Positions 1 to 64,000 of a stretch of DNA of 64,000 nt are shown in pieces. A program made the translations under genes and the position numbers. The notes beneath the pieces are model-generated. The model was not told the DNA's origin and did no database searches. It saw only the letters and a program-made list of their open reading frames with translations. Origin of the DNA: Natronobacterium texcoconense (GTDB lineage: Archaea > Halobacteriota > Halobacteria > Halobacteriales > Natrialbaceae); assembly GCF_900104065.1 (NCBI RefSeq), contig NZ_FNLC01000002.1:912995-976994 (forward strand), read 5' to 3'. How positions within the stretch are numbered: position 1 is the stretch's first letter; every line of letters begins with the position of its first letter.

Positions 1-39
1 CCGATACACATCGTCGGAGATGGCGATGTTCTTGCTCAT
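1..39 (-). CDS. VapB-like antitoxin, partial at the window edge
   Basis: Only the first 13 codons are visible on the minus strand, reading MSKNIAISDDVYR. This N-terminus is characteristic of the haloarchaeal VapB/UPF0330 antitoxins, whose DNA-binding N-terminal part neutralises and autoregulates with a VapC PIN ribonuclease. The ATG at 39 is preferred because an A/T-rich TATA-like box lies 26-34 bases upstream. A second in-frame ATG at 60 would add seven residues (MSTYTQY). Whether a toxin gene follows cannot be seen, because the gene runs off the left edge. Confidence 0.6.
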   Translation of the reverse strand, partial: MSKNIAISDDVYR

Positions 40-63
40 GTATTGTGTATATGTACTCATACG

Positions 64-73
64 CAAAAATATT
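64..73 (-). promoter_or_regulatory. TATA-like promoter of the VapB-like gene
   Basis: On the minus strand the sequence AATATTTTTG is centred about 28 bases before the ATG at 39. This is the spacing expected for a leaderless haloarchaeal transcript. It supports 39 rather than 60 as the start. Confidence 0.4.
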
Positions 74-235
74 GTCGAGGGTCAGTTGCCGACTGATCCG
101 TAAGAGACATCGAACTGATGCGCTCTCGAGTGGGGAACCACCTGCTTACCCTCTTTCGTCTCTCTGTTGAATAGAACCGTTACACCACGACGGCTTTCAG
201 TAACCTTTTGCGGCCCGACGAAGGAGTGACTGGCG

Positions 236-1267
236 ATGGAGAATGACGGGACGCTCGCGCACCCGGATCGTCGCGGGGAGGTCGTCGCCATGAGTGAGGC
301 CGAAACGACGCGCGAGATTTCGTCCGAGGAGGTGTGCATACTCATCCCCACCCTGGACGAGGCAGCCACGATCGGCGACGTGATCGACGGCTTCCACGAG
401 CAAGGCTACGGGAACGTCGTCGTGATCGACGGCGGTTCCGAGGACGACACCCAGGAGATCGCGAGCGAACACGGCGCACAGGTACTGGTCCAGTCCGGCA
501 ACGGGAAAGGGCAGGCCGTCCGCGAGGCCGTCGACTACATCGACGTCCCCTACGTCCTGATGGTCGACGGCGACGGCACCTACGATCCCGCGGACGCAGA
601 CGTGATGCTCGAGCCGCTCTCGAGAGGCTACGAGCACGTGATCGGTAATCGCTTCGCCGACATGGACGACGACGCGATGAAGGCACTGAACGGCTTCGGG
701 AACCGGATGATCAACCGGTCGTTCCGCTTTATCCACGGCGCGGACTACGACGACATCCTCTCGGGCTACCGTGCGTTTACGGTCGACTCGTTCAGGCGAC
801 TCTCGCTGGACTCGGACGGCTTTACGATCGAGACCGAACTCGCCGTCGAGTGCGTGAAACACGGGATCGAGACGACCGTCGTCCCGATCAGTTACAGCGC
901 CCGGCCCGAGGAGTCGGAGACGAACCTCCACCCGATCAAAGACGGCGGGACGATCATCCTCGCGCTGTACTCGCTCGCCAAGACGAACAACCCGCTGTTT
1001 TATTTCGGGAGTCTCGGTGTCTCGGGTATCGGCGCTGGGAGCGTCGTCGCAGCCTACGTCCTCTGGCAGTGGGTCCAGTACGGCCAGGGTCACGAGATCC
1101 TGGCGCTGGTCTCTGCTGCGGGAATTCTACTGGGCGTCCAGTTGCTGATGTTCGGTGTGCTCTCGGACATGCTCGTAACGCTTCACCGCGAACAGCGTCG
1201 GCGACTCGAGCAGATCACGCGCGAGCACCGCGAGACGAGATCGGACAGCGAACCCGACGACCGCTAG
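236..1267 (+). CDS. aglJ: AglJ-like dolichol-phosphate glycosyltransferase (GT2)
   Basis: This is a GT2 glycosyltransferase that resembles AglJ, the enzyme that adds the first sugar to dolichol phosphate for S-layer protein N-glycosylation in Haloferax. The GT-A domain covers about residues 31-240 with IPTLDEAATIG, the nucleotide-binding DGGSEDDT and a DGDGT (DXD) metal site. Two C-terminal membrane segments follow (about 255-310), then a charged tail. Two starts are possible: ATG 236 has GGAG nine bases upstream, while ATG 290 has a stronger GGGAGG and would match the usual N-terminus better. No other agl genes are in the window. The stop shares a CTAG with the convergent gene. Confidence 0.85.
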   Translation: MENDGTLAHPDRRGEVVAMSEAETTREISSEEVCILIPTLDEAATIGDVIDGFHEQGYGNVVVIDGGSEDDTQEIASEHGAQVLVQSGNGKGQAVREAVDYIDVPYVLMVDGDGTYDPADADVMLEPLSRGYEHVIGNRFADMDDDAMKALNGFGNRMINRSFRFIHGADYDDILSGYRAFTVDSFRRLSLDSDGFTIETELAVECVKHGIETTVVPISYSARPEESETNLHPIKDGGTIILALYSLAKTNNPLFYFGSLGVSGIGAGSVVAAYVLWQWVQYGQGHEILALVSAAGILLGVQLLMFGVLSDMLVTLHREQRRRLEQITREHRETRSDSEPDDR

Positions 1268-1593
1268 AAGGGTAGCAACGATCGGACTTGCTGGAAGACG
1301 CCGCCGGAGTGTTCTCGGCGGTACTCCTCGAAGGGGCCGTGGAGTTCGTTCAGCAGTTCCTGGCGGGAGCGAAACTCCTCGGCGTCGACTTCTGCCAGCA
1401 TTTCGCCCAGTGAGACGTCGTTCCCGTGGACGTCGTAGGGAATGCGTTCGCTCCCGAGTTCGGCAGCGACGTCGTCTTTCGAGGCGGGAAAGGAGAGATC
1501 AGTACGTTCGAGTCGAGCGTCGACGGCAGCGATGCCGAACTCGACGCTTTCAGGTTCGTCGTCGTCGCCGTTCGATGGTGGCCGGACTCCCAT
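1264..1593 (-). CDS. DUF5789 family protein
   Basis: A 109-residue acidic protein of the haloarchaeal DUF5789 type, function unknown. The family pattern is visible as a PASKDDVAAELGSERI segment, a short predicted beta hairpin, then a SLGEMLAEVDAEEF helix near the middle. No membrane segment or signal peptide is present. It is convergent with the aglJ-like gene, and their stop codons overlap in one CTAG (1264-1267). A paralogue of the same broad family lies at 26346-26630. The family assignment is from memory of family sequences. Confidence 0.7.
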   Translation of the reverse strand: MGVRPPSNGDDDEPESVEFGIAAVDARLERTDLSFPASKDDVAAELGSERIPYDVHGNDVSLGEMLAEVDAEEFRSRQELLNELHGPFEEYRREHSGGVFQQVRSLLPF

Positions 1594-1689
1594 GGCTCCC
1601 TATTGACAGTCGGATATAAAAACCGCTACGAAACCCATACCGGTCGCGCCGTCGACACGCATTTGGCGGGCCGTATCCCAACCACAGGT

Positions 1690-1899
1690 ATGACCGAATA
1701 CACCACGGTTTCGATCCCGAAGGACCTCGCCGAGCGCGTCGACGAGACGATCGAGGGGACGAGCTTCCAGAGCACGAGCGACCTCGTCCGCTTTCTGCTG
1801 CGCAGTATCGTCATCCAGCACCAGAAGGAAGGCCAGCTTACGGAGGCCGAGTTCGAAGAGATCACCGAACAGCTCCGGGGACTGGGCTATCTCGAGTAG
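1690..1899 (+). CDS. Ribbon-helix-helix (CopG/MetJ-type) DNA-binding protein
   Basis: A 69-residue protein. Residues 3-12 (EYTTVSIPKD) form the beta strand of a ribbon-helix-helix fold. They are followed by two helices, LAERVDETIEG and STSDLVRFLLRSIV. Such proteins bind DNA as dimers and often act as small transcription regulators or antitoxins. No toxin gene is adjacent, so a stand-alone regulator is more likely. The ATG at 1690 is preferred over the longer upstream reading frame because it begins exactly at the conserved beta strand. Confidence 0.8.
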   Translation: MTEYTTVSIPKDLAERVDETIEGTSFQSTSDLVRFLLRSIVIQHQKEGQLTEAEFEEITEQLRGLGYLE

Positions 1900-1953
1900 A
1901 CGGCGAGTGAATTTTCTAGCTCGAGCGACTAGCCACGACCGGAGGCTGAGCCT

Positions 1954-2073
1954 ATGCCCAGCAACCCGGACTTCCCGTCTCCCGACGACGAGACCGACGA
2001 CGAAGACCGGAATCGCGGTGGCATCGTCGATCGGATCATCGACGGCGGGTTCCCGACGCCGTCGCGGGGCTGA
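1954..2073 (+). CDS. Small acidic protein, 39 residues, unknown function
   Basis: This short reading frame starts with ATG eight bases after a strong GGAGG ribosome-binding site (1941-1945) and ends at TGA 2071-2073. It encodes a hydrophilic acidic protein beginning MPSNPDFPSPDDET, with a GGIVDRIIDGG centre. Its composition (rich in D/E, P and G) is haloarchaeal rather than the arginine-rich type of spurious frames here. It lies 54 bases after the ribbon-helix-helix gene on the same strand and may be co-transcribed. I do not recognise the family. Confidence 0.5.
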   Translation: MPSNPDFPSPDDETDDEDRNRGGIVDRIIDGGFPTPSRG

Positions 2074-2122
2074 GCCCCGTCCGACCGCCTCGTTTTTGTA
2101 CCGAGCGCTCGAGCCGGTAGCG

Positions 2123-4021
2123 TCACGGCTCGGGACGCTCCCCGCGCCTGAACAGCGTCTCGACGTTGTTCGGATGGAAGTCGTCGGGCCGAACGTCGCC
2201 GTCGTGGTCGAGCGCTCGAGCGAGATACGTTACGCTGTTTACCAGCCCGAGGTGGGAAAACGCCTGCGGGTAGTTCCCTAGCAGGGTTCCGTCTTCGGGG
2301 TCGATTTTCTCCGAGTAGAGCCCGAGCGGGCTGGCGTACTCGAGGACGTTCTCGAAGTACTCCTCGGCGCGCTCGAGGCGGTTCGAGAGGACGAGCGCAT
2401 CGACGAGCCAGAACGAACAGAGGACGAACGCCTCCTCTTCGTCGCGGCGGATGTCGGTGTCGACGAACCGGAGTACGAGTCCGTCGTCGGTCGTCAGTCG
2501 ATCGATGACGGTGTCGATCGTCGCCTGGACGCGGTCGTCCTTGGGTGGGAGAAACTCGTAGATCGGCAGCAAGAGTGCCGTCGCGTCGATCGCCTCGTCG
2601 GTCTCGAAATGTTGGACGAAGCTGTTCGCTTCCTCGCTGAAGCCTCGCTCTTCGATGGCCTCGCGGACCGCGTCGCGGTCCTCCCTCCAGGCCTCGAGTG
2701 GTGCTTCGAAGTCGTTCTCGGTCGCCAGCGCGATGCCGCGGTCGAGCGCGACCCAGCACAGCAGTTTCGAGTGCAGGAAGTGACGATGCTCGTCGCGGAA
2801 CTCCCAGATGCCGGGGTCGCGTTCCTCCCAGTGTTCACAGACGTAGTCGACGATGTCGCGGATCGATTCCCACTCGTCTTCCATGAGCTCTCTCGACGCG
2901 TCGAACTGGACGGTCTCGTAGACGGCCTGAACGATCGTTCCGTACGCGTCGAGCTGGCGCTGGGGTGCCGCGCCGTTGCCGATCCGGACCGGGCCGGTAT
3001 CGCGATAGCCCGAGAGATGATCCAGTTCGAGTTCGTCGACGTCGGCCTCGCCGTGAAGTCCGTACAGCGGCTGGATGTCGGCGGGATCCTGTCGGGCGAT
3101 GTCGGCAAACCAGTCGAAGTACTGTCGGGCTTCCTCCTGATGTCCCGTATCGTGTAACGCCTGGACGGTAAACTTCGCGTCGCGAATCCAGTTGTACCGG
3201 TAGTCCCAGGTCCGGTCGGAGCCGATCTCTTCCGGAATCGACGTCGTCGCGGCCGCAGGGATCGCGCCCGTCTCGTGGTGGATGAGTAGTTTCAGGACGA
3301 GCTGCGAGCGGACGACCATCTCGGTCCAGCGTTCGGGCATCGTGTCCGTCACGTCGCTGTTCTCACAGACCCAGTCGCGCCAGTAGCGGGTCGTCTCGTC
3401 GAGCGTTGTCGCGAGGTCGATCGACGTCAGTGGCTCCCGACCGCCGTACTGGGCGCCGGTCCAGCACCCGTCGCCGGCCTCGAGCGAGACGGTTCCGGTG
3501 ACGGTCGCGTCGGCGTCGACTACCTCGAGGTCGTCTCCGAGAGCGCCGTCGGCGTACAGATAAAGTGACTCGTCGTCACCGCTCGCCATCACACCGCCAT
3601 CGGCGCGTTCGAACGTCGGCTCCGTCCGGGCGTAGTCGAACCGCGGCGCGAACTCGAGTTCGAGGTCGACGCTTCCCCGGTCGCACTCGAGGCGCCGGTA
3701 CAGTGCCTGCTGGAAGTCCCCGCCGCCCTCGTCTCCGTTTCGAATGGGCATGAAGTCGGTGACTGTCGCCTGGCCGTCCGCCGTCTCGAACGTCGTCTCG
3801 AGGACGTTCGTCCGGTCGCGATAGTCGTGGCTCGACTCGTACGCCGCGGCTGGCGAGACGGCGAACTGACCACCTCTGTCGACGTCGAGGATTCGCGCGA
3901 AGACGCTGGCGTCCTCGAGGTGGGGGAAACAACACCAGTCGATCGATCCGTCTCTACTGACGAGGGCACACCGGTCGTCGTTGCCGACGATCCCGTAGTC
4001 CCGAAGCGGCGGGTACTCCAT
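2123..4021 (-). CDS. Glycoside hydrolase family 15 protein
   Basis: A 632-residue cytoplasmic GH15 enzyme of the glucoamylase/trehalase-like type. The N-terminal domain starts with the typical YPPLRDYGIVGNDDRCALVSRDGSIDW, split here as positions 3-29. It is followed by a beta-sandwich and the (alpha/alpha)6 barrel from about residue 240 (SDRTWDYRYNWIRDA at 268-282). GIWEFR at 404-409 probably carries the general-acid glutamate (E407), and E571 just before LGNYPQAFSH is the likely general base. There is no signal peptide. The substrate (trehalose or maltooligosaccharide) cannot be decided. It starts at ATG 4021 and is divergent from the HtrA gene. Confidence 0.9.
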   Translation of the reverse strand: MEYPPLRDYGIVGNDDRCALVSRDGSIDWCCFPHLEDASVFARILDVDRGGQFAVSPAAAYESSHDYRDRTNVLETTFETADGQATVTDFMPIRNGDEGGGDFQQALYRRLECDRGSVDLELEFAPRFDYARTEPTFERADGGVMASGDDESLYLYADGALGDDLEVVDADATVTGTVSLEAGDGCWTGAQYGGREPLTSIDLATTLDETTRYWRDWVCENSDVTDTMPERWTEMVVRSQLVLKLLIHHETGAIPAAATTSIPEEIGSDRTWDYRYNWIRDAKFTVQALHDTGHQEEARQYFDWFADIARQDPADIQPLYGLHGEADVDELELDHLSGYRDTGPVRIGNGAAPQRQLDAYGTIVQAVYETVQFDASRELMEDEWESIRDIVDYVCEHWEERDPGIWEFRDEHRHFLHSKLLCWVALDRGIALATENDFEAPLEAWREDRDAVREAIEERGFSEEANSFVQHFETDEAIDATALLLPIYEFLPPKDDRVQATIDTVIDRLTTDDGLVLRFVDTDIRRDEEEAFVLCSFWLVDALVLSNRLERAEEYFENVLEYASPLGLYSEKIDPEDGTLLGNYPQAFSHLGLVNSVTYLARALDHDGDVRPDDFHPNNVETLFRRGERPEP

Positions 4022-4137
4022 CGACTGGAAGACTATCGGACGCTCGAGGCAAGAAGCGTCGGCCGGCAGCCTCCGGGGGACGACCCCTGCGCTGTTCCGA
4101 GTGTGACGACACCCCTGGAGACGCCCCTGCCGGTGTC

Positions 4138-4147
4138 GGTTTTATGG
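4138..4147 (+). promoter_or_regulatory. TATA-like box of the HtrA protease gene
   Basis: GGTTTTATGG is centred 29-30 bases before GTG 4171. The upstream in-frame ATG at 4144 lies inside this box, which argues for the GTG as the start of a leaderless message. Confidence 0.45.
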
Positions 4148-4170
4148 CCCTCGTCGGGGTGGAACCCCGC

Positions 4171-5307
4171 GTGACGCCAGCCCCGAACCAGCGCAGCCGC
4201 AGAGAACTATTACGGACGGCCACGGCGACCGCAGTGGGCGTCGGCATCGTCGGCTCGAGCGTCGCGCTCGACGGCGACGAAAACGACAGCGATGCGGGCA
4301 ACGAGACGGAAACGAACGGCGGCGAGGAACCGTACGCCGGACTCTACGAGGACAGCATCGACGACGTCGTCCTCGTCACGGTCTCGGGCGTCGACGAGGA
4401 GACGCCCGGCGGATTCGGTTCCGGGTTCGTCGTCGACGAGACCATCGTGACGAACGCACACGTCGTCAGGGACGCGGACGAGGTCGAACTCCAGTTTACC
4501 GACGAACAGTGGCGAACCGGGACGGTCCTCGGGACGGACGTCCACAGCGACCTCGCCGCGATCGAGGTCGACGACGGGGATCTTCCGGAACTCGTCGACG
4601 GCTTCTCGCTCGCCGACGAGACGCCCGCAATCGGTCAGGAGGTCGTCGCGCTCGGCAACCCGCTCGGTCTCGACGCCTCGATCACCCAGGGAATCGTCAG
4701 CGGCGTCGACCGCTCGCTGCCAAGCCCGACCGGGTTCTCGATCCCGGCAGCCATCCAGACCGACGCGCCCGTCAACCCCGGCAACAGCGGCGGCCCGCTC
4801 GTCGACCTCGAGGGTGAGGTGCAGGGCGTGGTCTTCGCGGGTATCGGCCAGACGATCGGATTCGCGATCTCCTCGCAACTCGCGAATCGGGTCGTCCCGG
4901 CACTCGTCGACGACGGCGAGTACCAGCACGCCTACGTCGGCGTCGGCGTCGACCCCGTCGGTCCACACGTCGCGGAGGCGAACGATCTCGCGGAGCCACG
5001 CGGCGTTCTGGTCCTCGAGGTCACGCCGAACTCGCCGGCCGACGGCGTCCTCGAACCGGCCGACGGGCTGGCGACGGTCGAGGATGCTCCCGGTCCCGTC
5101 CCAGTCGGCGGCGACGTGATCGTCGCCATCGACGGCGAGGAGATCCCGAACCAGGAACGACTCACGTCGTACCTCGCGCTTGAGACATCCCCTGGCGAGA
5201 CGATCGAGATCGAAGTCGTCCGCGACGGCAATCTGGAGACGGGCGAACTGACGCTCGAGGAGCGGCCGGACGTCGACGGGCCTGAAGCGGACGGTCCGAT
5301 GCCGTGA
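4171..5307 (+). CDS. HtrA/DegP-type secreted serine protease with PDZ domain
   Basis: An S1C-family trypsin-like protease that probably degrades or refolds damaged proteins outside the membrane. Counting from the upstream ATG at 4144, a Tat-type signal (SRRELLRT plus a hydrophobic stretch) lies at 18-42. The catalytic triad is H106 (TNAHVV), D136 (HSDLAAIE) and S215 (GNSGGPL). A single PDZ domain spans about 263-372. The mature part starts with an acidic linker. GTG 4171 is chosen because a TATA box overlaps the ATG at 4144; this removes nine residues and leaves an ordinary Tat n-region. It is divergent from the GH15 gene. Confidence 0.88.
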   Translation: MTPAPNQRSRRELLRTATATAVGVGIVGSSVALDGDENDSDAGNETETNGGEEPYAGLYEDSIDDVVLVTVSGVDEETPGGFGSGFVVDETIVTNAHVVRDADEVELQFTDEQWRTGTVLGTDVHSDLAAIEVDDGDLPELVDGFSLADETPAIGQEVVALGNPLGLDASITQGIVSGVDRSLPSPTGFSIPAAIQTDAPVNPGNSGGPLVDLEGEVQGVVFAGIGQTIGFAISSQLANRVVPALVDDGEYQHAYVGVGVDPVGPHVAEANDLAEPRGVLVLEVTPNSPADGVLEPADGLATVEDAPGPVPVGGDVIVAIDGEEIPNQERLTSYLALETSPGETIEIEVVRDGNLETGELTLEERPDVDGPEADGPMP

Positions 5308-5356
5308 GCTTCGAACTGTAGTGTTTGTCTCCGAGCAGGTGTGATAGACTCTCGCG

Positions 5357-5569
5357 TCAGTCTTCGTCGGATCCTTCTAGGTCTTCCTCGGCGTCCTCCA
5401 GGTCCTCGATCTCCTCGTCGTCCGCTCGCGGAGCGTTCTGCGTGCCCAGGTCGTCGTCCCCGGCGTCGACCTCGTCGGGGTCGCGGCCGACCCGCTCGAG
5501 TTCGTCCTCGATTTCGGCTTCCCGTTCGGCTTCGATCTCGTCTGCCCGGTCGGTGTTGTCTTCGGCCAT
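5357..5569 (-). CDS. Small highly acidic haloarchaeal protein
   Basis: A 70-residue protein with almost half Asp/Glu, beginning MAEDNTDRADEIEAERE and ending in an acidic helix. It has no membrane segment and no cysteines. The composition suits a soluble, partly disordered or helical protein. ATG 5569 is chosen because the upstream extension has normal codon bias of neither strand and would reach into the secE promoter. It is convergent with HtrA and divergent from secE. I do not recognise a function. Confidence 0.6.
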   Translation of the reverse strand: MAEDNTDRADEIEAEREAEIEDELERVGRDPDEVDAGDDDLGTQNAPRADDEEIEDLEDAEEDLEGSDED

Positions 5570-5668
5570 ACCCGGCGCTACAGCAGCGAGCGGTTTGGGG
5601 ACCGGGCCGTCGCCTGCAACGTTTCGACCTCCGCCAGCGAGAGATAGTGACGGAAACACGAAAGACAG

Positions 5669-5675
5669 ATAAAAG
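5669..5675 (+). promoter_or_regulatory. TATA-like box of secE-spt5
   Basis: ATAAAAG is centred 28 bases before the secE ATG (5700). This is consistent with a leaderless secE-spt5 transcript. Confidence 0.45.
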
Positions 5676-5699
5676 GGCCCGCGCTGTAAATAGGTAGAT

Positions 5700-5885
5700 A
5701 TGGACGTTCCGTACGACCTCACCTCGTACGTCAGGGTGCTGAAGATGGCGACGACACCCACGACGAACGAGTTCCTACAAGTGTCGAAGATCGCCGGTGC
5801 TGGCATCCTGCTCGTCGGATTCATCGGGTTCATCATCGGCGCGATCATGCTCGTGCTGACCGGTGGAGCCGGTGGTGGCTTCTGA
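5700..5885 (+). CDS. secE: Protein translocase subunit SecE (Sec61 gamma)
   Basis: A 61-residue SecE/Sec61-gamma subunit of the archaeal SecYEG protein-conducting channel. The amphipathic N-terminal helix contains the conserved [19 protein letters not shown] region. One membrane span covers about residues 31-54, followed by a short glycine-rich tail. Length and single-span topology match archaeal SecE. Its TGA overlaps the ATG of spt5 by one base (TGATG), so the two are translationally coupled, the usual archaeal order. Confidence 0.95.
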
Positions 5886-6322
5886 TGGGCATCTTCGCCG
5901 TAAAGACGACCGCGAGCCAGGAGCGAACGGTCGCGGACATGATCATCAACCGTGAGGAGCCAGAGATCCATGCCGCACTCGCGCCGGACTCGCTTACCTC
6001 CTACGTGATGGTCGAGTCCGACGGCGACGCCGTCCTCGAGCGGGTACTCGAGGACATTCCCCACGCACAGAGCATCGTCCCCGGTAAGTCAGACATCTCG
6101 GAAGTCGAACACTTCCTCTCGCCGAAGCCGGACGTCGAAGGGATCGCCGAGGGCGACCTCGTCGAACTCATCGCCGGCCCGTTCAAAGGCGAGAAGGCAC
6201 AGGTCCAGCGCATCGACGAAGGCAAAGATCAGGTAACCGTCGAACTGTACGAAGCGACGGTTCCAATCCCGGTGACGGTGCGAGGGGACCAGATCCGCGT
6301 GCTCGACAGTGACGAGCGCTAA
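5885..6322 (+). CDS. spt5: Transcription elongation factor Spt5 (NusG family)
   Basis: A 145-residue archaeal Spt5. The NGN domain (about 1-85, starting [18 protein letters not shown]) binds the RNA polymerase clamp together with Spt4. A C-terminal KOW domain (about 90-145, GDLVELIAGPFKGEKA) can contact the ribosome or other factors. It completes the secE-spt5 pair. Unlike many archaea, no rpl11 follows downstream. The stop codon sits in the loop of a perfect hairpin (see 6311-6360). Confidence 0.96.
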   Translation: MGIFAVKTTASQERTVADMIINREEPEIHAALAPDSLTSYVMVESDGDAVLERVLEDIPHAQSIVPGKSDISEVEHFLSPKPDVEGIAEGDLVELIAGPFKGEKAQVQRIDEGKDQVTVELYEATVPIPVTVRGDQIRVLDSDER

Positions 6323-6360
6323 CGCGCTCGTCAAGCAGTCAGCGCGGCGCAGCCGCGCTG
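6311..6360 (+). other. Two adjacent perfect hairpins at the end of spt5
   Basis: GACGAGCGC (6311-6319) pairs with GCGCTCGTC (6324-6332) around a TAAC loop whose TAA is the spt5 stop codon. Seven bases later CAGCGCGGC (6340-6348) pairs with GCCGCGCTG (6352-6360) around a GCA loop. No long T-tract follows, so this is not a typical archaeal terminator. It may stabilise the 3' end or act as a processing site. Confidence 0.5.
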
Positions 6361-6497
6361 AATATAGCGACGAGCGATAGCGAGTCGGTTCGGCGCGACC
6401 GATTCCCGGCACTCATACGAGCGACGCCGTCTCCGTTCTTCTCGAGTCTTCGAACCCTCGAGCGACAGGTAGAACGTTCGAAATCGAATCGCAGATC

Positions 6498-6785
6498 TCA
6501 GCGTTTCAGTTCGCTGGCAATCGCCTTGATGTCCGCCTCGTCCTCGATTTCGTCCATCAGTTCCTCGCGTTCGCGGACGTCCTCGGCGTTTGCGCCGTAG
6601 GAACGGACGTACTCGGCGCGAGTGTGCTCGGAGAAGGCGTGGCGAATCGCGAGATAGCCGTCGGGAACGATAGTACCACAGACCTTACACTCGAGTCGTT
6701 CGTGTTCGGTTGCTTGATGGACGACGGCCGACTCGACGTCAGCGAACACTTCACTGCAGTCGTCGATTCCGCATTCCCAGACCAT
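6498..6785 (-). CDS. Tandem C2H2 zinc-finger protein
   Basis: A 95-residue protein with two regularly spaced zinc sites. Finger 1 is C5-x4-C10-x12-H23-x4-H28; finger 2 is C33-x2-C36-x12-H49-x4-H54. A charged C-terminal helix (EREELMDEIEDEADIKAIASEL) follows. Small C2H2-like proteins are common in haloarchaea, and this one could bind nucleic acid or protein. ATG 6785 is preferred over 6848, because the fingers begin directly after MVWE and a weak TATA-like run lies about 30 bases upstream. It stands alone between spt5 and the divergent PHP gene. Confidence 0.7.
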   Translation of the reverse strand: MVWECGIDDCSEVFADVESAVVHQATEHERLECKVCGTIVPDGYLAIRHAFSEHTRAEYVRSYGANAEDVREREELMDEIEDEADIKAIASELKR

Positions 6786-6962
6786 TTTCGGGAACTGGGT
6801 CGTCCGCCCTATTGGTCTTTTCGTCGGAACGGTCGTCGATACAACCACCTGTCAGTCACGAGAAATCGTTGGCGAGAGCGACGTCGTCAGCACGTCCACG
6901 CGAACCGTCACGATCAGATGAAGATCAGAATTACTATCTCACCTGTCCCATAACGACAGTCC

Positions 6963-7733
6963 GTGAGCGAACGCGATGGAGTGACGGGAAACGTCGACTG
7001 CCACGTGAAGGTCCTCGACGACTCGGTCGTCGAGCGAGCGAAACGCGCAGGCCTCGATGCGATCGTCTACGCACCACACTTCACTCGCCTGCCCGAGATC
7101 CGAGAGCAGGCGGAAGCCTACTCGAGCGACGACTTGCTCGTCGTCCCGGCCAGAGAGGTCTTTACCGGCACCTGGCACGACCGCAAACACGTCCTCGCGC
7201 TCGGCCTCGAGGAGCCGGTGCCCGATTTCATCCCGCTCGAGGCGGCGATGGCCGAGTTCGAACGCCAGGACGCGACCGTCCTGGCACCACACCCCGAATT
7301 CCTCACGGTGAGTCTCACCGAGCACGACGTCGAACGCTACGCGGACGTGATCGACGCCGTCGAGATCTTCAACCCGAAGCATCTGCCGTCCCACAACCGG
7401 CGAGCACGCGAAATCGCCGACCGTGTGGAACTGCCGCCGTTTACCTCGTCGTACGCCCACCTCCCGCGGACGGTCGGCGTCTGCCACACCGTCTTCGACA
7501 CCGACATCGAGACGGAAGCCGATCTACTGGCCGCGCTCGAGGACGGCGTGGGACGGCGCGTCGTCTACGAGAACGGGTTCAGACGGTGGTCGACGACGGC
7601 AACCGAACTCGCCCATCTCGTCTACGAGAACACCTGGAAGAAAGGCGATCGACTGTTCCTGTCGGGTATCGAACCGACCCACCCCCGTCACATCGCCTAC
7701 GACGGGCGATTCGACGACGAGGCCGTCTACTGA
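6963..7733 (+). CDS. PHP-domain metal-dependent hydrolase
   Basis: A 256-residue PHP-superfamily protein with a GTG start. Metal-binding positions typical of PHP domains are visible in order: NVDCHVKV near the N-terminus (one His of the usual HxH), YAPHFT, PAREVFTG (Glu), APHPEF and a late HRH-like region. A PHP-associated C-terminal region follows. Such proteins act as phosphoesterases or nucleases, but the substrate cannot be inferred. Three genes away PolX carries its own PHP domain. The gene is convergent with the Mut7-C gene, 16 bases apart. Confidence 0.75.
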   Translation: MSERDGVTGNVDCHVKVLDDSVVERAKRAGLDAIVYAPHFTRLPEIREQAEAYSSDDLLVVPAREVFTGTWHDRKHVLALGLEEPVPDFIPLEAAMAEFERQDATVLAPHPEFLTVSLTEHDVERYADVIDAVEIFNPKHLPSHNRRAREIADRVELPPFTSSYAHLPRTVGVCHTVFDTDIETEADLLAALEDGVGRRVVYENGFRRWSTTATELAHLVYENTWKKGDRLFLSGIEPTHPRHIAYDGRFDDEAVY

Positions 7734-7749
7734 GGAAAGCGACGCAAGA

Positions 7750-8217
7750 CTATTCGTCTCCGCATTCGACTCTCGAGAGCGTTCGCTCGACCCGATCCCA
7801 GTGGCTTCCCCGCCAGAAATATTGTCCACACGAGCGACAGCGTCGGACGTCGACTGCGTTCGTGTCGGGGACGTACTCAGGTGAATCGGACGATTCGTCG
7901 ACGGCCTCGAGCGGGCCGTTGCACCGTCCACAAAATCGCGGCTCCGCGGCCAACTCGAGCGAGACGCCCGCCGTGGCGAGTTCCGATAGCTGTTCCTCCA
8001 CGTTGCGGGACTCGAGCAGGATCGATCCCGGTTCCTCGACCGCCCGGTTCGCGAGCGCGACGTCACGCGTCACGACCGTTCGCTCCTCCTCGCGAGCGGT
8101 CTCGAGAAGGGCGTCGTCTTCCTCGAGGCCCCGATCCCCGGCGTAGGCGGTGTCGTGGTTGCACATCCGGAGATAGGAGACGACCCCGCCGCACATGACG
8201 TCGAGGAGGAGTTCCAT
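7750..8217 (-). CDS. Mut7-C (PIN-like) RNase domain protein
   Basis: A 155-residue Mut7-C domain protein. The N-terminal PIN-like fold has an LLLDVMCGGVVSYLRMCNHDTAY start and acidic residues at VVTRDVALANRA. The C-terminal zinc ribbon reads CGRCNG ... CRSCGQYFWRGSHWDR, the family hallmark. Mut7-C proteins are predicted RNases. The start is set at ATG 8217, which overlaps the polX stop by one base (TAATG), so it is translationally coupled as the last gene of the DUF5788-polX operon. Confidence 0.88.
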   Translation of the reverse strand: MELLLDVMCGGVVSYLRMCNHDTAYAGDRGLEEDDALLETAREEERTVVTRDVALANRAVEEPGSILLESRNVEEQLSELATAGVSLELAAEPRFCGRCNGPLEAVDESSDSPEYVPDTNAVDVRRCRSCGQYFWRGSHWDRVERTLSRVECGDE

Positions 8218-9968
8218 TAGTGAAGGAACGCTCGCAACTGCTCGAGGTCCCAGGTGTTGATCACGTCTTCTGGTTCTGCCCAGCCGCGACGGGCAGTGTG
8301 GACGCCCCAGCGAACGAACTCGAGCGTCGTCGTCCGGTGGGCGTCGGTGTTGATCGCGATCGGTGCGCCCTGTTCGATTGCAGCTTGGACGGCGCTCCCC
8401 CACAGGTCGAGTCGGTGCGGGTTGCTGTTGACCTCGAGGGCGGTGTCGTGGTCGGCCGCGACCCGGCCGAGTTCGGCGGTGTCGAACTCGAGCCCTGAGC
8501 GTTCGTTGAGCAGCCGGCCGCTGGGATGGCCGAGCACGTCGATTGCTGGGTTCTCGAGCGCACGGACGAGACGCTCGGTCGCCGTCTCCGCGTCCTGGTC
8601 GAGACCGCTGTGGGGCGAAGCGACGACGACGTCGAGCGCGTCGATCACTTCCTCCGAGAGACCGATCTCGCCGCTGGCGTCGACGTTCGCCTCGATCCCC
8701 GCGAAGACCTCGATCTCGCTGTCGGTGTCGACCTCGCGGACGACCTCGACCTGTTCCAGGATTTCCTCCTCCGAGAGCCCCATGCCGCCGACGACGCCGG
8801 GACCTTCAGCGTGGTCCGCGATCCCGAAGTAGTCGTAGCCGCGTTCCTCGGCGGCTGCGACCATCTCCGCGACGGTATTGTTCCCGTCCGACCACTCGGT
8901 ATGGGTGTGGAGGTCGCCCCGAATGTCCTCCCGGGTCAGCAGGTCCGGCAGCTCGCCGTTTTCCGCAGCTGCGATCTCCCCGCGATCCTCGCGGAGTTCC
9001 GGTGGAATCCAGGGGAGGCCGAGCGCCTCGTACATCCCTTCCTCGGTGTCGCCGGCGACGCGGTCGCCGACCCGCTGGCCTTCCTGGGCATCCTCGAGGT
9101 CGCTGACGTCGAACGCACCGTACTCGTTCAACTTCATCTCGCGGTCGATCGCGTAGTTGCGAAGCCGAACGTTGTGGTCCTTGCTGCCCGTAAAGTACTG
9201 CAGCGCGGAGCCGAACTCCTCCGGCGCGACGACTCGCAGATCGATCCGGATCTCGCCGACGCGGACGCTGGCCTTCGCAGGGCCGGACTCGATCTCGCTG
9301 TCGACGGAATCCCAGTCGACGAACGCCTCGACCACGTCCTCCGGCGAGTCGGTCGCCGCGAGCACGTCCACGTCGCCGATCGTCTCGCGCCACCGCCGGA
9401 TCGAACCTGCGACCTCACATCGGTCGACAGTCTCGAGTCCCTCGAGAAAGGCGAGCACGTCGTCCGCGAGCGGTCGAGCCTCACCCAGTAAGTGTCGCTG
9501 TCCGACCTCGCGGGCGAACTCGAGGTTGTCGCGGATATTCTCCTCTGTCTTGGGACCGAACCCCTTGACCTCCTGAATCTCGCCGTTCTCGGCGGCTTCC
9601 TCGAGGTCGTCTAACGTCTCGATTCCGAGTTCCCGATACAGTTTCCCGGCCGTCTTCGGGCCGACGCCCTCGATCCGCGTGACGTCCGCGATGTCGATCG
9701 GCAACTCAGCGCGCAGTTCCTCGAGTTCCTCGATCGCGCCGGTCTCGACGTACTCGACGATCTTCGAGGCGATGGCGTCGCCGATTCCCTCGATCCCCTC
9801 GATGGCCTCGCGGTCGCCGTCGGCGACGTAGTCCGCGATCGGCGTCGGATGCGAGCGGACGTTCTCCGCCGCACGGCGGTACGCCCGGGGCTTGTACTCG
9901 ACGTCGTCGGCCTCGAGCAGGTCGGCGAACTCCTCGAATCGGCCGGCAATTTCGGCGTTCGTCGCCAT
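8217..9968 (-). CDS. polX: Family X DNA polymerase with PHP domain (PolX)
   Basis: A 583-residue PolX that fills short gaps in base-excision or end repair. In order: an N-terminal helix-hairpin-helix 8-kDa domain (about 1-150, with GIGDAIASKIVEY and VEGVGPKTAGKLY-type HhH motifs); a nucleotidyltransferase palm (SIRRWRETIGDVDVLA, the DxD metal site); thumb (about 200-320); and a C-terminal PHP domain (DLHTHTEWSDG to HPSGRL and NTDAH) that gives 3'-5' exonuclease or phosphatase activity. The length matches the bacterial/archaeal type. It overlaps its upstream gene (TGATG) and downstream gene (TAATG) by one base each. Confidence 0.95.
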   Translation of the reverse strand: MATNAEIAGRFEEFADLLEADDVEYKPRAYRRAAENVRSHPTPIADYVADGDREAIEGIEGIGDAIASKIVEYVETGAIEELEELRAELPIDIADVTRIEGVGPKTAGKLYRELGIETLDDLEEAAENGEIQEVKGFGPKTEENIRDNLEFAREVGQRHLLGEARPLADDVLAFLEGLETVDRCEVAGSIRRWRETIGDVDVLAATDSPEDVVEAFVDWDSVDSEIESGPAKASVRVGEIRIDLRVVAPEEFGSALQYFTGSKDHNVRLRNYAIDREMKLNEYGAFDVSDLEDAQEGQRVGDRVAGDTEEGMYEALGLPWIPPELREDRGEIAAAENGELPDLLTREDIRGDLHTHTEWSDGNNTVAEMVAAAEERGYDYFGIADHAEGPGVVGGMGLSEEEILEQVEVVREVDTDSEIEVFAGIEANVDASGEIGLSEEVIDALDVVVASPHSGLDQDAETATERLVRALENPAIDVLGHPSGRLLNERSGLEFDTAELGRVAADHDTALEVNSNPHRLDLWGSAVQAAIEQGAPIAINTDAHRTTTLEFVRWGVHTARRGWAEPEDVINTWDLEQLRAFLH

Positions 9969-10408
9969 CAGCGACCCCTCCGTTTGCCCTGATCGTCGTC
10001 CTGTCCCAGCGCCTTCTTCAGGAACGACATCCAGCGTTTGCGATCCTGGGCCTGCTTCGCCTGCTGCTCGCGCTCTAAGTCGGTCGGCCCGAGACTCTCG
10101 AGAGCGTTCAGCGCGCGATCGATGCCGATGATACTGCCGGCGAGTTCCTCGCCTCTCTCTCGGGAGATGTCCCCCTCCTCGATTTGCTCGAGGCGCTCGA
10201 GCCGTTCGCGACGCAGGTTCTTTTTGGCCTGCTCGACGCGGTCGCGTTCCCCGGGCGGCACCGTCTCACGGCGCTTGATCTCGAAGACGAACGTCCTGAG
10301 ATCAATCTCCTCCTCCTGGACCTCGATGGTCTCGGGAATGTCCGCGCCGACGGTCGCGCCCTCGCGCTCGACGCGCTCGAGCAGTTGCTTGCGCTCGTAC
10401 TCTTGCAC
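9968..10408 (-). CDS. DUF5788 family protein
   Basis: A haloarchaeal protein of unknown function of about 146 residues, charged and largely helical (EQAKKNLRRERLERLEQIEEGD). The GTG at 10408 (VQEYERKQLLERVE) is preferred over a TTG at 10435, because relatives begin with the EYERKQLLER segment. It is the first gene of a three-gene minus-strand operon: its TGA overlaps the ATG of polX, which is in turn coupled to a Mut7-C nuclease. This suggests a role linked to DNA repair, but only by context. Confidence 0.75.
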   Translation of the reverse strand: MQEYERKQLLERVEREGATVGADIPETIEVQEEEIDLRTFVFEIKRRETVPPGERDRVEQAKKNLRRERLERLEQIEEGDISRERGEELAGSIIGIDRALNALESLGPTDLEREQQAKQAQDRKRWMSFLKKALGQDDDQGKRRGR

Positions 10409-10524
10409 GCCTCGATATGGGTTCCGGGGAGCCAAAAGTGTACAGTACGCGGCAGGTCGGCGTGTCGGCCTCGAGGCAACGCGAACCCCAAATCCCTTAG
10501 CAACTCACCACTTACCCCAGCCCA

Positions 10525-11487
10525 ATGGCCCAGTGCGACGTGTGTGGGAAAGACGAAAACATGCCGTACAACTGTCGGCACTGTGGCGGAACCCACTGTG
10601 CCGACCATCGGCTCCCGGAGAATCACAACTGCTCCGGGCTCGAGAACTGGAACGACCCCGGTGGCGTCTTCGGTAGCGGCTTCGACGAAAGCGTCCAGTC
10701 CGGGAGTTCGGGGACATCGAAGTCGGTCAGCTCGAGAGTCCTCGACGCGTTGCCGATCGACACCGGTCCGGGCGGCCCGCTGGCGTACTTCCGCGGGAAC
10801 ATGACCTACACGGTGTTGCTACTGATGTGGGTGACGTTCATCCTCCAGTGGCTGTCGATCCTGTTTGGCGGCGTGCTCGGAATACCGAACCTCCACCGGA
10901 TGCTGTTCGTCCTGACGCCGCAGAATCCCGAGTACGTCTGGACGTGGGTGACGTCGATCTTCGCCCACGATCCGGAGTGGATCTTCCACATCGTCTTCAA
11001 CAGCATCGTGATATTCTTCTTCGGCCCGATAGTCGAGCGGTACGTCGGATCGAAGAAGTTCGCGATCCTGTTCGTCGTCAGTGGTGCACTGGCGGGCCTC
11101 AGCCAGATCGCGGTCCAGATCGGCCAGGGTTTCGCACAGATCCCTGGCGTCGGCGGCGTCGTCGGAGCCAGTGGCGCCGCACTCGCGATTATGGGCGTCG
11201 TCACCGTCCTGAACCCGAAACTTCGGGTCTACCTGATGTTCATGATCCCGATGCCGATCTGGGTACTCACCGCAGGGATCGCCCTCATCAGCATCTTCTT
11301 CGTCGGTACCGGCGGCGGTGGCACTATCGCACACGCAGCACATCTCGTCGGCCTGCTCATCGGCCTCGGCTACGGCGAGTACGTCAAGCGAACCCAGAAC
11401 GTCCGCACGCCGAATCAGTTGCAACTCGGCGGCGGTCCCGGTGGACCGGGTGGACCGGGCGGACCCGGCGGTCGACGTCGGTTCTAA
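10525..11487 (+). CDS. Rhomboid intramembrane protease fused to an AN1 zinc finger
   Basis: A 320-residue protein. Residues 4-36 match the AN1 zinc finger exactly (C4-x2-C7-x9-C17-x2-C20-x4-C25-x2-H28-x5-H34-x-C36). A polar linker leads to a six-span rhomboid domain (about 95-290) with the catalytic serine in GASGA (S216) and histidine in AHAAHLVG (H273). Rhomboids cleave membrane proteins within the bilayer. The AN1 part would sit on the N-terminal side and may bind substrates or partners. The C-terminus is a glycine-proline repeat ending RRRF. ATG 10525 is divergent from the DUF5788 operon. Confidence 0.92.
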   Translation: MAQCDVCGKDENMPYNCRHCGGTHCADHRLPENHNCSGLENWNDPGGVFGSGFDESVQSGSSGTSKSVSSRVLDALPIDTGPGGPLAYFRGNMTYTVLLLMWVTFILQWLSILFGGVLGIPNLHRMLFVLTPQNPEYVWTWVTSIFAHDPEWIFHIVFNSIVIFFFGPIVERYVGSKKFAILFVVSGALAGLSQIAVQIGQGFAQIPGVGGVVGASGAALAIMGVVTVLNPKLRVYLMFMIPMPIWVLTAGIALISIFFVGTGGGGTIAHAAHLVGLLIGLGYGEYVKRTQNVRTPNQLQLGGGPGGPGGPGGPGGRRRF

Positions 11488-11589
11488 TCGAGACCGTCGT
11501 AGACCGATCCGCACGCTCTTTCTGTGCTTTCTGATAACTGGTACACGTAGGCCACGGATTGGGCAGATGACGGTCGATAGCTGTTCAGT

Positions 11590-11757
11590 TCAGCCGGATT
11601 TCGTTTCACGAACGACGAGTAGAACGGTCCCGATCGCGACAACGACGCCGATAGTTAGACGCATCGTTGGCGTAACGTCGACAGTTTGACCGACGGCGAC
11701 ACCTGCAGCGACAGAAACGAGGACCAGGAATGCCACGCCCAGTTTTTTCGCATCCAT
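11590..11757 (-). CDS. Small two-span membrane protein
   Basis: A 55-residue protein, MDAKKLGVAFLVLVS at its start, with two predicted membrane spans (about 6-23 and 31-48) and a charged RETKSG end. ATG 11757 is preferred over 11772 because it places the lysines directly before the first span. It has its own orientation between the rhomboid and endonuclease V genes. No family is recognised. Small membrane proteins of this kind are common and usually uncharacterised. Confidence 0.5.
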   Translation of the reverse strand: MDAKKLGVAFLVLVSVAAGVAVGQTVDVTPTMRLTIGVVVAIGTVLLVVRETKSG

Positions 11758-11898
11758 GGGGCGGAAGTACACGACGTTCGTCTTTGAATGTTAGGTAGCC
11801 AACATCAATACTGCGTTCAGTTCACGGAACAGCGAGAACCAGTCTCCGACACCCACACACCCTGCAACTGATTTTCCTCGAGCGGCAACGCCTCGGCA

Positions 11899-12729
11899 AT
11901 GACCACACGCCCCGACCTCGCGCCCGAACCCGGACTCTCGCGCGACGAGATGGAGGCCCTCCAGCGCGAGATTGCCACTGCCGCCGTCTTCGAGGACGAC
12001 TTCGCGTTCGACGACGAGGCCATCGCGCCGTCACGACGAGACGACCAGCAGTCGACCCTCTCCGACTCGTCGGCCGCGGCCGCGAGTCCCGACGACGACG
12101 ACCGGCACGCGCTCGAGAACCCACCCATCGTCGCCGGCGTCGACCAGTCCTTCATCGACGACGACCGCGCGCTCTCCGCCGTCGTCGCAATGCAAGCCGG
12201 CGAGGTGATCGAACGCGTCCACGCCGTGACGCCCCTCGAGATCCCCTACGTTCCCGGCCTGCTCGCCTTCCGCGAGGGTGGGCCGATCCTGGCGGCACTC
12301 GAGGAACTGTCCGTCGATCCCGACCTCCTGTTGTTCGACGGCAGCGGCCGCATCCACTTTCGGCAGGCCGGGATCGCGACCCACGTCGGCGTCGTCCGCG
12401 ACGTCCCCAGCGTCGGCGTCGCGAAGAGCCTGCTCTGTGGCGAACCAGCCGACTCCACCGAGAACCTCCCCGCAGGAACCCGCGTCCCGATCGAAGCGAA
12501 CTCGAGGGTAGACGCCCCTGACGGCACCCTGCTAGGATACGCCGTCCAGACGCGCCAGTACGACTCCCCGGACCGGTACATCAATCCGCTCTACGTCAGC
12601 CCCGGCCACCGCGTCGGCCCGGAGACCGCCGCCGACGTCGTGCAGGCGCTTTCCTCACAGTACAAGCTTCCCGAACCCGTCCGACTGGCCGACAGCTACG
12701 CCGACGAGGCGAAGTCCCTCGTGGAGTAG
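11899..12729 (+). CDS. nfi: Endonuclease V
   Basis: A 276-residue endonuclease V, which nicks DNA (or RNA) one base 3' of deoxyinosine. Family landmarks are VAGVDQSF (first catalytic Asp), IPYVPGLLAFREG (Glu and the strand-separating wedge region), LLFDGSGRIHFRQAGIATHVG (second Asp) and VAKSLL. An acidic disordered insert near residues 35-75 separates the first helix from the core and makes it longer than bacterial enzymes. It stands alone and is followed by 830 bases without genes. Confidence 0.93.
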   Translation: MTTRPDLAPEPGLSRDEMEALQREIATAAVFEDDFAFDDEAIAPSRRDDQQSTLSDSSAAAASPDDDDRHALENPPIVAGVDQSFIDDDRALSAVVAMQAGEVIERVHAVTPLEIPYVPGLLAFREGGPILAALEELSVDPDLLLFDGSGRIHFRQAGIATHVGVVRDVPSVGVAKSLLCGEPADSTENLPAGTRVPIEANSRVDAPDGTLLGYAVQTRQYDSPDRYINPLYVSPGHRVGPETAADVVQALSSQYKLPEPVRLADSYADEAKSLVE

Positions 12730-12835
12730 CGCTCGAGAGCGTGCCAGAAATGCTGGACGTTGGTTGATGGAGGCCTCCGAGGAAGGAGTGGAACCAGGAC
12801 GCCTCCGAAAGCCCCCAGCACGCTCGAGGGCTGTG

Positions 12836-12917
12836 ATACGGACTGCTATAAGTCATTGACGGCGCAACCGCGAACCGTCTTGCGGTTGCGCCAGGAAATC
12901 GTTATAGCAGACCGTAT
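12836..12917. repeat. Palindromic element, family A copy 1
   Basis: The 82-base element reads ATACGGACTGCTATAA at the left end and its inverse with one mismatch at the right end. An inner perfect 11-base stem, GGCGCAACCGC with GCGGTTGCGCC, closes a 10-base loop GAACCGTCTT. The same ends and a similar loop occur at 48164-48243 with a different inner stem. Confidence 0.8.
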
Positions 12918-12980
12918 GACTCGCTGCGCGCTTCGCTCGCGACGCTCGCTCCAGTGCTTGCATCGTCTCGCACCTCGAGC

Positions 12981-13263
12981 GTCCCGGCCCCTTTCAGTCC
13001 CACCCACAGATCCGCTTCCTCCCCAGCCGACTCGTTCGCTCCCTCCGGTCACTCACTCGACCACCGGGAGACGTAACCGTCTCCCGAGCCTTCGCTCGTT
13101 CCACTCACGAAGACCTCGCGCAGTGTAAGCGACGCGCCCTCGCAGTGCTCGAGCGCGTCGTCAGCGCGCGCCACGAGGCCGGGAGCGGGGCTCGAGCACC
13201 GCGAGAGCCGCGCGACCCGGGGAAGGGCAGGCTGCTACCGTCGGGCGGGACTGAAAGGGGCCG
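12981..13263. repeat. Inverted pair of a 21-base motif
   Basis: The motif GGGACTGAAAGGGGCCG with its GGGY prefix occurs on the plus strand at 13243-13263 and on the minus strand within 12981-13005. Twenty of 21 bases are the same. The two copies face each other about 240 bases apart. Confidence 0.7.
13065..13086. other. Perfect hairpin with TAAC loop
   Basis: CGGGAGACG pairs perfectly with CGTCTCCCG around a four-base TAAC loop, between the two inverted motif copies. The function is unknown. The loop is the same as in the hairpin at the spt5 stop codon. Confidence 0.5.
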
Positions 13264-13334
13264 ATCCGGTCGGGGAGCGTGCCGGCCGAAGCACCGCAGC
13301 GACCATCGGGAGCGAGGAGCGCACGTCGGCAGGC

Positions 13335-13490
13335 GACTCGAGCGGATCGGGGGCTTTCGGGTTGTTCGACTCCGCGCCATCTCGAGCGACAAACGGGTCA
13401 CGATAGACGTGGGACTCGAGCGGAGAGAGGACTTTCGAGGTATTCGAACCCTTGCTGTCTTGAGCAACGAACGAGTCACGACGTCCATTC
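13335..13490. repeat. Degenerate tandem duplication, period 78
   Basis: Two adjacent 78-base units start with GACTCGAGCGGA at 13335 and 13413. They share ACTTTCG/GCTTTCG, GTTCGA/ATTCGA, GAGC and GTCACGA blocks at the same offsets. The period is a multiple of three, so one minus-strand frame reads a repeated 26-residue peptide. The drift between units suggests an old duplication. Confidence 0.7.
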
Positions 13491-13523
13491 GAGAGTGAGT
13501 TTACGCGTAGCGCGACAAACCGT

Positions 13524-13539
13524 CGATACTTAGGTATCG
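13524..13539 (+). promoter_or_regulatory. Palindromic operator over the SDR gene promoter
   Basis: CGATACTTAGGTATCG is a perfect 6-4-6 palindrome. Its centre, ACTTAGG, lies about 28 bases before the ATG at 13559, where the TATA box of a leaderless transcript is expected. A bound protein would block TBP. Confidence 0.5.
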
Positions 13540-13558
13540 TCTCACGAACGTATCGGAT

Positions 13559-14464
13559 ATGGCCACCGCTGACGACGAGGGGACCGACGACTCCGTCGGC
13601 GACGATCCGGGTGCAGAGAGCGAGGACCGCTACACTCGCAAGCGGTCCGTCCTGATCACCGGCTGTTCGTCCGGTATCGGCCGCGCGACGGCCGCAGCCT
13701 TCCTCGAGGAGAACTGGCAGGTGTTCGCGACCGCGCGCAACGTCGAGGACATCGAAGACCTCGAGGAGGCGGGCTGTACGACGCTCGAACTCGACGTCAC
13801 CGACCCCGACCAGATCGCACGAGCGGTCGAGCGAACGGTCGACGTCGCCGGGGCGATCGACTGTCTGGTGAACAACGCCGGCTACGCCCAGATGGGGCCG
13901 CTCGAGGACGTCTCCACCGCTGACCTGCATCGGCAGTTCGACGTCAACGTCTACGGGCCCCACCGACTCGTGCGCGCTGCATTACCCCACATGCGCGCTC
14001 AGGGTGCGGGCCGGATCGTCAACGTCTCGAGCGTCAACGGCCGGATCGCCGTGCCGGGAACTGGCGCGTACGCTGGGTCGAAACACGCGCTCGAGGCGAT
14101 GAGCGACGCGCTGCGGGCGGAAGTCGAGGAGTTCGGGATCGACGTGGTCGTCGTCGAACCCGGCCCGGTCGAGACGGAGTTCGTGGACCGGGTCGACGAG
14201 GAGCTGCCGGAGAACGAGCGGACGCCGGCTTACGAGACGCTGTACGAACTGATCGGCGAACTACAGCTGGTCGGCGGCGGAAAGGGTGGCCCGTTCGCCT
14301 CCAAACCGGAAGACGTCGCGAAGGCGATTCTGACCGCGAGCACGACGCCCGAGCCGCCGGCACGGTATCCGGTCGGGCCGCTCGCTCAGTACGGCGTCTA
14401 CGCTCGGTTCCTCCCGGAACGGCTTCGCGACGCCGGTTACGCCGTTCTCCGAAAGCTCGTCTGA
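13559..14464 (+). CDS. Short-chain dehydrogenase/reductase (SDR)
   Basis: A 301-residue classical SDR oxidoreductase using NAD(P)H. After an acidic N-terminal extension of about 25 residues, the Rossmann motif TGCSSGIG is followed by NNAGYAQ, the catalytic serine region VNVSSVNG and YAGSK (Tyr-x-x-x-Lys). PGPVETEF follows as in other family members. The substrate is not predictable. ATG 13559 fits a leaderless start below a TATA-like ACTTAGG that overlaps a perfect palindrome, so the gene is probably regulated. No regulator gene is directly adjacent. Confidence 0.9.
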   Translation: MATADDEGTDDSVGDDPGAESEDRYTRKRSVLITGCSSGIGRATAAAFLEENWQVFATARNVEDIEDLEEAGCTTLELDVTDPDQIARAVERTVDVAGAIDCLVNNAGYAQMGPLEDVSTADLHRQFDVNVYGPHRLVRAALPHMRAQGAGRIVNVSSVNGRIAVPGTGAYAGSKHALEAMSDALRAEVEEFGIDVVVVEPGPVETEFVDRVDEELPENERTPAYETLYELIGELQLVGGGKGGPFASKPEDVAKAILTASTTPEPPARYPVGPLAQYGVYARFLPERLRDAGYAVLRKLV

Positions 14465-14554
14465 GCGCGGTCGTCTCCCCGAACTCGCCCACATCGACAC
14501 CACTCGAGCGCGACAGAACGTTCTTGGTAGCGGAACGAAAACGACGGTGTAAGC

Positions 14555-15121
14555 GTGCCCTCCGATTCAGATTCTCCGTCCGGCGTCGTCGCCCTCGCGG
14601 ATACCGTCTCGGACCTGCTGTACGGCATCACCGGCTGGTCGCTGGTCGTCCTCGCACTCATGATCGCCATCGCCGGCGTTCAGGTTCTCGTCTCGCTCGA
14701 GACGGCCACGACAGCGGTGATCGGCGCGACAATCCTGTTCGTCCTCGCGTTCGTCACCGCCGCGTTCGGCATCTTCGTCAATCCCCGGTTCCGAACGCGA
14801 CTCGAGCGCCGACACGGACTCTCGACGTTCGGCCGCGTCCACAGCGTCGACCGGCGCACCATCAAGCCCGACGAGGAGTGCCACGAGCGATGTGTCTCCT
14901 GCCAGAAGCGAGTCGAGAAGGGGCTCGTCCGCCGCTACCGCGAGGAGTTCGCGCTCGCGGGCATTCCAGTCTACACGAGTTCCGTGGGGTACAACCACTA
15001 CTGTCTCGAGTGTGCCTCGAGCGAGGTGCTCGGCGAACCACGGATCGACGAGTCCCGGGAATCGACGCCGTCGGTCGACGCCGAAGACGGCGAGAAAGAG
15101 CAGGCCCTCGGTACGGAGTAG
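14555..15121 (+). CDS. Membrane protein with C-terminal cysteine pairs
   Basis: A 188-residue protein with a GTG start. Two membrane spans (about 28-48 and 53-77) are followed by a cytoplasmic domain with CHERCVSCQKR and a later NHYCLECA, four to five cysteines that could bind zinc. The tail is acidic and disordered. I do not recognise the family. A perfect AGAACGTTCT palindrome lies 31-40 bases upstream. It follows the SDR gene by 90 bases on the same strand and is convergent with the small winged-helix gene six bases later. Confidence 0.7.
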   Translation: MPSDSDSPSGVVALADTVSDLLYGITGWSLVVLALMIAIAGVQVLVSLETATTAVIGATILFVLAFVTAAFGIFVNPRFRTRLERRHGLSTFGRVHSVDRRTIKPDEECHERCVSCQKRVEKGLVRRYREEFALAGIPVYTSSVGYNHYCLECASSEVLGEPRIDESRESTPSVDAEDGEKEQALGTE

Positions 15122-15127
15122 CGCCGG

Positions 15128-15391
15128 TCAGTCGCTCGCGGCGTGGGTATCCAGGCCGGATTCGGGCCGTACGAGCGAGTCGGACGTCCGGGCGCGGTCG
15201 GTCGGCACGACCTTGCCGCCCGTACAGTGGCGAACGTATCCGTCCTTCTGTAGCGCGAGACAGCGTCGTTCGATCGTCGCGGGGTGAGTCTCGAGTCGCG
15301 CGGCTAGCTCCGGGATCGTCGCTGGGCTGGACGTCAGGAGGACCTCGAGGAGATGCGCTCGCTTTCCGTCCGGCGGTTCGTCGGTCGGCAT
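15128..15391 (-). CDS. Small winged-helix DNA-binding protein
   Basis: An 87-residue protein. Residues 10-55 form a winged helix-turn-helix: AHLLEVLLTSSPATIPELAARLETHPATIERRC is the helix 1-3 segment, and the wing is GYVRHCTGGKVVPT. A short disordered tail follows. Such proteins act as local transcription regulators. It is divergent from nothing close, and its own upstream region leads to the FAD oxidoreductase end, so a target cannot be proposed from context alone. Confidence 0.75.
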   Translation of the reverse strand: MPTDEPPDGKRAHLLEVLLTSSPATIPELAARLETHPATIERRCLALQKDGYVRHCTGGKVVPTDRARTSDSLVRPESGLDTHAASD

Positions 15392-15524
15392 CGGATGTGT
15401 GAACGGTTACCGTTCGTCGGTATCAAGCACGGCTTCGGTTCTCACTCGCTGGGAGCGTGATTTCCAGTGGTCATCGCTGGTGTGTCCCGTCCACGAGATC
15501 GGTGGAGGAATCCGCCGGAGAATC

Positions 15525-16907
15525 TCAGGGGTCGGTCGCTTGCCGTATTCGCTTCTCGCCGCGACCGGGAATGGGGCCGAACGCGCGCCAGACGACGCGC
15601 GGGCGAAACAGGACGGACGGCGGCCGCTCGAGCATGAAGACCGACCACAGGACGTCCGCCAGCCGAACGTCCGTGTGCGCCCGGCGAATCAGGCGGTTCA
15701 CGTACCAGTCGTACGCGGCTGCCCCGCGAGGGAGTTCCCCCTCCGTCTGCGAAAAGGCGAGATCGCCCCCGACCGACAGATTCCACGCGACGTCGACGAC
15801 GGCGGCAGCGTCGTCGAAAAACTCGAGTTCCAGCCCGTCACGCCCCGTTTTCACGAGCGCGTGGTGGAGGAGCAACGCCTCGAGCGCCGCCACCGACATT
15901 CCCTGCCCGTTGACGGGGTTGAAGCTGGCGATGGCGTCGCCGACGACGACCAGCCCGTCCGGAAACCGATCGAGTTTCTCGTACCTGTACCGACGATTCG
16001 ACGGGAAGGGGTAGAACGCGACGTCTCCGTCGGTCATCGGGTGATCGCTCAGAATCTCGCTCACGATCGGGAACGGGAGCGTCGCCGCGAACGCTTCGAA
16101 CCCGTCGGGATCGGTCGGCGGATGATCACCGTGGACCCCGTGCAGGTTGACGAGCCAGCGATCGCCCTCGACCGGGACGAGGAACGCACCCCGGGTTCGC
16201 GGTGCCTCCGCTTCCAGAGACACGCCGCGACGGTCGTCCGGCGGTCGCTCGACGAACGTCGAGGCGTACCCGATGTCAATTTCGACCTCGTCGACGGGTG
16301 GGCGGTCGTATCCGTGCGTCTCGAGCCATTCCGGTGTTCGGCTTGTCCGACCCGTGGCGTCGACGACGAGGTCGGCCACGAGCCGTTCTCGGTCGGACTC
16401 GCGATTCCGGATCGTCACTCCCTCGACGGCCGTCGACTCCCCGTCGGCGACGTAGTCGACGAACTGACAGCCCGACCGCATCTCGACCCCCTCGAGCGAG
16501 GCGACGCGCCGCCGAACTGTGTGTTCGTACAGGGCTCGCGTGGCGAGGTGTAACGACTGGTGGTCCGTCCTGAGCGTATCACCCTGGACGTAGATCCGGA
16601 ACTCCGTCCCGCTCGTGATCACGCCACCGCTGGCCGTCACGTCATCGCTGAACCCTGGACACAGGTCGTCTATCGCTGCCCGCCCACCTTCCAGAAGGAC
16701 GTGGACGTGATTTCCCTGTGGAACGCCGCGACGTGGCTCGGCGACGTCGGGTAAGGGATCGCGTTCGATCACCGTGACCGCCTCGAACGCGTCCGCGAGG
16801 ACTCGAGCGGCCAGCAGTCCTGCGACTCCTGCACCGAGCACTACCGCGCGCCCGTCTCGGTCGGGGATTCGTTCGCCGTCGTAGGACGGAACGGTCGACA
16901 GGGTCAT
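15525..16907 (-). CDS. FAD-dependent oxidoreductase (monooxygenase-like)
   Basis: A 460-residue flavoprotein of the p-hydroxybenzoate hydroxylase fold. The N-terminal FAD-binding Rossmann motif is VVLGAGVAGLLAARVL (about 21-36). A second FAD contact is GDAIASFNPVNGQGMSVAALEA (about 325-346, split motif GD...P.NGQG). RRGVPQGNHVHVLLEGG resembles squalene epoxidase/LasC-like epoxidases. It could hydroxylate or epoxidise a lipid or isoprenoid, but no pathway partners are adjacent. There is no signal peptide. Confidence 0.82.
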   Translation of the reverse strand: MTLSTVPSYDGERIPDRDGRAVVLGAGVAGLLAARVLADAFEAVTVIERDPLPDVAEPRRGVPQGNHVHVLLEGGRAAIDDLCPGFSDDVTASGGVITSGTEFRIYVQGDTLRTDHQSLHLATRALYEHTVRRRVASLEGVEMRSGCQFVDYVADGESTAVEGVTIRNRESDRERLVADLVVDATGRTSRTPEWLETHGYDRPPVDEVEIDIGYASTFVERPPDDRRGVSLEAEAPRTRGAFLVPVEGDRWLVNLHGVHGDHPPTDPDGFEAFAATLPFPIVSEILSDHPMTDGDVAFYPFPSNRRYRYEKLDRFPDGLVVVGDAIASFNPVNGQGMSVAALEALLLHHALVKTGRDGLELEFFDDAAAVVDVAWNLSVGGDLAFSQTEGELPRGAAAYDWYVNRLIRRAHTDVRLADVLWSVFMLERPPSVLFRPRVVWRAFGPIPGRGEKRIRQATDP

Positions 16908-17070
16908 GTCGGTCCAACTGCTGTGCCGTCCGTTCTCGCTTCCGGGAGTTCGAGTACCATCGGGTACGCCCGGCGCTGTGGTACGATCCCGACGAGTAGA
17001 TAGTCATCCGATGACGATCCGGCAACCCCTGCAACGGTTTCGGACGTCGGACGGGGGCCGAAACCGTCGC

Positions 17071-18666
17071 TCAGTCCGCGGTACTCTCCGAGACCGGGCC
17101 GTCGACGTCGTCCTCGTCGATGTACTTCTCTTTCCAGGTGCCGCGTGCGAACCAGGCCGCGCCGACGATCGCACCGAGGACGTTGCCGACGGCCATCCCG
17201 ACCCAGACGCCGGTTTCGCCCCAGCCGAAGACGAACACGAGGGCAAAGACCGTCCCGACGCGGCCGACCCACAGCGTGAGAATCGAGATGATCATGGCGG
17301 TGGTCGTGTTACCCGCACCGCGGAACGCGCCGAGCATCACCTGCGAGACGCCGATGAAGGCGAACTCGACCGATCGAATCCGCACGTACTCGACACCATA
17401 GGCGATCGTCGCCGGCGCATCGGGGACGTCGCCGAGGAATGCGCTTACGATCGGTTCGGTGAACGTCACCGCGATCACGGCGACGAGCAACATGACGCCC
17501 GCTCCCGTCGAGGCGGCAAGCCAGGCCGACCGTTCCGCCCGATCCGCTCTGTCGGCACCGAGGTTCTGTCCGACCATCGTGTCGATGGCCCGCCCGAGCC
17601 CCATCGCCGGCAGGAACACCAGCGAGATCAGCCGGTTACCCAGGCCGTACGCGGAGACGACCGGCGGCGAGAAGGTGACGACCATCGCCGTCAGCGTGAT
17701 CATCGCCAGCGCGCTCGTACTCTGTTCGACCATGCTCGGCGTTCCGAGGCGGACGATGTCCCCGATGATCTCGAAGTCGGGTCGAAGATGCTCGAGGCGA
17801 ACCTCCGGCCCCAGTTCGGTCGCGAACAGCAGCCAGAGACCGATCCCGGTGCCGACGCCGCGGGCGACGACCGTCGCGATCGCTGCACCCTCGATTCCCC
17901 AGCCGGTAAAGCCGACCGTCGCGAACAGCGTGGCCTCGAGACTCGTCAGTCCGAGCCACGCGAACAGCGGGTTGTCCTGGAACCCGAAGATGAGAAACGG
18001 GTCGAGGACGACGTTGACGACGACGGAGACGACCATCACGAGCATCGGCGTTCGCGTGTCGCCGTAGCCGCGCATGAGCGCGGAGAAGACGAAGAAACCG
18101 AACATCAGGGGCAGGCCGAGGAAGATGACCTCCATGTAGTCGGCCGCAAGCGGGACGACGGTCGCAGCTGTGTCGGCGTCGCTCGGGAGGATCTCGAGCG
18201 CCGGCCGGGTGTAGAAGTAGCCACCGATCCCGATGACGACCGAGAGGATGCTGATGAACGAAACGGTCTGCCCGGTCACCACCCCCGCAGAGCGGCTTCC
18301 TTCGGCACCCGTATACTGGGCGACGAGAATCGCACCTGCAGTAGTAAACCCGCCGGCGACGGCGATCAGCAGGAAGATAAGCGGGAAGGCGAGGCTGATC
18401 GCGCCGACGGCCTCCGCGGAGAGCCGACCGAGATACAGCGTGTCGACGACGTTGTACGTGACCTGCAACAGCTGGATGACGACGATCGGCCAGGCCAGAT
18501 GAAAGAGCGGCCAGACGAGGCTTCCCTCGGTGATCGATCCTTTCGACGGAGCGAGATCGCGATCCGCTCCGCCGTCACTGGTGGGTTCGGTATCGGCGTC
18601 GCTACTCGCCCCCTCGTCGACCGACGAGTCCGGGTCGGTATCGGACGGCGGTTCGTCCGGACTCAT
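17071..18666 (-). CDS. MATE family efflux transporter
   Basis: A 531-residue MATE (NorM/DinF-like) exporter that expels drugs or metabolites using a Na+ or H+ gradient. About twelve membrane spans in two related halves start near residue 48 (LVWPLFHLAWPIVVIQLL). The first 45 residues are acidic and disordered, a common halophile extension. It starts at ATG 18666. A GGTCAGTCA-containing imperfect inverted repeat about 150 bases upstream resembles operators of haloarchaeal TetR-type repressors. Confidence 0.92.
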   Translation of the reverse strand: MSPDEPPSDTDPDSSVDEGASSDADTEPTSDGGADRDLAPSKGSITEGSLVWPLFHLAWPIVVIQLLQVTYNVVDTLYLGRLSAEAVGAISLAFPLIFLLIAVAGGFTTAGAILVAQYTGAEGSRSAGVVTGQTVSFISILSVVIGIGGYFYTRPALEILPSDADTAATVVPLAADYMEVIFLGLPLMFGFFVFSALMRGYGDTRTPMLVMVVSVVVNVVLDPFLIFGFQDNPLFAWLGLTSLEATLFATVGFTGWGIEGAAIATVVARGVGTGIGLWLLFATELGPEVRLEHLRPDFEIIGDIVRLGTPSMVEQSTSALAMITLTAMVVTFSPPVVSAYGLGNRLISLVFLPAMGLGRAIDTMVGQNLGADRADRAERSAWLAASTGAGVMLLVAVIAVTFTEPIVSAFLGDVPDAPATIAYGVEYVRIRSVEFAFIGVSQVMLGAFRGAGNTTTAMIISILTLWVGRVGTVFALVFVFGWGETGVWVGMAVGNVLGAIVGAAWFARGTWKEKYIDEDDVDGPVSESTAD

Positions 18667-18811
18667 CGGTTACTCGATCGACCGGACTCGGTTCGATGGA
18701 GGTCGCGGGCGAAGCGGCAAGCAGCGGCGAAGAGCTGCCCGGAGACGGCGGCCTCGAGCGGATTCGGAAGCCGAGACGCCGCTAACCGGGCTGGGACCAT
18801 CGACTCGACAC

Positions 18812-18832
18812 TCACTGTCTATTGGTCAGTCA
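18812..18832 (-). promoter_or_regulatory. Possible TetR-type operator near the MATE gene
   Basis: TCACTGTC and GGTCAGTCA form an imperfect inverted repeat around TATT in the divergent region between the MATE and tautomerase genes. Six of nine arm positions pair. This is weak evidence on its own. Confidence 0.25.
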
Positions 18833-18907
18833 GCGTAACTAAAGTTCTTTCGAAGGACGGCAACGCCCCGCCGGAACACCGAAGCGACCGGGCACGCTAT
18901 CCGTGGT

Positions 18908-19282
18908 ATGCCACTGCTCCAGTTCGACACCACGCTGTCGCTGTCGGCCGACGACAAGGAGACGCTTGCAGCACGCGTCACCGATCTCTACACGGACGAG
19001 ATGGCGACCACCGCTGGCCACGTCGCCGTGACGATTCGCGAACGCGACCCGGCCGACCTCCACCTCGGGCGGGCCGTCGACGGCCCGCTCCTGTTTCTCG
19101 ACGCGGAGATCAGGCAGGGCCGACCGTTCGAGCGAAAACGGGCGTTCGCACTCGAGACGCTGACGTTCGTCTGCGAGCAGTTCGACCTCCCCGAGGAGAA
19201 CGCGAAGGTCGTATTCACCGAACACCCGGGCGAACACATGATGGGGGTCGATCGGGTCGGTGGCGAGTGGACGGACAATTAG
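18908..19282 (+). CDS. Tautomerase-superfamily protein
   Basis: A 124-residue protein starting MPLLQFDTTL. Proline 2, the catalytic base of 4-oxalocrotonate tautomerase/MIF-type enzymes once Met is removed, is present. A beta-alpha-beta pattern follows, with VAVTIRERDPADL and KVVFTEHPGEHMMGVDRVGGEW near the end. The length fits a two-unit tautomerase. The substrate is unknown. It lies divergent from the MATE exporter. Confidence 0.75.
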   Translation: MPLLQFDTTLSLSADDKETLAARVTDLYTDEMATTAGHVAVTIRERDPADLHLGRAVDGPLLFLDAEIRQGRPFERKRAFALETLTFVCEQFDLPEENAKVVFTEHPGEHMMGVDRVGGEWTDN

Positions 19283-19432
19283 TGACAGCCAGAATTACTT
19301 TTCTCTCGAATGTCGAATAGGGGACGAACGTGAACGAGTGACAACTCGATACAACATGTAAGATGTTTTCATTTTCGACGCTGCGATAAAAACCGTGAGT
19401 AGTATTACGGCGACGGCGAAACGAATCGGTCG

Positions 19433-20101
19433 ATGGCTACCGAGGCGACGTTTACGCTTCCGTCGGATGGATTTCCGCTCGGAAGCATCTTCGAGCAGTT
19501 ACCGGAAGCGACAGTCGAGCTAGAACGTATTATTCCTTCTCGAGATACCGTAATTCCATACTTCTGGGTACGAGGTGCCGAGACGGACGACATCGAAGCG
19601 ACGTTTTCCGACCGGCCGGAGGTAAAGCAAATTCGGCTCGTCGACTCCGTCGAAGACGAGTACCTGATGCGAGTCGAGTGGGAACAGGAGTACGACGGAA
19701 TTCTGGCTGCACTAACCGAGACGGACGTCCCGCTGATCGAAGCGGTCGGGACCGAAACGCAGTGGACGTTCGACGTCCGTGGGGACGACCGAAGCGACAT
19801 CGTCTCCTTCCAGGAACAGTGTCGAAAGCGAGAGATTCCGATCACGCTGGCGAACTTGCAGCCGCTCACACCGATCGAATCGGGGGTCGAGGCCGCACTG
19901 ACCGAACCACAGCACGAAGCGCTGGTGCTCGCGTACGACCGTGGGTACTTCGACTCGCCGCGAGCGGTCACGATGGAAGAACTCGGCGACGAACTCGGAA
20001 TCTCACAGCAGGCGGTCGCGTCCCGTCTCTGGCGCGGCATCGACAAAATCCTCAATCTGACACTTTCGGGGACGGAGACGACGACCGATACGACTCACTA
20101 A
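19433..20101 (+). CDS. Bat-type HTH_10 transcription regulator
   Basis: A 222-residue regulator of the bacterio-opsin-activator-like family. The N-terminal 145 residues form the alpha/beta domain seen in these proteins (EYLMRVEWEQEYDG; VPLIEAVGTETQW). The C-terminal HTH_10 domain (about 152-208) reads LTEPQHEALVLAYDRGYFDSP then ELGDELGISQQAVASRLWRG. Haloarchaea carry many such regulators with unknown signals. ATG 19433 lies about 45 bases after ATAAAAAC, which implies a short leader. Confidence 0.88.
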   Translation: MATEATFTLPSDGFPLGSIFEQLPEATVELERIIPSRDTVIPYFWVRGAETDDIEATFSDRPEVKQIRLVDSVEDEYLMRVEWEQEYDGILAALTETDVPLIEAVGTETQWTFDVRGDDRSDIVSFQEQCRKREIPITLANLQPLTPIESGVEAALTEPQHEALVLAYDRGYFDSPRAVTMEELGDELGISQQAVASRLWRGIDKILNLTLSGTETTTDTTH

Positions 20102-20158
20102 AACAGATTGTATAACTAACGGTAAAATTAAGTGAGCTAGCTGTTTGCTGTTGGGGGT

Positions 20159-20503
20159 ATGTGTGATACTCCGAACAGATTCGATACACTTCTGAATCTG
20201 TGTCGAAACGTCCGTCGCCGTATCATTCTCGGAGCGTTCGTGGGGCGTACGGAGCCAGCAACGCTGACCGACCTCGAGCAGGTAATCCTCGAACACGACC
20301 AGCACGCGTCGAGCGAACAGGAGAGGACGATCCGGATCGCACTGATCCACAAACACGTTCCGAAACTCGAAGCTGCGGCGCTCCTCGAGTACGATTCCGA
20401 TCGCCGGCTGGTAACGCCGACGTCGACGTTCGAGCGGTGGCAGCCCCAGATTTCGACGATTCTCGAGGCAGACCCAACGCTCGAGACGCCGATCCGCTTC
20501 TGA
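20159..20503 (+). CDS. DUF7344-like winged-helix protein
   Basis: A 114-residue protein beginning MCDTPNRFDTLLNLCRNVRRR, with winged-helix character: IRIALIHKHVPKLEAAALLEYDSDRRLVTPT is recognition helix and wing. This matches the haloarchaea-specific DUF7344 regulators from memory. GGGGGT lies just before the ATG, and a TAAAATTA box is about 33 bases upstream. It follows the Bat-type regulator by 57 bases. Its TGA abuts the stop codon of the convergent arsA-like gene with no gap. Confidence 0.7.
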   Translation: MCDTPNRFDTLLNLCRNVRRRIILGAFVGRTEPATLTDLEQVILEHDQHASSEQERTIRIALIHKHVPKLEAAALLEYDSDRRLVTPTSTFERWQPQISTILEADPTLETPIRF

Positions 20504-21655
20504 CTACCGCAGGCAGGCCGCGACGACCGCGAGCATCCGTTGGCCACGGACTTCGTCGGCGAACAGCGGGACGCGTTTGACGTCTGTTCCGCGGAACAGT
20601 TCCTGTGCCTCCGAAAGGGCGCTCTGCTGAACGTCCCACCGCTGCTGGCAGAACGCACAATCGTCGAGGTTGGGCTGGAGGAACTCCGCGTCACCCTCGA
20701 CGTCGTCGGTGACGTCCGACAGCGGCTCCATCACGCGGTTGACGACGACCGTCCCGACCGGAATCGAGAACTCCTCGAGTTGCTCGCGCAGTCGTTTGGA
20801 CTCGAAGACGCTCATCTCCTCGGGCACCAGCACGATCCGGAAGTCCGTCCGCGCCGGATCCTGCAGCGCGGCACGGAGTCGCTCGATGCGCTCGCGAAGC
20901 ACCTGCAGATCCTCGAGGTCTTCGGGTTCCTCGGGTGGTTCCTGGCCGCCGAACATTCCCTTCATGTTCTCGAACATCCCGCCGATTCGCTGGCGGAACT
21001 GGAGGATACGCCCGACCATCGTGTCCATGATCTCCGGCAACTCGAGCAGCCGCAGGGTGTGGCCCGTCGGGGCCGTGTCGACGACGACGCGGTCGAACCG
21101 GTCGTCGTCTAAGTACTCGAGCAGGAGTTGCATCGCGGCGGCCTCGTCCGCGCCGGGCATGGAGCCGCCAAAGAGCGCGTCCATCGGGGAGTCGTCGCCG
21201 AACATGTCGCCGAGACCGCCGAGCGGTCCTGCACCGCCACCCGGACCGCCGTCGCCGAGGAACGCCGCCTGCCCGCGCTCCATGGCGGCTTCGGGGTCGA
21301 TCTCGGCCCCGTAGAGGGGGATGTCCTCACGGAGTCGTCCCGGGTCGGAGGGAACGTCGGTCTCGAACGTATCCGACAGCGAGTGTGCCGGGTCCGTCGA
21401 GACGACGAGCGTCCGGACGCCCGACCGGGCGCTGTCGAGCGCGGTCGCGGCCGCCATCGTCGTCTTCCCGACGCCACCTTTTCCGCCGTAGAGGACGTAG
21501 TCCGGACCCTCGATCGGTTCGTCCGACGGCTCGACGTCGACGGTCCGGCGTTCGTCTGCCTCTTCGACGGACTCCGTCGGCGTCACCTCGATGGTCGTGT
21601 CGTTGTCCGCGTTCTCGGCTTCCTCGTCGACCGGCTCGACGTCGATTCCACTCAT
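20504..21655 (-). CDS. ArsA/Get3 (TRC40) family ATPase
   Basis: A 383-residue Get3-like ATPase. After an acidic N-terminal extension (about 1-50), the deviant P-loop GGKGGVGKTT is followed by DPAHSLSDTF (switch I), DTAPTGHTLRLLELP (switch II), a helical region with a methionine- and glycine-rich stretch, and NRV near the end. CAFC in the C-terminal part is the CxxC used for zinc-mediated dimerisation in TRC40/Get3. This points to targeting of tail-anchored membrane proteins rather than arsenite export; no ars genes are adjacent. Confidence 0.92.
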   Translation of the reverse strand: MSGIDVEPVDEEAENADNDTTIEVTPTESVEEADERRTVDVEPSDEPIEGPDYVLYGGKGGVGKTTMAAATALDSARSGVRTLVVSTDPAHSLSDTFETDVPSDPGRLREDIPLYGAEIDPEAAMERGQAAFLGDGGPGGGAGPLGGLGDMFGDDSPMDALFGGSMPGADEAAAMQLLLEYLDDDRFDRVVVDTAPTGHTLRLLELPEIMDTMVGRILQFRQRIGGMFENMKGMFGGQEPPEEPEDLEDLQVLRERIERLRAALQDPARTDFRIVLVPEEMSVFESKRLREQLEEFSIPVGTVVVNRVMEPLSDVTDDVEGDAEFLQPNLDDCAFCQQRWDVQQSALSEAQELFRGTDVKRVPLFADEVRGQRMLAVVAACLR

Positions 21656-21703
21656 ACCCTCTCGTTCCCCGCGCCCACACGAGTATTCGTCGGTCTCGAG
21701 CGA

Positions 21704-22804
21704 TCAGTCGAAGTACGCCGCCAGCCGATCCGCGGCCTCCTCGACCCGTGGCGTCACGAGCGCGAACCGGAGCCAGTCGGACCGGGAGTCGCCGAACGCG
21801 TTACCGGGCATCCCCGCGACGCCGGCCTCGTCGATCAGTTCGAAGACGTTCTCGAGCGTCCCGGGATACCCCTCGAAACGGGCCATCACGTAGAACGCGC
21901 CCTCGGGCGTCGTGTACTCTGCGCCCGCCGCGTCCAGGGCGTCGGTGAAGGCGTCGACGCGCTCGCGCAGGCGGTCGCGGTTGCGCTCGTAGTAGTCGGG
22001 ATCGGTCTCGCGAAGCGCCTGCAAAACGGCGTACTGCGACGGTCGGCTGCCGGCAACGTTGACCAGCATGTGTCGGCTCTTCGCGTTCGCGACCAGTTCC
22101 GGCGGGAAGATGGCGTAGCCGACCCGGAAGCCCGTGATCGCCAGCGACTTCGAGAAGGCGTTGGTGACGATCCGGTGATCCGAATCGACCTCGAGCGCAC
22201 TCGAGAACGTCCCGGAGAGGTCGAAGTGGTCGTACACCTCGTCGCTGACCAGGACGGCGTCGTACTCCTCGGCGATCGCGACGAGTTCCCGGACCGTCTC
22301 TTCGGGGTAGACCGCGCCGGTCGGGTTGTTCGGCGAGTTGGCGACGATCGCAGCCGTCTCCTCGCTTGCCGCCTCGCGAACGGCGGCCGGGTCGAGCTGG
22401 CCGTTCTCGGCCGCCGCGACGAACGACTGAGTCCCGCCGAGCATCGTCGTCTTCCCCGGATAGTAGGGGTAGACGGGGTCGGTCAGAACGATCTCGTCAC
22501 CCCGGTCACGCTCGAGTGCGCGGGCCATCGCGAGGTAGTTCGCCTCGCCCGCGCCGTTGGTGACGACGACCTGTTCGCGGTCGACGCCCCGTCGCGCGGC
22601 GATCTCCTCCCGGAGTTCGTGCAACCCCGGGCTCGGCGGGTACTGGAACGCGTCTGGCTCGAGGTCGGCGTACTCGTGGAGGCCGTCCCGAAGCGCCTTC
22701 GGAGGCTCCCAGTCGGGGTTCCCGCTGACCATGTCGATGACGTCGCCCTCGGCCTGCGAAGCGTACTCCATCACCCGAAAGAAAAGCGGCGTCTCGTACT
22801 CCAT
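21704..22804 (-). CDS. Class I/II PLP-dependent aminotransferase
   Basis: A 366-residue fold-type I aminotransferase of the aspartate/tyrosine aminotransferase group. Landmarks are NGAGEANYLA (phosphate-binding loop), NSPNNPTGAVYP, LVSDEVYDHF, the PLP lysine in NAFSKSLAITGFRVGY, and a C-terminal arginine region (WLRFALVT). ATG 22804 is preferred over 22873, since the longer form would reach within 25 bases of the divergent cinA gene and has a basic, non-conserved leader. The specific amino acid is unknown. Confidence 0.9.
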   Translation of the reverse strand: MEYETPLFFRVMEYASQAEGDVIDMVSGNPDWEPPKALRDGLHEYADLEPDAFQYPPSPGLHELREEIAARRGVDREQVVVTNGAGEANYLAMARALERDRGDEIVLTDPVYPYYPGKTTMLGGTQSFVAAAENGQLDPAAVREAASEETAAIVANSPNNPTGAVYPEETVRELVAIAEEYDAVLVSDEVYDHFDLSGTFSSALEVDSDHRIVTNAFSKSLAITGFRVGYAIFPPELVANAKSRHMLVNVAGSRPSQYAVLQALRETDPDYYERNRDRLRERVDAFTDALDAAGAEYTTPEGAFYVMARFEGYPGTLENVFELIDEAGVAGMPGNAFGDSRSDWLRFALVTPRVEEAADRLAAYFD

Positions 22805-22896
22805 ACGGGTACGTCCGGCGGGGGCGTACGTCGTCTTTTCGTTCTGGCCGGTCGTCGGACGGCGCTTTGACAACCCCTCGCCCCCTCTATGCGAGC

Positions 22897-23412
22897 ATGA
22901 ACGACGACGTCGACCGCGAACTCCCGATGGAGGTCGCCGACGTGCTCCGGGAGCGCGAAGAGACGCTCGCAGTCGCCGAATCCTGTACGGGCGGGCTGAT
23001 CGGTGCGGCGATCACCGCAGTACCGGGCGCGAGCGACTACTTCGAGGCGGGGCTGACGACGTACGCCTACGGCGCGAAGCGCCGCGAACTGGGCGTCAGC
23101 CGCGAGGCACTCGACGAACACGGAGCCGTCTCCGAACCCGTCGCCCGCGAGATGGCCCGTGGAGTTCGGGACGTCGCGGACGTCACCTGGGGCGTCGCCA
23201 CGACCGGCATCGCCGGCCCCACCGGTGGCACCGAGGACAATCCCGTCGGAACGGTCTACATCGGCGTCGCCTACGCGGGGCCGTGGGGCAGCGAAACCTC
23301 GTACGCCACCGTCTCCCGGTACGTGTTCGACGGCGACCGCGCCGACGTCCGCGCGAAGACCGTCGATCGAGCGCTCGAGGACCTCCAGAAGGAGATAGCG
23401 AGCCAACAGTAA
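22897..23412 (+). CDS. CinA C-terminal domain protein (PncC-like amidohydrolase)
   Basis: A 171-residue stand-alone CinA C-terminal domain, the family of nicotinamide mononucleotide deamidase (PncC) that recycles NMN in the pyridine nucleotide cycle. AESCTGGLIGAAIT, TTYAYGAKRRELGV and the ATTGIAGPTGGTEDNPVGTVYIG signature are all intact. The ATG at 22897 gives the usual length; the upstream ATG at 22867 would add an unrelated leader. It is divergent from the aminotransferase. Confidence 0.9.
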   Translation: MNDDVDRELPMEVADVLREREETLAVAESCTGGLIGAAITAVPGASDYFEAGLTTYAYGAKRRELGVSREALDEHGAVSEPVAREMARGVRDVADVTWGVATTGIAGPTGGTEDNPVGTVYIGVAYAGPWGSETSYATVSRYVFDGDRADVRAKTVDRALEDLQKEIASQQ

Positions 23413-23473
23413 CGATCAGTGACTGTCGGCCGAGCAGAAAGTTATTCGGCACTCGACTCTCGAGTAGCCCGTA

Positions 23474-23959
23474 ATGAACAAACGAGGACACGTTCTCAAC
23501 GCCGTGTTGCTCAGTATCGGACTCGGATACTTACTCGAACCCGCGGGCAACCTGGAGACGTTCGAAATGATCGTCACGATCGGGGTTCCCATCACGCTCG
23601 GAGCGATGGTCCCCGACATCGACACCGCCTTCGGCAAACACCGCAAGACGCTGCACAACCTGCCGCTACTGATCGGATTCTTCCTCTTTCCCGAACTGTT
23701 CGACAACCTCGAGTACGTCTGGATCGGCGTGTTGACTCACTACGTCCTCGACGTCGCGGGGAGCAAACGCGGCATCGCGCTGTTTTACCCCGTCTTCAAG
23801 AAAGAGTACGGCCTCCCCATCGGCGTTCCCGTCAGTAGCAGTCGTGCCGACCTGATGACGGTGTTCGTGACGGCACTGGAACTCGTGGTCGCCGCAATAA
23901 TCATCTACGATCTGCCTCGACAGGGCTTCGAGATGGTCCGCCAGTCCGTCGGCGTCTGA
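23474..23959 (+). CDS. Membrane metal-dependent hydrolase (YdjM/DUF457-like)
   Basis: A 161-residue integral membrane protein with four or five spans. H6 in NKRGHVLNAVLL, the acidic MVPDIDTAFGKHRKTLHN and THYVLDVAG are the conserved metal-ligand positions of the YdjM (LexA-regulated inner membrane) hydrolase family. The biochemical substrate is unknown for the family. It follows cinA by 61 bases on the same strand, but a functional link is not apparent. Confidence 0.82.
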   Translation: MNKRGHVLNAVLLSIGLGYLLEPAGNLETFEMIVTIGVPITLGAMVPDIDTAFGKHRKTLHNLPLLIGFFLFPELFDNLEYVWIGVLTHYVLDVAGSKRGIALFYPVFKKEYGLPIGVPVSSSRADLMTVFVTALELVVAAIIIYDLPRQGFEMVRQSVGV

Positions 23960-24020
23960 TTGGCCGACTGTAGCGAATCGCCAAATCCTTATTCGAGAAA
24001 AATTAGATATATGATACGTT

Positions 24021-25208
24021 ATGGCCTCCAGGAGCCTCCGACTTCTCGCCGTCGCTGCGGTCGCCGTCCTTCTCTCGATCAGCGGTGCGGTCGCGTTCAC
24101 TGCCCTCGAGGTGGACGTCCTGCCCGTCGACCAGGGACCCGACGCCGACGCCCTCGTCGCGGACGTACTCGAGAATCACGGCGACGTCGAGACCGTCCAG
24201 GCGGCCAGGATCTCCGAATACGAGATATACGATTCCGAGGGTGACGAGCCACGAACCGGCGAGATGACGGGTGACGTCTGGAAGCACCCACCCGACCGGT
24301 CACGCGTCGACGTCGTCTCGTCCACCAGACCGGGCGAAGGAGCCGGCGACGTCTGGGCCGTCGACGGGTCGACGCTGTACAGCTACGATGCGTCGGCACA
24401 ACGACTGATAGTCGACGATAACTGGCGCGGCGAAGCGATCTACTACTGGCCGGACGTCTACGAGACCGACCTCGAGGCCGAGTACGTCGGCACTGACACC
24501 GTCGACGGCCGCGAAACGTACGTCCTCGAGATCGAACCCGCCGCGGGCGAGACGGCGACCGGAATCAGCCTCCTCGTCGGCGACACGGAGTTCACGTTCG
24601 GTGCCGGAGAGCCAGCGACACGAAACGCAACCCGGACGACGACCTGGTGGATCGACGCCGAACACCGGTTCCCGATCAAAGAGCGACTCGAGGCCGACTA
24701 CGACGAGTCCGACGAACACCCCCTGCAGTGGGACCGAAGCGTCTGGACAGTCACCTACGAGGACGTCAGGTTCGACGAAGCGATCGACGACAACCGGTTC
24801 GAGTTCGAGCCACCGGCCGACACCGAGACCGACGGGCCGACCGAGCCACTCGACGTCTCGACGGTCGCGGAAGCCGACGCTGCCGCTCCGTTCACCGTTC
24901 GAGAGCCGCCGGTCCCCGACCGGTTCGATCCGGCTTACGTGAGCGGAACCGAGTTCGGGAGTGACGTGAGCGTCACGCTCCTCTACCGTGACGGTGACGA
25001 AGGTGACACGATCGCGGTCCGTCTCTCCGAGTCATCGTTCGACCGAGCGGACGTTCTCGAGGAAGAGGTCGGCGAACACGACGGGACGCTGGCCGAGACC
25101 GGGCTCGGAACGGGCTACAGCTGGCAGTGTGACGGAACGTACTACGAGATCGTTGCGGACGACGGGAGGGTCGCCGTCGAACTCGCAGAATCGGTCGACT
25201 GTTCGTAA
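24021..25208 (+). CDS. LolA-like secreted lipoprotein-sorting domain protein
   Basis: A 395-residue exported protein. An N-terminal hydrophobic segment (about 6-28) serves as signal or anchor. The middle (about 40-275) has the outer-membrane lipoprotein-sorting (LolA-like) half-barrel pattern seen in haloarchaeal proteins, with VWAVDGSTLYSYDASAQR and TYVLEIEPAAGE. The C-terminal part (about 290-395) resembles a DUF4367-type domain. Archaea have no outer membrane, so it probably binds lipids or hydrophobic ligands at the cell surface. No lipobox cysteine is present. Confidence 0.78.
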   Translation: MASRSLRLLAVAAVAVLLSISGAVAFTALEVDVLPVDQGPDADALVADVLENHGDVETVQAARISEYEIYDSEGDEPRTGEMTGDVWKHPPDRSRVDVVSSTRPGEGAGDVWAVDGSTLYSYDASAQRLIVDDNWRGEAIYYWPDVYETDLEAEYVGTDTVDGRETYVLEIEPAAGETATGISLLVGDTEFTFGAGEPATRNATRTTTWWIDAEHRFPIKERLEADYDESDEHPLQWDRSVWTVTYEDVRFDEAIDDNRFEFEPPADTETDGPTEPLDVSTVAEADAAAPFTVREPPVPDRFDPAYVSGTEFGSDVSVTLLYRDGDEGDTIAVRLSESSFDRADVLEEEVGEHDGTLAETGLGTGYSWQCDGTYYEIVADDGRVAVELAESVDCS

Positions 25209-25224
25209 CGGGCACGACAGTTCG

Positions 25225-26163
25225 TCACTCGCGGTTCGGTTCCCACTCCTGGCAGGCGTCCATATCGTCCATCGCCTCGCTCTCGAGCGTACAGTAGGGG
25301 ACGATGCCGGACGACGAGCGGGCGTACTCGAAGTGCTGGCAGTTCCCGCAGTAGTGGTCGGCCGACTCGAGGTCCCGACTCGACTGACCGCGTGAGGATC
25401 CGGACTGGACCTCGGCGTTGCCGGCTTCTGCGTCGAGCGGCGACGTGATGTCGGCGGTCGTCGAGCCGCCATCGCTCGTCGCGGGGCCACCGGCGCTTCC
25501 GGGCGTCGGGCTGGCGGGCCGACCCCCGAACGATTCGTCCACGTTCGTCTGCGTCTCGACGTCGCCGTCGGGCGAAATCCCGAAGAGGCCGACCCCACCT
25601 GCACCCGCGGGCTCGTCCTCCTCGTCATCGTCGTCGACCGCGAGGATCGTGTTGTGGCGGGTGACGTTCATCTCGAGCATGCCGCCTGGATCGTTTCGCG
25701 TCTTGAAGTTGACGATAGCGGTGAACAGACACCAGACGGCGGTAAAGAGTCCCAGGAGGTAGATGGCCGAGACCTCGAGGGTGAGCTGATCGCTGCCGTA
25801 ACGCCAGTTTTCGGGATAGGCGTACCAGAAGAGGCTGACCCCCAGCAGACAGAGACTCGAGCTAATCGCGGCGGCAGCGCGGACGCGGTGACTGGCGGGC
25901 AAGACGATGAAGACGCCGACGAGCGCGGCTGGAACCCCAACCCCCGCGAGGACGCCGGCGACCCGAACGACGGCGAAGTTGTCGGCCATCCCCCAGTCCG
26001 CGAGGCCGACGACGAGATCGGCGAAGAGATCGGTCGTCGCCACGAGCACGGCGACGACCGACAGGACTGCCCCGAGCATGACCAGTGCCGTTCCCGCGTA
26101 CAGCCGCCGGAGGCTCGTCACCTGCCGTTCGTTCCCCTCGTAGACCTCCGTCAGGCTTGTCAT
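25225..26163 (-). CDS. Haloarchaeal membrane protein with C-terminal Cys motif
   Basis: A 312-residue protein. Four or five membrane spans lie in residues 20-160 (GTALVMLGAVLSVVAVLVATT and similar). Next comes a cytoplasmic stretch beginning RHNTILAVDDDDEEDEPAG and a long Ser/Thr/Gly-rich linker. The end holds a cysteine cluster, CGNCQHFEY ... PYCTLE ... DACQEW, which could bind zinc or an iron-sulphur cluster. ATG 26163 is preferred over 26220. I do not recognise a function. It is divergent from the DUF5789-like gene. Confidence 0.72.
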   Translation of the reverse strand: MTSLTEVYEGNERQVTSLRRLYAGTALVMLGAVLSVVAVLVATTDLFADLVVGLADWGMADNFAVVRVAGVLAGVGVPAALVGVFIVLPASHRVRAAAAISSSLCLLGVSLFWYAYPENWRYGSDQLTLEVSAIYLLGLFTAVWCLFTAIVNFKTRNDPGGMLEMNVTRHNTILAVDDDDEEDEPAGAGGVGLFGISPDGDVETQTNVDESFGGRPASPTPGSAGGPATSDGGSTTADITSPLDAEAGNAEVQSGSSRGQSSRDLESADHYCGNCQHFEYARSSSGIVPYCTLESEAMDDMDACQEWEPNRE

Positions 26164-26345
26164 ACCCGTGTCGTTTGACCTCCCTGCACAAAACGGTACG
26201 TCAGACACGTTTCGGCGCACGGAGATGTTCGAAGCGAAACCGCCAGGAAGCGAGAGCGACGGATCCGGTCCAGGATCCGATGGGGGAGAGGCTTCGAGCC
26301 AGCGGAAGCGAAACCTTGAATCGACGCGCTCGCGAACCCCCGGTC

Positions 26346-26630
26346 ATGAGCGACGACGAGGACGAAGAACCTGCCGTGACGCTCGGCGAGAAAACACCCG
26401 TCGAGGGCGCACCGCTCGCCCGGGTTAGCTCCCGGCTAACCTGGCCCAAAGAGAAAAGCGAGATCGACCGTCTCGAGGGTGACAGCGTCGTTCGGACACC
26501 CGACGGCCCACGCGAGCTATCGAACGTTCTCGAGGAAGTCGACGAGACCTACTTCCAGCGCCGTCAGGAGTTCGAGGGCGAGGTTCGCGACGTTATCGGC
26601 ACTGGACCGGTTCCGACCGCGGACGACTAA
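26346..26630 (+). CDS. DUF5789 family protein (second paralogue)
   Basis: A 94-residue acidic soluble protein. The core LTWPKEKSEIDRLEGDSVVRTPDGPRELSNVL is the family pattern in two parts, a TWPKEKSEI helix and a RTPDGPREL hairpin. It resembles the gene at 1264-1593 only at the level of the fold pattern. ATG 26346 is supported by leader-free position after the divergent promoter region. It ends seven bases before the GTG of a CPBP-like membrane protein, so the two are likely co-transcribed. Confidence 0.72.
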   Translation: MSDDEDEEPAVTLGEKTPVEGAPLARVSSRLTWPKEKSEIDRLEGDSVVRTPDGPRELSNVLEEVDETYFQRRQEFEGEVRDVIGTGPVPTADD

Positions 26631-26636
26631 CTACCT

Positions 26637-27356
26637 GTGGCAGGCGAGGAGCGACAGAGCCAGCATCGATCTCGAAGCACCAGTGACTGGCTCCGTGATC
26701 AGTTCGACCGGCTCTCCTGGTTCCAGAAGTCACTGCTCACGGGTGCTGCCCTCACACTGCTGTGGATGCGGTACGTCCCCAGTGGCGACCTCACGGGTCG
26801 AGTCGTCGTCGACGCGATCTTGCTGATCGGCGGCCCGTTGACGCTGGGGTTGACCCACGGCAACCACATCGGTTGGACGATAAACCGGGTCGCCGTCCGC
26901 AACGCCGTGTTGCTCTCGCTTTTCGTGTTACCGTTCTACCTCGTGGGCTCGACGCTGCCGACGATCAGGGCGTTCTACCCGATGTGGGAGACCTCGGCCG
27001 CGCCCGGCGAGTTCATCCCGCACGCCATCAAACTGTTCGTGCTGGCGCTGGCCGCGGAAACGTACTACCGCGGCCTGCTCTGTGTCGGCGTCAGAGAGAT
27101 CGGATTCAAGGCCGTCCTCATCAGCCCCATCGTCTACATGATCCATCACTCCTCGAAACCGCCGATCGAGTTCCTGCTGTCCGGGCCGACCGACGTTCTC
27201 TTTGGCGCGGTCGACTACAAGTCGAACTCCATCCTGCCGTCGGTGATCGCACACGGGGCCGGACTCGTCTTGCTCGACTGGCTCGTCCTCCACGATCCGC
27301 TGTTCGATCCGACGCCGGCGCTCGAGGCGATAGCCTGGCTACCGATTCCGCTCTAG
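26637..27356 (+). CDS. CPBP-like (CAAX/bacteriocin-processing) membrane protease
   Basis: A 239-residue protein with about six membrane spans and a GTG start seven bases after the preceding stop. AAETYYRGLL resembles motif 1 of CPBP intramembrane glutamic endopeptidases (EExxxR), but only one glutamate is present. Motif 2-like IHHSS and motif 3-like IAHGAGLVLLDW histidines follow. It is therefore a divergent member of the family, and catalytic activity is uncertain. It is convergent with the PGF-CTERM gene. Confidence 0.65.
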   Translation: MAGEERQSQHRSRSTSDWLRDQFDRLSWFQKSLLTGAALTLLWMRYVPSGDLTGRVVVDAILLIGGPLTLGLTHGNHIGWTINRVAVRNAVLLSLFVLPFYLVGSTLPTIRAFYPMWETSAAPGEFIPHAIKLFVLALAAETYYRGLLCVGVREIGFKAVLISPIVYMIHHSSKPPIEFLLSGPTDVLFGAVDYKSNSILPSVIAHGAGLVLLDWLVLHDPLFDPTPALEAIAWLPIPL

Positions 27357-27378
27357 ATCACGGCAGCAATCGACCGAG

Positions 27379-28095
27379 CTACCGATCTCGTCGAACCAGT
27401 GCAGCGACGGCCGCGACGATACCGACCGCGGCGACGACGGCTCCGAACCCGGGTACCGTGTCCGCCGCACTCTCGGTTGCTGGCTCGCTACCGTCGTCGG
27501 CCTGGACGACGGCCTCGAAGCCCTCGAGGGCGGCCCCGTCGCTCCAGGTCGCCTGCGCTCCGTTCTCTGTCGTCGGTTCCGGCGTCGTTGACTCGAGCGT
27601 CGCGCCCGCTGGAACGGTCAAAATAAGCGCTCGATCTGTCTCGAAGCCGCTGGCAAACGGTTCGTCGACGACGAGTTGGCCGTCGCCGGTCGCCGCGAGC
27701 CCGGACCAGGTCACCGACAGCGTGACGATACCTCGGTCGTCGTCGATTCGAACGTCGACCGAGTCGGCGGTAACCGACATCTCGCGGTCGACCGCGTCGT
27801 CGGCTGCGACCTGCGTCGCGACGCTATCGAGGCGGTTGGCAAACCGCTCGAGCAGTTCCTCCTGGGTCGTCTCGTCGGTACGAATCGACTCGAAGGCGTC
27901 CCGTTCGTCGTCGTCATTCGGGTCGTAGACCGAGACCAGGCTCACCGTCGCGTCGCCGTCTTCCTCGAGGTCGACGACGAGGGACGGGTCGTCGGCTGAA
28001 ACGTCGTCGCTCGAGGCGGCGACCGGCGTCGTGACCCCGCTTATCAGAAGCAGGGATGCAACGGCGACGGCGGCAAACGTTCCCAGCAATCTCAT
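27379..28095 (-). CDS. DUF7345-like PGF-CTERM surface protein
   Basis: A 238-residue exported protein with an N-terminal signal peptide (about 1-27). The extracellular domain (about 35-185) contains AFESI, LLERFANRLDSV, DREMSV and GIVTLSVTW blocks. The same blocks in the same order occur in the membrane regulator at 30781-31815. The C-terminus TVPGFGAVVAAVGIVAAVAALVRR is a PGF-CTERM signal (split at 210-235), the archaeosortase A target for C-terminal lipid anchoring. The gene overlaps the preceding gene by four bases (ATGA), so they form an operon. The DUF number is from memory. Confidence 0.72.
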   Translation of the reverse strand: MRLLGTFAAVAVASLLLISGVTTPVAASSDDVSADDPSLVVDLEEDGDATVSLVSVYDPNDDDERDAFESIRTDETTQEELLERFANRLDSVATQVAADDAVDREMSVTADSVDVRIDDDRGIVTLSVTWSGLAATGDGQLVVDEPFASGFETDRALILTVPAGATLESTTPEPTTENGAQATWSDGAALEGFEAVVQADDGSEPATESAADTVPGFGAVVAAVGIVAAVAALVRRDR

Positions 28096-28856
28096 CGGTT
28101 ACCGGAGTCACCAGTATCGCTATCCTGTTCGTCAGAGACCTCGGTTTCCGAACTCTCGGTTTGGTCGTCGTCTTCGCTAGTCTCGTTGCCGGGTTCGTCG
28201 TCAGCAGGCGTCTCGTCTGCAGGGTTGTCGCCACGCTCCTGTCCGGGCACGTCGATCGGTGCGCCCGGCTCGCGGTCCGCTGCGGGCGTCTGACCGACGC
28301 GGTCGCCGGCGATCGACTGTGCGATCTCGGCGACTTCGGGTCCGGTCAGTTCGTTCGCGCGTTCGCGGAGTTCCGCGAGCGCGTCGACGTCGACCGCGTG
28401 TTCGGGAGGCAACTCGCTCGCAGTCGCGTTCGCGTCCTCGGCCAGTCGTTCGACCGTCGCCCGTTCCGCAGCAACCGTCGCTACCTCGGCGCGGTACTGC
28501 CCTTCGGTGATCTCGCCCGACTCGCGGGCGTCCTCGAGGTCGTCGAGTCGCTGCTCGACGTCGTCGAGTCGCTGCTCAACGTCGTCGATCTGTTCGTTCA
28601 CGACGTCCGCCTTGGCCTCGTCTGACTGGGCGTTGGCGAGTTTGACGCCGTACGTTCGCTCGGTCACTTCACCGTCGATCTCCGCGTTCTGGACTGCGAC
28701 GACGCCGGAAAGCCGTTCACCTGGCGTCGTCTCGTCCGAATCGTCTGCATCAGTCTGTGGCTGTGCGTCCGTGCCGACGCTGGCCGCGCCGAGCGGGGCT
28801 ACCGCCAGCGCGACGACGAGTGCGCCGACCAGTGCGACGATCGTTGCTCGCTTCAT
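28092..28856 (-). CDS. Secreted coiled-coil protein with acidic tail
   Basis: A 254-residue exported protein starting MKRATIVALVGALVVALA, a signal peptide to about residue 28. The middle (about 80-140) is a coiled coil built on two exact DDVEQRL heptads followed by DDLEDARE; the DNA shows a matching 21-base tandem repeat near 28540-28575. The last 60 residues are an acidic, threonine- and serine-rich disordered tail. It is first in a two-gene operon with the PGF-CTERM protein and probably resides at the cell surface. ATG 28856 is preferred over 28886. Confidence 0.7.
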   Translation of the reverse strand: MKRATIVALVGALVVALAVAPLGAASVGTDAQPQTDADDSDETTPGERLSGVVAVQNAEIDGEVTERTYGVKLANAQSDEAKADVVNEQIDDVEQRLDDVEQRLDDLEDARESGEITEGQYRAEVATVAAERATVERLAEDANATASELPPEHAVDVDALAELRERANELTGPEVAEIAQSIAGDRVGQTPAADREPGAPIDVPGQERGDNPADETPADDEPGNETSEDDDQTESSETEVSDEQDSDTGDSGNR

Positions 28857-29082
28857 TACACTCTCCTCTGAGAATCCCGGGAGCATATATACTCGAGACG
28901 GTAGCTCCGGTTCAACGATCGTTAACGCGATTTTCGTCGCCGCTCCATCGTGCGATTTCGTGCAATTGAGGGAGATCGGCGCGGAGACGAAATCGGGGTT
29001 CTAGTCTGGAGCCGAGACGAACTGCGACCGCGGAATCGTCGAAACCGATTCGCGGCCTCGGTACCGGATTACCGATCCGCCG

Positions 29083-30516
29083 CTACCGGGGCGGAACGAA
29101 ACGGCCACCGTCGCTCGAGCGAGCGCGGCTGCTCGCCTCGTTGCCGCCGAGGATCTCGTCGATATCGTAGTAGTGACCGGGGCCGCCGCCGTCCCTTCCG
29201 CGGGCGGGTTTTGCCGATACGTCGAACGTGTACGCGCCAGTATCGGAATCCGTAACGAAAGCGAAATCGCGTTCCTCGTTGTAATGGGCTCCCCAGGCGT
29301 ACGGCACGGCGTCGATTCCGTCGTCAGTGGCGTACCGTTCCGTCGGCGTCGGATCGGTCGGATCGGTGATGTTTGCGACCCACGCACCCTGGGTGTAGCC
29401 GCCGTCGATCAGTAACACCTCGCCGCGGTCGTAGACCACGTCGTGGAAGTGCCCTGTCCAGGCTCCGGGTTCCTCGTCCTGATCGCGGGCGTCGGGCGAG
29501 TGCGTGAAGCCGATCGGAACGGGATCCCCGAGGCTGCCCTCGCCCCAGCCAGTGTCGAAGACGTGTTTGCCGCCAGGAATGCCGCCGAACTTCTCGTCGC
29601 CCATGATCGCGAGTTCCCGTTCGGGCTCGGGGTGGATCTGGTGGGCCAGTTCGAACCCCGGCTCGCCGAGTTCGGTGTAATCCGGCTGTTCTTCGTAGTC
29701 GAAGAGCCCGAGCTGTCGGGGGTCGTAGGGATCGTCGCTCAGGTCGAACGTGACGTAGCCGACCGTTTCGCCGATGATGTAGGCCGCGTGGAGCGCCTCC
29801 CGACCGGCCTCGACCTCGACGTCGTGGCAGTATCCCGGCGGGCCGAACTGCTCGACGATTTCGGGGTCGTCGGGCTCGCTGAAGTCGACCGAGATGATTC
29901 CCGGCTCGTTGGCGACCTTGTCGATCACGTAGAGGATCGGCTCATCCGGGTGTTCCGTGAGTTTGTGGACGCCCATGTTCGGCGTCTCGAGATACGCGAT
30001 CACCTCCGGCTCCTCGGGGGTTCCCTCCTCCCAGCCGAAGTCGACGACTTCGATACCGAACTTGCCGTCCGGATCCGGTTCGGGATCGAAGAACGATCCC
30101 TCGTCGTTGGCCTCCAGCGCCCGGACGTAGATCCCCTCCCGGTGGGGATCGAACTTGACGTCGTTCGATCGCGTCAGTTCGTTCGGAGCGTCGAGTTCGT
30201 GGACCAGCTCGGGGTTCTCGAGATTCTCGAGGTTGTACAGGCTGCTCGCGGCCAGGCTTTCGCCAGGGAAGCTGCTCACTGCACCCCAGGTGCCGGCCTC
30301 GTCGACGTGTCCGAACGTGTACGTCACGTGGCCGGGGTCGTCTTCCGGTGGCAGGACCTGTCCGAGTTTGTCGAGCCGACCGCGCGTCCGTCGCCGGTCG
30401 CGGCCTTCTCGACCTCGTGAGCGGGTTGCAGCTCCGGTTGTGCTGGCAACTCCGATCGCCGCGATGCTTGCGATACTGACCTCTGTTACGAATCGTCGTC
30501 GCGATTTCCCGGTCAT
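29083..30516 (-). CDS. Tat-exported LVIVD-repeat beta-propeller protein
   Basis: A 477-residue protein with a Tat signal (SRRRFVTEVSIASIAAIG, about 5-22). The rest is a string of beta-propeller-like repeats of the LVIVD type: GIISVDFSEPDDPEIV, GYVTFDLSDDPYDPRQ and GAWVANITDPTDPTPT share the VDxSDPxxP pattern. A histidine-rich stretch (TGHFHDVVYD, YCHDVEVE) could bind metal. Such proteins are probably secreted binding or adhesion proteins. No neighbouring operon partner is evident. Confidence 0.75.
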   Translation of the reverse strand: MTGKSRRRFVTEVSIASIAAIGVASTTGAATRSRGREGRDRRRTRGRLDKLGQVLPPEDDPGHVTYTFGHVDEAGTWGAVSSFPGESLAASSLYNLENLENPELVHELDAPNELTRSNDVKFDPHREGIYVRALEANDEGSFFDPEPDPDGKFGIEVVDFGWEEGTPEEPEVIAYLETPNMGVHKLTEHPDEPILYVIDKVANEPGIISVDFSEPDDPEIVEQFGPPGYCHDVEVEAGREALHAAYIIGETVGYVTFDLSDDPYDPRQLGLFDYEEQPDYTELGEPGFELAHQIHPEPERELAIMGDEKFGGIPGGKHVFDTGWGEGSLGDPVPIGFTHSPDARDQDEEPGAWTGHFHDVVYDRGEVLLIDGGYTQGAWVANITDPTDPTPTERYATDDGIDAVPYAWGAHYNEERDFAFVTDSDTGAYTFDVSAKPARGRDGGGPGHYYDIDEILGGNEASSRARSSDGGRFVPPR

Positions 30517-30780
30517 TTCGATCAGCCAGTGCGAAACACTGACGATCTATTGGTAACCACCACATCTAATAAACACACGAAAAGTATTTCATATTTTGGA
30601 AGATCAGGGAGAATATTACCCCTTGGGCCGAGTATAGCGACCGTTCGATATTGGAGAGAGCGACGTAGACACTCTCGGTCACCGGATCTCGACGGGACAG
30701 CTCGGCGATCGATCGGATCCACTCGGTAAGCGAAGCCACAGAACGAAAGGGAGAACCGGACTTGCGGTTCACGCCTCGAG

Positions 30781-31815
30781 TTACTCGTCGTCCGGCAACG
30801 AGAGCACGTTCTCGCGGCCGAGCCGGAACGACTCGAGTTTGTCCTCCTCGCGCAGGCCGCTAACGACCTTGCTCGTCTTGGCGTCGGTCCACTCGAGTTC
30901 TTCGACGACCGTTTGCTGTTTCATCCGGCCGTCGTACTCCTCGAGCAACAGCAGGACCTGTTCTTCGTTGCTCAGCAGATCGTCCCGTGGGTTCGGTCGC
31001 TCGTCTCGCCGTTCGTCCTCTTCGGGCGGTGACGATGGCACCTCGGCCGACTCGTCGCTCGAGTCAGCCCTGCCCGACGAACGCGATCGATACCACCACG
31101 CTGTACCGAGACCGATCGACGCGATTGCGACGAGGACGCCCGCTGTCGTCCCGATACCGACCCCGCCACTCGAGACGACGACCCGGGGTTCGCCGGTGAC
31201 GAAGTCGGTCTCGCTGCCGTGCCAGATGACCGTCCGGTCGCGCTGATCGTCCGGTTCGGGCGCAGCCGACGTCAGTTCGTACTCGTCCGGCCAGCTAACC
31301 AGCAACTGCGTGCCGTCGTCGAGGTAGAGTCCCTCGATCGCGTCACCGGCTCGTAGCTCGTCGCCCTCGACGTCGGCGAACCCGTCCCAGTGGAACGAGT
31401 ACCTGACGACGCCGTACTCGGGTCCGAACGACTGGCGCTGGGTCGACACCTGGAACTCGTCGGCAGCCATCTCGCGGTCCGTGGCGTCGCTTGCGGCCTG
31501 GACGGTTCCGTCCATGCGCGTGGCGAACTCCTCGAGGAAGGCGTCAGGGTCCTCCTCGATCTCGGCCTCGAGCGACTCGAAGGCTGCAGTGCTCTCCTCG
31601 TCGTCGAGTTGGACCCAGAACTCGACGGTCCACTCCGCGGAGCCGTCGGACTGGAGCGCGACGTCCAGTCGAACGTCGTCCGCATCGACCTCGTCTAGCT
31701 GTGCGGACAGCGATCCGGTCTCGACCCCGTCATCCGTCCCGGTCGCGATCGGACCAGTTCCCACCACGGTCGCCCCGACGACGAGTACGACCAGACAGAC
31801 GATCCGGAAATTCAT
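30781..31815 (-). CDS. Membrane-spanning winged-helix regulator with DUF7345-like sensor
   Basis: A 344-residue one-component regulator. Signal peptide 1-25; extracellular domain 40-212 of the DUF7345 type (AFESLEAEI, FLEEFATRMDG, DREMAADE, YGVVRYSFHWDG). One membrane span follows at about 219-242, then a disordered linker and a C-terminal MarR-like winged helix at 281-340 (LSNEEQVLLLLEEYDGRMKQ and DAKTSKVVSGLREE), the DUF7343 type. The layout suggests an outside signal is passed straight to a DNA-binding domain tethered to the membrane. Its outer domain is related to the PGF-CTERM protein 2.7 kb away. Confidence 0.8.
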   Translation of the reverse strand: MNFRIVCLVVLVVGATVVGTGPIATGTDDGVETGSLSAQLDEVDADDVRLDVALQSDGSAEWTVEFWVQLDDEESTAAFESLEAEIEEDPDAFLEEFATRMDGTVQAASDATDREMAADEFQVSTQRQSFGPEYGVVRYSFHWDGFADVEGDELRAGDAIEGLYLDDGTQLLVSWPDEYELTSAAPEPDDQRDRTVIWHGSETDFVTGEPRVVVSSGGVGIGTTAGVLVAIASIGLGTAWWYRSRSSGRADSSDESAEVPSSPPEEDERRDERPNPRDDLLSNEEQVLLLLEEYDGRMKQQTVVEELEWTDAKTSKVVSGLREEDKLESFRLGRENVLSLPDDE

Positions 31816-31887
31816 ACGAGTGCCAGTGACCTCCGTCGGTTAAAGAATACGAATTTCGGACGGTACATCAATCAGTTCACAGGATTA

Positions 31888-31973
31888 CTATAGTGGCCAC
31901 TGAAAGTCAGTGCGCACCCGATCGCACGACAGCGGTGCGATCGGTGTGCAAACAGTTTCAGTTGTTACTATAG
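31888..31973. repeat. Palindromic element with CTATAG ends (family B)
   Basis: The 86-base element begins CTATAGTGGCCACTGAAAG and ends with the approximate inverse, TTTCAGTTGTTACTATAG. An inner stem CCGATCGCAC with GTGCGATCGG closes a short GACAGC loop. TTACTATAG occurs as a 9-base direct repeat at both ends (31885, 31965). The right end encodes the last codons and stop of the small minus-strand gene. Confidence 0.75.
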
Positions 31974-32227
31974 CGATTCGTCACGTCGACACCATCCCCT
32001 ACTGCGACGGCGCTGGCAGGGGTGAGATTACTGACGGCCTGTCCGAGCGACGACGCCACACTGGAGACGCCGTCACCGATCGCCTCGAGTACGTCCGTCA
32101 CGAACTCCGGAACCGGGTCCGGCAGGTCACTCGGCGGTCCGTTCCCCTGATCTGCCATCGCGACCCCAGTCGTTCCGACTAGGACGGCGACGGCGACCGT
32201 CAACGTGAGTATTGCGATGCGTGACAT
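31958..32227 (-). CDS. Small exported protein ending inside a repeat element
   Basis: An 89-residue protein starting MSRIAILTLTVAVAVLVGTTGVAMA, read in two parts: a positive start and a signal peptide cleaved after about residue 25. The mature region DQGNGPPSDLPDPVPEF leads to an amphipathic helix (LEAIGDGVSSVASSLGQAVSNL). The last residues RYSNN and the TGA come from the right end of the palindromic element at 31888-31973, so the original C-terminus may have been replaced. ATG 32227 is preferred over 32260. The function is unknown. Confidence 0.5.
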   Translation of the reverse strand: MSRIAILTLTVAVAVLVGTTGVAMADQGNGPPSDLPDPVPEFVTDVLEAIGDGVSSVASSLGQAVSNLTPASAVAVGDGVDVTNRYSNN

Positions 32228-32344
32228 CACGTCAGGTTCGAGAAGAGTCACGGTATTCAATCAGATCCTTTGTCTCGGCGACTTACAGCGATTTTCGACC
32301 GTTTTCGGCGATTTGAACGGAATCGATCGGAGGACCTGCCAACA

Positions 32345-32351
32345 GTATAAG
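32345..32351 (+). promoter_or_regulatory. TATA box of the DUF302 gene
   Basis: GTATAAG is centred 28 bases before ATG 32376, fitting a leaderless transcript and supporting that start over the longer frame beginning at 32205. Confidence 0.5.
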
Positions 32352-32375
32352 GGCAGTGACGGTGAAACGCCACTC

Positions 32376-32840
32376 ATGAGTCTCCCGATCGACCCCGCAA
32401 CGATCGACCCCGACGAGTACGGCGAGAAACAGGCCGTCCTCGAGATGGACCACGAGGAAGCGATCGAACACGTCCGTGAGGTCTGCGAAGAAGTCGGGTT
32501 CGGCATTCCCGTCGAGTTCTCGCCGTCGGAACTGCTCAACGAGAAAGTCGACGCGGATCGGGACCCGTACTACGTGCTGGGTGCCTGCAACCCCAACATC
32601 GCGGATCAGGCGCTCGACGAGACGATGCGCATCGGCGGTCTCTTCCCGTGTAACATGATCATCTGGGAGGAGGAACCGGGTCGACAGCGCGTCTACCACG
32701 TCTCGATCATGAAGATCGCCCGACTGCTCGGGACGGCACCGGACAACGACGCCTGGGCGGAGATCATCGACACGACGGGCGACCTCACCGAGGAGACCTT
32801 CGAGCGACTCGAGTCCGTCGAAACTGACGGTGCCGACTAA
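32376..32840 (+). CDS. DUF302 domain protein
   Basis: A 154-residue soluble protein of the DUF302 family. The domain core runs from about residue 20 to 130: EAIEHVREVCEEVGFGIPVEF, YYVLGACNPNIADQAL, GGLFPCNMIIWEE and VSIMKIARLLG, the usual order of this fold. DUF302 proteins are widespread, and the function is not established; some are linked to copper or redox stress. ATG 32376 sits 28 bases after a clear TATA box. It is monocistronic. Confidence 0.88.
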   Translation: MSLPIDPATIDPDEYGEKQAVLEMDHEEAIEHVREVCEEVGFGIPVEFSPSELLNEKVDADRDPYYVLGACNPNIADQALDETMRIGGLFPCNMIIWEEEPGRQRVYHVSIMKIARLLGTAPDNDAWAEIIDTTGDLTEETFERLESVETDGAD

Positions 32841-32970
32841 GGGATACCGGCTCGTTCTATCCTGACGGTCACTAGCGGGCTATCGGCTCCTTCTCTCGTC
32901 GTCTGCCGAACCGATAGTGTTCCGCCGGGAAAATGTCAACACTTACGTCCCGAACGGAACAGTTCGAGTC

Positions 32971-34038
32971 ATGGACGTCCGAACCGCATTCTTCGCTTTC
33001 TTGCTCGTCGCCCTGGGAACGATCGGTGCGCTTCTCGTTATGCCGCTGTTACAGTACTTGCTGGCAGCCGGCCTCCTCGCGTTCATGCTGTATCCGGTCC
33101 ATCAGCGCCTCAAGACACGAGTCAACGAACGGATTTCGGCGCTCGCGTTGACGGCGTTCGCCATCGTTGTCGCCGTCGTTCCCATCCTCTACTTCTCGAT
33201 CGTCATCCTGCAGACGATCTTCGAGTTCATCGAGGAGTTCGACGAACTGGCCGCGATCGAGACGCTCCGGGAAACCGCACTCGAGGCCGGAATCGAAGAG
33301 GAGGTCCTCGACTCGATCCAGGCGGAACTGCTCTCTGAGATCGAGGGATCGATCGGCGGCGCTGTCGAAGTCGTGCTGATGGAAATTGTCGGGTTGTTGA
33401 ACGCGAGCATCCAGATGAGTTTCGGGCTGCTCGTTCTCGTGTTCGTGCTCTACTATTTGTTGGTCGACGGGGACGCGTTCATCGGCTGGGTGAGTGCCGT
33501 CGCTCCGCTTACCACGGAGGTTCGCGACGAACTCTTCGGCGAGATCGAGAACGTCACCTGGGCGGTGATTCAGAGTCACGTCCTCGTCGCGCTCGTCGAA
33601 GGATTGCTCGGCGGACTCGGCTTCTATCTGCTTGGCGTCCCGAACGTCGCGTTTTGGACGGTCATCATGATCGTCGTCTCGTTCCTGCCGGCGATCGGCG
33701 TCTGGCTGGTCTGGGGGCCGGCGGTCGTCTATCTCGCGTTTGCTGCGGATCCCCTGCATGCGGTCGCGATGTTCCTGTACGGCATCGTCGTCCTCTCGCT
33801 GGTCGACAACTACCTGCGGGCGTTCTTCGTCGATCGTGGCTCCGGGTTGCATCCGGCGGTCGTGCTCGTCGGCGTCATCGGCGGCATCTACCTGCTGGGC
33901 ATTATGGGGCTGTTCCTCGGCCCCGTCCTGCTCGCGGTGTTCAAGGCCGGACTGACCGTCTTCAGTCGGATAAACGGCTACAGCGACGATCCGGAGGCAC
34001 GACCGTCGAAAATCGAGGGAGAGCCCGACGCCGAGTGA
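32971..34038 (+). CDS. AI-2E family membrane transporter
   Basis: A 355-residue membrane protein with about eight spans. Family features are the N-terminal pair of hydrophobic helices, a soluble helical insert (about 90-145, EFDELAAIETLRETALEAG), VSFLPAIGVWLVWGPAVVY, and DNYLRAFFVDRG with GVIGGIYLLGIMGLFLGPVLLA near the end. Members export autoinducer-2 or act as Na+/H+ antiporters in halophiles; the latter is more likely here. ATG 32971 is chosen over 32917 because the first helix starts there. Confidence 0.88.
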   Translation: MDVRTAFFAFLLVALGTIGALLVMPLLQYLLAAGLLAFMLYPVHQRLKTRVNERISALALTAFAIVVAVVPILYFSIVILQTIFEFIEEFDELAAIETLRETALEAGIEEEVLDSIQAELLSEIEGSIGGAVEVVLMEIVGLLNASIQMSFGLLVLVFVLYYLLVDGDAFIGWVSAVAPLTTEVRDELFGEIENVTWAVIQSHVLVALVEGLLGGLGFYLLGVPNVAFWTVIMIVVSFLPAIGVWLVWGPAVVYLAFAADPLHAVAMFLYGIVVLSLVDNYLRAFFVDRGSGLHPAVVLVGVIGGIYLLGIMGLFLGPVLLAVFKAGLTVFSRINGYSDDPEARPSKIEGEPDAE

Positions 34039-34279
34039 ACGACTCTCAATCCGCGTGGTGTGGCCGGTCGGTTCGGACGGTCGTCGGAATACCACGGCCA
34101 CTCGCCGCATCACTCCAAAGAATGTCGTCTGGTATCGATGGTCACAACCGATCGGTAGCGATTCGAAAGGCTACTCTAGACGATCGAATCGGATGATCGA
34201 GCAACTGTGTCGAACGGGTTGGTAACAGCCGTCGAGTACTGACAGCGAGGAAAATCAGGGCTCGTGGCGTCGAACGATT

Positions 34280-34543
34280 TCAGGACTCGGTGTCCGAATC
34301 CGGAGCGGTGTCGTCTACTGTCGCGTCGGTCTCGAGAGCCTCCGCGGACTGCGTACCCCGTTCCGGCGCGTTCTCCGTCTCCACGGGGTCCGTCTCGAGC
34401 GCCTCGAGTGACTGGTCGGCGTCGTATCGGACGTAACCCGCGTAGAACAGCACGAGGCTGAAGATGATCAGCGGCAGTCCGAACAGGGCAAACAGCGCCA
34501 GCAGGAGGGTTCCGGGATCGCTCGGGATGGCAGAGAGCAGCAT
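34280..34543 (-). CDS. Small single-span membrane protein
   Basis: An 87-residue protein with one membrane span (about 12-38, LLLALFALFGLPLIIFSLVLFYAG region). A cytoplasmic YVRYDADQ and an acidic disordered tail ending SDTES follow. The family is not recognised, but this layout is common among haloarchaeal small proteins. It follows nreA on the same strand by 81 bases and may be co-transcribed. Confidence 0.6.
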   Translation of the reverse strand: MLLSAIPSDPGTLLLALFALFGLPLIIFSLVLFYAGYVRYDADQSLEALETDPVETENAPERGTQSAEALETDATVDDTAPDSDTES

Positions 34544-34624
34544 CGTGTACGGGTCGGGACCGATCGTGGAAATGCGTTGTCCTTACGTTCCGCGTGGAAG
34601 CTGTCGAATGCGACGACTCTTCGA

Positions 34625-35926
34625 TCAGTTCGACTCCGAGAACGCGGCGAGGTTCGACTGGACGCCGGCGGCGAGTTCCGACTTGCGCTGGAGTCGCCGA
34701 TACGAGACCGGCAACTGGTTCGAGACCTCTCGTATCGCGCCGTGGAACGTCTCCGCCCGGCCGTACTCGCCGTCGAAGGCGTTACGAACGCTCTCTCGCA
34801 CCTGCCAGACGCCGACCGGGGCCCAGTAGTCGTCCGAGACCTCCCGCAGAACGAGACACTTCGCCTGGCGACCGATCGACTCGAGGTACTCCAGCACGCC
34901 CAGGCGTGCAGCATAGTATGCTCCCGCAGTCTCCTCGACGTAACTCGAGCGACCCTCGTATCCTTCGCTTGCGGCCTGGAGCCAGACGTCGTCCTCGGGG
35001 TTCGGGTTCCAGATGCTGCCGGGGGCTTTCATCTCGACGAGTTCGAACTCCCAGCTACCGGGCGCGAGGACGACCCAGTAGCGGTTGCCCATGTATTCGT
35101 TGGCCCAGACCTGGACCTCGTCGATACTCGGTTCGTTGCGGATGCTGCCCCGGAGGAACTGGCCGATGGTGTCGTCGACGGCGGTGATCGACCATCGCGT
35201 CGGGACGAGTCGGCGCTGTTCGGTCTCGCCCAGCGCGCCCGCCGAGAGGATGGAGTTGATGTCGTAGACGTCGAAACCCCGCCGGTAGAGGTAGGTCATC
35301 GCGCCCTGGGCCTGCCAGTCGTCGTCTTCGAGAGTCTTCTTGACCGGCTTCGGGACGTAGGGGTTCTCTCGCAGTTCGGCGTTACGGGCGTTCGCGCGCG
35401 GACCGCGAGGCGTCGCGACGTCGGTCCCTGCGTCCAGTCCGAGGTCGGGTGTGTCGTCGAGTCCGATCTCGAGGTCGACTGGCCGATCCGCGATCGCGAC
35501 CTCGCGCTGGACGCCGACGAACCCGTCCCATGCGTCGTGAACCGACGGCGTGAGCCGGCTCGCGATCGACGGGGAGTCGACGTTCGCACGCTTGTTGGAG
35601 TTCAGCAGGCTCGTCCGGCGCTGGAGGACGTCGTCGATCGCGTACCCCTGCTGGTACCAGTTGCCGTCGGTAACGTACTCCTCGGCGTCGTCCTCGTCGC
35701 CGACGGGCGAGAGCAGACCGATGGGGATGTCGGGATAGTTCGAGCGCCCGACGAAGATAGAAGGCGAGGTCGAACCGACGAGCGTGTCGCCGGAGAGGGC
35801 GTCGTCGAACCGCCGCTCGAACTCCTCTAGATGGTCCGTGATCTCGTAGGACTTCTCCTTGGCGAGGCGGCGGCGCTTTGCCTCCTCGTCGGGCTCCAAG
35901 TCCTCGATGTACTCGTCGAGGCGCAT
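34625..35926 (-). CDS. nreA: DNA repair protein NreA
   Basis: A 433-residue archaeal NreA, a protein shown in Haloferax to act in repair of mitomycin C damage together with PCNA. Typical segments are FVGRSNYPDIPIGLL, NPYVPKPVKKTLEDD, GFDVYDINSILSAGALGETEQRR and WVVLAPGSWEFELVEMK. The C-terminal QSNLAAFS is a PCNA-interacting peptide-like motif (Q..L..F), although the second aromatic is a serine. With polX, Mut7-C and endonuclease V it gives the window several repair functions. Confidence 0.94.
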   Translation of the reverse strand: MRLDEYIEDLEPDEEAKRRRLAKEKSYEITDHLEEFERRFDDALSGDTLVGSTSPSIFVGRSNYPDIPIGLLSPVGDEDDAEEYVTDGNWYQQGYAIDDVLQRRTSLLNSNKRANVDSPSIASRLTPSVHDAWDGFVGVQREVAIADRPVDLEIGLDDTPDLGLDAGTDVATPRGPRANARNAELRENPYVPKPVKKTLEDDDWQAQGAMTYLYRRGFDVYDINSILSAGALGETEQRRLVPTRWSITAVDDTIGQFLRGSIRNEPSIDEVQVWANEYMGNRYWVVLAPGSWEFELVEMKAPGSIWNPNPEDDVWLQAASEGYEGRSSYVEETAGAYYAARLGVLEYLESIGRQAKCLVLREVSDDYWAPVGVWQVRESVRNAFDGEYGRAETFHGAIREVSNQLPVSYRRLQRKSELAAGVQSNLAAFSESN

Positions 35927-35995
35927 TCATCGGATATTGGTTAGGGGCGGGTTTGAATCTTGAGCTTCCGCTGAACCAGACAGGTATGGTGGCCG

Positions 35996-36004
35996 TTACT
36001 TATG
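35996..36004 (+). promoter_or_regulatory. TATA-like box of the antiporter gene
   Basis: TTACTTATG is centred 27 bases before GTG 36027. It supports the GTG start and a leaderless message. Confidence 0.4.
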
Positions 36005-36026
36005 ATCAGGCCGTTGAAGACGGACT

Positions 36027-37874
36027 GTGGACGTCCTTCCCGTCGTCATCGGCATCCTCGCGTTAGGGATCGCCGCCCAGGTGCTCGCCAAGCGCCTTCG
36101 CATTCCCAGCGTCCTCTTTCTGATCATCATCGGCGTTCTGGTCGGCCCGGAAGGACTGGGGTTCGTGACGATCGAGACGTTCGGCGACGGCCTCTCGACC
36201 GTCGTCGGACTCAGCGTCGCGATCATCATCTTCGACGGTGCCTTCCACCTCCGGCGAGAGAAACTCGAGCGAGCGCCACAGGCCGTCCGCAGACTGACCA
36301 CGATCGGCGCGGCGATCGCGTTCGTCGGCACGGCGATCGCTGCCAGGATCTTCCTCGGGACCGACTGGGGGATCGCCCTGTTGATCGCCTCGCTGTTGAT
36401 CGCGACCGGCCCGACGGTGATCACGCCGATCCTCGAGGTCGTCACGGTCCGGGATCACGTGGAGGCGGCACTCGAAGCGGAGGGTATCTTCAACGACGTC
36501 ACCGCGGCGGTGCTCGCGATCGTCATCTTCGAGGCCGTCGTCGTCGGCGACGCACCGGAACTGATTCCGACCGGATTCCTCCAGCGGCTGACCGCCGGTA
36601 TCGGCATCGGCGTCGTCGTCGCGGCCGCAGTCTGGTACCTGCTGGTCCGGGTGAAGCCGCCGGCCGGCGACGCGCCACAGATGGCACGGCTCATCACGTT
36701 GACCGGAGCGCTCGTCTCCTTCGGGCTGGCGGAGTCCGTGTTTCCCGAGACAGGTGTTGCCGCCGCCGCGACGACCGGAATCGTGCTCGGCAACCTCGAT
36801 CTCCCCCACCGCGAGGAGATCCTCGCGTTCAACCGCGACCTGACGCTGGTCGTGCTCGCGTTCGTGTTCATCTCGCTCGCCGCGCTGATCGACTTCGACT
36901 CGCTGTTCGGGCTCGGAACGGGCGGCATCGCCGTCGTCGTGGCCGTCACCCTGTTCGTCCGTCCCGTCCTCGTCGCGCTGTCGGCGACCGACCGCCAGTT
37001 CAGTCGCGAAGAACGGCTCTTCCTCTCCTTCGTCGGTCCTCGCGGGATCATCCCCGCGTCCGTCGCGACGCTATTTGCGATCCAGCTCGAGGCCGCAGGC
37101 CAGTTCGAGGCCGCGCGGACGCTCGCGGGGACGGTCTTTCTCGTCATCTTCCTCACGGTCGTTCTACAGGCGGGCTTTGCCCGCCAGATTGCGGAGTACT
37201 TCGAGGTGATACCCATGCCAGCGATCATCGTCGGCGGCGGTCGGATCGGCCGGGCGCTCGCCACGCGACTGGAGAAACGGGGCGAAAACGTCGTTCTCGT
37301 CGACGAAGACGACGAAATGGTCGAACGGCTCCGGCGGGACGGATACACTGCCGTCGCCGGAGACGGGACGAGTCCGGAGACGCTGCGCGAGGCGGACATC
37401 GAGCGAGCGCGGATCGTCGTGGCGACGACGGCCGACGACGACGCCAACCTGCTGATCTCGCAACTCGCCCGAACCACGTTCGACGTCGAGACGGTCGTCG
37501 CCCGGGTGAACGACCCCGGCAACGTCGACGCCTTCGAGACGCTCGGCGTCCGCGCGATCGACGTCGCGAGCGCGACCGCGTGGTCGATCGACAACGAGAT
37601 CGAACGGCCCGCACTCGCCCACTGGATGACGGAACTCGGCGAGGGCCACGACGCCCAGGAGATCACAGTCACCGCAACGGACCTCGTCGGATCGACGATC
37701 GCACAACTGGACGCGGAGATTCCGGACGGCGTCATCGTCGCAGTCATCGCCCGCGACGGCGAAACGTACGTTCCCGAAGCCGATACGGTGCTCGAAGACG
37801 GAGACAAAGTGACGTTTCTCGGGCGTGAGTCGGCAGTCAGGAAGGCAGTACGACGGTTCCATCCCCACGATTGA
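36027..37874 (+). CDS. Na+(K+)/H+ antiporter with RCK domains
   Basis: A 615-residue monovalent cation:proton antiporter. About 12 membrane spans in residues 1-390 carry the ATGPTVITPIL motif, where many CPA1 antiporters have a conserved TDP. An RCK_N domain (about 393-510) starts with the nucleotide-binding GGGRIGRALATRLEKRG. An RCK_C (TrkA-C) domain follows at about 535-610 (QEITVTATDLVGSTIAQL). Nucleotide or ion binding to the RCK part would gate transport, useful for pH and salt balance. GTG 36027 lies 27 bases after a TATA-like box. Confidence 0.92.
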   Translation: MDVLPVVIGILALGIAAQVLAKRLRIPSVLFLIIIGVLVGPEGLGFVTIETFGDGLSTVVGLSVAIIIFDGAFHLRREKLERAPQAVRRLTTIGAAIAFVGTAIAARIFLGTDWGIALLIASLLIATGPTVITPILEVVTVRDHVEAALEAEGIFNDVTAAVLAIVIFEAVVVGDAPELIPTGFLQRLTAGIGIGVVVAAAVWYLLVRVKPPAGDAPQMARLITLTGALVSFGLAESVFPETGVAAAATTGIVLGNLDLPHREEILAFNRDLTLVVLAFVFISLAALIDFDSLFGLGTGGIAVVVAVTLFVRPVLVALSATDRQFSREERLFLSFVGPRGIIPASVATLFAIQLEAAGQFEAARTLAGTVFLVIFLTVVLQAGFARQIAEYFEVIPMPAIIVGGGRIGRALATRLEKRGENVVLVDEDDEMVERLRRDGYTAVAGDGTSPETLREADIERARIVVATTADDDANLLISQLARTTFDVETVVARVNDPGNVDAFETLGVRAIDVASATAWSIDNEIERPALAHWMTELGEGHDAQEITVTATDLVGSTIAQLDAEIPDGVIVAVIARDGETYVPEADTVLEDGDKVTFLGRESAVRKAVRRFHPHD

Positions 37875-38190
37875 CGAATGAACACGTGGGCGCCGGGAGG
37901 GCGTCCACGAGTATCCGGATGTCAGAGGCACGGCCCCACCGACGTTCGGGCACTCCATCGAACTCGGCCGTTGGGCCGCATGGCTTCGTTCCACGCCGGT
38001 AATAAAATACGTACAAGTGGATTTTCTCGTTCGGAAAACACACCTTCGCTTCTGAAGCTACTCGAGAAGCGAGGGTCGTTCGGCCAGCGGCCCGAAAACG
38101 GGCCGGAGAGCGGTCGGAAGGCGTTCGATCGAGATCGAACTGTCTTTACGGAGAAACCCCGTTTCCCGCCGAACAGGAATCCACGACGGT
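37875..38190. other. Intergenic region without recognised genes
   Basis: These 316 bases between the antiporter and the DoxX promoter show no frame with haloarchaeal codon character and no clear RNA consensus. CTACTCGAGAAGCGAGGG and CGGCCAGCGGCCCGAAAACG contain short inverted repeats of uncertain meaning. Confidence 0.5.
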
Positions 38191-38232
38191 GTATAAGCCC
38201 GTTTCTCGCCTATCTGTAGCTGTAAGAGGTGA
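38191..38232 (+). promoter_or_regulatory. Promoter and ribosome-binding site of the DoxX gene
   Basis: TATA box GTATAAGC at 38191-38198 is followed by AGAGGTGA at 38225-38232, six bases before ATG 38239. This is one of the few genes here with a real leader and a strong Shine-Dalgarno match. Confidence 0.5.
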
Positions 38233-38238
38233 CATACT

Positions 38239-38805
38239 ATGTCCACCACAACTCGAAACCGGCTCGAGAGCCGCTTCGGTGGGGTTACACTCACTGGCGA
38301 ACCGCACGCGTTGAGTGCGTGGTTCGTGGTCGCCCTGCGATTCGTCATGGGCGGCATGATGCTGTTCGCGGGACTGGGGAAGTTCGCGTTCGTCAGCGGT
38401 GAGGCGTTCGACGCGAGCGGCTTTCTGGTCCACGGCGTCGATCCAGCGAGCCCGGTCAGCGGGCTCTACGCTGCGATGGCGGGCAACGCCGCGTTGCTCG
38501 AGGTCATCAACGTGATCGTTCCGGTCACGCAGGTGCTGATCGGCGTCGCGCTGATCGCTGGCGCGTTCGTCCGCCTGGCCGCACTGGGCGGAGCCATGCA
38601 GATGGGCCTGTTCTACCTCGGCGGCTGGGAAGGCCAGTGGCTCGCGCTGTTCGACTCGACGCTGATCTACGCCGTCGTGTTCCTCGCGCTGGGCGCGTTC
38701 GCCGCGGGCCGCATCGCGGGACTCGACCGCTACATCGAGCAGACCGAGGTCGGCGGGCAGCCGCTACTCGAGCGCTACCCCAAACTCCGGTACCTGCTCG
38801 GATAG
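38239..38805 (+). CDS. DoxX family membrane protein
   Basis: A 188-residue DoxX-like protein with four membrane spans (about 32-50, 75-100, 105-125, 135-155). The pattern RFVMGGMMLFAGLGKFAF is the first DoxX helix, and a KF-x-V-S-G region follows. DoxX proteins include the small subunit of archaeal thiosulfate:quinone oxidoreductase, but most stand-alone members are of unknown function. A strong ribosome-binding site precedes the ATG. It is transcribed alone. Confidence 0.88.
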   Translation: MSTTTRNRLESRFGGVTLTGEPHALSAWFVVALRFVMGGMMLFAGLGKFAFVSGEAFDASGFLVHGVDPASPVSGLYAAMAGNAALLEVINVIVPVTQVLIGVALIAGAFVRLAALGGAMQMGLFYLGGWEGQWLALFDSTLIYAVVFLALGAFAAGRIAGLDRYIEQTEVGGQPLLERYPKLRYLLG

Positions 38806-38920
38806 TACAGCGCCGTCCGCACAGCACCCGTTTTCGTTTTTCGACGCGTCCTCGAGACGTGTCTCGGTTCCGTCCATCGCCGAGCGACGAGCCCAGCGGG
38901 AAGCCGGCGAAAGACAACCG

Positions 38921-38926
38921 TTAAAA
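38921..38926 (+). promoter_or_regulatory. TATA box of the zinc finger-aEF1B operon
   Basis: TTAAAA lies 27 bases before ATG 38950, fitting a leaderless bicistronic message. Confidence 0.5.
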
Positions 38927-38949
38927 ACGGCGGGCGGGAAGGGGTGGGT

Positions 38950-39129
38950 ATGAGTACGACGAACGACCGAGGGACTGGATCCTGCGTCTCCTGTGGGATC
39001 AACATCGCGGGAACGAACGCCGCGTCGTTCAAGTGTCCCGACTGTGGCCAGCGGATCTTCCGCTGTGCCAAGTGTCGCAAGCAGAGCAACCTCTACGAGT
39101 GTCCCGACTGCGGGTTCACCGGCCCCTAA
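38950..39129 (+). CDS. HVO_2753-like small zinc-finger protein
   Basis: A 59-residue protein with four CxxC knuckles in order: CVSC, CPDC, CAKC and CPDC, forming two zinc sites. It corresponds to the Haloferax HVO_2753 zinc-finger micro-protein, also encoded next to the aEF1B gene and reported to influence swarming and biofilm formation. The start at ATG 38950 is 28 bases after the TATA box; a GTG two codons earlier is less likely. Eight bases separate it from the aEF1B gene. Confidence 0.93.
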
Positions 39130-39137
39130 TTACCGCC

Positions 39138-39404
39138 ATGGGAAAAGTAGCTGCCAAAATCAAGGTCATGCCGAACAGCCCCGAAATCGACCTCGACGCG
39201 CTCCAGGAGCGTCTCGAGAGCGCCCTCCCCGAGGGTGCGAAGATCAACGGCGTCGAGCGCGAGGAAGTCGCGTTCGGCCTCACCGCACTCTACCCGACCG
39301 TGATCGTCCCTGACGGCGCGGGCGGCACGGAGACCGTCGAGGAGAACTTCTCGGAAGTCGAGGGCGTCGAGAGCGTCGGCGTCGAGAACGTCGGCCGTAT
39401 CTGA
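39138..39404 (+). CDS. ef1b: Elongation factor 1-beta (aEF1B)
   Basis: An 88-residue archaeal EF-1 beta, the guanine nucleotide exchange factor that reloads aEF1A with GTP during translation. The length and the [19 protein letters not shown] start (positions 3-21, in family order) are typical. [25 protein letters not shown] forms the C-terminal beta-alpha-beta part. It is second in an operon with the small zinc finger. The ATG at 39138 begins directly at the conserved N-terminus. Confidence 0.95.
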
Positions 39405-39542
39405 TCGGTCGCGTCACATCACCGTATTTTCACCGTTCGCAAGACGACGAGAGCGGGAGGTCCGTTCTTTCTCGACGTGCCGAGCCATCTCTCGAAGTCG
39501 ATACCGTTCGATACCGCTGCCGGAAAACAAAGTCGACGACGA

Positions 39543-41045
39543 TCAGGTACGGAGCCACTCGAGTCCGCGCTTGACGAACGGGCCGAACAGGACCGCACAG
39601 ATCGCGAGCACGAGCAGTGGTGAGAACCAGCCGTACTGGATCGGGTCGACGAATATCGCCCACGAACCGCCGGAGATCTCGAGCGAGGTGTGGAGGTTCC
39701 GTTCGGCGATGTTTCCGAGGACGACGCCGAGGACGAACGCAATCACGGAGTAGTTGTACCGGACCATGTAGAACCCGATCACGCCGAAGACGACGATCGT
39801 CACCACGTCGATCGCGTTGGCGTCGAGTGCGTACGTTCCGAGGAACGAGAGGACGACGACGATCGGGATGATGTAGTCCGTGTCGAGCCGGGTCAACAGC
39901 CCGAGTCTGGTGATCAGTGTGAGACCGACGAGCAGGATCACGACGTTCCCGACGAGCAAGGCGAGCAACATCGCGTAAGTCAGTGCGAGTTCGCCTGCCG
40001 GGTCGAACATGCTCTGGCCGGGATTGAGGCCGTGCATGAGTAGACCGCCGATGAGGACGGCCGTCGAGGAACTACCCGGAATCCCGAACGAGATGGCGGG
40101 CACGAGCGAGCCAGCGACGGTCCCGTTGTTCGACGCCTCGGAGGCGACGACGCCGGTCTCGTTCCCGGAGCCGAACGAATTGGGATCGTCGGAACTCCGG
40201 ACGGCCTCCGAGTAGGCGACGAAGTTCGAGACGGTCGCGCCGGCACCGGGGATCGAGCCGACGATCATCCCGATGAATCCGGACTTGACGACCGTAATCG
40301 GGCGCTTGACGGTCTCGACGACTCCTTCGACGACGCCACCACCGATTCGGACTGGGCCGTTGGCGATACCTCCCTCCTGACCCGCGAGTTTCATCATCTC
40401 GGCGATCGCGAACAGGCCGATGAGGACCGCGACGAAGTTGATCCCGTCGTACAGCAGCATCGAGTCCGTATACCGGTTGTCGAGACTCATCGGCGCGGTA
40501 CCGATCGTCGTCACGAGCAGGCCCGCCGCACCGGCGAGCAGCCCTTTCGCGATCGAGCCGCGAGTGACGACCGTGATCATCGCCAGTCCGAGGACGGCGA
40601 TCAGGAACCGCTCGGGGGTTCCAACCGCCAGTACCAGATCGATCAGGAACGGCGAGAACAGCAACAGGGCAGTGATCGTGAACGCGCCCGCGATCGTCGA
40701 TGCCGTCGCGGAGATCGACAGCGCCGTCGCTGCCCGCCCCTCCTTCGACATCGGGTAGCCGTCGAACATCGTCGCCGCCGACGACGAGACCCCCGGTGTG
40801 TTGATGAGGATCGCCGCGATCGATCCACCGTACATCGCGCCGCTGTAGATGCCGACCAGCAGGACGATCCCGTTCGTCTCCCCGAGCGGGAGCGTCAGCG
40901 GGAGGACGATCGCCATCCCCAGCGGCGGTCCGAGGCCGGGGAGTGCGCCGACGACGATGCCGATCAGGACGCCCACGATCACCCACACCATCGTCTCGAG
41001 AGTAAACAGCGTATCGAAGGCGGCGATCAGCGTTTCGACGGTCAC
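39543..41045 (-). CDS. tctA: Tripartite tricarboxylate transporter large permease TctA
   Basis: A 500-residue TctA permease with about twelve membrane spans. The signature GGSIAAILINTPGVSSSAATMFDGYP is visible near residue 75, and its second-half counterpart SFGIPGSSSTAVLIGG occurs near 320. It forms the transport channel for tricarboxylates or related organic acids with TctB and the TctC binding protein. The substrate is not known. Its ATG overlaps the tctB stop by four bases (ATGA). It is last in the tctC-tctB-tctA operon. Confidence 0.94.
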   Translation of the reverse strand: MTVETLIAAFDTLFTLETMVWVIVGVLIGIVVGALPGLGPPLGMAIVLPLTLPLGETNGIVLLVGIYSGAMYGGSIAAILINTPGVSSSAATMFDGYPMSKEGRAATALSISATASTIAGAFTITALLLFSPFLIDLVLAVGTPERFLIAVLGLAMITVVTRGSIAKGLLAGAAGLLVTTIGTAPMSLDNRYTDSMLLYDGINFVAVLIGLFAIAEMMKLAGQEGGIANGPVRIGGGVVEGVVETVKRPITVVKSGFIGMIVGSIPGAGATVSNFVAYSEAVRSSDDPNSFGSGNETGVVASEASNNGTVAGSLVPAISFGIPGSSSTAVLIGGLLMHGLNPGQSMFDPAGELALTYAMLLALLVGNVVILLVGLTLITRLGLLTRLDTDYIIPIVVVLSFLGTYALDANAIDVVTIVVFGVIGFYMVRYNYSVIAFVLGVVLGNIAERNLHTSLEISGGSWAIFVDPIQYGWFSPLLVLAICAVLFGPFVKRGLEWLRT

Positions 41046-41791
41046 GCACTGATCACCGCGTCAGGGACGGCCGCCAGTGAAATCGGTAGTTCCGGCAGGA
41101 CGGGCACCGGGAACCGCCACCCAGTGTACCAGCCGACCGCGATTTCGGGGGAAACGACGAGGAAGAACGCGTAGGCGATCCCGAAGCTCACTCCGGCCAG
41201 TGCGAGCGTCTCGTACCACCGCATCCGCGCCCACAGCGCGTAGAGCGCGACGAAGATCGGCGTCGCGTACAGCATTCCGATCGTGAACGTGAGCGCGACG
41301 TACACCACACAGAGGGCGCTGGTGACGGCCGGCCCTCGTGGATCGTCGATCTCGTAGGTGTAGGTCGCGGACGACGTCTCGGTCGTCGCGTCGCCGCTCG
41401 AGTCGGCTGCGTCGTCGATTTCGACGTCGTCCGCTCGCTCTTCGCTCGAGCGGTCGGCGTCGTCCTCGCCGAGCACCTGCATCGGTTCGGCGACGATCGA
41501 TCGAACCGGAGCCGGGAGGTAGTTGCGCGCGAGCAACAGCGCGGAGAAGACGACCGTCGTGCCCGCAGTCAGTCGCGGGAACGTCGCTGCGTCCGAACTG
41601 AACTCGTTCGCGCCGTGGTACATGTACGCGCCCGCGACGAGGAAAAACAGCAACAGGACGTGTTCCATCGTCGGTCGCTCGCGGAAGACGACCTCGCCCG
41701 CGTCGCCGAGCGTCCGCGAGAGAGCACGGGCTCCGTCGGCGAGTGCGTCGATGCCGCCCCGGAAGGCGCGTGGAAGGTTCGTGTCTGGCAT
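41042..41791 (-). CDS. tctB: Tripartite tricarboxylate transporter small permease TctB
   Basis: A 249-residue TctB with four membrane spans, starting after an amphipathic N-terminal region. The long acidic, serine-rich loop (about 105-150, DDADRSSEERADDVEIDDAAD region) between spans 2 and 3 is larger than in bacterial TctB and looks like a halophile insertion. It overlaps tctA by four bases and lies 90 bases after tctC. Confidence 0.88.
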   Translation of the reverse strand: MPDTNLPRAFRGGIDALADGARALSRTLGDAGEVVFRERPTMEHVLLLFFLVAGAYMYHGANEFSSDAATFPRLTAGTTVVFSALLLARNYLPAPVRSIVAEPMQVLGEDDADRSSEERADDVEIDDAADSSGDATTETSSATYTYEIDDPRGPAVTSALCVVYVALTFTIGMLYATPIFVALYALWARMRWYETLALAGVSFGIAYAFFLVVSPEIAVGWYTGWRFPVPVLPELPISLAAVPDAVISA

Positions 41792-41881
41792 CGGATGTTT
41801 TCGGTCTCGGCCTCGCTTATTGTCTCACGTGAGTACAGAACTGGGGACGAACAGTGTAGTCGTCCCGGCGCTGTAGTGGTG

Positions 41882-42913
41882 TTATTCGTCCTCTTCCTCG
41901 ATCTGCTGCTGGAACGCCTCGAAGTCGACGTTGTCCTCGAGGGCGTCGACTGCACCATCGAGGTCGGCTTCGGCCTCGTCGAGGCCGCGGAACTCGACGA
42001 TGTTGCCGGTCTCGTCCTGCCACTCCTCGGTTTCCTCGTGGGTAGCAGCGTACTCGATGGCGTCCGCGAGTTCCTGGCGGACGTCCTCGGGCGTTCCCGG
42101 CGGCGCGATCTGAGTCAGTCGGAACTCGGAGATGTAGGCCAGACTGTCGCCGTAGTCGGTGATCTGGTCGATTTCGGGGAACGCGTCGAACTCGGTGTCG
42201 GCGAGGTTCACGACCGCGCTGACGTCGTTACCGTCGACGATGTCGGCCGCGGAGGTGTTCGTCGCGATGCCGGCCGGCACCTCGTCGGAGAGAACCGCCT
42301 CGTTGACCTCGCCACCGCCGTCGTAGGAGACCGCGTTCTCCCATTCGAGTCCGTAGTCGTCGCGAAGCAGGTGCGAGATGGCGTGGCTGTCGTGGCCGAC
42401 GCCCTGGTGAGCGAAGTTCTCGAGGTCGCCGTTCTGGTAGGCGTCACGCAGGTCCGCGTAGTCGTCGATGTCGTGCTCGTCGTTGACGATGATCGTGTAG
42501 CCGAAGATCCCGGAGATGGCGATCGGTTCGAAGTCAGTCGGCTCCCAGTCGGTGTCCTCGAGTCGCCACGCGAACTGCCAGCTCGGAGTGTTGGCGGTCC
42601 CAAACGTGTAGCCGTCACCGTCCTGGCCGTGGAGCCACTCGACGCCACGGAGACTGGCTGCACCCGGACGGTTGTCGATCTCGATAGACTGGCCGAGTTC
42701 CGCTTCCGCGAGCGGGGCGAGCTGGCGTGCGTACGCATCCGTTCCGCCACCTTCCGACCACGGAATCATCCACGTTACCGAGTCGGTCGGGAAGTCGTCG
42801 CCAGCGTCACCACCGGCCCCGCCCGTCTCTCCGTCGTCGAGGCAGCCAGCGAGTCCAGCGAGCGAAATTCCAGCCGTTGCACCCATTCCCTTCAGCACGT
42901 CTCGTCGATCCAT
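41882..42913 (-). CDS. tctC: TctC family substrate-binding lipoprotein
   Basis: A 343-residue Bug/TctC-type binding protein that captures organic acids outside the cell. The N-terminus carries a Tat motif (DRRDVLKGMG) and a lipobox LAGC at about 23-26, so it is a Tat lipoprotein. Acidic glycine-rich linker follows, then WMIPWSEGGGTDAYARQLAP, the conserved first strand with the Bug pattern, and ENRPGA-like DNRPGAASL. ATG 42913 is preferred over 42961 because it begins the signal peptide and lies 28 bases after a TATA-like box. It is first of the operon. Confidence 0.92.
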   Translation of the reverse strand: MDRRDVLKGMGATAGISLAGLAGCLDDGETGGAGGDAGDDFPTDSVTWMIPWSEGGGTDAYARQLAPLAEAELGQSIEIDNRPGAASLRGVEWLHGQDGDGYTFGTANTPSWQFAWRLEDTDWEPTDFEPIAISGIFGYTIIVNDEHDIDDYADLRDAYQNGDLENFAHQGVGHDSHAISHLLRDDYGLEWENAVSYDGGGEVNEAVLSDEVPAGIATNTSAADIVDGNDVSAVVNLADTEFDAFPEIDQITDYGDSLAYISEFRLTQIAPPGTPEDVRQELADAIEYAATHEETEEWQDETGNIVEFRGLDEAEADLDGAVDALEDNVDFEAFQQQIEEEDE

Positions 42914-42926
42914 GCTTCCCCGTACC

Positions 42927-42983
42927 CACTGGACCAGTGATAAGGGTAGCATCCTGTGCAATAGTTACAGGTATCTATTACAG
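42927..42983 (-). promoter_or_regulatory. tctC promoter with operator-like repeats
   Basis: On the minus strand CTTATCAC (42937-42944) is a TATA-like box 28 bases before ATG 42913. CACTGGACCAGTG at 42927-42939 is a perfect 6-1-6 palindrome at the box edge. Upstream lie two adjacent 13-base imperfect direct repeats, GCAATAGTTACAG (42958) and GTATCTATTACAG (42971). This suggests a regulated promoter. Confidence 0.45.
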
Positions 42984-43153
42984 AAATGAAAAATGATGGT
43001 GTTTACTGCCAGTATTTTGCGTGATGTTGTGTATCGGGGGAGCCAATTACATGGCTCGAGATGCCTGACCGCGACGGAACCCGTCGAGGACAATACGGCA
43101 AACGCGTAACCCAACAAAACCCTTACTGTGACCTGTCGAAAACCCTGTCGCAC

Positions 43154-43219
43154 GTGAATTTGCTTCCGGATACCACGAACCGCCGCGTGAACCTGTTTTC
43201 CGATCCCACGAAACGCCGC
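43154..43219 (+). repeat. 33-base tandem duplication at the MFS gene start
   Basis: Two adjacent 33-base units begin with GTG at 43154 and 43187. They encode VNLLPDTTNRR and VNLFSDPTKRR. The units differ at about a quarter of positions, mostly silent or conservative. Each unit offers its own GTG start. Confidence 0.75.
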
Positions 43220-44464
43220 TGGATCGCGTGGGGAGCACTCGCCACCGTCTTCCTGCTTGTCAACCTGTATCGACTCTCGACGGGTGTGCTCTCGGAGCGG
43301 CTGACGGAAGACTTCGGAACGACGGCTGCACAGCTAGGGACGCTTCACGCCGCGTTTTTCTTCATCTACGCGATCGTCCAGATTCCGACCGGCGCACTGG
43401 CCGACCGGGTCGGCCCTCGCCACGTCGGGACGGCGGGCGCGCTCGTCCTCAGCATCGGCGCCGTCGGCTTCGCGCTCAGCGAAAGCTATCTCGCGGCGTT
43501 TCTCTCTCGAGCGATCATCGGTCTCGGTAGCGGCGTCATCTTCATCTCCATTCTCCGGTTCTGTGCGAACTGGTATCGGACCGACGAGTTCGCGACGATG
43601 ACCGGGCTCACCGGAAGCGTCGCCGGACTCGGTGCGATCGTCGCGACGACGCCGCTTGCCGTCACCGTCGGTGCGATCGGCTGGCGATCGACGATGATCG
43701 GACTGGCCGCCATTGGCTTCCTCGCCGGAGGATCGGTCTACGTCTTCGCTCGTAGTTCACCGGCAGACGCCGGACTCGAGCCCATCGATGGCGTCCCCGA
43801 ACAGCCGTCGGTGACGCTCGCGGAGACGACGGACTACCTGCGGACGCTCGCGACCGACGTAGAACAGTGGCTGCTCTCGATGGTCTTCTTCGCCGGCAAC
43901 GGAGCGATGTTGACCCTGCTCGGACTGTGGGGCGTTCCGTATCTCGTCGTCGTGTACGGGCTGGACGTGACGACGGCGTCCTACTACACGTTGCTCGGCT
44001 CCGTCGGGATGCTCGTCGGGCCGCCGGCGATCGGGTGGATCTCCGACCGGCTGAATCGACGGCTTCTACCGATGACGGTAGGGCTCGGGCTGTACGCACT
44101 CGCTCTCGCCGTCGTTCCGATCTTTGGACAGCCACCGCTTCCCGTCGTCGCCGCGTCGTATCTCTGCTGTGGGATTCTCGTCGGCGCTTCGATGCTGTCG
44201 CTCACGACGGTCAAAGACCGGTATCCCGCCGACGCCAGCGGCGTCGCGACGGCAACCGTGAACACGGCTGGGTTCGTCGGCGCGACGATCCTGCCAGCGA
44301 TCATGGGCGTCGTCCTCGATGCCTACCAGACGGGCGATACCGTCGGCGGCACCGTCGTCTACACCGAGTTCGGATACCGGATCGCGTTCGGTATCCTCGC
44401 CGGTGCCGTCGCCATCGCGTTTTGCTGTTCGCTGTGGCTGTTCGTACGGGATCGGACGGTATAG
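43154..44464 (+). CDS. MFS transporter
   Basis: A 436-residue major facilitator with twelve membrane spans starting about 25 residues in. Loop 2-3 has the MFS motif ALADRVGPRHVGTAG (G-x3-D-x2-G-x2-x3-G-x), and a second copy is ISDRLNRRLLPM in the other half. It resembles organic-anion or drug transporters and is divergent from tctC, perhaps sharing its substrate class. The start is ambiguous: ATG 43061, GTG 43154 and GTG 43187 are in frame. The two GTGs head a 33-base tandem duplication, and a TTACTG box lies about 28 bases before 43154. Confidence 0.85.
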   Translation: MNLLPDTTNRRVNLFSDPTKRRWIAWGALATVFLLVNLYRLSTGVLSERLTEDFGTTAAQLGTLHAAFFFIYAIVQIPTGALADRVGPRHVGTAGALVLSIGAVGFALSESYLAAFLSRAIIGLGSGVIFISILRFCANWYRTDEFATMTGLTGSVAGLGAIVATTPLAVTVGAIGWRSTMIGLAAIGFLAGGSVYVFARSSPADAGLEPIDGVPEQPSVTLAETTDYLRTLATDVEQWLLSMVFFAGNGAMLTLLGLWGVPYLVVVYGLDVTTASYYTLLGSVGMLVGPPAIGWISDRLNRRLLPMTVGLGLYALALAVVPIFGQPPLPVVAASYLCCGILVGASMLSLTTVKDRYPADASGVATATVNTAGFVGATILPAIMGVVLDAYQTGDTVGGTVVYTEFGYRIAFGILAGAVAIAFCCSLWLFVRDRTV

Positions 44465-44471
44465 TTGAGAA

Positions 44472-44915
44472 CTAGTAGTCCGGCTGCTTCTCCGGATCCG
44501 CACCCAGATTCGCTTCCGAAACGATCTGCGCGCCGGGATCGGAGAGTTCGACGGTGACGTCCTCGGGAACGACCTTGCTGATCTCGTCGACGTTACCGGC
44601 CAGTACCGTCAGGATGTCGTCAGGGTTCGCGTACAGCAACATCGTCCCGTCCTGGCCCTCCGCGACGAGTTGCGTGTCGTTCAGGACGACCTGATCGTTC
44701 TGGATCGTCGCCGCGACGACCGGCAGCGCCGCCGGCTTCCCCTTCTCGTCGTCCCGAACCTTCCGAATGTGAACCGCCTCGAGGTCGAGGACGTCCTTGT
44801 GTTCTTTGACGCGCTCGGCGCAGGCGACCATGTCCTGTAGCAGCGCCGATTTTTGCTCTCCTGCCTCGTGGTCGCCGTCGAGACAGTGCTGGCAGACGCG
44901 AAGCTCGAGTCGCAT
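44472..44915 (-). CDS. Uncharacterised haloarchaeal protein with CxxC
   Basis: A 147-residue acidic protein. CQHCLDGDHEAG near the N-terminus is a possible metal site. A helix follows (ALLQDMVACAERVKEH), then beta-rich LPVVAATIQNDQVVLNDTQL and GTMLLYANPDDI. No membrane segment is present. I do not recognise the family. ATG 44915 is preferred over 44963, because the longer form would begin only three bases after the upstream MBL gene's stop and is not similar in character. It is convergent with the MFS gene. Confidence 0.65.
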   Translation of the reverse strand: MRLELRVCQHCLDGDHEAGEQKSALLQDMVACAERVKEHKDVLDLEAVHIRKVRDDEKGKPAALPVVAATIQNDQVVLNDTQLVAEGQDGTMLLYANPDDILTVLAGNVDEISKVVPEDVTVELSDPGAQIVSEANLGADPEKQPDY

Positions 44916-44966
44916 TACTCGCTCGTTATCGACGGAGACCGATGAGCGTTCCGTTTCCGGCACCGG

Positions 44967-45650
44967 CTACGACTGGCGCTCGTAAATCTCGCGAATCTGC
45001 TCGCTCCCACGGTCGACGTAGCCACCGTGGTAACAGACGGTATGTTCGATCTCGAGGTCGGCGAGCCTCCCGACCGACTCGAGGGCGCGATCCATGTCGG
45101 GAGTGAACTCGCGTTTCGGACCCGACAGCGGCTCCTCGCCGTCGGCTACGAGCGCGTCGCCGGCGAGCAACAGCCCACTCTCGGGGAAGTACAACGATAC
45201 GTGCCCGGGCGCGTGGCCGGGCGTCGCGACGATCTCCATCGGCCCCGCGAGCGTCGGGATACGAACGCCATCGGCGAGTTCGAGGTCGACGTCGACGGGC
45301 GGATAGCGATCTCCGTCGCCTTTGATCGGATCGCGCTCGCCCGTGATGTACGGTGCTTCCTCGCGGTGGGTGGCGACGACCGCGTCCGTGTGCTCGAGCA
45401 ACTCCGCCAGCCCGCCCGCGTGATCGCCGTCGTGGTGGGTCAACACGACCAGCCAGATATCCTCGAGTTCGTGCTCGAGGCTCCGGAGGTGCGTGCGAAG
45501 GGAGTCGACGACGCCTTCGGGACCGACGTCGATCAGGACGAGTCCGCGGTCGGTCTCGACGACCGCGGGCGTGATCGTCAGTTCGCGACCACCGTACTCG
45601 ACGGTGATCGGGAGCGCGTGAAGGCCGGGATCGTCGGCGCTGTTCGACAT
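44967..45650 (-). CDS. Metallo-beta-lactamase-fold hydrolase
   Basis: A 227-residue MBL-fold hydrolase. The metal-binding motif THHDGDHAGG (H-x-x-x-D-H) lies at about 71-80. TPGHAPGHVSLYF gives the next histidine, LAGDAL the bridging aspartate, and TVCYHGGYVDRG the last histidine. Family members are glyoxalase II-like or lactonase-like enzymes acting on thioesters or lactones; the substrate is unknown. It starts at ATG 45650. The next gene starts 51 bases later on the same strand. Confidence 0.88.
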   Translation of the reverse strand: MSNSADDPGLHALPITVEYGGRELTITPAVVETDRGLVLIDVGPEGVVDSLRTHLRSLEHELEDIWLVVLTHHDGDHAGGLAELLEHTDAVVATHREEAPYITGERDPIKGDGDRYPPVDVDLELADGVRIPTLAGPMEIVATPGHAPGHVSLYFPESGLLLAGDALVADGEEPLSGPKREFTPDMDRALESVGRLADLEIEHTVCYHGGYVDRGSEQIREIYERQS

Positions 45651-45753
45651 AGCTGGTCGTTCGTCGGGAGCGACGAAAACGCTTCGAGGTGGAATCGCTC
45701 GAGTTCCGATTCCACAGTAGGTCGGCGATCGATCGACACGAGCGGGTCCGCGA

Positions 45754-46083
45754 TCAGAACTTCGGTGGCCAGTGTTTGATCAGTACGATCGCGGCGCTTC
45801 CGTAGAAAGAGACGAGAGTGACTGCACCGATCGGCGATAATCGAAAGACGGTGTAGGGTCCGACGAGGAGCAAGGCGAGGAGACCGCCCCCGACCTGTAG
45901 TACGACACCGAACGCCGTCAACTCCGCTTCGCGTAATTGAAAGATGTTCTCGTATCTGAACGCGAGTTCGGGATCGACGAGGCTCAGGCCGCAGAGTCCA
46001 CCGATGATCAACCAGACGGGAACGAAGACGAATTCGATGGGATGCCAGGAGATCCAGAGCACAACGACGTTTATCGAGATCAT
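45754..46083 (-). CDS. Small three-span membrane protein
   Basis: A 109-residue protein with three membrane spans (about 4-30, 55-75 and 83-102). PELAFRYENIFQLREAELTAFG lies between the first two as a conserved-looking cytoplasmic segment. It resembles small haloarchaeal DUF-type membrane proteins, but I cannot name the family. ATG 46083 is preferred over 46167, since the first hydrophobic helix begins there and an A/T-rich promoter region lies upstream. Confidence 0.6.
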   Translation of the reverse strand: MISINVVVLWISWHPIEFVFVPVWLIIGGLCGLSLVDPELAFRYENIFQLREAELTAFGVVLQVGGGLLALLLVGPYTVFRLSPIGAVTLVSFYGSAAIVLIKHWPPKF

Positions 46084-46191
46084 GTGAGAAACACGACAAT
46101 AAGGACTCAAATAATTTAGGGTAATAGAAGGGCAAAGAGACTGACCGTCCGAGACCACTCCCAGCAATCGAGGTTCGAACCGGAGGACGCC

Positions 46192-47355
46192 CTACTCGAG
46201 CCCCTGCTCGAACGCTTGCTTCAGATCGCCGATCAGGTCGTCGACGTGCTCGATGCCGACCGAGACCCGGATCAAGCTATCCTTCAACCCGGCCTCGAGG
46301 CGCTCTTCGCGCGGAATCGCGGCGTGGGTCATCGGTGCGGGCTGTTCGATCAGGCTCTCGACGCCGCCGAGACTCTCCGCGAGGGTGAAGACCTCGGTCG
46401 AGGAGACGACCTCGCTTGCCTCCTCGAGGCTGGCATCGAGTTCGAAACTGAGCATGCCACCGAAGTCTCGCATCTGCTCGCTGGCGATTTCGTGACCGGG
46501 ATGGGACGCGAGGCCGGGGTAGTAGACCCGCTCGACGTCGGGGTTGTCCTCGAGCCACGACGCGATGGCGCTGGCGTTCTTGCAGTGGCGGTCCATCCGG
46601 ACGGGCAGGGTCTTGGTCCCCCGGAGAACGAGGAAGCTCTCGAAGGGACCGGGCGTCGCGCCCACGGAGTTCTGGTAGAAGCCGAACTCCTCGTCGAGTT
46701 CCTCGTCGTTGGTCAGGAGCGCGCCGCCGACCACGTCGGAGTGGCCGCCGAGGTACTTCGTCAGCGAGTGCGAGACGATATCGGCACCGAGATCGAGCGG
46801 GTTCTGGAGGTACGGCGTCGCAAACGTGTTGTCGATGGCACAGAGCGCGTCGTGGTCGTGGGCGATCTCCGCCGCGCCCTCGATGTCGACGATCGACATC
46901 AGCGGGTTGGTCGGCGTCTCGAGCCACAGCAATTCCGTGTTCTCCTGGAACGCCGACTCGATCGCCTCGAGATCGGTCATATCGACGAAGCTAAACTCGA
47001 GGTCGTAGTCCTCGTAGACCTGCGTGAAGATGCGGTGGGTGCCGCCGTAGACGTCGTTGCCGGTGACGACGTGGTCGCCGGACTCCAGCAGGTTGAGCAC
47101 GGTGTTGATCGAGGCCATCCCCGAGGCGAACGCGCGGCCGTACTCGGCGTTCTCGAGGCTGGCGAGGTTCTCCTCGAGGTCGGTCCGGGTCGGGTTTCCG
47201 GTCCGGGAGTACTCATAGCCCCGATGTTCGCCGGGGGCGTCCTGTTCGTACGTCGAGTTGGCGTGGATGGGCGTCATCAGCGCGCCCGTCTCCTCGTCGG
47301 GTTCCTGTCCGGCGTGAATCGAGCGGGTTTCGATCCGGAACTGGTCGTCGTCCAT
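46192..47355 (-). CDS. Cystathionine gamma-synthase/lyase-like PLP enzyme
   Basis: A 387-residue enzyme of the Cys/Met metabolism PLP-dependent family (cystathionine gamma-synthase, gamma-lyase or O-acetylhomoserine sulfhydrylase). YEYSRTGNPTRTDLE, FASGMASINTVL, LWLETPTNPLMSI, the PLP lysine in SHSLTKYLGGHSDVVGG, and YPGLASHPGHEIA are in family order. This fits methionine or cysteine transsulfuration, together with the MetE pair 9 kb away. The exact reaction cannot be told from sequence alone. It is divergent from rpl21e. Confidence 0.92.
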   Translation of the reverse strand: MDDDQFRIETRSIHAGQEPDEETGALMTPIHANSTYEQDAPGEHRGYEYSRTGNPTRTDLEENLASLENAEYGRAFASGMASINTVLNLLESGDHVVTGNDVYGGTHRIFTQVYEDYDLEFSFVDMTDLEAIESAFQENTELLWLETPTNPLMSIVDIEGAAEIAHDHDALCAIDNTFATPYLQNPLDLGADIVSHSLTKYLGGHSDVVGGALLTNDEELDEEFGFYQNSVGATPGPFESFLVLRGTKTLPVRMDRHCKNASAIASWLEDNPDVERVYYPGLASHPGHEIASEQMRDFGGMLSFELDASLEEASEVVSSTEVFTLAESLGGVESLIEQPAPMTHAAIPREERLEAGLKDSLIRVSVGIEHVDDLIGDLKQAFEQGLE

Positions 47356-47450
47356 GCGTGGGCCGACGGGTCGGAGGTAGGTTACGTTTGTCTTCTGTCC
47401 CGCCGGGCGAACTCGCGCGCCACGAACTCCCTCCGTCGCGGAACGTGCGT

Positions 47451-47457
47451 TTTATAA
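47451..47457 (+). promoter_or_regulatory. TATA box of the rpl21e-rpoF operon
   Basis: TTTATAA is a strong haloarchaeal TATA box 30-36 bases before ATG 47487, giving a very short leader. GAGGGG at 47472-47477 lies at ribosome-binding-site distance but near the expected transcript start. Confidence 0.55.
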
Positions 47458-47486
47458 CCGTCACCAAGTAAGAGGGGCGTACGACT

Positions 47487-47795
47487 ATGCCGAACTCTAA
47501 TGGCCCTCGTCAGGGAACCCGGAACAAACTCTCGAACGATCCCCGAGAACGCGGGGCATCGCCGCCACAGCGTGCGATTCAGGAGTACGAGGAGGGCGAG
47601 AAGGTCCACCTCAAGATCGACCCGAGTATCCACAAGGGTCGCTTCCACCCGCGCTTCGACGGTCGAACCGGCGAAGTCGTCGGTAAACAGGGCGACGCGT
47701 TCAAGGTACAGATTAACGACGGCGGCAAGGACAAGACGCTGATCGTCGCCGCAGCCCACATGCGCGCCCAGGAACGCGCCGAAGACCGCGTCTAA
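47487..47795 (+). CDS. rpl21e: 50S ribosomal protein L21e
   Basis: A 102-residue archaeal/eukaryotic L21e of normal length. The N-terminal [19 protein letters not shown] is typical, and the [29 protein letters not shown] core is split over residues 35-62. It is the first gene of the rpl21e-rpoF operon, 12 bases before rpoF, a pairing kept across archaea. A strong TATA box lies upstream. Confidence 0.97.
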
Positions 47796-47807
47796 ACAGC
47801 TCCCAGC

Positions 47808-48164
47808 ATGACGATCTTCAAAGAGATCGTCGACGAGGAGTTCCTCACGGTCTCGGAAACGAAGGAACTGCTCGCCGACATCGAGGCCGAACGCGCACTG
47901 GACGAGGACCGCGAGCTCCCCTACGAACTCGCTCGAGCGATCGAACACGTCAACCGGTTCACCGCCCTCGAGCCCGAGGAAGCCCAGCAGCTCGTCGACG
48001 ACCTCCAGGAGCTGGAGAAAGTCGACGAGGCGACGGCGTACAAGATCGCCAACCTCCTCCCGCGCAACCGGGACGAGCTTCGATCGGTGTACGCACAGCA
48101 ACGGTACTCGCTGTCGGGGGACGAACTCGACGATATTCTCAACGTCGTCGCGAAGTACGCCTGA
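47808..48164 (+). CDS. rpoF: RNA polymerase subunit Rpo4 (Rpb4/RpoF)
   Basis: A 118-residue Rpb4-family subunit that forms the polymerase stalk with Rpo7. LTVSETKELLADIEAER and LLPRNRDELRSVYAQQRYSL are the two helical hallmark regions. It follows rpl21e directly, as in many archaea. Its TGA stop overlaps the first base of an 80-base palindromic element (48164-48243), which therefore forms the immediate 3' end of the transcript. Confidence 0.94.
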   Translation: MTIFKEIVDEEFLTVSETKELLADIEAERALDEDRELPYELARAIEHVNRFTALEPEEAQQLVDDLQELEKVDEATAYKIANLLPRNRDELRSVYAQQRYSLSGDELDDILNVVAKYA

Positions 48165-48243
48165 TACGGTCTGCTGTCGTCAATTCCCGCCGATCGCCGA
48201 CCCGGGCTGGCGATCGACGGGAAACAGTTACAGCAGATCGTAT
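48164..48243. repeat. Palindromic element, family A copy 2
   Basis: The left end ATACGGTCTGCTGT and right end CAGCAGATCGTAT match those of the element at 12836-12917. The inner stem is CGATCGCC with GGCGATCG, different in sequence but again closing a 10-base loop, GACCCGGGCT. The element starts on the last base of the rpoF stop codon. Confidence 0.8.
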
Positions 48244-48351
48244 GCCGTCGGTTCCTTCGCTTCGATCGTCTGGTACCGCATCGAATGCGTTCGACCGTCC
48301 GTAGTCGAGCGGGCCGATTCTTTAAGTACGCCGTCCCCATATCTACAGGCA

Positions 48352-48945
48352 ATGAGCGAAGCCGACAGCGATGGGACGGACGACGACGTTCGACGCGCGG
48401 TGGTACTGGACTATCTCGCCCACGGCCTGTCGGACGACGGACGACCACAGTACGAGAAGTCCCCCGCCGGGTACGCCCTCGGTATCGAGGACTTCACGCT
48501 GTATCAGGTCGCGTTCGACGAGGACGAACGGCTCACCATCGGGAGCGAGGTCGTCGTCGGACCACGCGACGAACGCGACGTCGTGACCGAGTGCAACGCC
48601 GTCGAGTACGAGGACCTCTCCTCGGGGGCGAAGTCCGAACTCGAGTACGTCGTTCAGGACCTGGTCGAGGAGAACGAACAGCGGTTCGTCGACTTCTACA
48701 ACGACGCCCAGCCGATCACGCTGCGACTCCACCAGTTGAATCTGCTCCCGGGGATCGGCAAGAAACTGCGCAACAGCATCCTCGACGAACGCAAGCGCAA
48801 ACCCTTCGAGAGCTTCGAAGAGCTCTCGGAACGCGTCTCCGGACTGCACGACCCCGACGAAGTCCTCGTCGAACGCATTCTCGAGGAACTCCAGGAAGAC
48901 GACCTGAAGTATCAGACGTTCGTCGGCCGCGAACAGGGTCAGTAA
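48352..48945 (+). CDS. DUF655 family putative RNA-binding protein
   Basis: A 197-residue DUF655 protein. The N-terminal part (about 1-110) has an OB-like strand pattern (VVLDYLAHGLSDDGRPQYEKSP, split across 18-39). The C-terminal helix-hairpin-helix region contains LNLLPGIGKKLRNSILDERKRKPF at about 122-146 and VSGLHDPDEVLVERILEEL. The gene family sits next to rpoF and ksgA across archaea and is thought to act in RNA or ribosome metabolism. ATG 48352 lies about 30 bases after CTTTAAGT. Confidence 0.93.
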   Translation: MSEADSDGTDDDVRRAVVLDYLAHGLSDDGRPQYEKSPAGYALGIEDFTLYQVAFDEDERLTIGSEVVVGPRDERDVVTECNAVEYEDLSSGAKSELEYVVQDLVEENEQRFVDFYNDAQPITLRLHQLNLLPGIGKKLRNSILDERKRKPFESFEELSERVSGLHDPDEVLVERILEELQEDDLKYQTFVGREQGQ

Positions 48946-49041
48946 CGTCATTTTCGACGCCTTCGCCGCGCGAGAACGTCCCACCGACAGTGACTCGTCT
49001 CGCCTGCCCGCCATTCCCTGGGCCAGCGAACGCACGTCACG

Positions 49042-49049
49042 TTTTATTT
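49042..49049 (+). promoter_or_regulatory. TATA box of the HTH/DUF7521-like pair
   Basis: TTTTATTT is centred 28 bases before GTG 49073. It argues for that start over a TTG at 49067. Confidence 0.5.
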
Positions 49050-49072
49050 CCAACCAGTCGGTACGATTGTGC

Positions 49073-49423
49073 GTGGTCGACGACTGTGATCCCGCTGACG
49101 TGTTCGCCCTCCTCGACGACGAGTACGCGCGCTCGATCCTCGCGGCCACGAGTCAAAGAACCATGACAGCGACGGAACTCAGCGACCAGTGTGAGATGTC
49201 CCTCTCGACGGTCTACCGTCGAACGGACTCGCTCGAGGAGTGCGGTCTCCTCGAAGCCAGTACCGAGATCGATCCCGAGGGGAACCACACGACGGTCTAC
49301 AGCGCCCGGTTGCAACGACTGACGATCGAACTCGAGGACGGAACCTACGACGTGCGCCTCGCGGCTGGGTCGGTCACTCGAGAGTACGCCGACGCCTTCA
49401 CCGACCTCTGGGAGGGACTGTGA
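49073..49423 (+). CDS. Winged-helix transcription regulator
   Basis: A 116-residue regulator with an N-terminal winged helix. VFALLDDEYARSILAAT, TATELSDQCEMSLSTVYRRTDSLEECG is helix 2, recognition helix and turn (split at 33-59), and the wing runs to TTVYSARLQRL. It has its own promoter and a GTG start. Its TGA overlaps the ATG of a small membrane protein by one base (TGATG). This regulator plus membrane-protein pair is recurrent in haloarchaea, and the membrane protein may control the regulator. Confidence 0.82.
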   Translation: MVDDCDPADVFALLDDEYARSILAATSQRTMTATELSDQCEMSLSTVYRRTDSLEECGLLEASTEIDPEGNHTTVYSARLQRLTIELEDGTYDVRLAAGSVTREYADAFTDLWEGL

Positions 49424-49719
49424 TGTTCGGAATTCCACCCGAGACCGCGACGAGTCTTACGTCGACGATCGTCCTCCTCCAGATCGCTGTCGGGCTGGTG
49501 ATCACAGCGCTCGCGGCAGTTGGCTACCGGCGGAACCGGAGCCAGCCGATGTTGTTTCTCGCAGTCGGTATCGCACTGCTCACGTTCGTCTCGGCAGTGT
49601 TCACGATCGCGGTCGCCCGGACGGGATCGGTCGCCATGACGCCGCTCGTCGGCCAGCTGACGGAGTTCGTCGGCCTCCTGTTCGTGCTCTACTCGATCGT
49701 CCTGGCGCGCAGGCAGTGA
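49423..49719 (+). CDS. DUF7521-like small membrane protein
   Basis: A 98-residue protein with three membrane spans (about 12-36, 41-66 and 73-93) and short loops, ending RRQ. It is translationally coupled to the winged-helix gene by a TGATG overlap. The pairing with an HTH gene and the topology fit the haloarchaeal DUF7521 family, from memory. It may sense a membrane state for the partner regulator (inference). Confidence 0.72.
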   Translation: MFGIPPETATSLTSTIVLLQIAVGLVITALAAVGYRRNRSQPMLFLAVGIALLTFVSAVFTIAVARTGSVAMTPLVGQLTEFVGLLFVLYSIVLARRQ

Positions 49720-49775
49720 GTCGGCGACGGCCTCGAGACGGTGCGTTTACACCCGCCGACCCCCAACCGCCGGCA

Positions 49776-50621
49776 ATGAGAGACCCCGACGCGTTGATCG
49801 CCCGGGCTGGCGTCCGCGGCGATCCGGATCGCGACCAGCACTTCCTCGTCGACGACCGCGTTCTCGATCGGCTTCCTACCTACCTCGAGGAAGTGGACGC
49901 CGACAGCAGCCACCTGCTCGAGATCGGCGGCGGAACGGGCGCGCTGACGGACCGACTACTCGCGCTCGCGGGCGAGAACGGCGAGGTAACGGTCGTCGAA
50001 CGCGACCGCGACCTCGCAGCGTTCCTCCGCGAGGAGTTCGCGGACGCGATCGACGCCGGCCGGCTGACCGTGATCGAGGGCGACGCCCTCGAGGTCGACC
50101 TGCCCGACTTCACCGCCTCCATCTCGAACCTTCCCTACGGCGTCTCGAGTGAGATTTCCTTCCGGCTGTTGCCCGAGGGGAAGCCGCTCGTGTTGATGTT
50201 CCAGCAGGAGTTCGCCGAACGGATGGTGGCAGAGCCTGGCACCTCGGAGTACGGCCGGCTGTCGGTCTCGACCCAGCACTACGCCGACGCGGAACTCGTC
50301 GAAACGATCCCGAAGGAGGCGTTCTCGCCGCCGCCGGCCGTCGAGAGCGCGGTCGTTCGACTGCGTCCTCGCGACCCCGAATACGAGGTCGCAAACGAGG
50401 AGTTCTTCCTGCGGTTCGTGAAGGCGCTGTTCACCCAGCGCCGAAAGACGATCCGGAACGCCATCCGGAACACGGCCCACATCTCCGGGCTGGCCGAACC
50501 CGAGGCAGTCGTCGACGCCGCGGACGAGGAAATTCTCCGCAAACGGGCGGACGCGATGGCACCCGCGGAGTTCGCTGCACTGGCTGAACTGGCACTCGAG
50601 GAAAGCGGCCTCGAGGAGTAA
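49776..50621 (+). CDS. ksgA: 16S rRNA (adenine-N6,N6)-dimethyltransferase KsgA
   Basis: A 281-residue KsgA/Dim1 methyltransferase that dimethylates two adjacent adenosines at the 3' end of 16S rRNA during 30S maturation. DQHFLVDDRVLDRLP opens the domain; the SAM-binding motif LEIGGGTGALTDRLL lies at about 50-64, and the catalytic NLPYGVSSEI follows near residue 115. A C-terminal helical domain (PRDPEYEV onward) completes it. ATG 49776 gives the usual N-terminus; a GTG at 49716 would add 20 atypical residues. Confidence 0.96.
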   Translation: MRDPDALIARAGVRGDPDRDQHFLVDDRVLDRLPTYLEEVDADSSHLLEIGGGTGALTDRLLALAGENGEVTVVERDRDLAAFLREEFADAIDAGRLTVIEGDALEVDLPDFTASISNLPYGVSSEISFRLLPEGKPLVLMFQQEFAERMVAEPGTSEYGRLSVSTQHYADAELVETIPKEAFSPPPAVESAVVRLRPRDPEYEVANEEFFLRFVKALFTQRRKTIRNAIRNTAHISGLAEPEAVVDAADEEILRKRADAMAPAEFAALAELALEESGLEE

Positions 50622-50687
50622 TCGACGTCGTCGCCGACCAACGAATACTCAAAGCTCGACCGTCGACAGCTTCCAGAGACCGACGTT

Positions 50688-51806
50688 ATGTCAGGAATAC
50701 TGGCCGGGCTCGACTGGCTCTCGAGTACCGTCGAGACGCCACGACAGCAGGTCGCCGTGACCGTCGCCGCGGTCGGGTTCTTGCTGTCCGTCCTGCTTTC
50801 GTACCGGCGGATCCAGCACTGGCTCTCCGAACGGACCAGACCGCTGTACGCCGACGTGCTCTCGTTTACGTTGCTCGCGGGCACCTGTCTGCTCAGCCTG
50901 GCCGTCGTCCTCGGTGTGTGGGACCTGACCGGGGACATCCAGCAGCAGTTTTCCGAACTCGGACTCGGTGAGGACGTTGTTGCGCGAGCGATCATCTCCT
51001 TTATCCTGATCGTCGCGACGTCCATCGTCGTCCGATTCCTCAAACGGGTACTCGAGGAGGTACTCGGTTCGGCGTCGGCGGTCACCGCCCACCAGCGGGA
51101 GGTAACCCACCGGATCGTGCAGGTCATCGTCTGGTCGCTGTCGCTGGTCGTCGTCCTCGGCGTCTGGATCGACGACCTGGGTGGCCTCCTCGTCGGCGCC
51201 GGTTTCCTCGGAATCGTCGTCGGTATGGCCGCCAGACAGACCCTCGGGACGGTCCTGGCGGGCTTCGTGTTGATGTTCGCCCGGCCGTTCGAGATCGGCG
51301 ACTGGATCGTCGTCGAGGACGAGGAAGGGGTCGTCACCGACATCTCGATCGTCAACACGCGACTCCGGTCGTTCGACGGCGAGTACATCATGATCCCCAA
51401 CGACGTCATCTCCTCGAGCATGATCACCAACCGATCGAAACAGGGTCGCATTCGCGTCGATATCGACGTCGGCGTCGACTACGATGCGGACGTCGAGCGC
51501 GTCTCGGCGCTCGTGGAGTCGGTGCTCGAGGACCTCGAGTACGCACTCGAGGCACCGTCGCCACAGGTCGTCTCCAAGGAGTTCGATGACTCGGCGGTCG
51601 TCCTCGGTGCCCGGTTCTGGATCGACAACCCGAGTTCGGCACGCCGCTGGGAGGCGCGGACGGCGGCGATAAACGCGATCAAGCGGGAGTTCGACGCGAA
51701 CGGAATCGACGTTCCGTACCCACAGCGAGAACTGTCGAACCGAGGCGAAACCGACGTACGGATCGGGGACCCAGAGGAACGTATGACACCACCGGAGGAG
51801 AAGTAA
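50688..51806 (+). CDS. MscS-type mechanosensitive channel
   Basis: A 372-residue small-conductance mechanosensitive channel that releases solutes on osmotic down-shock, important for a halophile. Four hydrophobic segments lie at about 20-180. The pore helix with its glycine/alanine-rich pattern is GAGFLGIVVGMAARQTLG (about 168-185). The beta domain starts at RPFEIGDWIVVEDEEGVV. The C-terminal alpha-beta vestibule ends near 350. Its TAA overlaps the ATG of hemK2 (TAATG), coupling two otherwise unrelated functions. Confidence 0.93.
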   Translation: MSGILAGLDWLSSTVETPRQQVAVTVAAVGFLLSVLLSYRRIQHWLSERTRPLYADVLSFTLLAGTCLLSLAVVLGVWDLTGDIQQQFSELGLGEDVVARAIISFILIVATSIVVRFLKRVLEEVLGSASAVTAHQREVTHRIVQVIVWSLSLVVVLGVWIDDLGGLLVGAGFLGIVVGMAARQTLGTVLAGFVLMFARPFEIGDWIVVEDEEGVVTDISIVNTRLRSFDGEYIMIPNDVISSSMITNRSKQGRIRVDIDVGVDYDADVERVSALVESVLEDLEYALEAPSPQVVSKEFDDSAVVLGARFWIDNPSSARRWEARTAAINAIKREFDANGIDVPYPQRELSNRGETDVRIGDPEERMTPPEEK

Positions 51807-52378
51807 TGGGGCTCCGAGAGCAACGCGACGTCGAAACCGACGTCTACCAGCCGGCAGAGGACTCACAGCTACTGGCCAGCGCCGCCAGCGACCGAATCGC
51901 GGGCGACGAACTCGTCCTCGAGGTCGGCACCGGGTCGGGCTACGTCGCCCACACGGTCGCCGAGGAGACCGGTGCCCGCGTGATCGCCTCGGACCTGAAC
52001 CCCCACGCAGTCCGCCAGGCTCGCGACGAGGGCCTCGAGACGGTTCGTGCGGACCTCGTTTCCCCCTTTGCCGACGGGACGTTCGACGCCGTTCTCTTCA
52101 ACCCGCCGTACCTGCCGACCGACCCCGACAACGAGTGGGACGACTGGATGGAACGCGCTCTCTCGGGCGGCGAGGACGGCCGGGAAGTGATCGATCCGTT
52201 CCTCGAGCGCGTCGGGCGCGTACTCGCTCCCGATGGCGTCGTCTACCTGCTGGTCAGCAGCCTGACGGGGGTCGACGAAGTCGTCGAGCGGGCTGGTGAG
52301 GAAGGGTTCAGTGCGGTCGCCGTCGCCGACGAGTCGTTCCCGTTCGAGACGCTGACGGTGCTCGAGTTGTGTCGGTGA
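51806..52378 (+). CDS. HemK2/MTQ2-type protein glutamine methyltransferase
   Basis: A 190-residue methyltransferase resembling HemK2/Mtq2, which methylates the glutamine of the GGQ motif in release factor aRF1 with Trm112. The start VYQPAEDSQLLA is the family hallmark. The SAM site is VLEVGTGSGYVA, and NPPYLPT is the catalytic motif. The gene belongs to the conserved translation cluster with ksgA. It is coupled to the mscS-type gene by TAATG. Confidence 0.92.
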   Translation: MGLREQRDVETDVYQPAEDSQLLASAASDRIAGDELVLEVGTGSGYVAHTVAEETGARVIASDLNPHAVRQARDEGLETVRADLVSPFADGTFDAVLFNPPYLPTDPDNEWDDWMERALSGGEDGREVIDPFLERVGRVLAPDGVVYLLVSSLTGVDEVVERAGEEGFSAVAVADESFPFETLTVLELCR

Positions 52379-52418
52379 ACGGAAGATACTTTTTGGAACG
52401 TCTAGAACAGATGAAGAG

Positions 52419-53627
52419 ATGCCCTCCACTCGACGGAATCTCCTGGCTAGCGTCGTTGCCGGGAGCGCCGCTATTGCGGGATGTATAACTGGCGAACAGG
52501 CACAGTCGCCGACGCCGGACGAACCCCCACCGTCGGGCGTCGACGAACTACCCGATCCCGACGGCCACGTCTTCGGTGCGAACGGCTCGTGGTCGAGTTT
52601 CGGCTGTAACGCCAACAACACTCGTGCAGTTTCCGACGGCGAGGCACCGGTCGACGGTGTAACTGAGCAGTGGCGCGTCGAGGTTCCCCAACTCGCGTTC
52701 GATCCACCTGTCGTCGCCGACGGGGTCGTCTATTTGCTCGACCCGCCACAAACGCTTCGAGCCCTGGATGCGACCGACGGTGACGAACTGTGGGCTGTCG
52801 AAGACGCCAGACAGTTACCGCTGGTCCGGGACGGAGTCGTCTATGTCTCGTCGTACGATACGGTTCGTGCACTCGGGGCCGACACCGGCGATCTCCTGTG
52901 GGAACGGGAGTTCGAGCTGCCGGGACGAGTAACGTCGCCGGCGACCTACGCAGGAGATCAACTGGTCTGTGGCGTTGGCGAGACTGTCGTCGCGCTCGAG
53001 GCCGACACCGGCGAAGAGGCGTGGCGACGCGACGTCTACGGACAGATCCTCGACCATCTCGCGTTCTTCATGGGCTACGGCATCGTCGTCGCCACCGAAG
53101 CGGGGATGGTCTACGTGCTCGGGGAGGACGGAGTCGGGATGCGACGGTGGCAACTCCCGGCACCGGTGAGACTGCCGCCGACTGCGGATAGAGACACGAT
53201 TTACGTCAACTGTCGCGACGGGAATACGTATGCGCTGACCGGCGAGACTCGCATCGAGGTGTCCTGGACGGCGGGAACTGGTGGGGCAAATCACGGTATC
53301 GGCGTCGTCGACGACCTCGTCTTCGTCAGGGGGTACGACGACCTCTACGCACTCGATACCGACGACGGGACCCACCGGTGGGAGTACGACGTCGGCGACT
53401 GGTCACAGACCGCGCCGGCGTACGGCCGCGAGACGGTGTTCGTCGGCGGCGACGCCCTGTACGCGCTGGATCCGACGCCCGGCGGCAATCCCGACGATGG
53501 CCCCGCAGTCCGATTCCGACAGGAGTTCGCAGGACGGGTCGGACCCGGTCCGATCCTCGACGACGGCGTGCTCTACGTCGTCGCCGAAGTCGACGAGGAA
53601 GAGTACGCGTTGCTCGCCCTCGAGTAA
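52419..53627 (+). CDS. PQQ-repeat beta-propeller lipoprotein
   Basis: A 402-residue exported lipoprotein. The short signal RRNLLASVVAGSAAIAGC carries two arginines and a lipobox cysteine at about residue 21. A Pro/Ser-rich linker follows, then about seven PQQ-like (BamB-type) propeller blades: VYLLDPPQTLRALDATDGDELWAVE, VYVSSYDTVRALGADTGDLLWE and LYALDTDDGTHRWEYD each show the A-x-D-x-x-x-G-x-x-x-W pattern. Such proteins act in surface assembly or as scaffolds; PQQ binding itself is doubtful. Confidence 0.88.
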   Translation: MPSTRRNLLASVVAGSAAIAGCITGEQAQSPTPDEPPPSGVDELPDPDGHVFGANGSWSSFGCNANNTRAVSDGEAPVDGVTEQWRVEVPQLAFDPPVVADGVVYLLDPPQTLRALDATDGDELWAVEDARQLPLVRDGVVYVSSYDTVRALGADTGDLLWEREFELPGRVTSPATYAGDQLVCGVGETVVALEADTGEEAWRRDVYGQILDHLAFFMGYGIVVATEAGMVYVLGEDGVGMRRWQLPAPVRLPPTADRDTIYVNCRDGNTYALTGETRIEVSWTAGTGGANHGIGVVDDLVFVRGYDDLYALDTDDGTHRWEYDVGDWSQTAPAYGRETVFVGGDALYALDPTPGGNPDDGPAVRFRQEFAGRVGPGPILDDGVLYVVAEVDEEEYALLALE

Positions 53628-53648
53628 ACCACAGTTCGGCGCGCGAGC

Positions 53649-53855
53649 CTATCGATCCCGCTCGCTTCGGTCTCGAGCGTCACTGGATTCCTTTTTTGAG
53701 TCGTCTACGATGTACTCGTCGTGGTTCGGCGTCGTCCAGTCGCTGAGCCAGGTATCGGCGAACCGACCGCCATCGTGGTGCCACAGGGCGAGCCTCGTTC
53801 CAGCATAGGACGCCACGACGAAGAAGAGAAACCCGGCTACGAGTTCGACTACCAT
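53649..53855 (-). CDS. Small membrane-anchored protein
   Basis: A 68-residue protein with one N-terminal membrane span (about 3-22, VELVAGFLFFVVASYAG). WHHDGGRFADTWLSDWTTPNHDEY follows, with three tryptophans, and a charged tail ends SERDR. I do not recognise a family. It is convergent with the PQQ-repeat gene, 22 bases apart, and is followed by the M48 protease gene upstream on the same strand. Confidence 0.5.
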   Translation of the reverse strand: MVVELVAGFLFFVVASYAGTRLALWHHDGGRFADTWLSDWTTPNHDEYIVDDSKKESSDARDRSERDR

Positions 53856-53897
53856 ATCGTTCGTGTCAGACGTGACACTGAAATAGTATTCGAAGCA

Positions 53898-55025
53898 CTA
53901 TCCGGTTTCGACGGTCCTGACTCGCTCACGGCTCATGTTCCGCAACCGCTCGATTCGCTTCTCGACCGGCGGATGCGTCGCGGGTCGCCACTCGAGTGCC
54001 CGACCGATGCGCCCGAACAGTCTCGAGAGCACGGCCACGAATTCGGCGCGGTCGAGTTCGCTGTCCGCGTCGGGAATCCACCGGGAGAGCGACGACTCCT
54101 CGAGGAGGTCGGCATCAGTTCGTTCCCCCAGCGCGTAGGGAACGATGCCGAGCGTCGCGCTCGCGTGAGACCGCCGGCGGGCGTCTTCGTTGGGTGGTCC
54201 AGCGCCGTCGAGCGTCTGGAGTGCGGATGCGAGCGCAGCGGGATCGCCGACCAGTTCCGCGCCGGCTCTGTCAGCGGCGTACTCTCGAGCGCGGGCGTGA
54301 AAGCCGACGGAGATGGCGTTGATCGCGAGCACCGTACGCGCGAGAACGCTAACTAGCAGGTAGAACGCAGAGAGGACGACGATCGGAATCGCAACGAGTG
54401 CCAGCACGATCGTGACCGAGCCGATCGTGAGCAGAAATCGGATCCACTCGCCGAGCCGTCGCTCGCGGGCGAACAGCCCTTCCGAGATCGACCCGATCGT
54501 CGCGGCGACGGTCGCGACGGTCGCGTCCCGGTTCGCGAGGTGGGCTACCTCGTGGGCGAGGACGGCCTCGAGTTCGTCGGCCGAGAGCGTCTCGAGTGCG
54601 CCGGTCGTGACGACGACCGTCGCGTCGGTGCCGTTGCTGACGGTGAAAGTGGTCGGTTCGTCGGTGTCGGCGACCGCGACCGACGGCTCTTCGACGCCGG
54701 CGGCGAGTGCGAACCGACGGACGCGCTCGCGAAGGCCGTGGGGGTCGCCGTCTTCGACGGGTCGGGCGTCGACCGACTCGAGCGTTCGGCGATAGCCGTA
54801 CCGACCGTGAACGAGGAGGAGCAGGCACGCCGCCAGTACGACCGTCCCGCCCGCGAGCGGAAGCGGCGTTCCCGCCTCGGCGGACGAACCGGTGAGGCCG
54901 AGTGCGGACGCGACGGCGAACAGCGCCCAGGCGACGACGGCGAGGACGCCCGTTGCGACGAGGACGAGTATCGTGAGTGTCCCCACCAGGCGAAGTCGAA
55001 GGGACCAGCGGGACCGACCGGACAT
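53898..55025 (-). CDS. M48-family membrane metalloprotease (HtpX-like)
   Basis: A 375-residue zinc metalloprotease of membrane protein quality control. Two N-terminal spans (about 13-40 and 52-72) and two central ones flank the active site. The zinc motif AHEVAHLANRD (HExxH) is near residue 160, and the third ligand lies in EYAADRAGAELVG, about 245-257. RPATHPPVEKRIERLR at the C-terminus is typical of HtpX. It starts at ATG 55025, divergent from the MetE pair. Confidence 0.92.
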   Translation of the reverse strand: MSGRSRWSLRLRLVGTLTILVLVATGVLAVVAWALFAVASALGLTGSSAEAGTPLPLAGGTVVLAACLLLLVHGRYGYRRTLESVDARPVEDGDPHGLRERVRRFALAAGVEEPSVAVADTDEPTTFTVSNGTDATVVVTTGALETLSADELEAVLAHEVAHLANRDATVATVAATIGSISEGLFARERRLGEWIRFLLTIGSVTIVLALVAIPIVVLSAFYLLVSVLARTVLAINAISVGFHARAREYAADRAGAELVGDPAALASALQTLDGAGPPNEDARRRSHASATLGIVPYALGERTDADLLEESSLSRWIPDADSELDRAEFVAVLSRLFGRIGRALEWRPATHPPVEKRIERLRNMSRERVRTVETG

Positions 55026-55151
55026 ACGGAGGCGTTCGTCCCATCAGTAGAAAAACATCCGTTGCTGGTCGCGCTGGGTTGCAGCAGGCTGTCTTCCGCC
55101 GTGGCGCTCGAACCGGACCCGAATTACTGTAGGGCATTAATATGGATGGAA

Positions 55152-55159
55152 AATATTAA
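55152..55159 (+). promoter_or_regulatory. TATA-like box of the MetE operon
   Basis: AATATTAA lies 29-36 bases before ATG 55188 in an otherwise GC-rich region. It argues against the long upstream frame through the protease gene. Confidence 0.45.
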
Positions 55160-55187
55160 GCGTCGGTATAGCCTACCCCGCCGTACG

Positions 55188-56189
55188 ATGACTGAGTACG
55201 TTTCGACCACACCGGGGCTCTTTCCGCTCCCGGACTGGGCGAAAGACGACCTCTCGGACCTGAAAGGCCACCAGAAACACGACCTCGTCAGCGGCGACGA
55301 AGGCGAGGAGATCACCGCGGCCTACGAGGAGGCCCGCGAAGAGGTGATCGACGTTCAGGAGGACGCGAACCTCGATCGCATCGCCGAGGGCCAGCTTCGC
55401 TGGGACGACATGCTCGCACACCCACTGGCCGTCCACGACGCCGTCGACACCCAGGGGATCGTCCGCTACTACGACAACAACAACTTCTACCGCGACCCCG
55501 TCGTCCAGGGCGATCTCGACTTCTCCGGCGACGTCGCGAACGAACTCGAGGCCGCAGCCGAACTGACCGACGGCGACCTGCAGGCCGTCCTCCCCGGCCC
55601 CTACTCGCTCGCGGACCTCGCGACCGACGAACACTACGGCGACGAGGCCGACTTCCTCGCGGCCATCGCCGACTTCCTCGCGGGCGAGGCCGAGGCGTTC
55701 CCCGAGGTAGAGACGCTGTTCCTGCTCGAGCCGTCGCTCGTCGAGTCGGCACCCGAGGACGGCCAGGACGAACGCGCGAGTGAAGCGATCGATCAGGTTG
55801 CAAGCGCCACGGACGCCGACGTCGTCGTCCAGCCCTACTGGGGCGCACTCGAGGAGAAAGTCTACGCACACCTGCTCGACGCCGATATCGACGCGGTCGG
55901 CTTCGACTTCGTCGCCAACCAGGAGGACAACCTCTACAACGTCCAGGAGTACGGTGCGACCGACGATATCTCGCTCGGACTCGTCGACGGCCAGAACACG
56001 CTCGTCGAGGACCCCGAAGCGGTACGCGACCGCGTCGACTGGGTGTACGACCAGATTCCCGTCTCCGAGTTCGAGACCGTCTACCTGACGACGAACACGG
56101 AGACGTTCTACCTGCCATACGCCAAGTTCGAGGAGAAACTCGCCGTCCTTGCCGAAGCCGCGGACCTCGCGGAGGTGAAAGCAGCATGA
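55188..56189 (+). CDS. MetE N-terminal-like protein
   Basis: A 333-residue protein related to the N-terminal half of cobalamin-independent methionine synthase. VSTTPGLFPLPDWAKDDLSD at the start resembles the N-terminus of the barrel. GIVRYYDNNNFYRDPVV, VLPGPYSLADLATD and VDWVYDQIPVSEFETVYLTTNTETFYLP follow the family order. It lacks the zinc ligands, which are in the next gene. The stop overlaps the next ATG by four bases (ATGA). The haloarchaeal enzyme is thus probably a two-subunit methionine synthase. Confidence 0.85.
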   Translation: MTEYVSTTPGLFPLPDWAKDDLSDLKGHQKHDLVSGDEGEEITAAYEEAREEVIDVQEDANLDRIAEGQLRWDDMLAHPLAVHDAVDTQGIVRYYDNNNFYRDPVVQGDLDFSGDVANELEAAAELTDGDLQAVLPGPYSLADLATDEHYGDEADFLAAIADFLAGEAEAFPEVETLFLLEPSLVESAPEDGQDERASEAIDQVASATDADVVVQPYWGALEEKVYAHLLDADIDAVGFDFVANQEDNLYNVQEYGATDDISLGLVDGQNTLVEDPEAVRDRVDWVYDQIPVSEFETVYLTTNTETFYLPYAKFEEKLAVLAEAADLAEVKAA

Positions 56190-57256
56190 GCCGAAACAAA
56201 GATCAGTTCCGACCGGACGACCACGAGAACGACCACTTCCTGCTGTCGACCGTCGTCGGCAGCTACCCCAAACCCAAGTGGCTCAACCGCGCGAAAGAGC
56301 TCTACCAGGACCCAGACCACGGGTTCGACGAGGACGACTGGCAGGAGGCTAAAGACGACGCTTCCCGCCTCATCACGAACGAACACGAACGCGCTGGCCT
56401 GGACGTCGTCGTCGACGGCGAGATGCGGCGCAACGAGATGGTCGAGTTCTTCGCCCACCGCATCGAGGGCTACGAGTTCAACGGACCCGTCAAGGTGTGG
56501 GGACACAACTACTTCGACAAACCGAGCGTCGTGAGCGAGGTCGAGTACACCGACTCCTGGCTCGTCGACGAGTACGAGTTCACCGCGAGCGCGACCGACC
56601 GCCCGGTCAAGGTCCCCATCACGGGCCCGTACACACTCGCGAACTGGTCGTTCAACGAGGCCTACGACGACGACGAGGCACTCGCCTACGACCTCGCCGA
56701 CCTCGTCAACGAGGAAATTGAGAAACTCGTCGAAGCCGGCGCTCGCTACATCCAGATCGACGAACCCGCGCTCGCAACCACGCCCGACGACCACGCCATC
56801 GTCGGCGAGGCACTCGAGCGCATCGTCGCCGACATCCCCGAAGAGGTCCGGATCGGCCTCCACGTCTGTTACGGCGATTACTCCCGTATCTACCCCGAGA
56901 TCCTCGAGTTCCCCGTCGACGAGTTCGACCTCGAACTGGCAAACGGCGACTACGACCAGCTCGAGGTCTTCAAGGACCCCGAGTTCACGGCCGACCTCGC
57001 ACTGGGCGTCACGGACGTCCACGTCGCCGAAGTCGAGTCCGTCGAACAGATCGAAGAGAACATCAAGAAAGGGCTCGAGGTCGTCCCGCCGGAGCAGCTC
57101 GTCGTCTCGCCCGACTGTGGCGTGAAACTTCTCCCGCGAGAGGTCGCCTACGGCAAGATGGCGAACATGGTCGAGGCAGCCCGCAACGTCGAGCAGGACC
57201 TGGACGACGGCAATATCGACGTCGAACGCGGCACCGCGGCACCGGCCGACGACTGA
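56186..57256 (+). CDS. metE: Methionine synthase, MetE C-terminal catalytic part
   Basis: A 356-residue catalytic MetE homologue that transfers a methyl group to homocysteine. SYPKPKWLNRAKEL is the start of the barrel. QIDEPALATTPDD, HVCYGDYSR (zinc ligands His and Cys) and SPDCGVKLLPREVAYGKMANMVEAAR (third ligand Cys) are intact. The archaeal methyl donor is probably a methylated corrinoid protein or a folate, not decided here. It is coupled to the preceding gene by an ATGA overlap. The cystathionine gamma-synthase-like gene 9 kb upstream belongs to the same pathway. Confidence 0.92.
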   Translation: MSRNKDQFRPDDHENDHFLLSTVVGSYPKPKWLNRAKELYQDPDHGFDEDDWQEAKDDASRLITNEHERAGLDVVVDGEMRRNEMVEFFAHRIEGYEFNGPVKVWGHNYFDKPSVVSEVEYTDSWLVDEYEFTASATDRPVKVPITGPYTLANWSFNEAYDDDEALAYDLADLVNEEIEKLVEAGARYIQIDEPALATTPDDHAIVGEALERIVADIPEEVRIGLHVCYGDYSRIYPEILEFPVDEFDLELANGDYDQLEVFKDPEFTADLALGVTDVHVAEVESVEQIEENIKKGLEVVPPEQLVVSPDCGVKLLPREVAYGKMANMVEAARNVEQDLDDGNIDVERGTAAPADD

Positions 57257-57311
57257 CGGTCCCTCTCGTTTCAGGCTCAACGGCTTTTCGTCCGCCAGTC
57301 GAACGTAGGGT

Positions 57312-58346
57312 ATGAAGAACCCGCTCTCGAGCGACACGCTCAGGGGACGGACCGGCGAGAGCCGGATCGCCCACTGGGTCTTGCTCGACGCGAACCGGTG
57401 GCTACTCGCGGGCGTGCTGTCCGTCCTGACGTTCGTCACGTTCGTCGCGCTCGGAGCGGTTGCCCTGCCGCTTCGGGAGGTGATGGAGCACGGTTCCCCC
57501 GTCGAAACGGCGTTCCAGGCGCTGATCGCGGCACTACTGACCGGTGTGACGCTCGTCGTCGCGATCAACCAGCTCGTGCTTTCCCAGGAACTCGGGCGGC
57601 TGGGCGACCAGCACGGCTGGATGAGCGAGGCGATGGAGTACCGACGGAAGGTAGAAGAGCTGTTCGGATCGGTCGGCCCGCCCGATCCCGCCCAGTTTCT
57701 GCAGGCGCTCGTCACGACGAGCAGCGACCGGGCCGAGCGACTGCAGGAGGCCGTCGCCGACAGCGCCGACGATGCGCTCCGGAGCCGTACCGACCGACTG
57801 GTCGAGAACGTTTGTCGGAACTCCGAGGAGATCTACGCGCAACTCGAGACCTCCGACTTCGGCGAGTTCGGCGTCCTTCGGTCGGGGTTGAACTACAACT
57901 ACTCCTGGAAGATCTACGCCGTTCGACGGCTGCGAGACGAACACGAGGAGAGTCTCGACGACGAGGAACTCGAGGCGTTCGACGACCTGATCGATTCGCT
58001 GACGCTGTTTGGCCCTGCGCTCGAGCACTTCAAGTCGCTGTACTTCCAGTGGGAGCTGGTTCATCTCACGCGGTCGATCCTGTACGCCGGACTGCCGGGC
58101 GTGGTCGTCGCGACGGCGACGGTGCTGTACCTCGACCCGGGGCTGGTCCCGGGATCAACGCTCGGCGTGGACAACCTCGTGTGGCTCGTCAGCGCATGTA
58201 CGACTATCGCGCTCGTGCCGTTCTTCCTGCTTGCGGCCTACGTCTTTCGGATCGCGACGATCTCGAAGCGGACCGGCTCGCTCGGTCCCTTCATCCTCCG
58301 ACACGCCGAGAGGACGGCCGCGATCGACTGGGACGACGAGGAGTGA
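57312..58346 (+). CDS. Uncharacterised haloarchaeal four-span membrane protein
   Basis: A 344-residue protein with two membrane spans near the N-terminus (about 30-55 and 72-94), a long helical cytoplasmic region (about 100-250, with the motif EYRRKVEELFGSVGPPDP), and two more spans near the end (about 255-275 and 288-310). SFGPALEHFKSLYFQWELVHLTR-like text precedes the third span. I do not recognise the family. The arrangement resembles small bestrophin/DUF4239-like channels only loosely. ATG 57312 follows metE by 55 bases, so co-transcription is possible. Confidence 0.7.
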   Translation: MKNPLSSDTLRGRTGESRIAHWVLLDANRWLLAGVLSVLTFVTFVALGAVALPLREVMEHGSPVETAFQALIAALLTGVTLVVAINQLVLSQELGRLGDQHGWMSEAMEYRRKVEELFGSVGPPDPAQFLQALVTTSSDRAERLQEAVADSADDALRSRTDRLVENVCRNSEEIYAQLETSDFGEFGVLRSGLNYNYSWKIYAVRRLRDEHEESLDDEELEAFDDLIDSLTLFGPALEHFKSLYFQWELVHLTRSILYAGLPGVVVATATVLYLDPGLVPGSTLGVDNLVWLVSACTTIALVPFFLLAAYVFRIATISKRTGSLGPFILRHAERTAAIDWDDEE

Positions 58347-58401
58347 CGTCCCTCGAGCGCGATCCGTAACGTCTTGTGGACGGCAGGTCGAAAAGCGAGC
58401 C

Positions 58402-59355
58402 ATGAGCCACGAGATACTGGTCGCCGGCGAGACGCTGATCGACTTCCTCCCCGAGGAACCCGGTCCGATCTCGAGCGTCGAGGGATTCGATCGGCGACCC
58501 GGTGGCGCGCCAGCGAACGTCGCCGTGGCACTCTCGCGACTCGAGCGGACGCCGCTGTTCTGGACGCGCGTGGGCGAGGACCCCTTCGGGCAGTACCTCC
58601 TGGAGACGCTCGAGGAGCAGGGTCTCCCGGATCGCTTCTTCGAGACCGATCCGGCGGCGAAGACGAGTCTGGCGTTCGTCACCCACGACGAGACCGGCGA
58701 CCGGGAGTTCTCGTTCTACCGCGACGGGACGGCCGATACCCGACTCGAGCCTGGTCGGATCGACGACGAGACGCTGGCAGAGTGCGAGTGGGTCCACGCT
58801 GGCGGCGTGACGCTCTCGAACGGTCGCTCGCGGGAGGCGACGCTGGATCTGCTCGAGCGGGCCGCCGAGCGGGGGTGTACGGTCTCGTTCGATCCGAACG
58901 AGCGACCGGAACTGTGGCCGGATGTGGAGACCTATCGGTCGGTCGTCCGCGAGGCGCTGGCGAACGTCGACGTGCTGAAAGCCACCGTGGGTGAACTCGA
59001 GCGGCTGGGTTTTGCCGGCGACTCACCCGAAGCGATCGCACGGGACGCGATGGAAGCGGGTCCAGCGGCCGTATTCGTCACCCGTGGCGACGCAGGTGCG
59101 ATCGCCGTCGCCGACGGCGGAGGTGAGTGGGAGGGAGTCGCGAGCCATCGCGGATTCGATCCGGACGTCGTCGATACGACCGGTGCGGGAGATGCGTTCG
59201 TCGCCGGTACGATCGCAGGACTGTCCGATGGGCGAGGCCTCGAGGAGACGCTCGCGTTCGCGAACGCGGTCGGGGCCGAGGCGACGACGGCAGCCGGTGC
59301 GATGGCGGCGCTACCGGATCGTGCGGGCGTGACGTCGCTTACGGACGGGCGATAG
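58402..59355 (+). CDS. PfkB family sugar kinase
   Basis: A 317-residue ribokinase-fold (PfkB) kinase, probably a fructokinase or 2-keto-3-deoxygluconate-type kinase. ILVAGETLIDFLPEE starts the domain, RRPGGAPANVAVALSRL is the substrate-binding loop, FDPNERPELWP is a mid motif, and DTTGAGDAFVAG carries the catalytic aspartate and anion hole. It lies 1.1 kb before the trmB gene and sugar ABC transporter, which fits a sugar uptake and phosphorylation role. The stop abuts the stop of the convergent gene. Confidence 0.9.
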   Translation: MSHEILVAGETLIDFLPEEPGPISSVEGFDRRPGGAPANVAVALSRLERTPLFWTRVGEDPFGQYLLETLEEQGLPDRFFETDPAAKTSLAFVTHDETGDREFSFYRDGTADTRLEPGRIDDETLAECEWVHAGGVTLSNGRSREATLDLLERAAERGCTVSFDPNERPELWPDVETYRSVVREALANVDVLKATVGELERLGFAGDSPEAIARDAMEAGPAAVFVTRGDAGAIAVADGGGEWEGVASHRGFDPDVVDTTGAGDAFVAGTIAGLSDGRGLEETLAFANAVGAEATTAAGAMAALPDRAGVTSLTDGR

Positions 59356-60174
59356 TCAGGCCGCCGACTCGTCGAAGACGAAAAAGCGTTCGTTACACGC
59401 GGGACAGAGCAGTTTTTCGGAGGGTGTCTTCCCGACCGGCGTCGCCTCGCCACAGCAACTCGCCTGGCTGACGGTCAACTCCCCGTCACAGAGCGGACAC
59501 TCGGCCAGCAGCGACCGGAGCGGTCGACCGGCAGCGCGGCGGACCGCCGCGTCGTCGACGCGGGACTCGAGTGCGCACACGGCGGCGAGTTCGGCGACGG
59601 CGACTCCCCGACGGAGCGTCACCGGGGGCCCGGCGTCGCTCTCGAGGACGAGTTGCGAGCGGTCCCAGACGCGACTCGTCTTCGCCTCGATAGACGATGG
59701 AGTCAGGTCGTCGGCGACGCCCGCGAGCGTCTCGAGGTCGACGTCGCGCAACGACGTCATCTCCTCGCGCCAGTCGTCCCGGAACTCGGACTCGAGGCGG
59801 AGTTGCTCGCCTTCCGGGAGGACGACGCCGGACTCTACGAGTTCGGCGAGGACCGTCTCGCCGCTCGGTCCGGTTTCGTCGACCGATCCCGACAGCGAAC
59901 CGGGATCGGAGCCACCGTCGTGGTCGAACGCCTCGACCGGGAGCGCCGCGGCGAGCCGAGGGGCAAACCGGGGTGTGTACGGGACGACGTACCCCCGAAG
60001 GAGGATACCAGCAGTGCCGACGACGCCGATGGCTGCCGCGAGAAGCCACTGCCCGAGAACTGCAACGACGGCGACGGGAACGGTGAGCAGGAGACCGTTC
60101 GTGACCGTACACGGCCAGCAGCGGTTCTCGCCGGTGTACTCCGGCCGGCGAACCCGCTCGAGCGAATCGATCAT
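59356..60174 (-). CDS. Uncharacterised membrane protein with zinc-ribbon end
   Basis: A 272-residue haloarchaeal protein. Two membrane spans (about 28-48 and 50-68) follow a CWPCTV motif near the N-terminus. A soluble middle domain contains FRDDWREEMTSLRDVDLETLAG. The C-terminal 50 residues hold CPLCDG, CCG and CPACNERFF cysteine pairs that look like a zinc ribbon. I do not recognise a function. Its TGA (59358-59356) begins on the base right after the TAG of the PfkB gene, so there is no room for a terminator between them. Confidence 0.75.
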   Translation of the reverse strand: MIDSLERVRRPEYTGENRCWPCTVTNGLLLTVPVAVVAVLGQWLLAAAIGVVGTAGILLRGYVVPYTPRFAPRLAAALPVEAFDHDGGSDPGSLSGSVDETGPSGETVLAELVESGVVLPEGEQLRLESEFRDDWREEMTSLRDVDLETLAGVADDLTPSSIEAKTSRVWDRSQLVLESDAGPPVTLRRGVAVAELAAVCALESRVDDAAVRRAAGRPLRSLLAECPLCDGELTVSQASCCGEATPVGKTPSEKLLCPACNERFFVFDESAA

Positions 60175-60420
60175 ACGGCGTGAATTTCAAACGAACCGCC
60201 TTGAGTGTAGCGCCAGCGATACTCTTTTTTACGGCAGGTGTTATTTCCTGTCACGAATGATCGAGACGGAGACATACGGACGACGACTGCGTGACGCGTC
60301 GTCGCGAGCGGGCCCTGGTTCCCGGCTCTTCCGTCGAACTCCCGCCCCGAATCGCCACTTCTCCGGTCGTCTCGGCTGGCGTGGTCGAACACTCTCGCCG
60401 TCCTCGAGGCGGTGATCACC

Positions 60421-61497
60421 ATGGACAGAACGGAACTCACCGAGACGCTCGAGGATGCGGGACTCTCACCCTACCAGGCCGACGCGTTCGTGACGTTACT
60501 GGAACTCGGCTCCGCGTCGGCGACCGACGTCGCCCAGGCCAGTTCGGTCCCCGACCCACGGATCTACGACGTGTTGCGCGGCCTCGAGGAGGAAGGCTAC
60601 GTCGAGACCTACGAGCAGGACAGTCTGCACGCGCGGGCCCACGATCCGGCAGACGTGCTCGCGGATCTGCGAACGCGGGCCAACCGGTTCGAGACCGCGG
60701 CCGACGAAATCGAAGACCGCTGGAGTCGACCGGACCTCGAGGAGCACAAGGTCAGCATCGTCAAACGGCTCGATACTGTGCTGACGCGGGCCGACGAGTT
60801 GATCCGTTCGGCCACGAACCAGGTCCAGATCGGGCTGACGCCACACCAGTTCGCCGACCTCGAGGACGCACTCGAGGAAGCGACCGAGAACGGTGTCGAC
60901 GTCAAGGTCTGTCTGTTCCCGTCGCTGGGGAGCGATCCGTCGCTTCCGGGCGACGACGTACTTGCCCGGACGTGTACGGAGGCGCGCCATCGTGCCATCC
61001 CGTCCCCGTTCGTCGCGCTAATCGACCGGTCCTGGACGTGTTTCTCGCCCCACGGGGGGTCAACCAACGAGTACGGCGTCATCGTCAACGACCGAACCCA
61101 CGCGTACGTCTTCAACTGGTACTTCCAGACCTGTCTCTGGGAGGTCCACGAGACGATCTACTCCTCTCGCAGCGACGAACCGCCGATCACCTACGTCGAC
61201 CTCCGGCACTGTCTCCGCGACGTCGTCCCGCTGCTCGAGGGGGGACACGAGATCGAGGCGACGATTCGGGGCTTCGAGACGGGCACCGGCCACGGGGTGA
61301 CTCAGCGTGGACGGATCGTCGACGTCACCTACGCCGGCATTTCGGCGAGCGACGATCGGGGAGCGCCGCTTTCGCAACTGGCGGGCGAGGCGTCACTGAC
61401 GCTGGCCACCGACGACGAAACGTACACCGTCGGCGGCTGGGGAGCGATGATCGAGGACTTCGAGGCGACCCGGATCACGATCGAATCGATCGACTAA
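60421..61497 (+). CDS. trmB: TrmB family sugar-sensing transcription regulator
   Basis: A 358-residue TrmB regulator. The N-terminal winged helix (about 5-75) reads LSPYQADAFVTLLELGSASATDVAQAS and IYDVLRGLEEEGYV. A coiled linker leads to the C-terminal sugar-binding (TrmB effector) domain from about 105 to the end. TrmB proteins bind maltose, trehalose or glucose and control sugar transport and central metabolism. ATG 60421 is preferred because GGTGATC, a match to the 16S rRNA 3' end, lies three bases upstream. The neighbouring ABC transporter is the likely target. Confidence 0.93.
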   Translation: MDRTELTETLEDAGLSPYQADAFVTLLELGSASATDVAQASSVPDPRIYDVLRGLEEEGYVETYEQDSLHARAHDPADVLADLRTRANRFETAADEIEDRWSRPDLEEHKVSIVKRLDTVLTRADELIRSATNQVQIGLTPHQFADLEDALEEATENGVDVKVCLFPSLGSDPSLPGDDVLARTCTEARHRAIPSPFVALIDRSWTCFSPHGGSTNEYGVIVNDRTHAYVFNWYFQTCLWEVHETIYSSRSDEPPITYVDLRHCLRDVVPLLEGGHEIEATIRGFETGTGHGVTQRGRIVDVTYAGISASDDRGAPLSQLAGEASLTLATDDETYTVGGWGAMIEDFEATRITIESID

Positions 61498-61621
61498 CTG
61501 CCGCGACCGTTTTCGGACGCAGTGCTGGACGTATCGGCTGTTGCTTTCCCTCGAGTAGCGGTCGCTCTACCGTCGTCTCGCCGCCCTACCGCAAAACCCA
61601 CCGTATTAACTACACCTGTTG

Positions 61622-61643
61622 TACTTGATCATTAAGTATAAAT
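61622..61643 (+). promoter_or_regulatory. TrmB-like operator overlapping the transporter TATA box
   Basis: TACTTGATCATTAAGTA (61622-61638) is a perfect TACTT/AAGTA inverted repeat with a 7-base centre. It resembles the TACT-N7/8-GAGTA site described for Halobacterium TrmB, with A for G. The following AAGTATAAAT (61634-61643) is a TATA box about 28 bases before ATG 61669. Confidence 0.55.
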
Positions 61644-61668
61644 ATGAAAGACTCTCAAACTACCTGTT

Positions 61669-63135
61669 ATGAGTGAGAAACACTCACAGGGGAATGGACA
61701 GCGGAAATCGAGCGTTTCACGCCGAACGTTCGTCAAGGCAGCCGGTGTGAGCGGTGCAACGGTGAGCCTCGCCGGATGTATCTACGGCGACGGCGCCGAG
61801 GCCTCGGCCGACGCCGTGACGCTCGGCCTGGATCCGAACATGGTTTCGGAGGTCGGTGACGAGTTCGTCGACCTGCTCCACGAGAACGGAGCGGACGGCA
61901 TCGAGATCGAACTCCAGTCGGGTGCCGAAGACACCGGTGAACGACGGGACACCTACACGCAACTGCTCCAGGCGGAAGAGACCGAACCGGACCTGCTCCT
62001 GATGGACAACGGCTGGGTGAACGTCTTCATCCAGCGCGGCGACATCGAGAACCTCAGCGACCACCTCGACGACGACGCGCTCTCGAGAGTGGAGGACGAC
62101 TACTTCGAGGCGTTTACCGCGACGGCACGGGAGCCCGAGACCGACGACCTGTACGGGATTCCGATCTTCCCGGACTACCCGACGATGCAGTACCGCAAGG
62201 ACTACGCTCGGGAAGCAGGCTACGACGAAGACGATTTCGAGGAGTGGGCCACCGAGCCGATGACCTGGCAAGAGTGGGCCGAGGTTACGGAGGAGATCGT
62301 CGAGGCCTCCGACGCCGACTACGGCCTCGCCACCCAGTGGGACATCTACGAGGGAACTGCCTGCTGTACGTGGAACGAGGTCATGTCCTCGTTCGGCGGC
62401 GCCTACTTCGGCGGCTTCGACAACCTCTTCGGACCGGTCGGCGACCGGCCCGTGACCGTCGACGAACCCGAGTTCGTCGAGGGCCTCGAGATGATGCGGA
62501 CGTTCGTCGCGGACGAACACGACGACTACACGAACGACGACTACCCGCTCGGACTCGCGACCTCGGATATCACGTCCTGGATGGAAGAAGACGCCCGCGA
62601 AGCGATCCTCAACGGCAGCGCGGTGATGCAGCGCAACTGGCCGTACGCCATCAACCAGAACGTCGGCGACGACGAGGACCTGCTCGACGTCGACGACTAC
62701 GGGGCGATGCCGATTCCCTACGGCGTCAGCGAAGACGAGGCCGCCCAACCCGGTACCGGCGGAACGACCGCCGCGCTCGGTGGCTGGCACATGACGCTGA
62801 ACCCACACTCCGAGCGCAAGGAAGAGGCAACCCAGGTCCTGCAGGCAATGATGGAAGATAGCTTCAACCTCGACATGTTCGAACTCTGGGGGTGGGTTCC
62901 GCCGAAGCCGGACCTCTTCGACGCCGAAGAAGCGGAAGCAATCGATCCGATGGGCGAGTACATGGACACACTGCGCGTGGCCGGTGAGAACGCGATGCCA
63001 CGCCCCGTAACGACGGTCTGGCCCGATCAGGCGACGCTCATCGCCGAGGAAGTCAACAACGCAGTCGCCGGGGACAAAGCGCCCGACGAAGCGGCTGCTG
63101 ACCTCCAGGGCGGCCTCGAGGACATCGAAGGGTAA
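61669..63135 (+). CDS. Sugar ABC transporter substrate-binding lipoprotein
   Basis: A 488-residue MalE-type extracellular binding protein. The N-terminus carries a Tat motif (SRRTFVKAAG) and a lipobox, LAGC, at about residues 35-38, so it is a Tat lipoprotein. QLLQAEETEPDLLLMDNGW and GIPIFPDYPTMQYRKDYAREAG are the typical domain-closing strands, and GGTTAALGGWHMTLN follows. The preferred sugar is unknown. It is the first gene of an ABC operon behind a TrmB-like operator and is followed two bases later by the permease gene. Confidence 0.93.
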   Translation: MSEKHSQGNGQRKSSVSRRTFVKAAGVSGATVSLAGCIYGDGAEASADAVTLGLDPNMVSEVGDEFVDLLHENGADGIEIELQSGAEDTGERRDTYTQLLQAEETEPDLLLMDNGWVNVFIQRGDIENLSDHLDDDALSRVEDDYFEAFTATAREPETDDLYGIPIFPDYPTMQYRKDYAREAGYDEDDFEEWATEPMTWQEWAEVTEEIVEASDADYGLATQWDIYEGTACCTWNEVMSSFGGAYFGGFDNLFGPVGDRPVTVDEPEFVEGLEMMRTFVADEHDDYTNDDYPLGLATSDITSWMEEDAREAILNGSAVMQRNWPYAINQNVGDDEDLLDVDDYGAMPIPYGVSEDEAAQPGTGGTTAALGGWHMTLNPHSERKEEATQVLQAMMEDSFNLDMFELWGWVPPKPDLFDAEEAEAIDPMGEYMDTLRVAGENAMPRPVTTVWPDQATLIAEEVNNAVAGDKAPDEAAADLQGGLEDIEG

Positions 63136-63137
63136 GG

Positions 63138-64000
63138 ATGGGGACCGAAGAACGGACGGCCGGCCCGGTTCGCGAGACGAACCGGTCGGGCCCACTCGTC
63201 GCGTTCACTCGCTGGATGGAGAACCTCGGCGAGACGGGGTTTGCCTACCTGCTGTTGACGCCGGTGTTTCTCCTCCTGACGGCGATCGCGCTGTATCCGC
63301 TGTTGCGGACGTTCGAGCTGTCGCTGTACCAGAACGTGCTGTCGGATCCGGAGTTCGTCGGCTTCCAGAACTACGTCGCGCTGTTTACCGGCGAGGCCGA
63401 CGCCCGGATGCCCGGAACGACGACGTTCCTGCCCGACGTGAGCACCAGCGGGAGTTTTCCGTTCGTCCACGTCGACGGCTGGCTCCGAAGCGCACTCGCC
63501 GTGACGCTGCTCTTCACCATCGTCAGCGTCTTCTTCGAGACGATCATCGGCTTCGGACAGGCACTGGTTCTGGATCAGGACTTTCGCGGCCGTCGCTGGG
63601 TCCGCGCCGCGATCATCATCCCGTGGGCGATCCCGATCGTCATCCAGGGGATGATCTTCTACCTGATGTTCCACCCCAGCACCGGATTCATGACGGAGTA
63701 TCTGGCTAACTGGGGGCTGGTCGCGGAGAACAACACGCTCAACGATCCGGCGAGTTCGCTGTTGATCGTCATCGTCGCCGACATCTGGAAAACGACGGCG
63801 TTCATGGCGTTGCTCATCCTCGCCGGCCTCCAGAGCATCGACCGGAGCCTCTACGACGTCGCGAAGGTCGCTGGCGCGAGCAAGTGGCAGCAGTTCAAGC
63901 TGATCACGTTCCCGCTGGTGCTGCCAGCACTGGGAATCGCCGTGCTGTTCCGGATGCTCGACGCGATGCGAGTCTACGGGCTCATCGACTCCGTCTCGAA
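63138..64000 (+). CDS. Sugar ABC transporter permease (MalF-type), 3' end outside window
   Basis: The first 287 codons of a MalF-type permease. Residues 1-30 are cytoplasmic; the first span is at about 31-55 (GFAYLLLTPVFLLLTAIALYP). A periplasmic loop follows, then further spans. The EAA-type motif YDVAKVAGASKWQQFKLITFP near residue 240, split here as YDVAKVAGAS and FKLITFPLVLP, contacts the ATPase. ATG 63138 lies two bases after the binding-protein stop, with GGTAAGG acting as its ribosome-binding site. The gene continues past the window edge. Confidence 0.92.
   Translation, partial: MGTEERTAGPVRETNRSGPLVAFTRWMENLGETGFAYLLLTPVFLLLTAIALYPLLRTFELSLYQNVLSDPEFVGFQNYVALFTGEADARMPGTTTFLPDVSTSGSFPFVHVDGWLRSALAVTLLFTIVSVFFETIIGFGQALVLDQDFRGRRWVRAAIIIPWAIPIVIQGMIFYLMFHPSTGFMTEYLANWGLVAENNTLNDPASSLLIVIVADIWKTTAFMALLILAGLQSIDRSLYDVAKVAGASKWQQFKLITFPLVLPALGIAVLFRMLDAMRVYGLIDSVS

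Follow-up and report, generated by a model that had tools for sequence, protein, structure and literature searches.

A candidate surface-sensing module of Halobacteria in which a membrane-spanning regulator and a predicted lipid-anchored protein share the DUF7345 domain

In a 64,000-nt stretch of the Natronobacterium texcoconense genome (the window), we found four neighbouring genes, here called P, R, CC and S, that we consider somewhat more probably than not to form a surface-sensing module, in which R switches its own P and CC–S units while S and R read the same partner, probably CC. Computation established the shared domain, the order of the genes, the co-divergence of S and R, and operator-like repeats whose sequence goes with the class of R. 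The features, in the direction of transcription, are as follows.

32270–32319, minus strand: second candidate R operator, 10-bp-spaced CGAAAA-like units upstream of P, read from the sequence
31958–32227, minus strand: P, small secreted protein with a GPPxDLPxxVPDFVTDLL...LG...TP stretch, upstream of R
30781–31815, minus strand: R, regulator with a signal peptide, extracellular DUF7345, transmembrane helix 223–246, a linker and a cytoplasmic MarR-like winged helix (DUF7343)
29083–30516, minus strand: inserted gene for a Tat-exported protein between R and CC, outside the module
28908–28938, minus strand: candidate R operator, units CGAAAAT / CGCGTTAACG / ATCGTTGAAC with a 10-bp period
28884–28893, minus strand: TATA-like element of the CC–S promoter, read from the sequence, ~30 nt before the start codon
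28092–28856, minus strand: CC, unanchored secreted helical protein, a distant DUF7096 relative
27379–28095, minus strand: S, surface protein predicted to be secreted and held by a lipid anchor, with a single DUF7345 and PGF-CTERM

The first-pass annotation had proposed that S and R have a common outer domain. Indeed, Pfam places DUF7345 (PF24036, cut-off 27.5 bits) in both proteins, at residues 52–179 of R (E 2.9e-30, 105.6 bits) and residues 41–172 of S (E 1.7e-19, 70.7 bits), and the two align directly with 30% identity over 169 columns (E 2e-12). The blocks cited in support are all real, with AFES and DREM in both proteins, FANRLD matching FATRMD, and TWSG matching HWDG; both ORFs lie on the minus strand where they had been placed. 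The genome has five DUF7345 domains in total, four of them in DUF7343 regulators; the fifth is that of S, which alone among these proteins lacks DUF7343. Other lineages of the phylum have the domain as well, though sparsely.

R was proposed to span the membrane and to end in a DNA-binding domain, and both proposals are supported by a predicted transmembrane helix and by DUF7343 (PF24034; E 4.5e-27, 94.1 bits against a cut-off of 27.6). The transmembrane stretch was found in 98% of R rows. The structure model of R (mean pLDDT 82.7) has a high-confidence ectodomain at residues 45–215 followed by the helix at 223–246, and the modelled winged helix superposes on the MarR-family protein PcaV (4fht) at 1.6 Å over 65 columns. 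A PDB sequence search with R gave no match. As folds for the ectodomain, FMO (low E but TM 0.18) and LppM (TM 0.36 by target) were rejected; the modelled ectodomain has no convincing solved relative, hence no fold is assigned.

The lipid anchor predicted for S agrees with a Pfam match to PGF-CTERM (PF18204) at 20.9 bits, above the cut-off of 18.8; the NCBIfam PGF_CTERM model scored 19.5, under its cut-off of 24.5. S has the layout of an archaeosortase substrate (a signal peptide, a C-terminal PGF, a hydrophobic stretch and a basic end), and PGF is present in 44 of 58 S rows. Pfam gave no match to the DUF7343 winged helix (PF24034) in S. On the other strand, S is adjoined by a CAAX-protease-like membrane protein (Rce1-like, PF02517; 26637–27356).

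To place these genes in context, neighbours were called by profile search at 60 fetched loci, plus 20 from other families, and 101 genomes of the family were searched with S, R and CC. The loci are arranged as R–CC–S, as R–CC, or as divergent R and CC–S; at one locus (L202) the apparent order is S–R–CC–S, with two S genes. A close relative of S occurs in about 20 of the 101 family genomes. In the first set of 33 S loci, CC directly precedes S in 31 and R is in the cluster in 24. When the S alignment was used to scan species genomes, 23 named loci came up, including Halopenitus, Halobellus, Halorubrum, Natronomonas, Halorientalis, Haloarcula and Halosimplex; six were genomes already in the set and were left out of the combined counts, and the other 17 have CC in 15 and R in 13. 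Combined, CC lies immediately upstream of S at 46/50 loci and R is in the cluster at 37/50, counts that describe the neighbours of S and not the frequency of R without S, as loci had been chosen for S or R–CC.

The earlier suggestion that CC and S share an operon is plausible, since CC overlaps S by 4 bp (28092–28095). Start codons were estimated from signal peptides, and that of CC is likely at 28856, within an ORF that opens at 28886. The gene at 29083–30516 was ruled out as a member of the module, being sporadic (8/41 family genomes) and unlinked elsewhere; it is absent from the fetched R–CC loci of other genomes. Its product is possibly LVIVD-type, with four copies in G030. At the same R–CC spot, locus L113 of the same genus has a membrane transporter-like gene on the opposite strand (8902–9849).

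Of all partners, CC accompanies both S and R most constantly, a point that the first-pass annotation had missed, as it had the sporadic nature of the inserted gene. The AlphaFold2 model of CC has high-confidence helices at residues 55–85, 89–122 and 128–157, and a PDB fold search with it found nothing below E 1e-3. A hydrophobic C-terminus is absent in 83/84 CC relatives, and the PGF motif is lacking too. CC of the window scores under the DUF7096 (PF23379) cut-off of 27; relatives at L105, L165 and L153 exceed it (42.6, 29.6 and 27.9 bits). Of 44 genomes sampled across the class, 43 have their best DUF7096 gene no more than 3 kb from a DUF7345 gene, in 42 of them in divergent orientation, and of all DUF7096 hits 63/74 are within this distance, where ~0.5 would be expected by chance. 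The DUF7345 partner is a DUF7343 regulator in every fetched pair. Since this pairing spans the class, the domain sharing in the window elaborates on a regulator–surface protein pair that is class-wide, to which S is an optional third member. In divergent R/DUF7096 pairs (L133–L135, L143, L172–L190), a strikingly conserved AAAACGCTTTCCATC precedes the R start by some 25–45 nt, and GATAAAACGTC-type elements often come after it; AAAACGCTTTCCATC is probably another regulatory site.

S and R have also diverged together. Over 24 loci their distances correlate with r=0.83, a value that 0 of 2000 permutations reached, and with 0.74 when limited to tandem-type loci; part of this correlation is due to shared species history. 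R types pair with their own S subgroups inside single genomes (e.g. loci L095 and L103 of G018). S and R are thus linked both by clustering at 37/50 loci and by co-divergence. The expectation that they would co-occur across genomes stood only in part: beside the clustered loci, S has no neighbouring R at 13/50, and R with CC but without S is common. S lacks a detectable CC at just 4/50. This closer tie of S to CC than to R points to CC as the probable shared partner, rather than to S and R as a pair.

It is possible, though we think it doubtful, that R senses an unrelated cue, such as the state of the membrane or S-layer, salt or a lipid, with P, CC and S as mere effectors and the shared domain a matter of ancestry. 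R paralogs without CC or S as neighbours occur, and core R–CC loci without S would also fit such a cue, but the class-wide DUF7345–DUF7096 pairing in 43/44 genomes, together with S–R co-divergence, suggests a tighter link. Direct binding of the S and R ectodomains, the view taken in the first-pass annotation, with S as a co-receptor or brake that forms a heterodimer with R or blocks R dimers in the manner of ToxR/ToxS, seems unlikely to us. It draws on the homologous domains, operon linkage, the correlation of distances and the encoding of S in a unit probably controlled by R. However, most genomes have R with CC and no S, and S follows CC more closely than it follows R.

The first-pass annotation had envisaged signalling from the envelope to DNA, and the CC–S promoter is a likely direct target of R. 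Just upstream of its TATA box stand direct repeats, and a TATA-like element is found at the equivalent place in most family CC promoters. At most family loci, at least three units with a 10-bp period lie upstream of CC, e.g. CGGCGTTGAA CGGCGTTAAC CGTCGTTGAA. The best 20-position lag-10 score averages 12.4 over 33 loci, compared with 7.9 in shuffles and 8.05 in 255 other upstream regions at the same loci (p 1e-12). This measure was adopted once the repeats had been seen; the named loci found later behave likewise. At 14 loci from other families the mean is again 12.4 (p 3e-8). The window array reaches only 9/20 by this periodicity measure, and repeats are weak at loci L126, L127 and L099. Since the array stays beside CC in the window and at L113 despite the intervening genes, a separate CC–S promoter is supported. 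Repeats are also kept at CC–S loci without a neighbouring R (L107, L153).

The repeat units change with the recognition helix of R. In class A the helix WTDAKTSK accompanies CGTTRAA (CGTTGAA) or CGAAAAC units, in class B WS[AK]SKTSR accompanies TGCAAA or TGAAAC, and in class C WT[AD]AKTSQ accompanies TTRATC (TTAATC); this pairing recurs in newly found named genomes. The two-unit pattern of class A was found only in class A promoters (7/33) and that of class B only in class B promoters (5/9), while the class C pattern matched 9/14 class C promoters and one of class A. Across 875 kb of loci, the strict patterns of A and C had no match outside these promoters, and the looser B pattern had eight further matches elsewhere. 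The window pair CGTTAACGATCGTTGAAC has a single exact match in the 4.0-Mb genome, at 28910–28927, and TTAATCSGNNTTRATC, of a second class, has 10 matches in 11 genomes, nine of them at CC promoters by coordinates, with zero matches for its reversed control. Both the 10-bp repeats at the CC–S promoter and the helix-matched repeat classes are new here. It is this tracking of R class by near-unique repeats that points to the CC–S promoter as the probable DNA target of R.

A further set of repeats precedes P, which belongs to no Pfam family. In about 25 of 33 class A loci a member of the P family lies upstream of R and is encoded on the strand of R; in several genomes P is present twice or in a form that carries a long acidic tail. 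In the window, the units upstream of P are CGTTCAAATC GCCGAAAACG GTCGAAAATC, and 28 P promoters have a lag-10 mean of 12.0, against 8.5 ± 1.7 in random 100-bp windows. The region upstream of R itself has no 10-bp array by eye.

Phased A-rich units with a 10-bp period are a known feature of DNA bending and wrapping. The repeats might thus be A-runs that bend DNA or place histones, or sites of another regulator, and the phasing fits bending or wrapping. Nevertheless, we judge this improbable: the unit sequence shifts with the recognition helix of R in three classes and in newly found genomes, matches are nearly restricted to these promoters, and the 255 other upstream regions at the same loci lack the periodicity.

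A tree of 101 ectodomains groups 32 of 33 S sequences in one clade apart from R (support 100/96), the sole exception being a long branch, and this rules out that S was recently copied from the adjacent R. That S is a truncated remnant of R without a particular role, as its possession of R's domain without the winged helix might suggest, is very improbable given this single clade, an invariant motif of its own (EPFxSGFxxD), the C-terminal anchor and the wide distribution.

In the module that we favour, R would combine a DUF7345 sensor outside the cell with a MarR-like winged helix in the cytoplasm, with a single membrane helix between them. We infer that R binds the repeats, that it activates rather than represses, and that DUF7345 binds CC. 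R would bind tandem units on one face of the DNA helix upstream of the CC–S TATA box, and probably that of P, and would most likely activate both CC–S and P, since the array sits upstream of the TATA box and not over it, an argument from position alone. CC would be exported without an anchor of its own, and S would display DUF7345 on a lipid anchor. The likeliest explanation for the domain that S and R have in common is that both read one extracellular partner, probably CC or a complex of which it is part. CC is placed in this role because it is unanchored, nearly always precedes the anchored DUF7345 protein and accompanies DUF7345 regulators class-wide. S might hold or titrate this partner on the cell surface, with R relaying the partner's state to the promoter, which would close a feedback loop; control by R seems to be confined to the genes of the module itself. 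More speculatively, R and its lipid-anchored sensor twin could compete for the CC that R controls, in a kinase-free, class-wide loop with a near-unique operator and with P perhaps as the signal, a version that we put forward only tentatively.

Archaeal signalling from the surface to DNA is understood in few cases, and here one protein would reach from outside the cell to the promoter. The core pair spans Halobacteria and comes with predicted target DNA, a predicted partner and a predicted specificity code of three helices and three repeat types. Our literature search found no mention of DUF7345, DUF7343 or DUF7096; Pfam lists them as domains of R, S and CC relatives and names the domains only. 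The module would assign functions to Pfam families that currently have none. RdfA/DdfA and CsmR, from Haloferax papers on cell shape and motility, were considered and are not members of this family, going by the text of those papers.

Three known systems invite comparison. In Sulfolobus, ArnR and ArnR1 belong to the regulatory network of the archaellum (PMC13286277). They resemble R as archaeal transmembrane proteins with an HTH, but they carry it at the N-terminus and undergo phosphorylation by kinases. We know of no DUF7345 or surface twin for either. The haloarchaeal activator GvpE acts at a 20-nt site just upstream of the TATA box and BRE (PMC8241225). The CC–S array has a similar position upstream of the TATA box, but is a phased array rather than a 20-nt element. 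To our knowledge, GvpE has no membrane sensor. In the co-component systems ToxR/ToxS and VtrA/VtrC, a membrane-tethered transcription factor with an extracytoplasmic sensor domain is encoded beside its extracytoplasmic partner (Kinch et al. 2022, PMC9214523). The haloarchaeal module likewise has a membrane-tethered factor and a neighbouring partner gene, as judged from prediction and gene order. However, R has a C-terminal MarR-like winged helix in place of a CadC-like N-terminal HTH, and instead of a lipocalin-like partner there are a lipid-anchored DUF7345 twin and a free helical protein. As both of these defining co-component features are missing, we do not file the module as a member of that group; unlike ToxR/ToxS and VtrA/VtrC, it also has an archaeal host.
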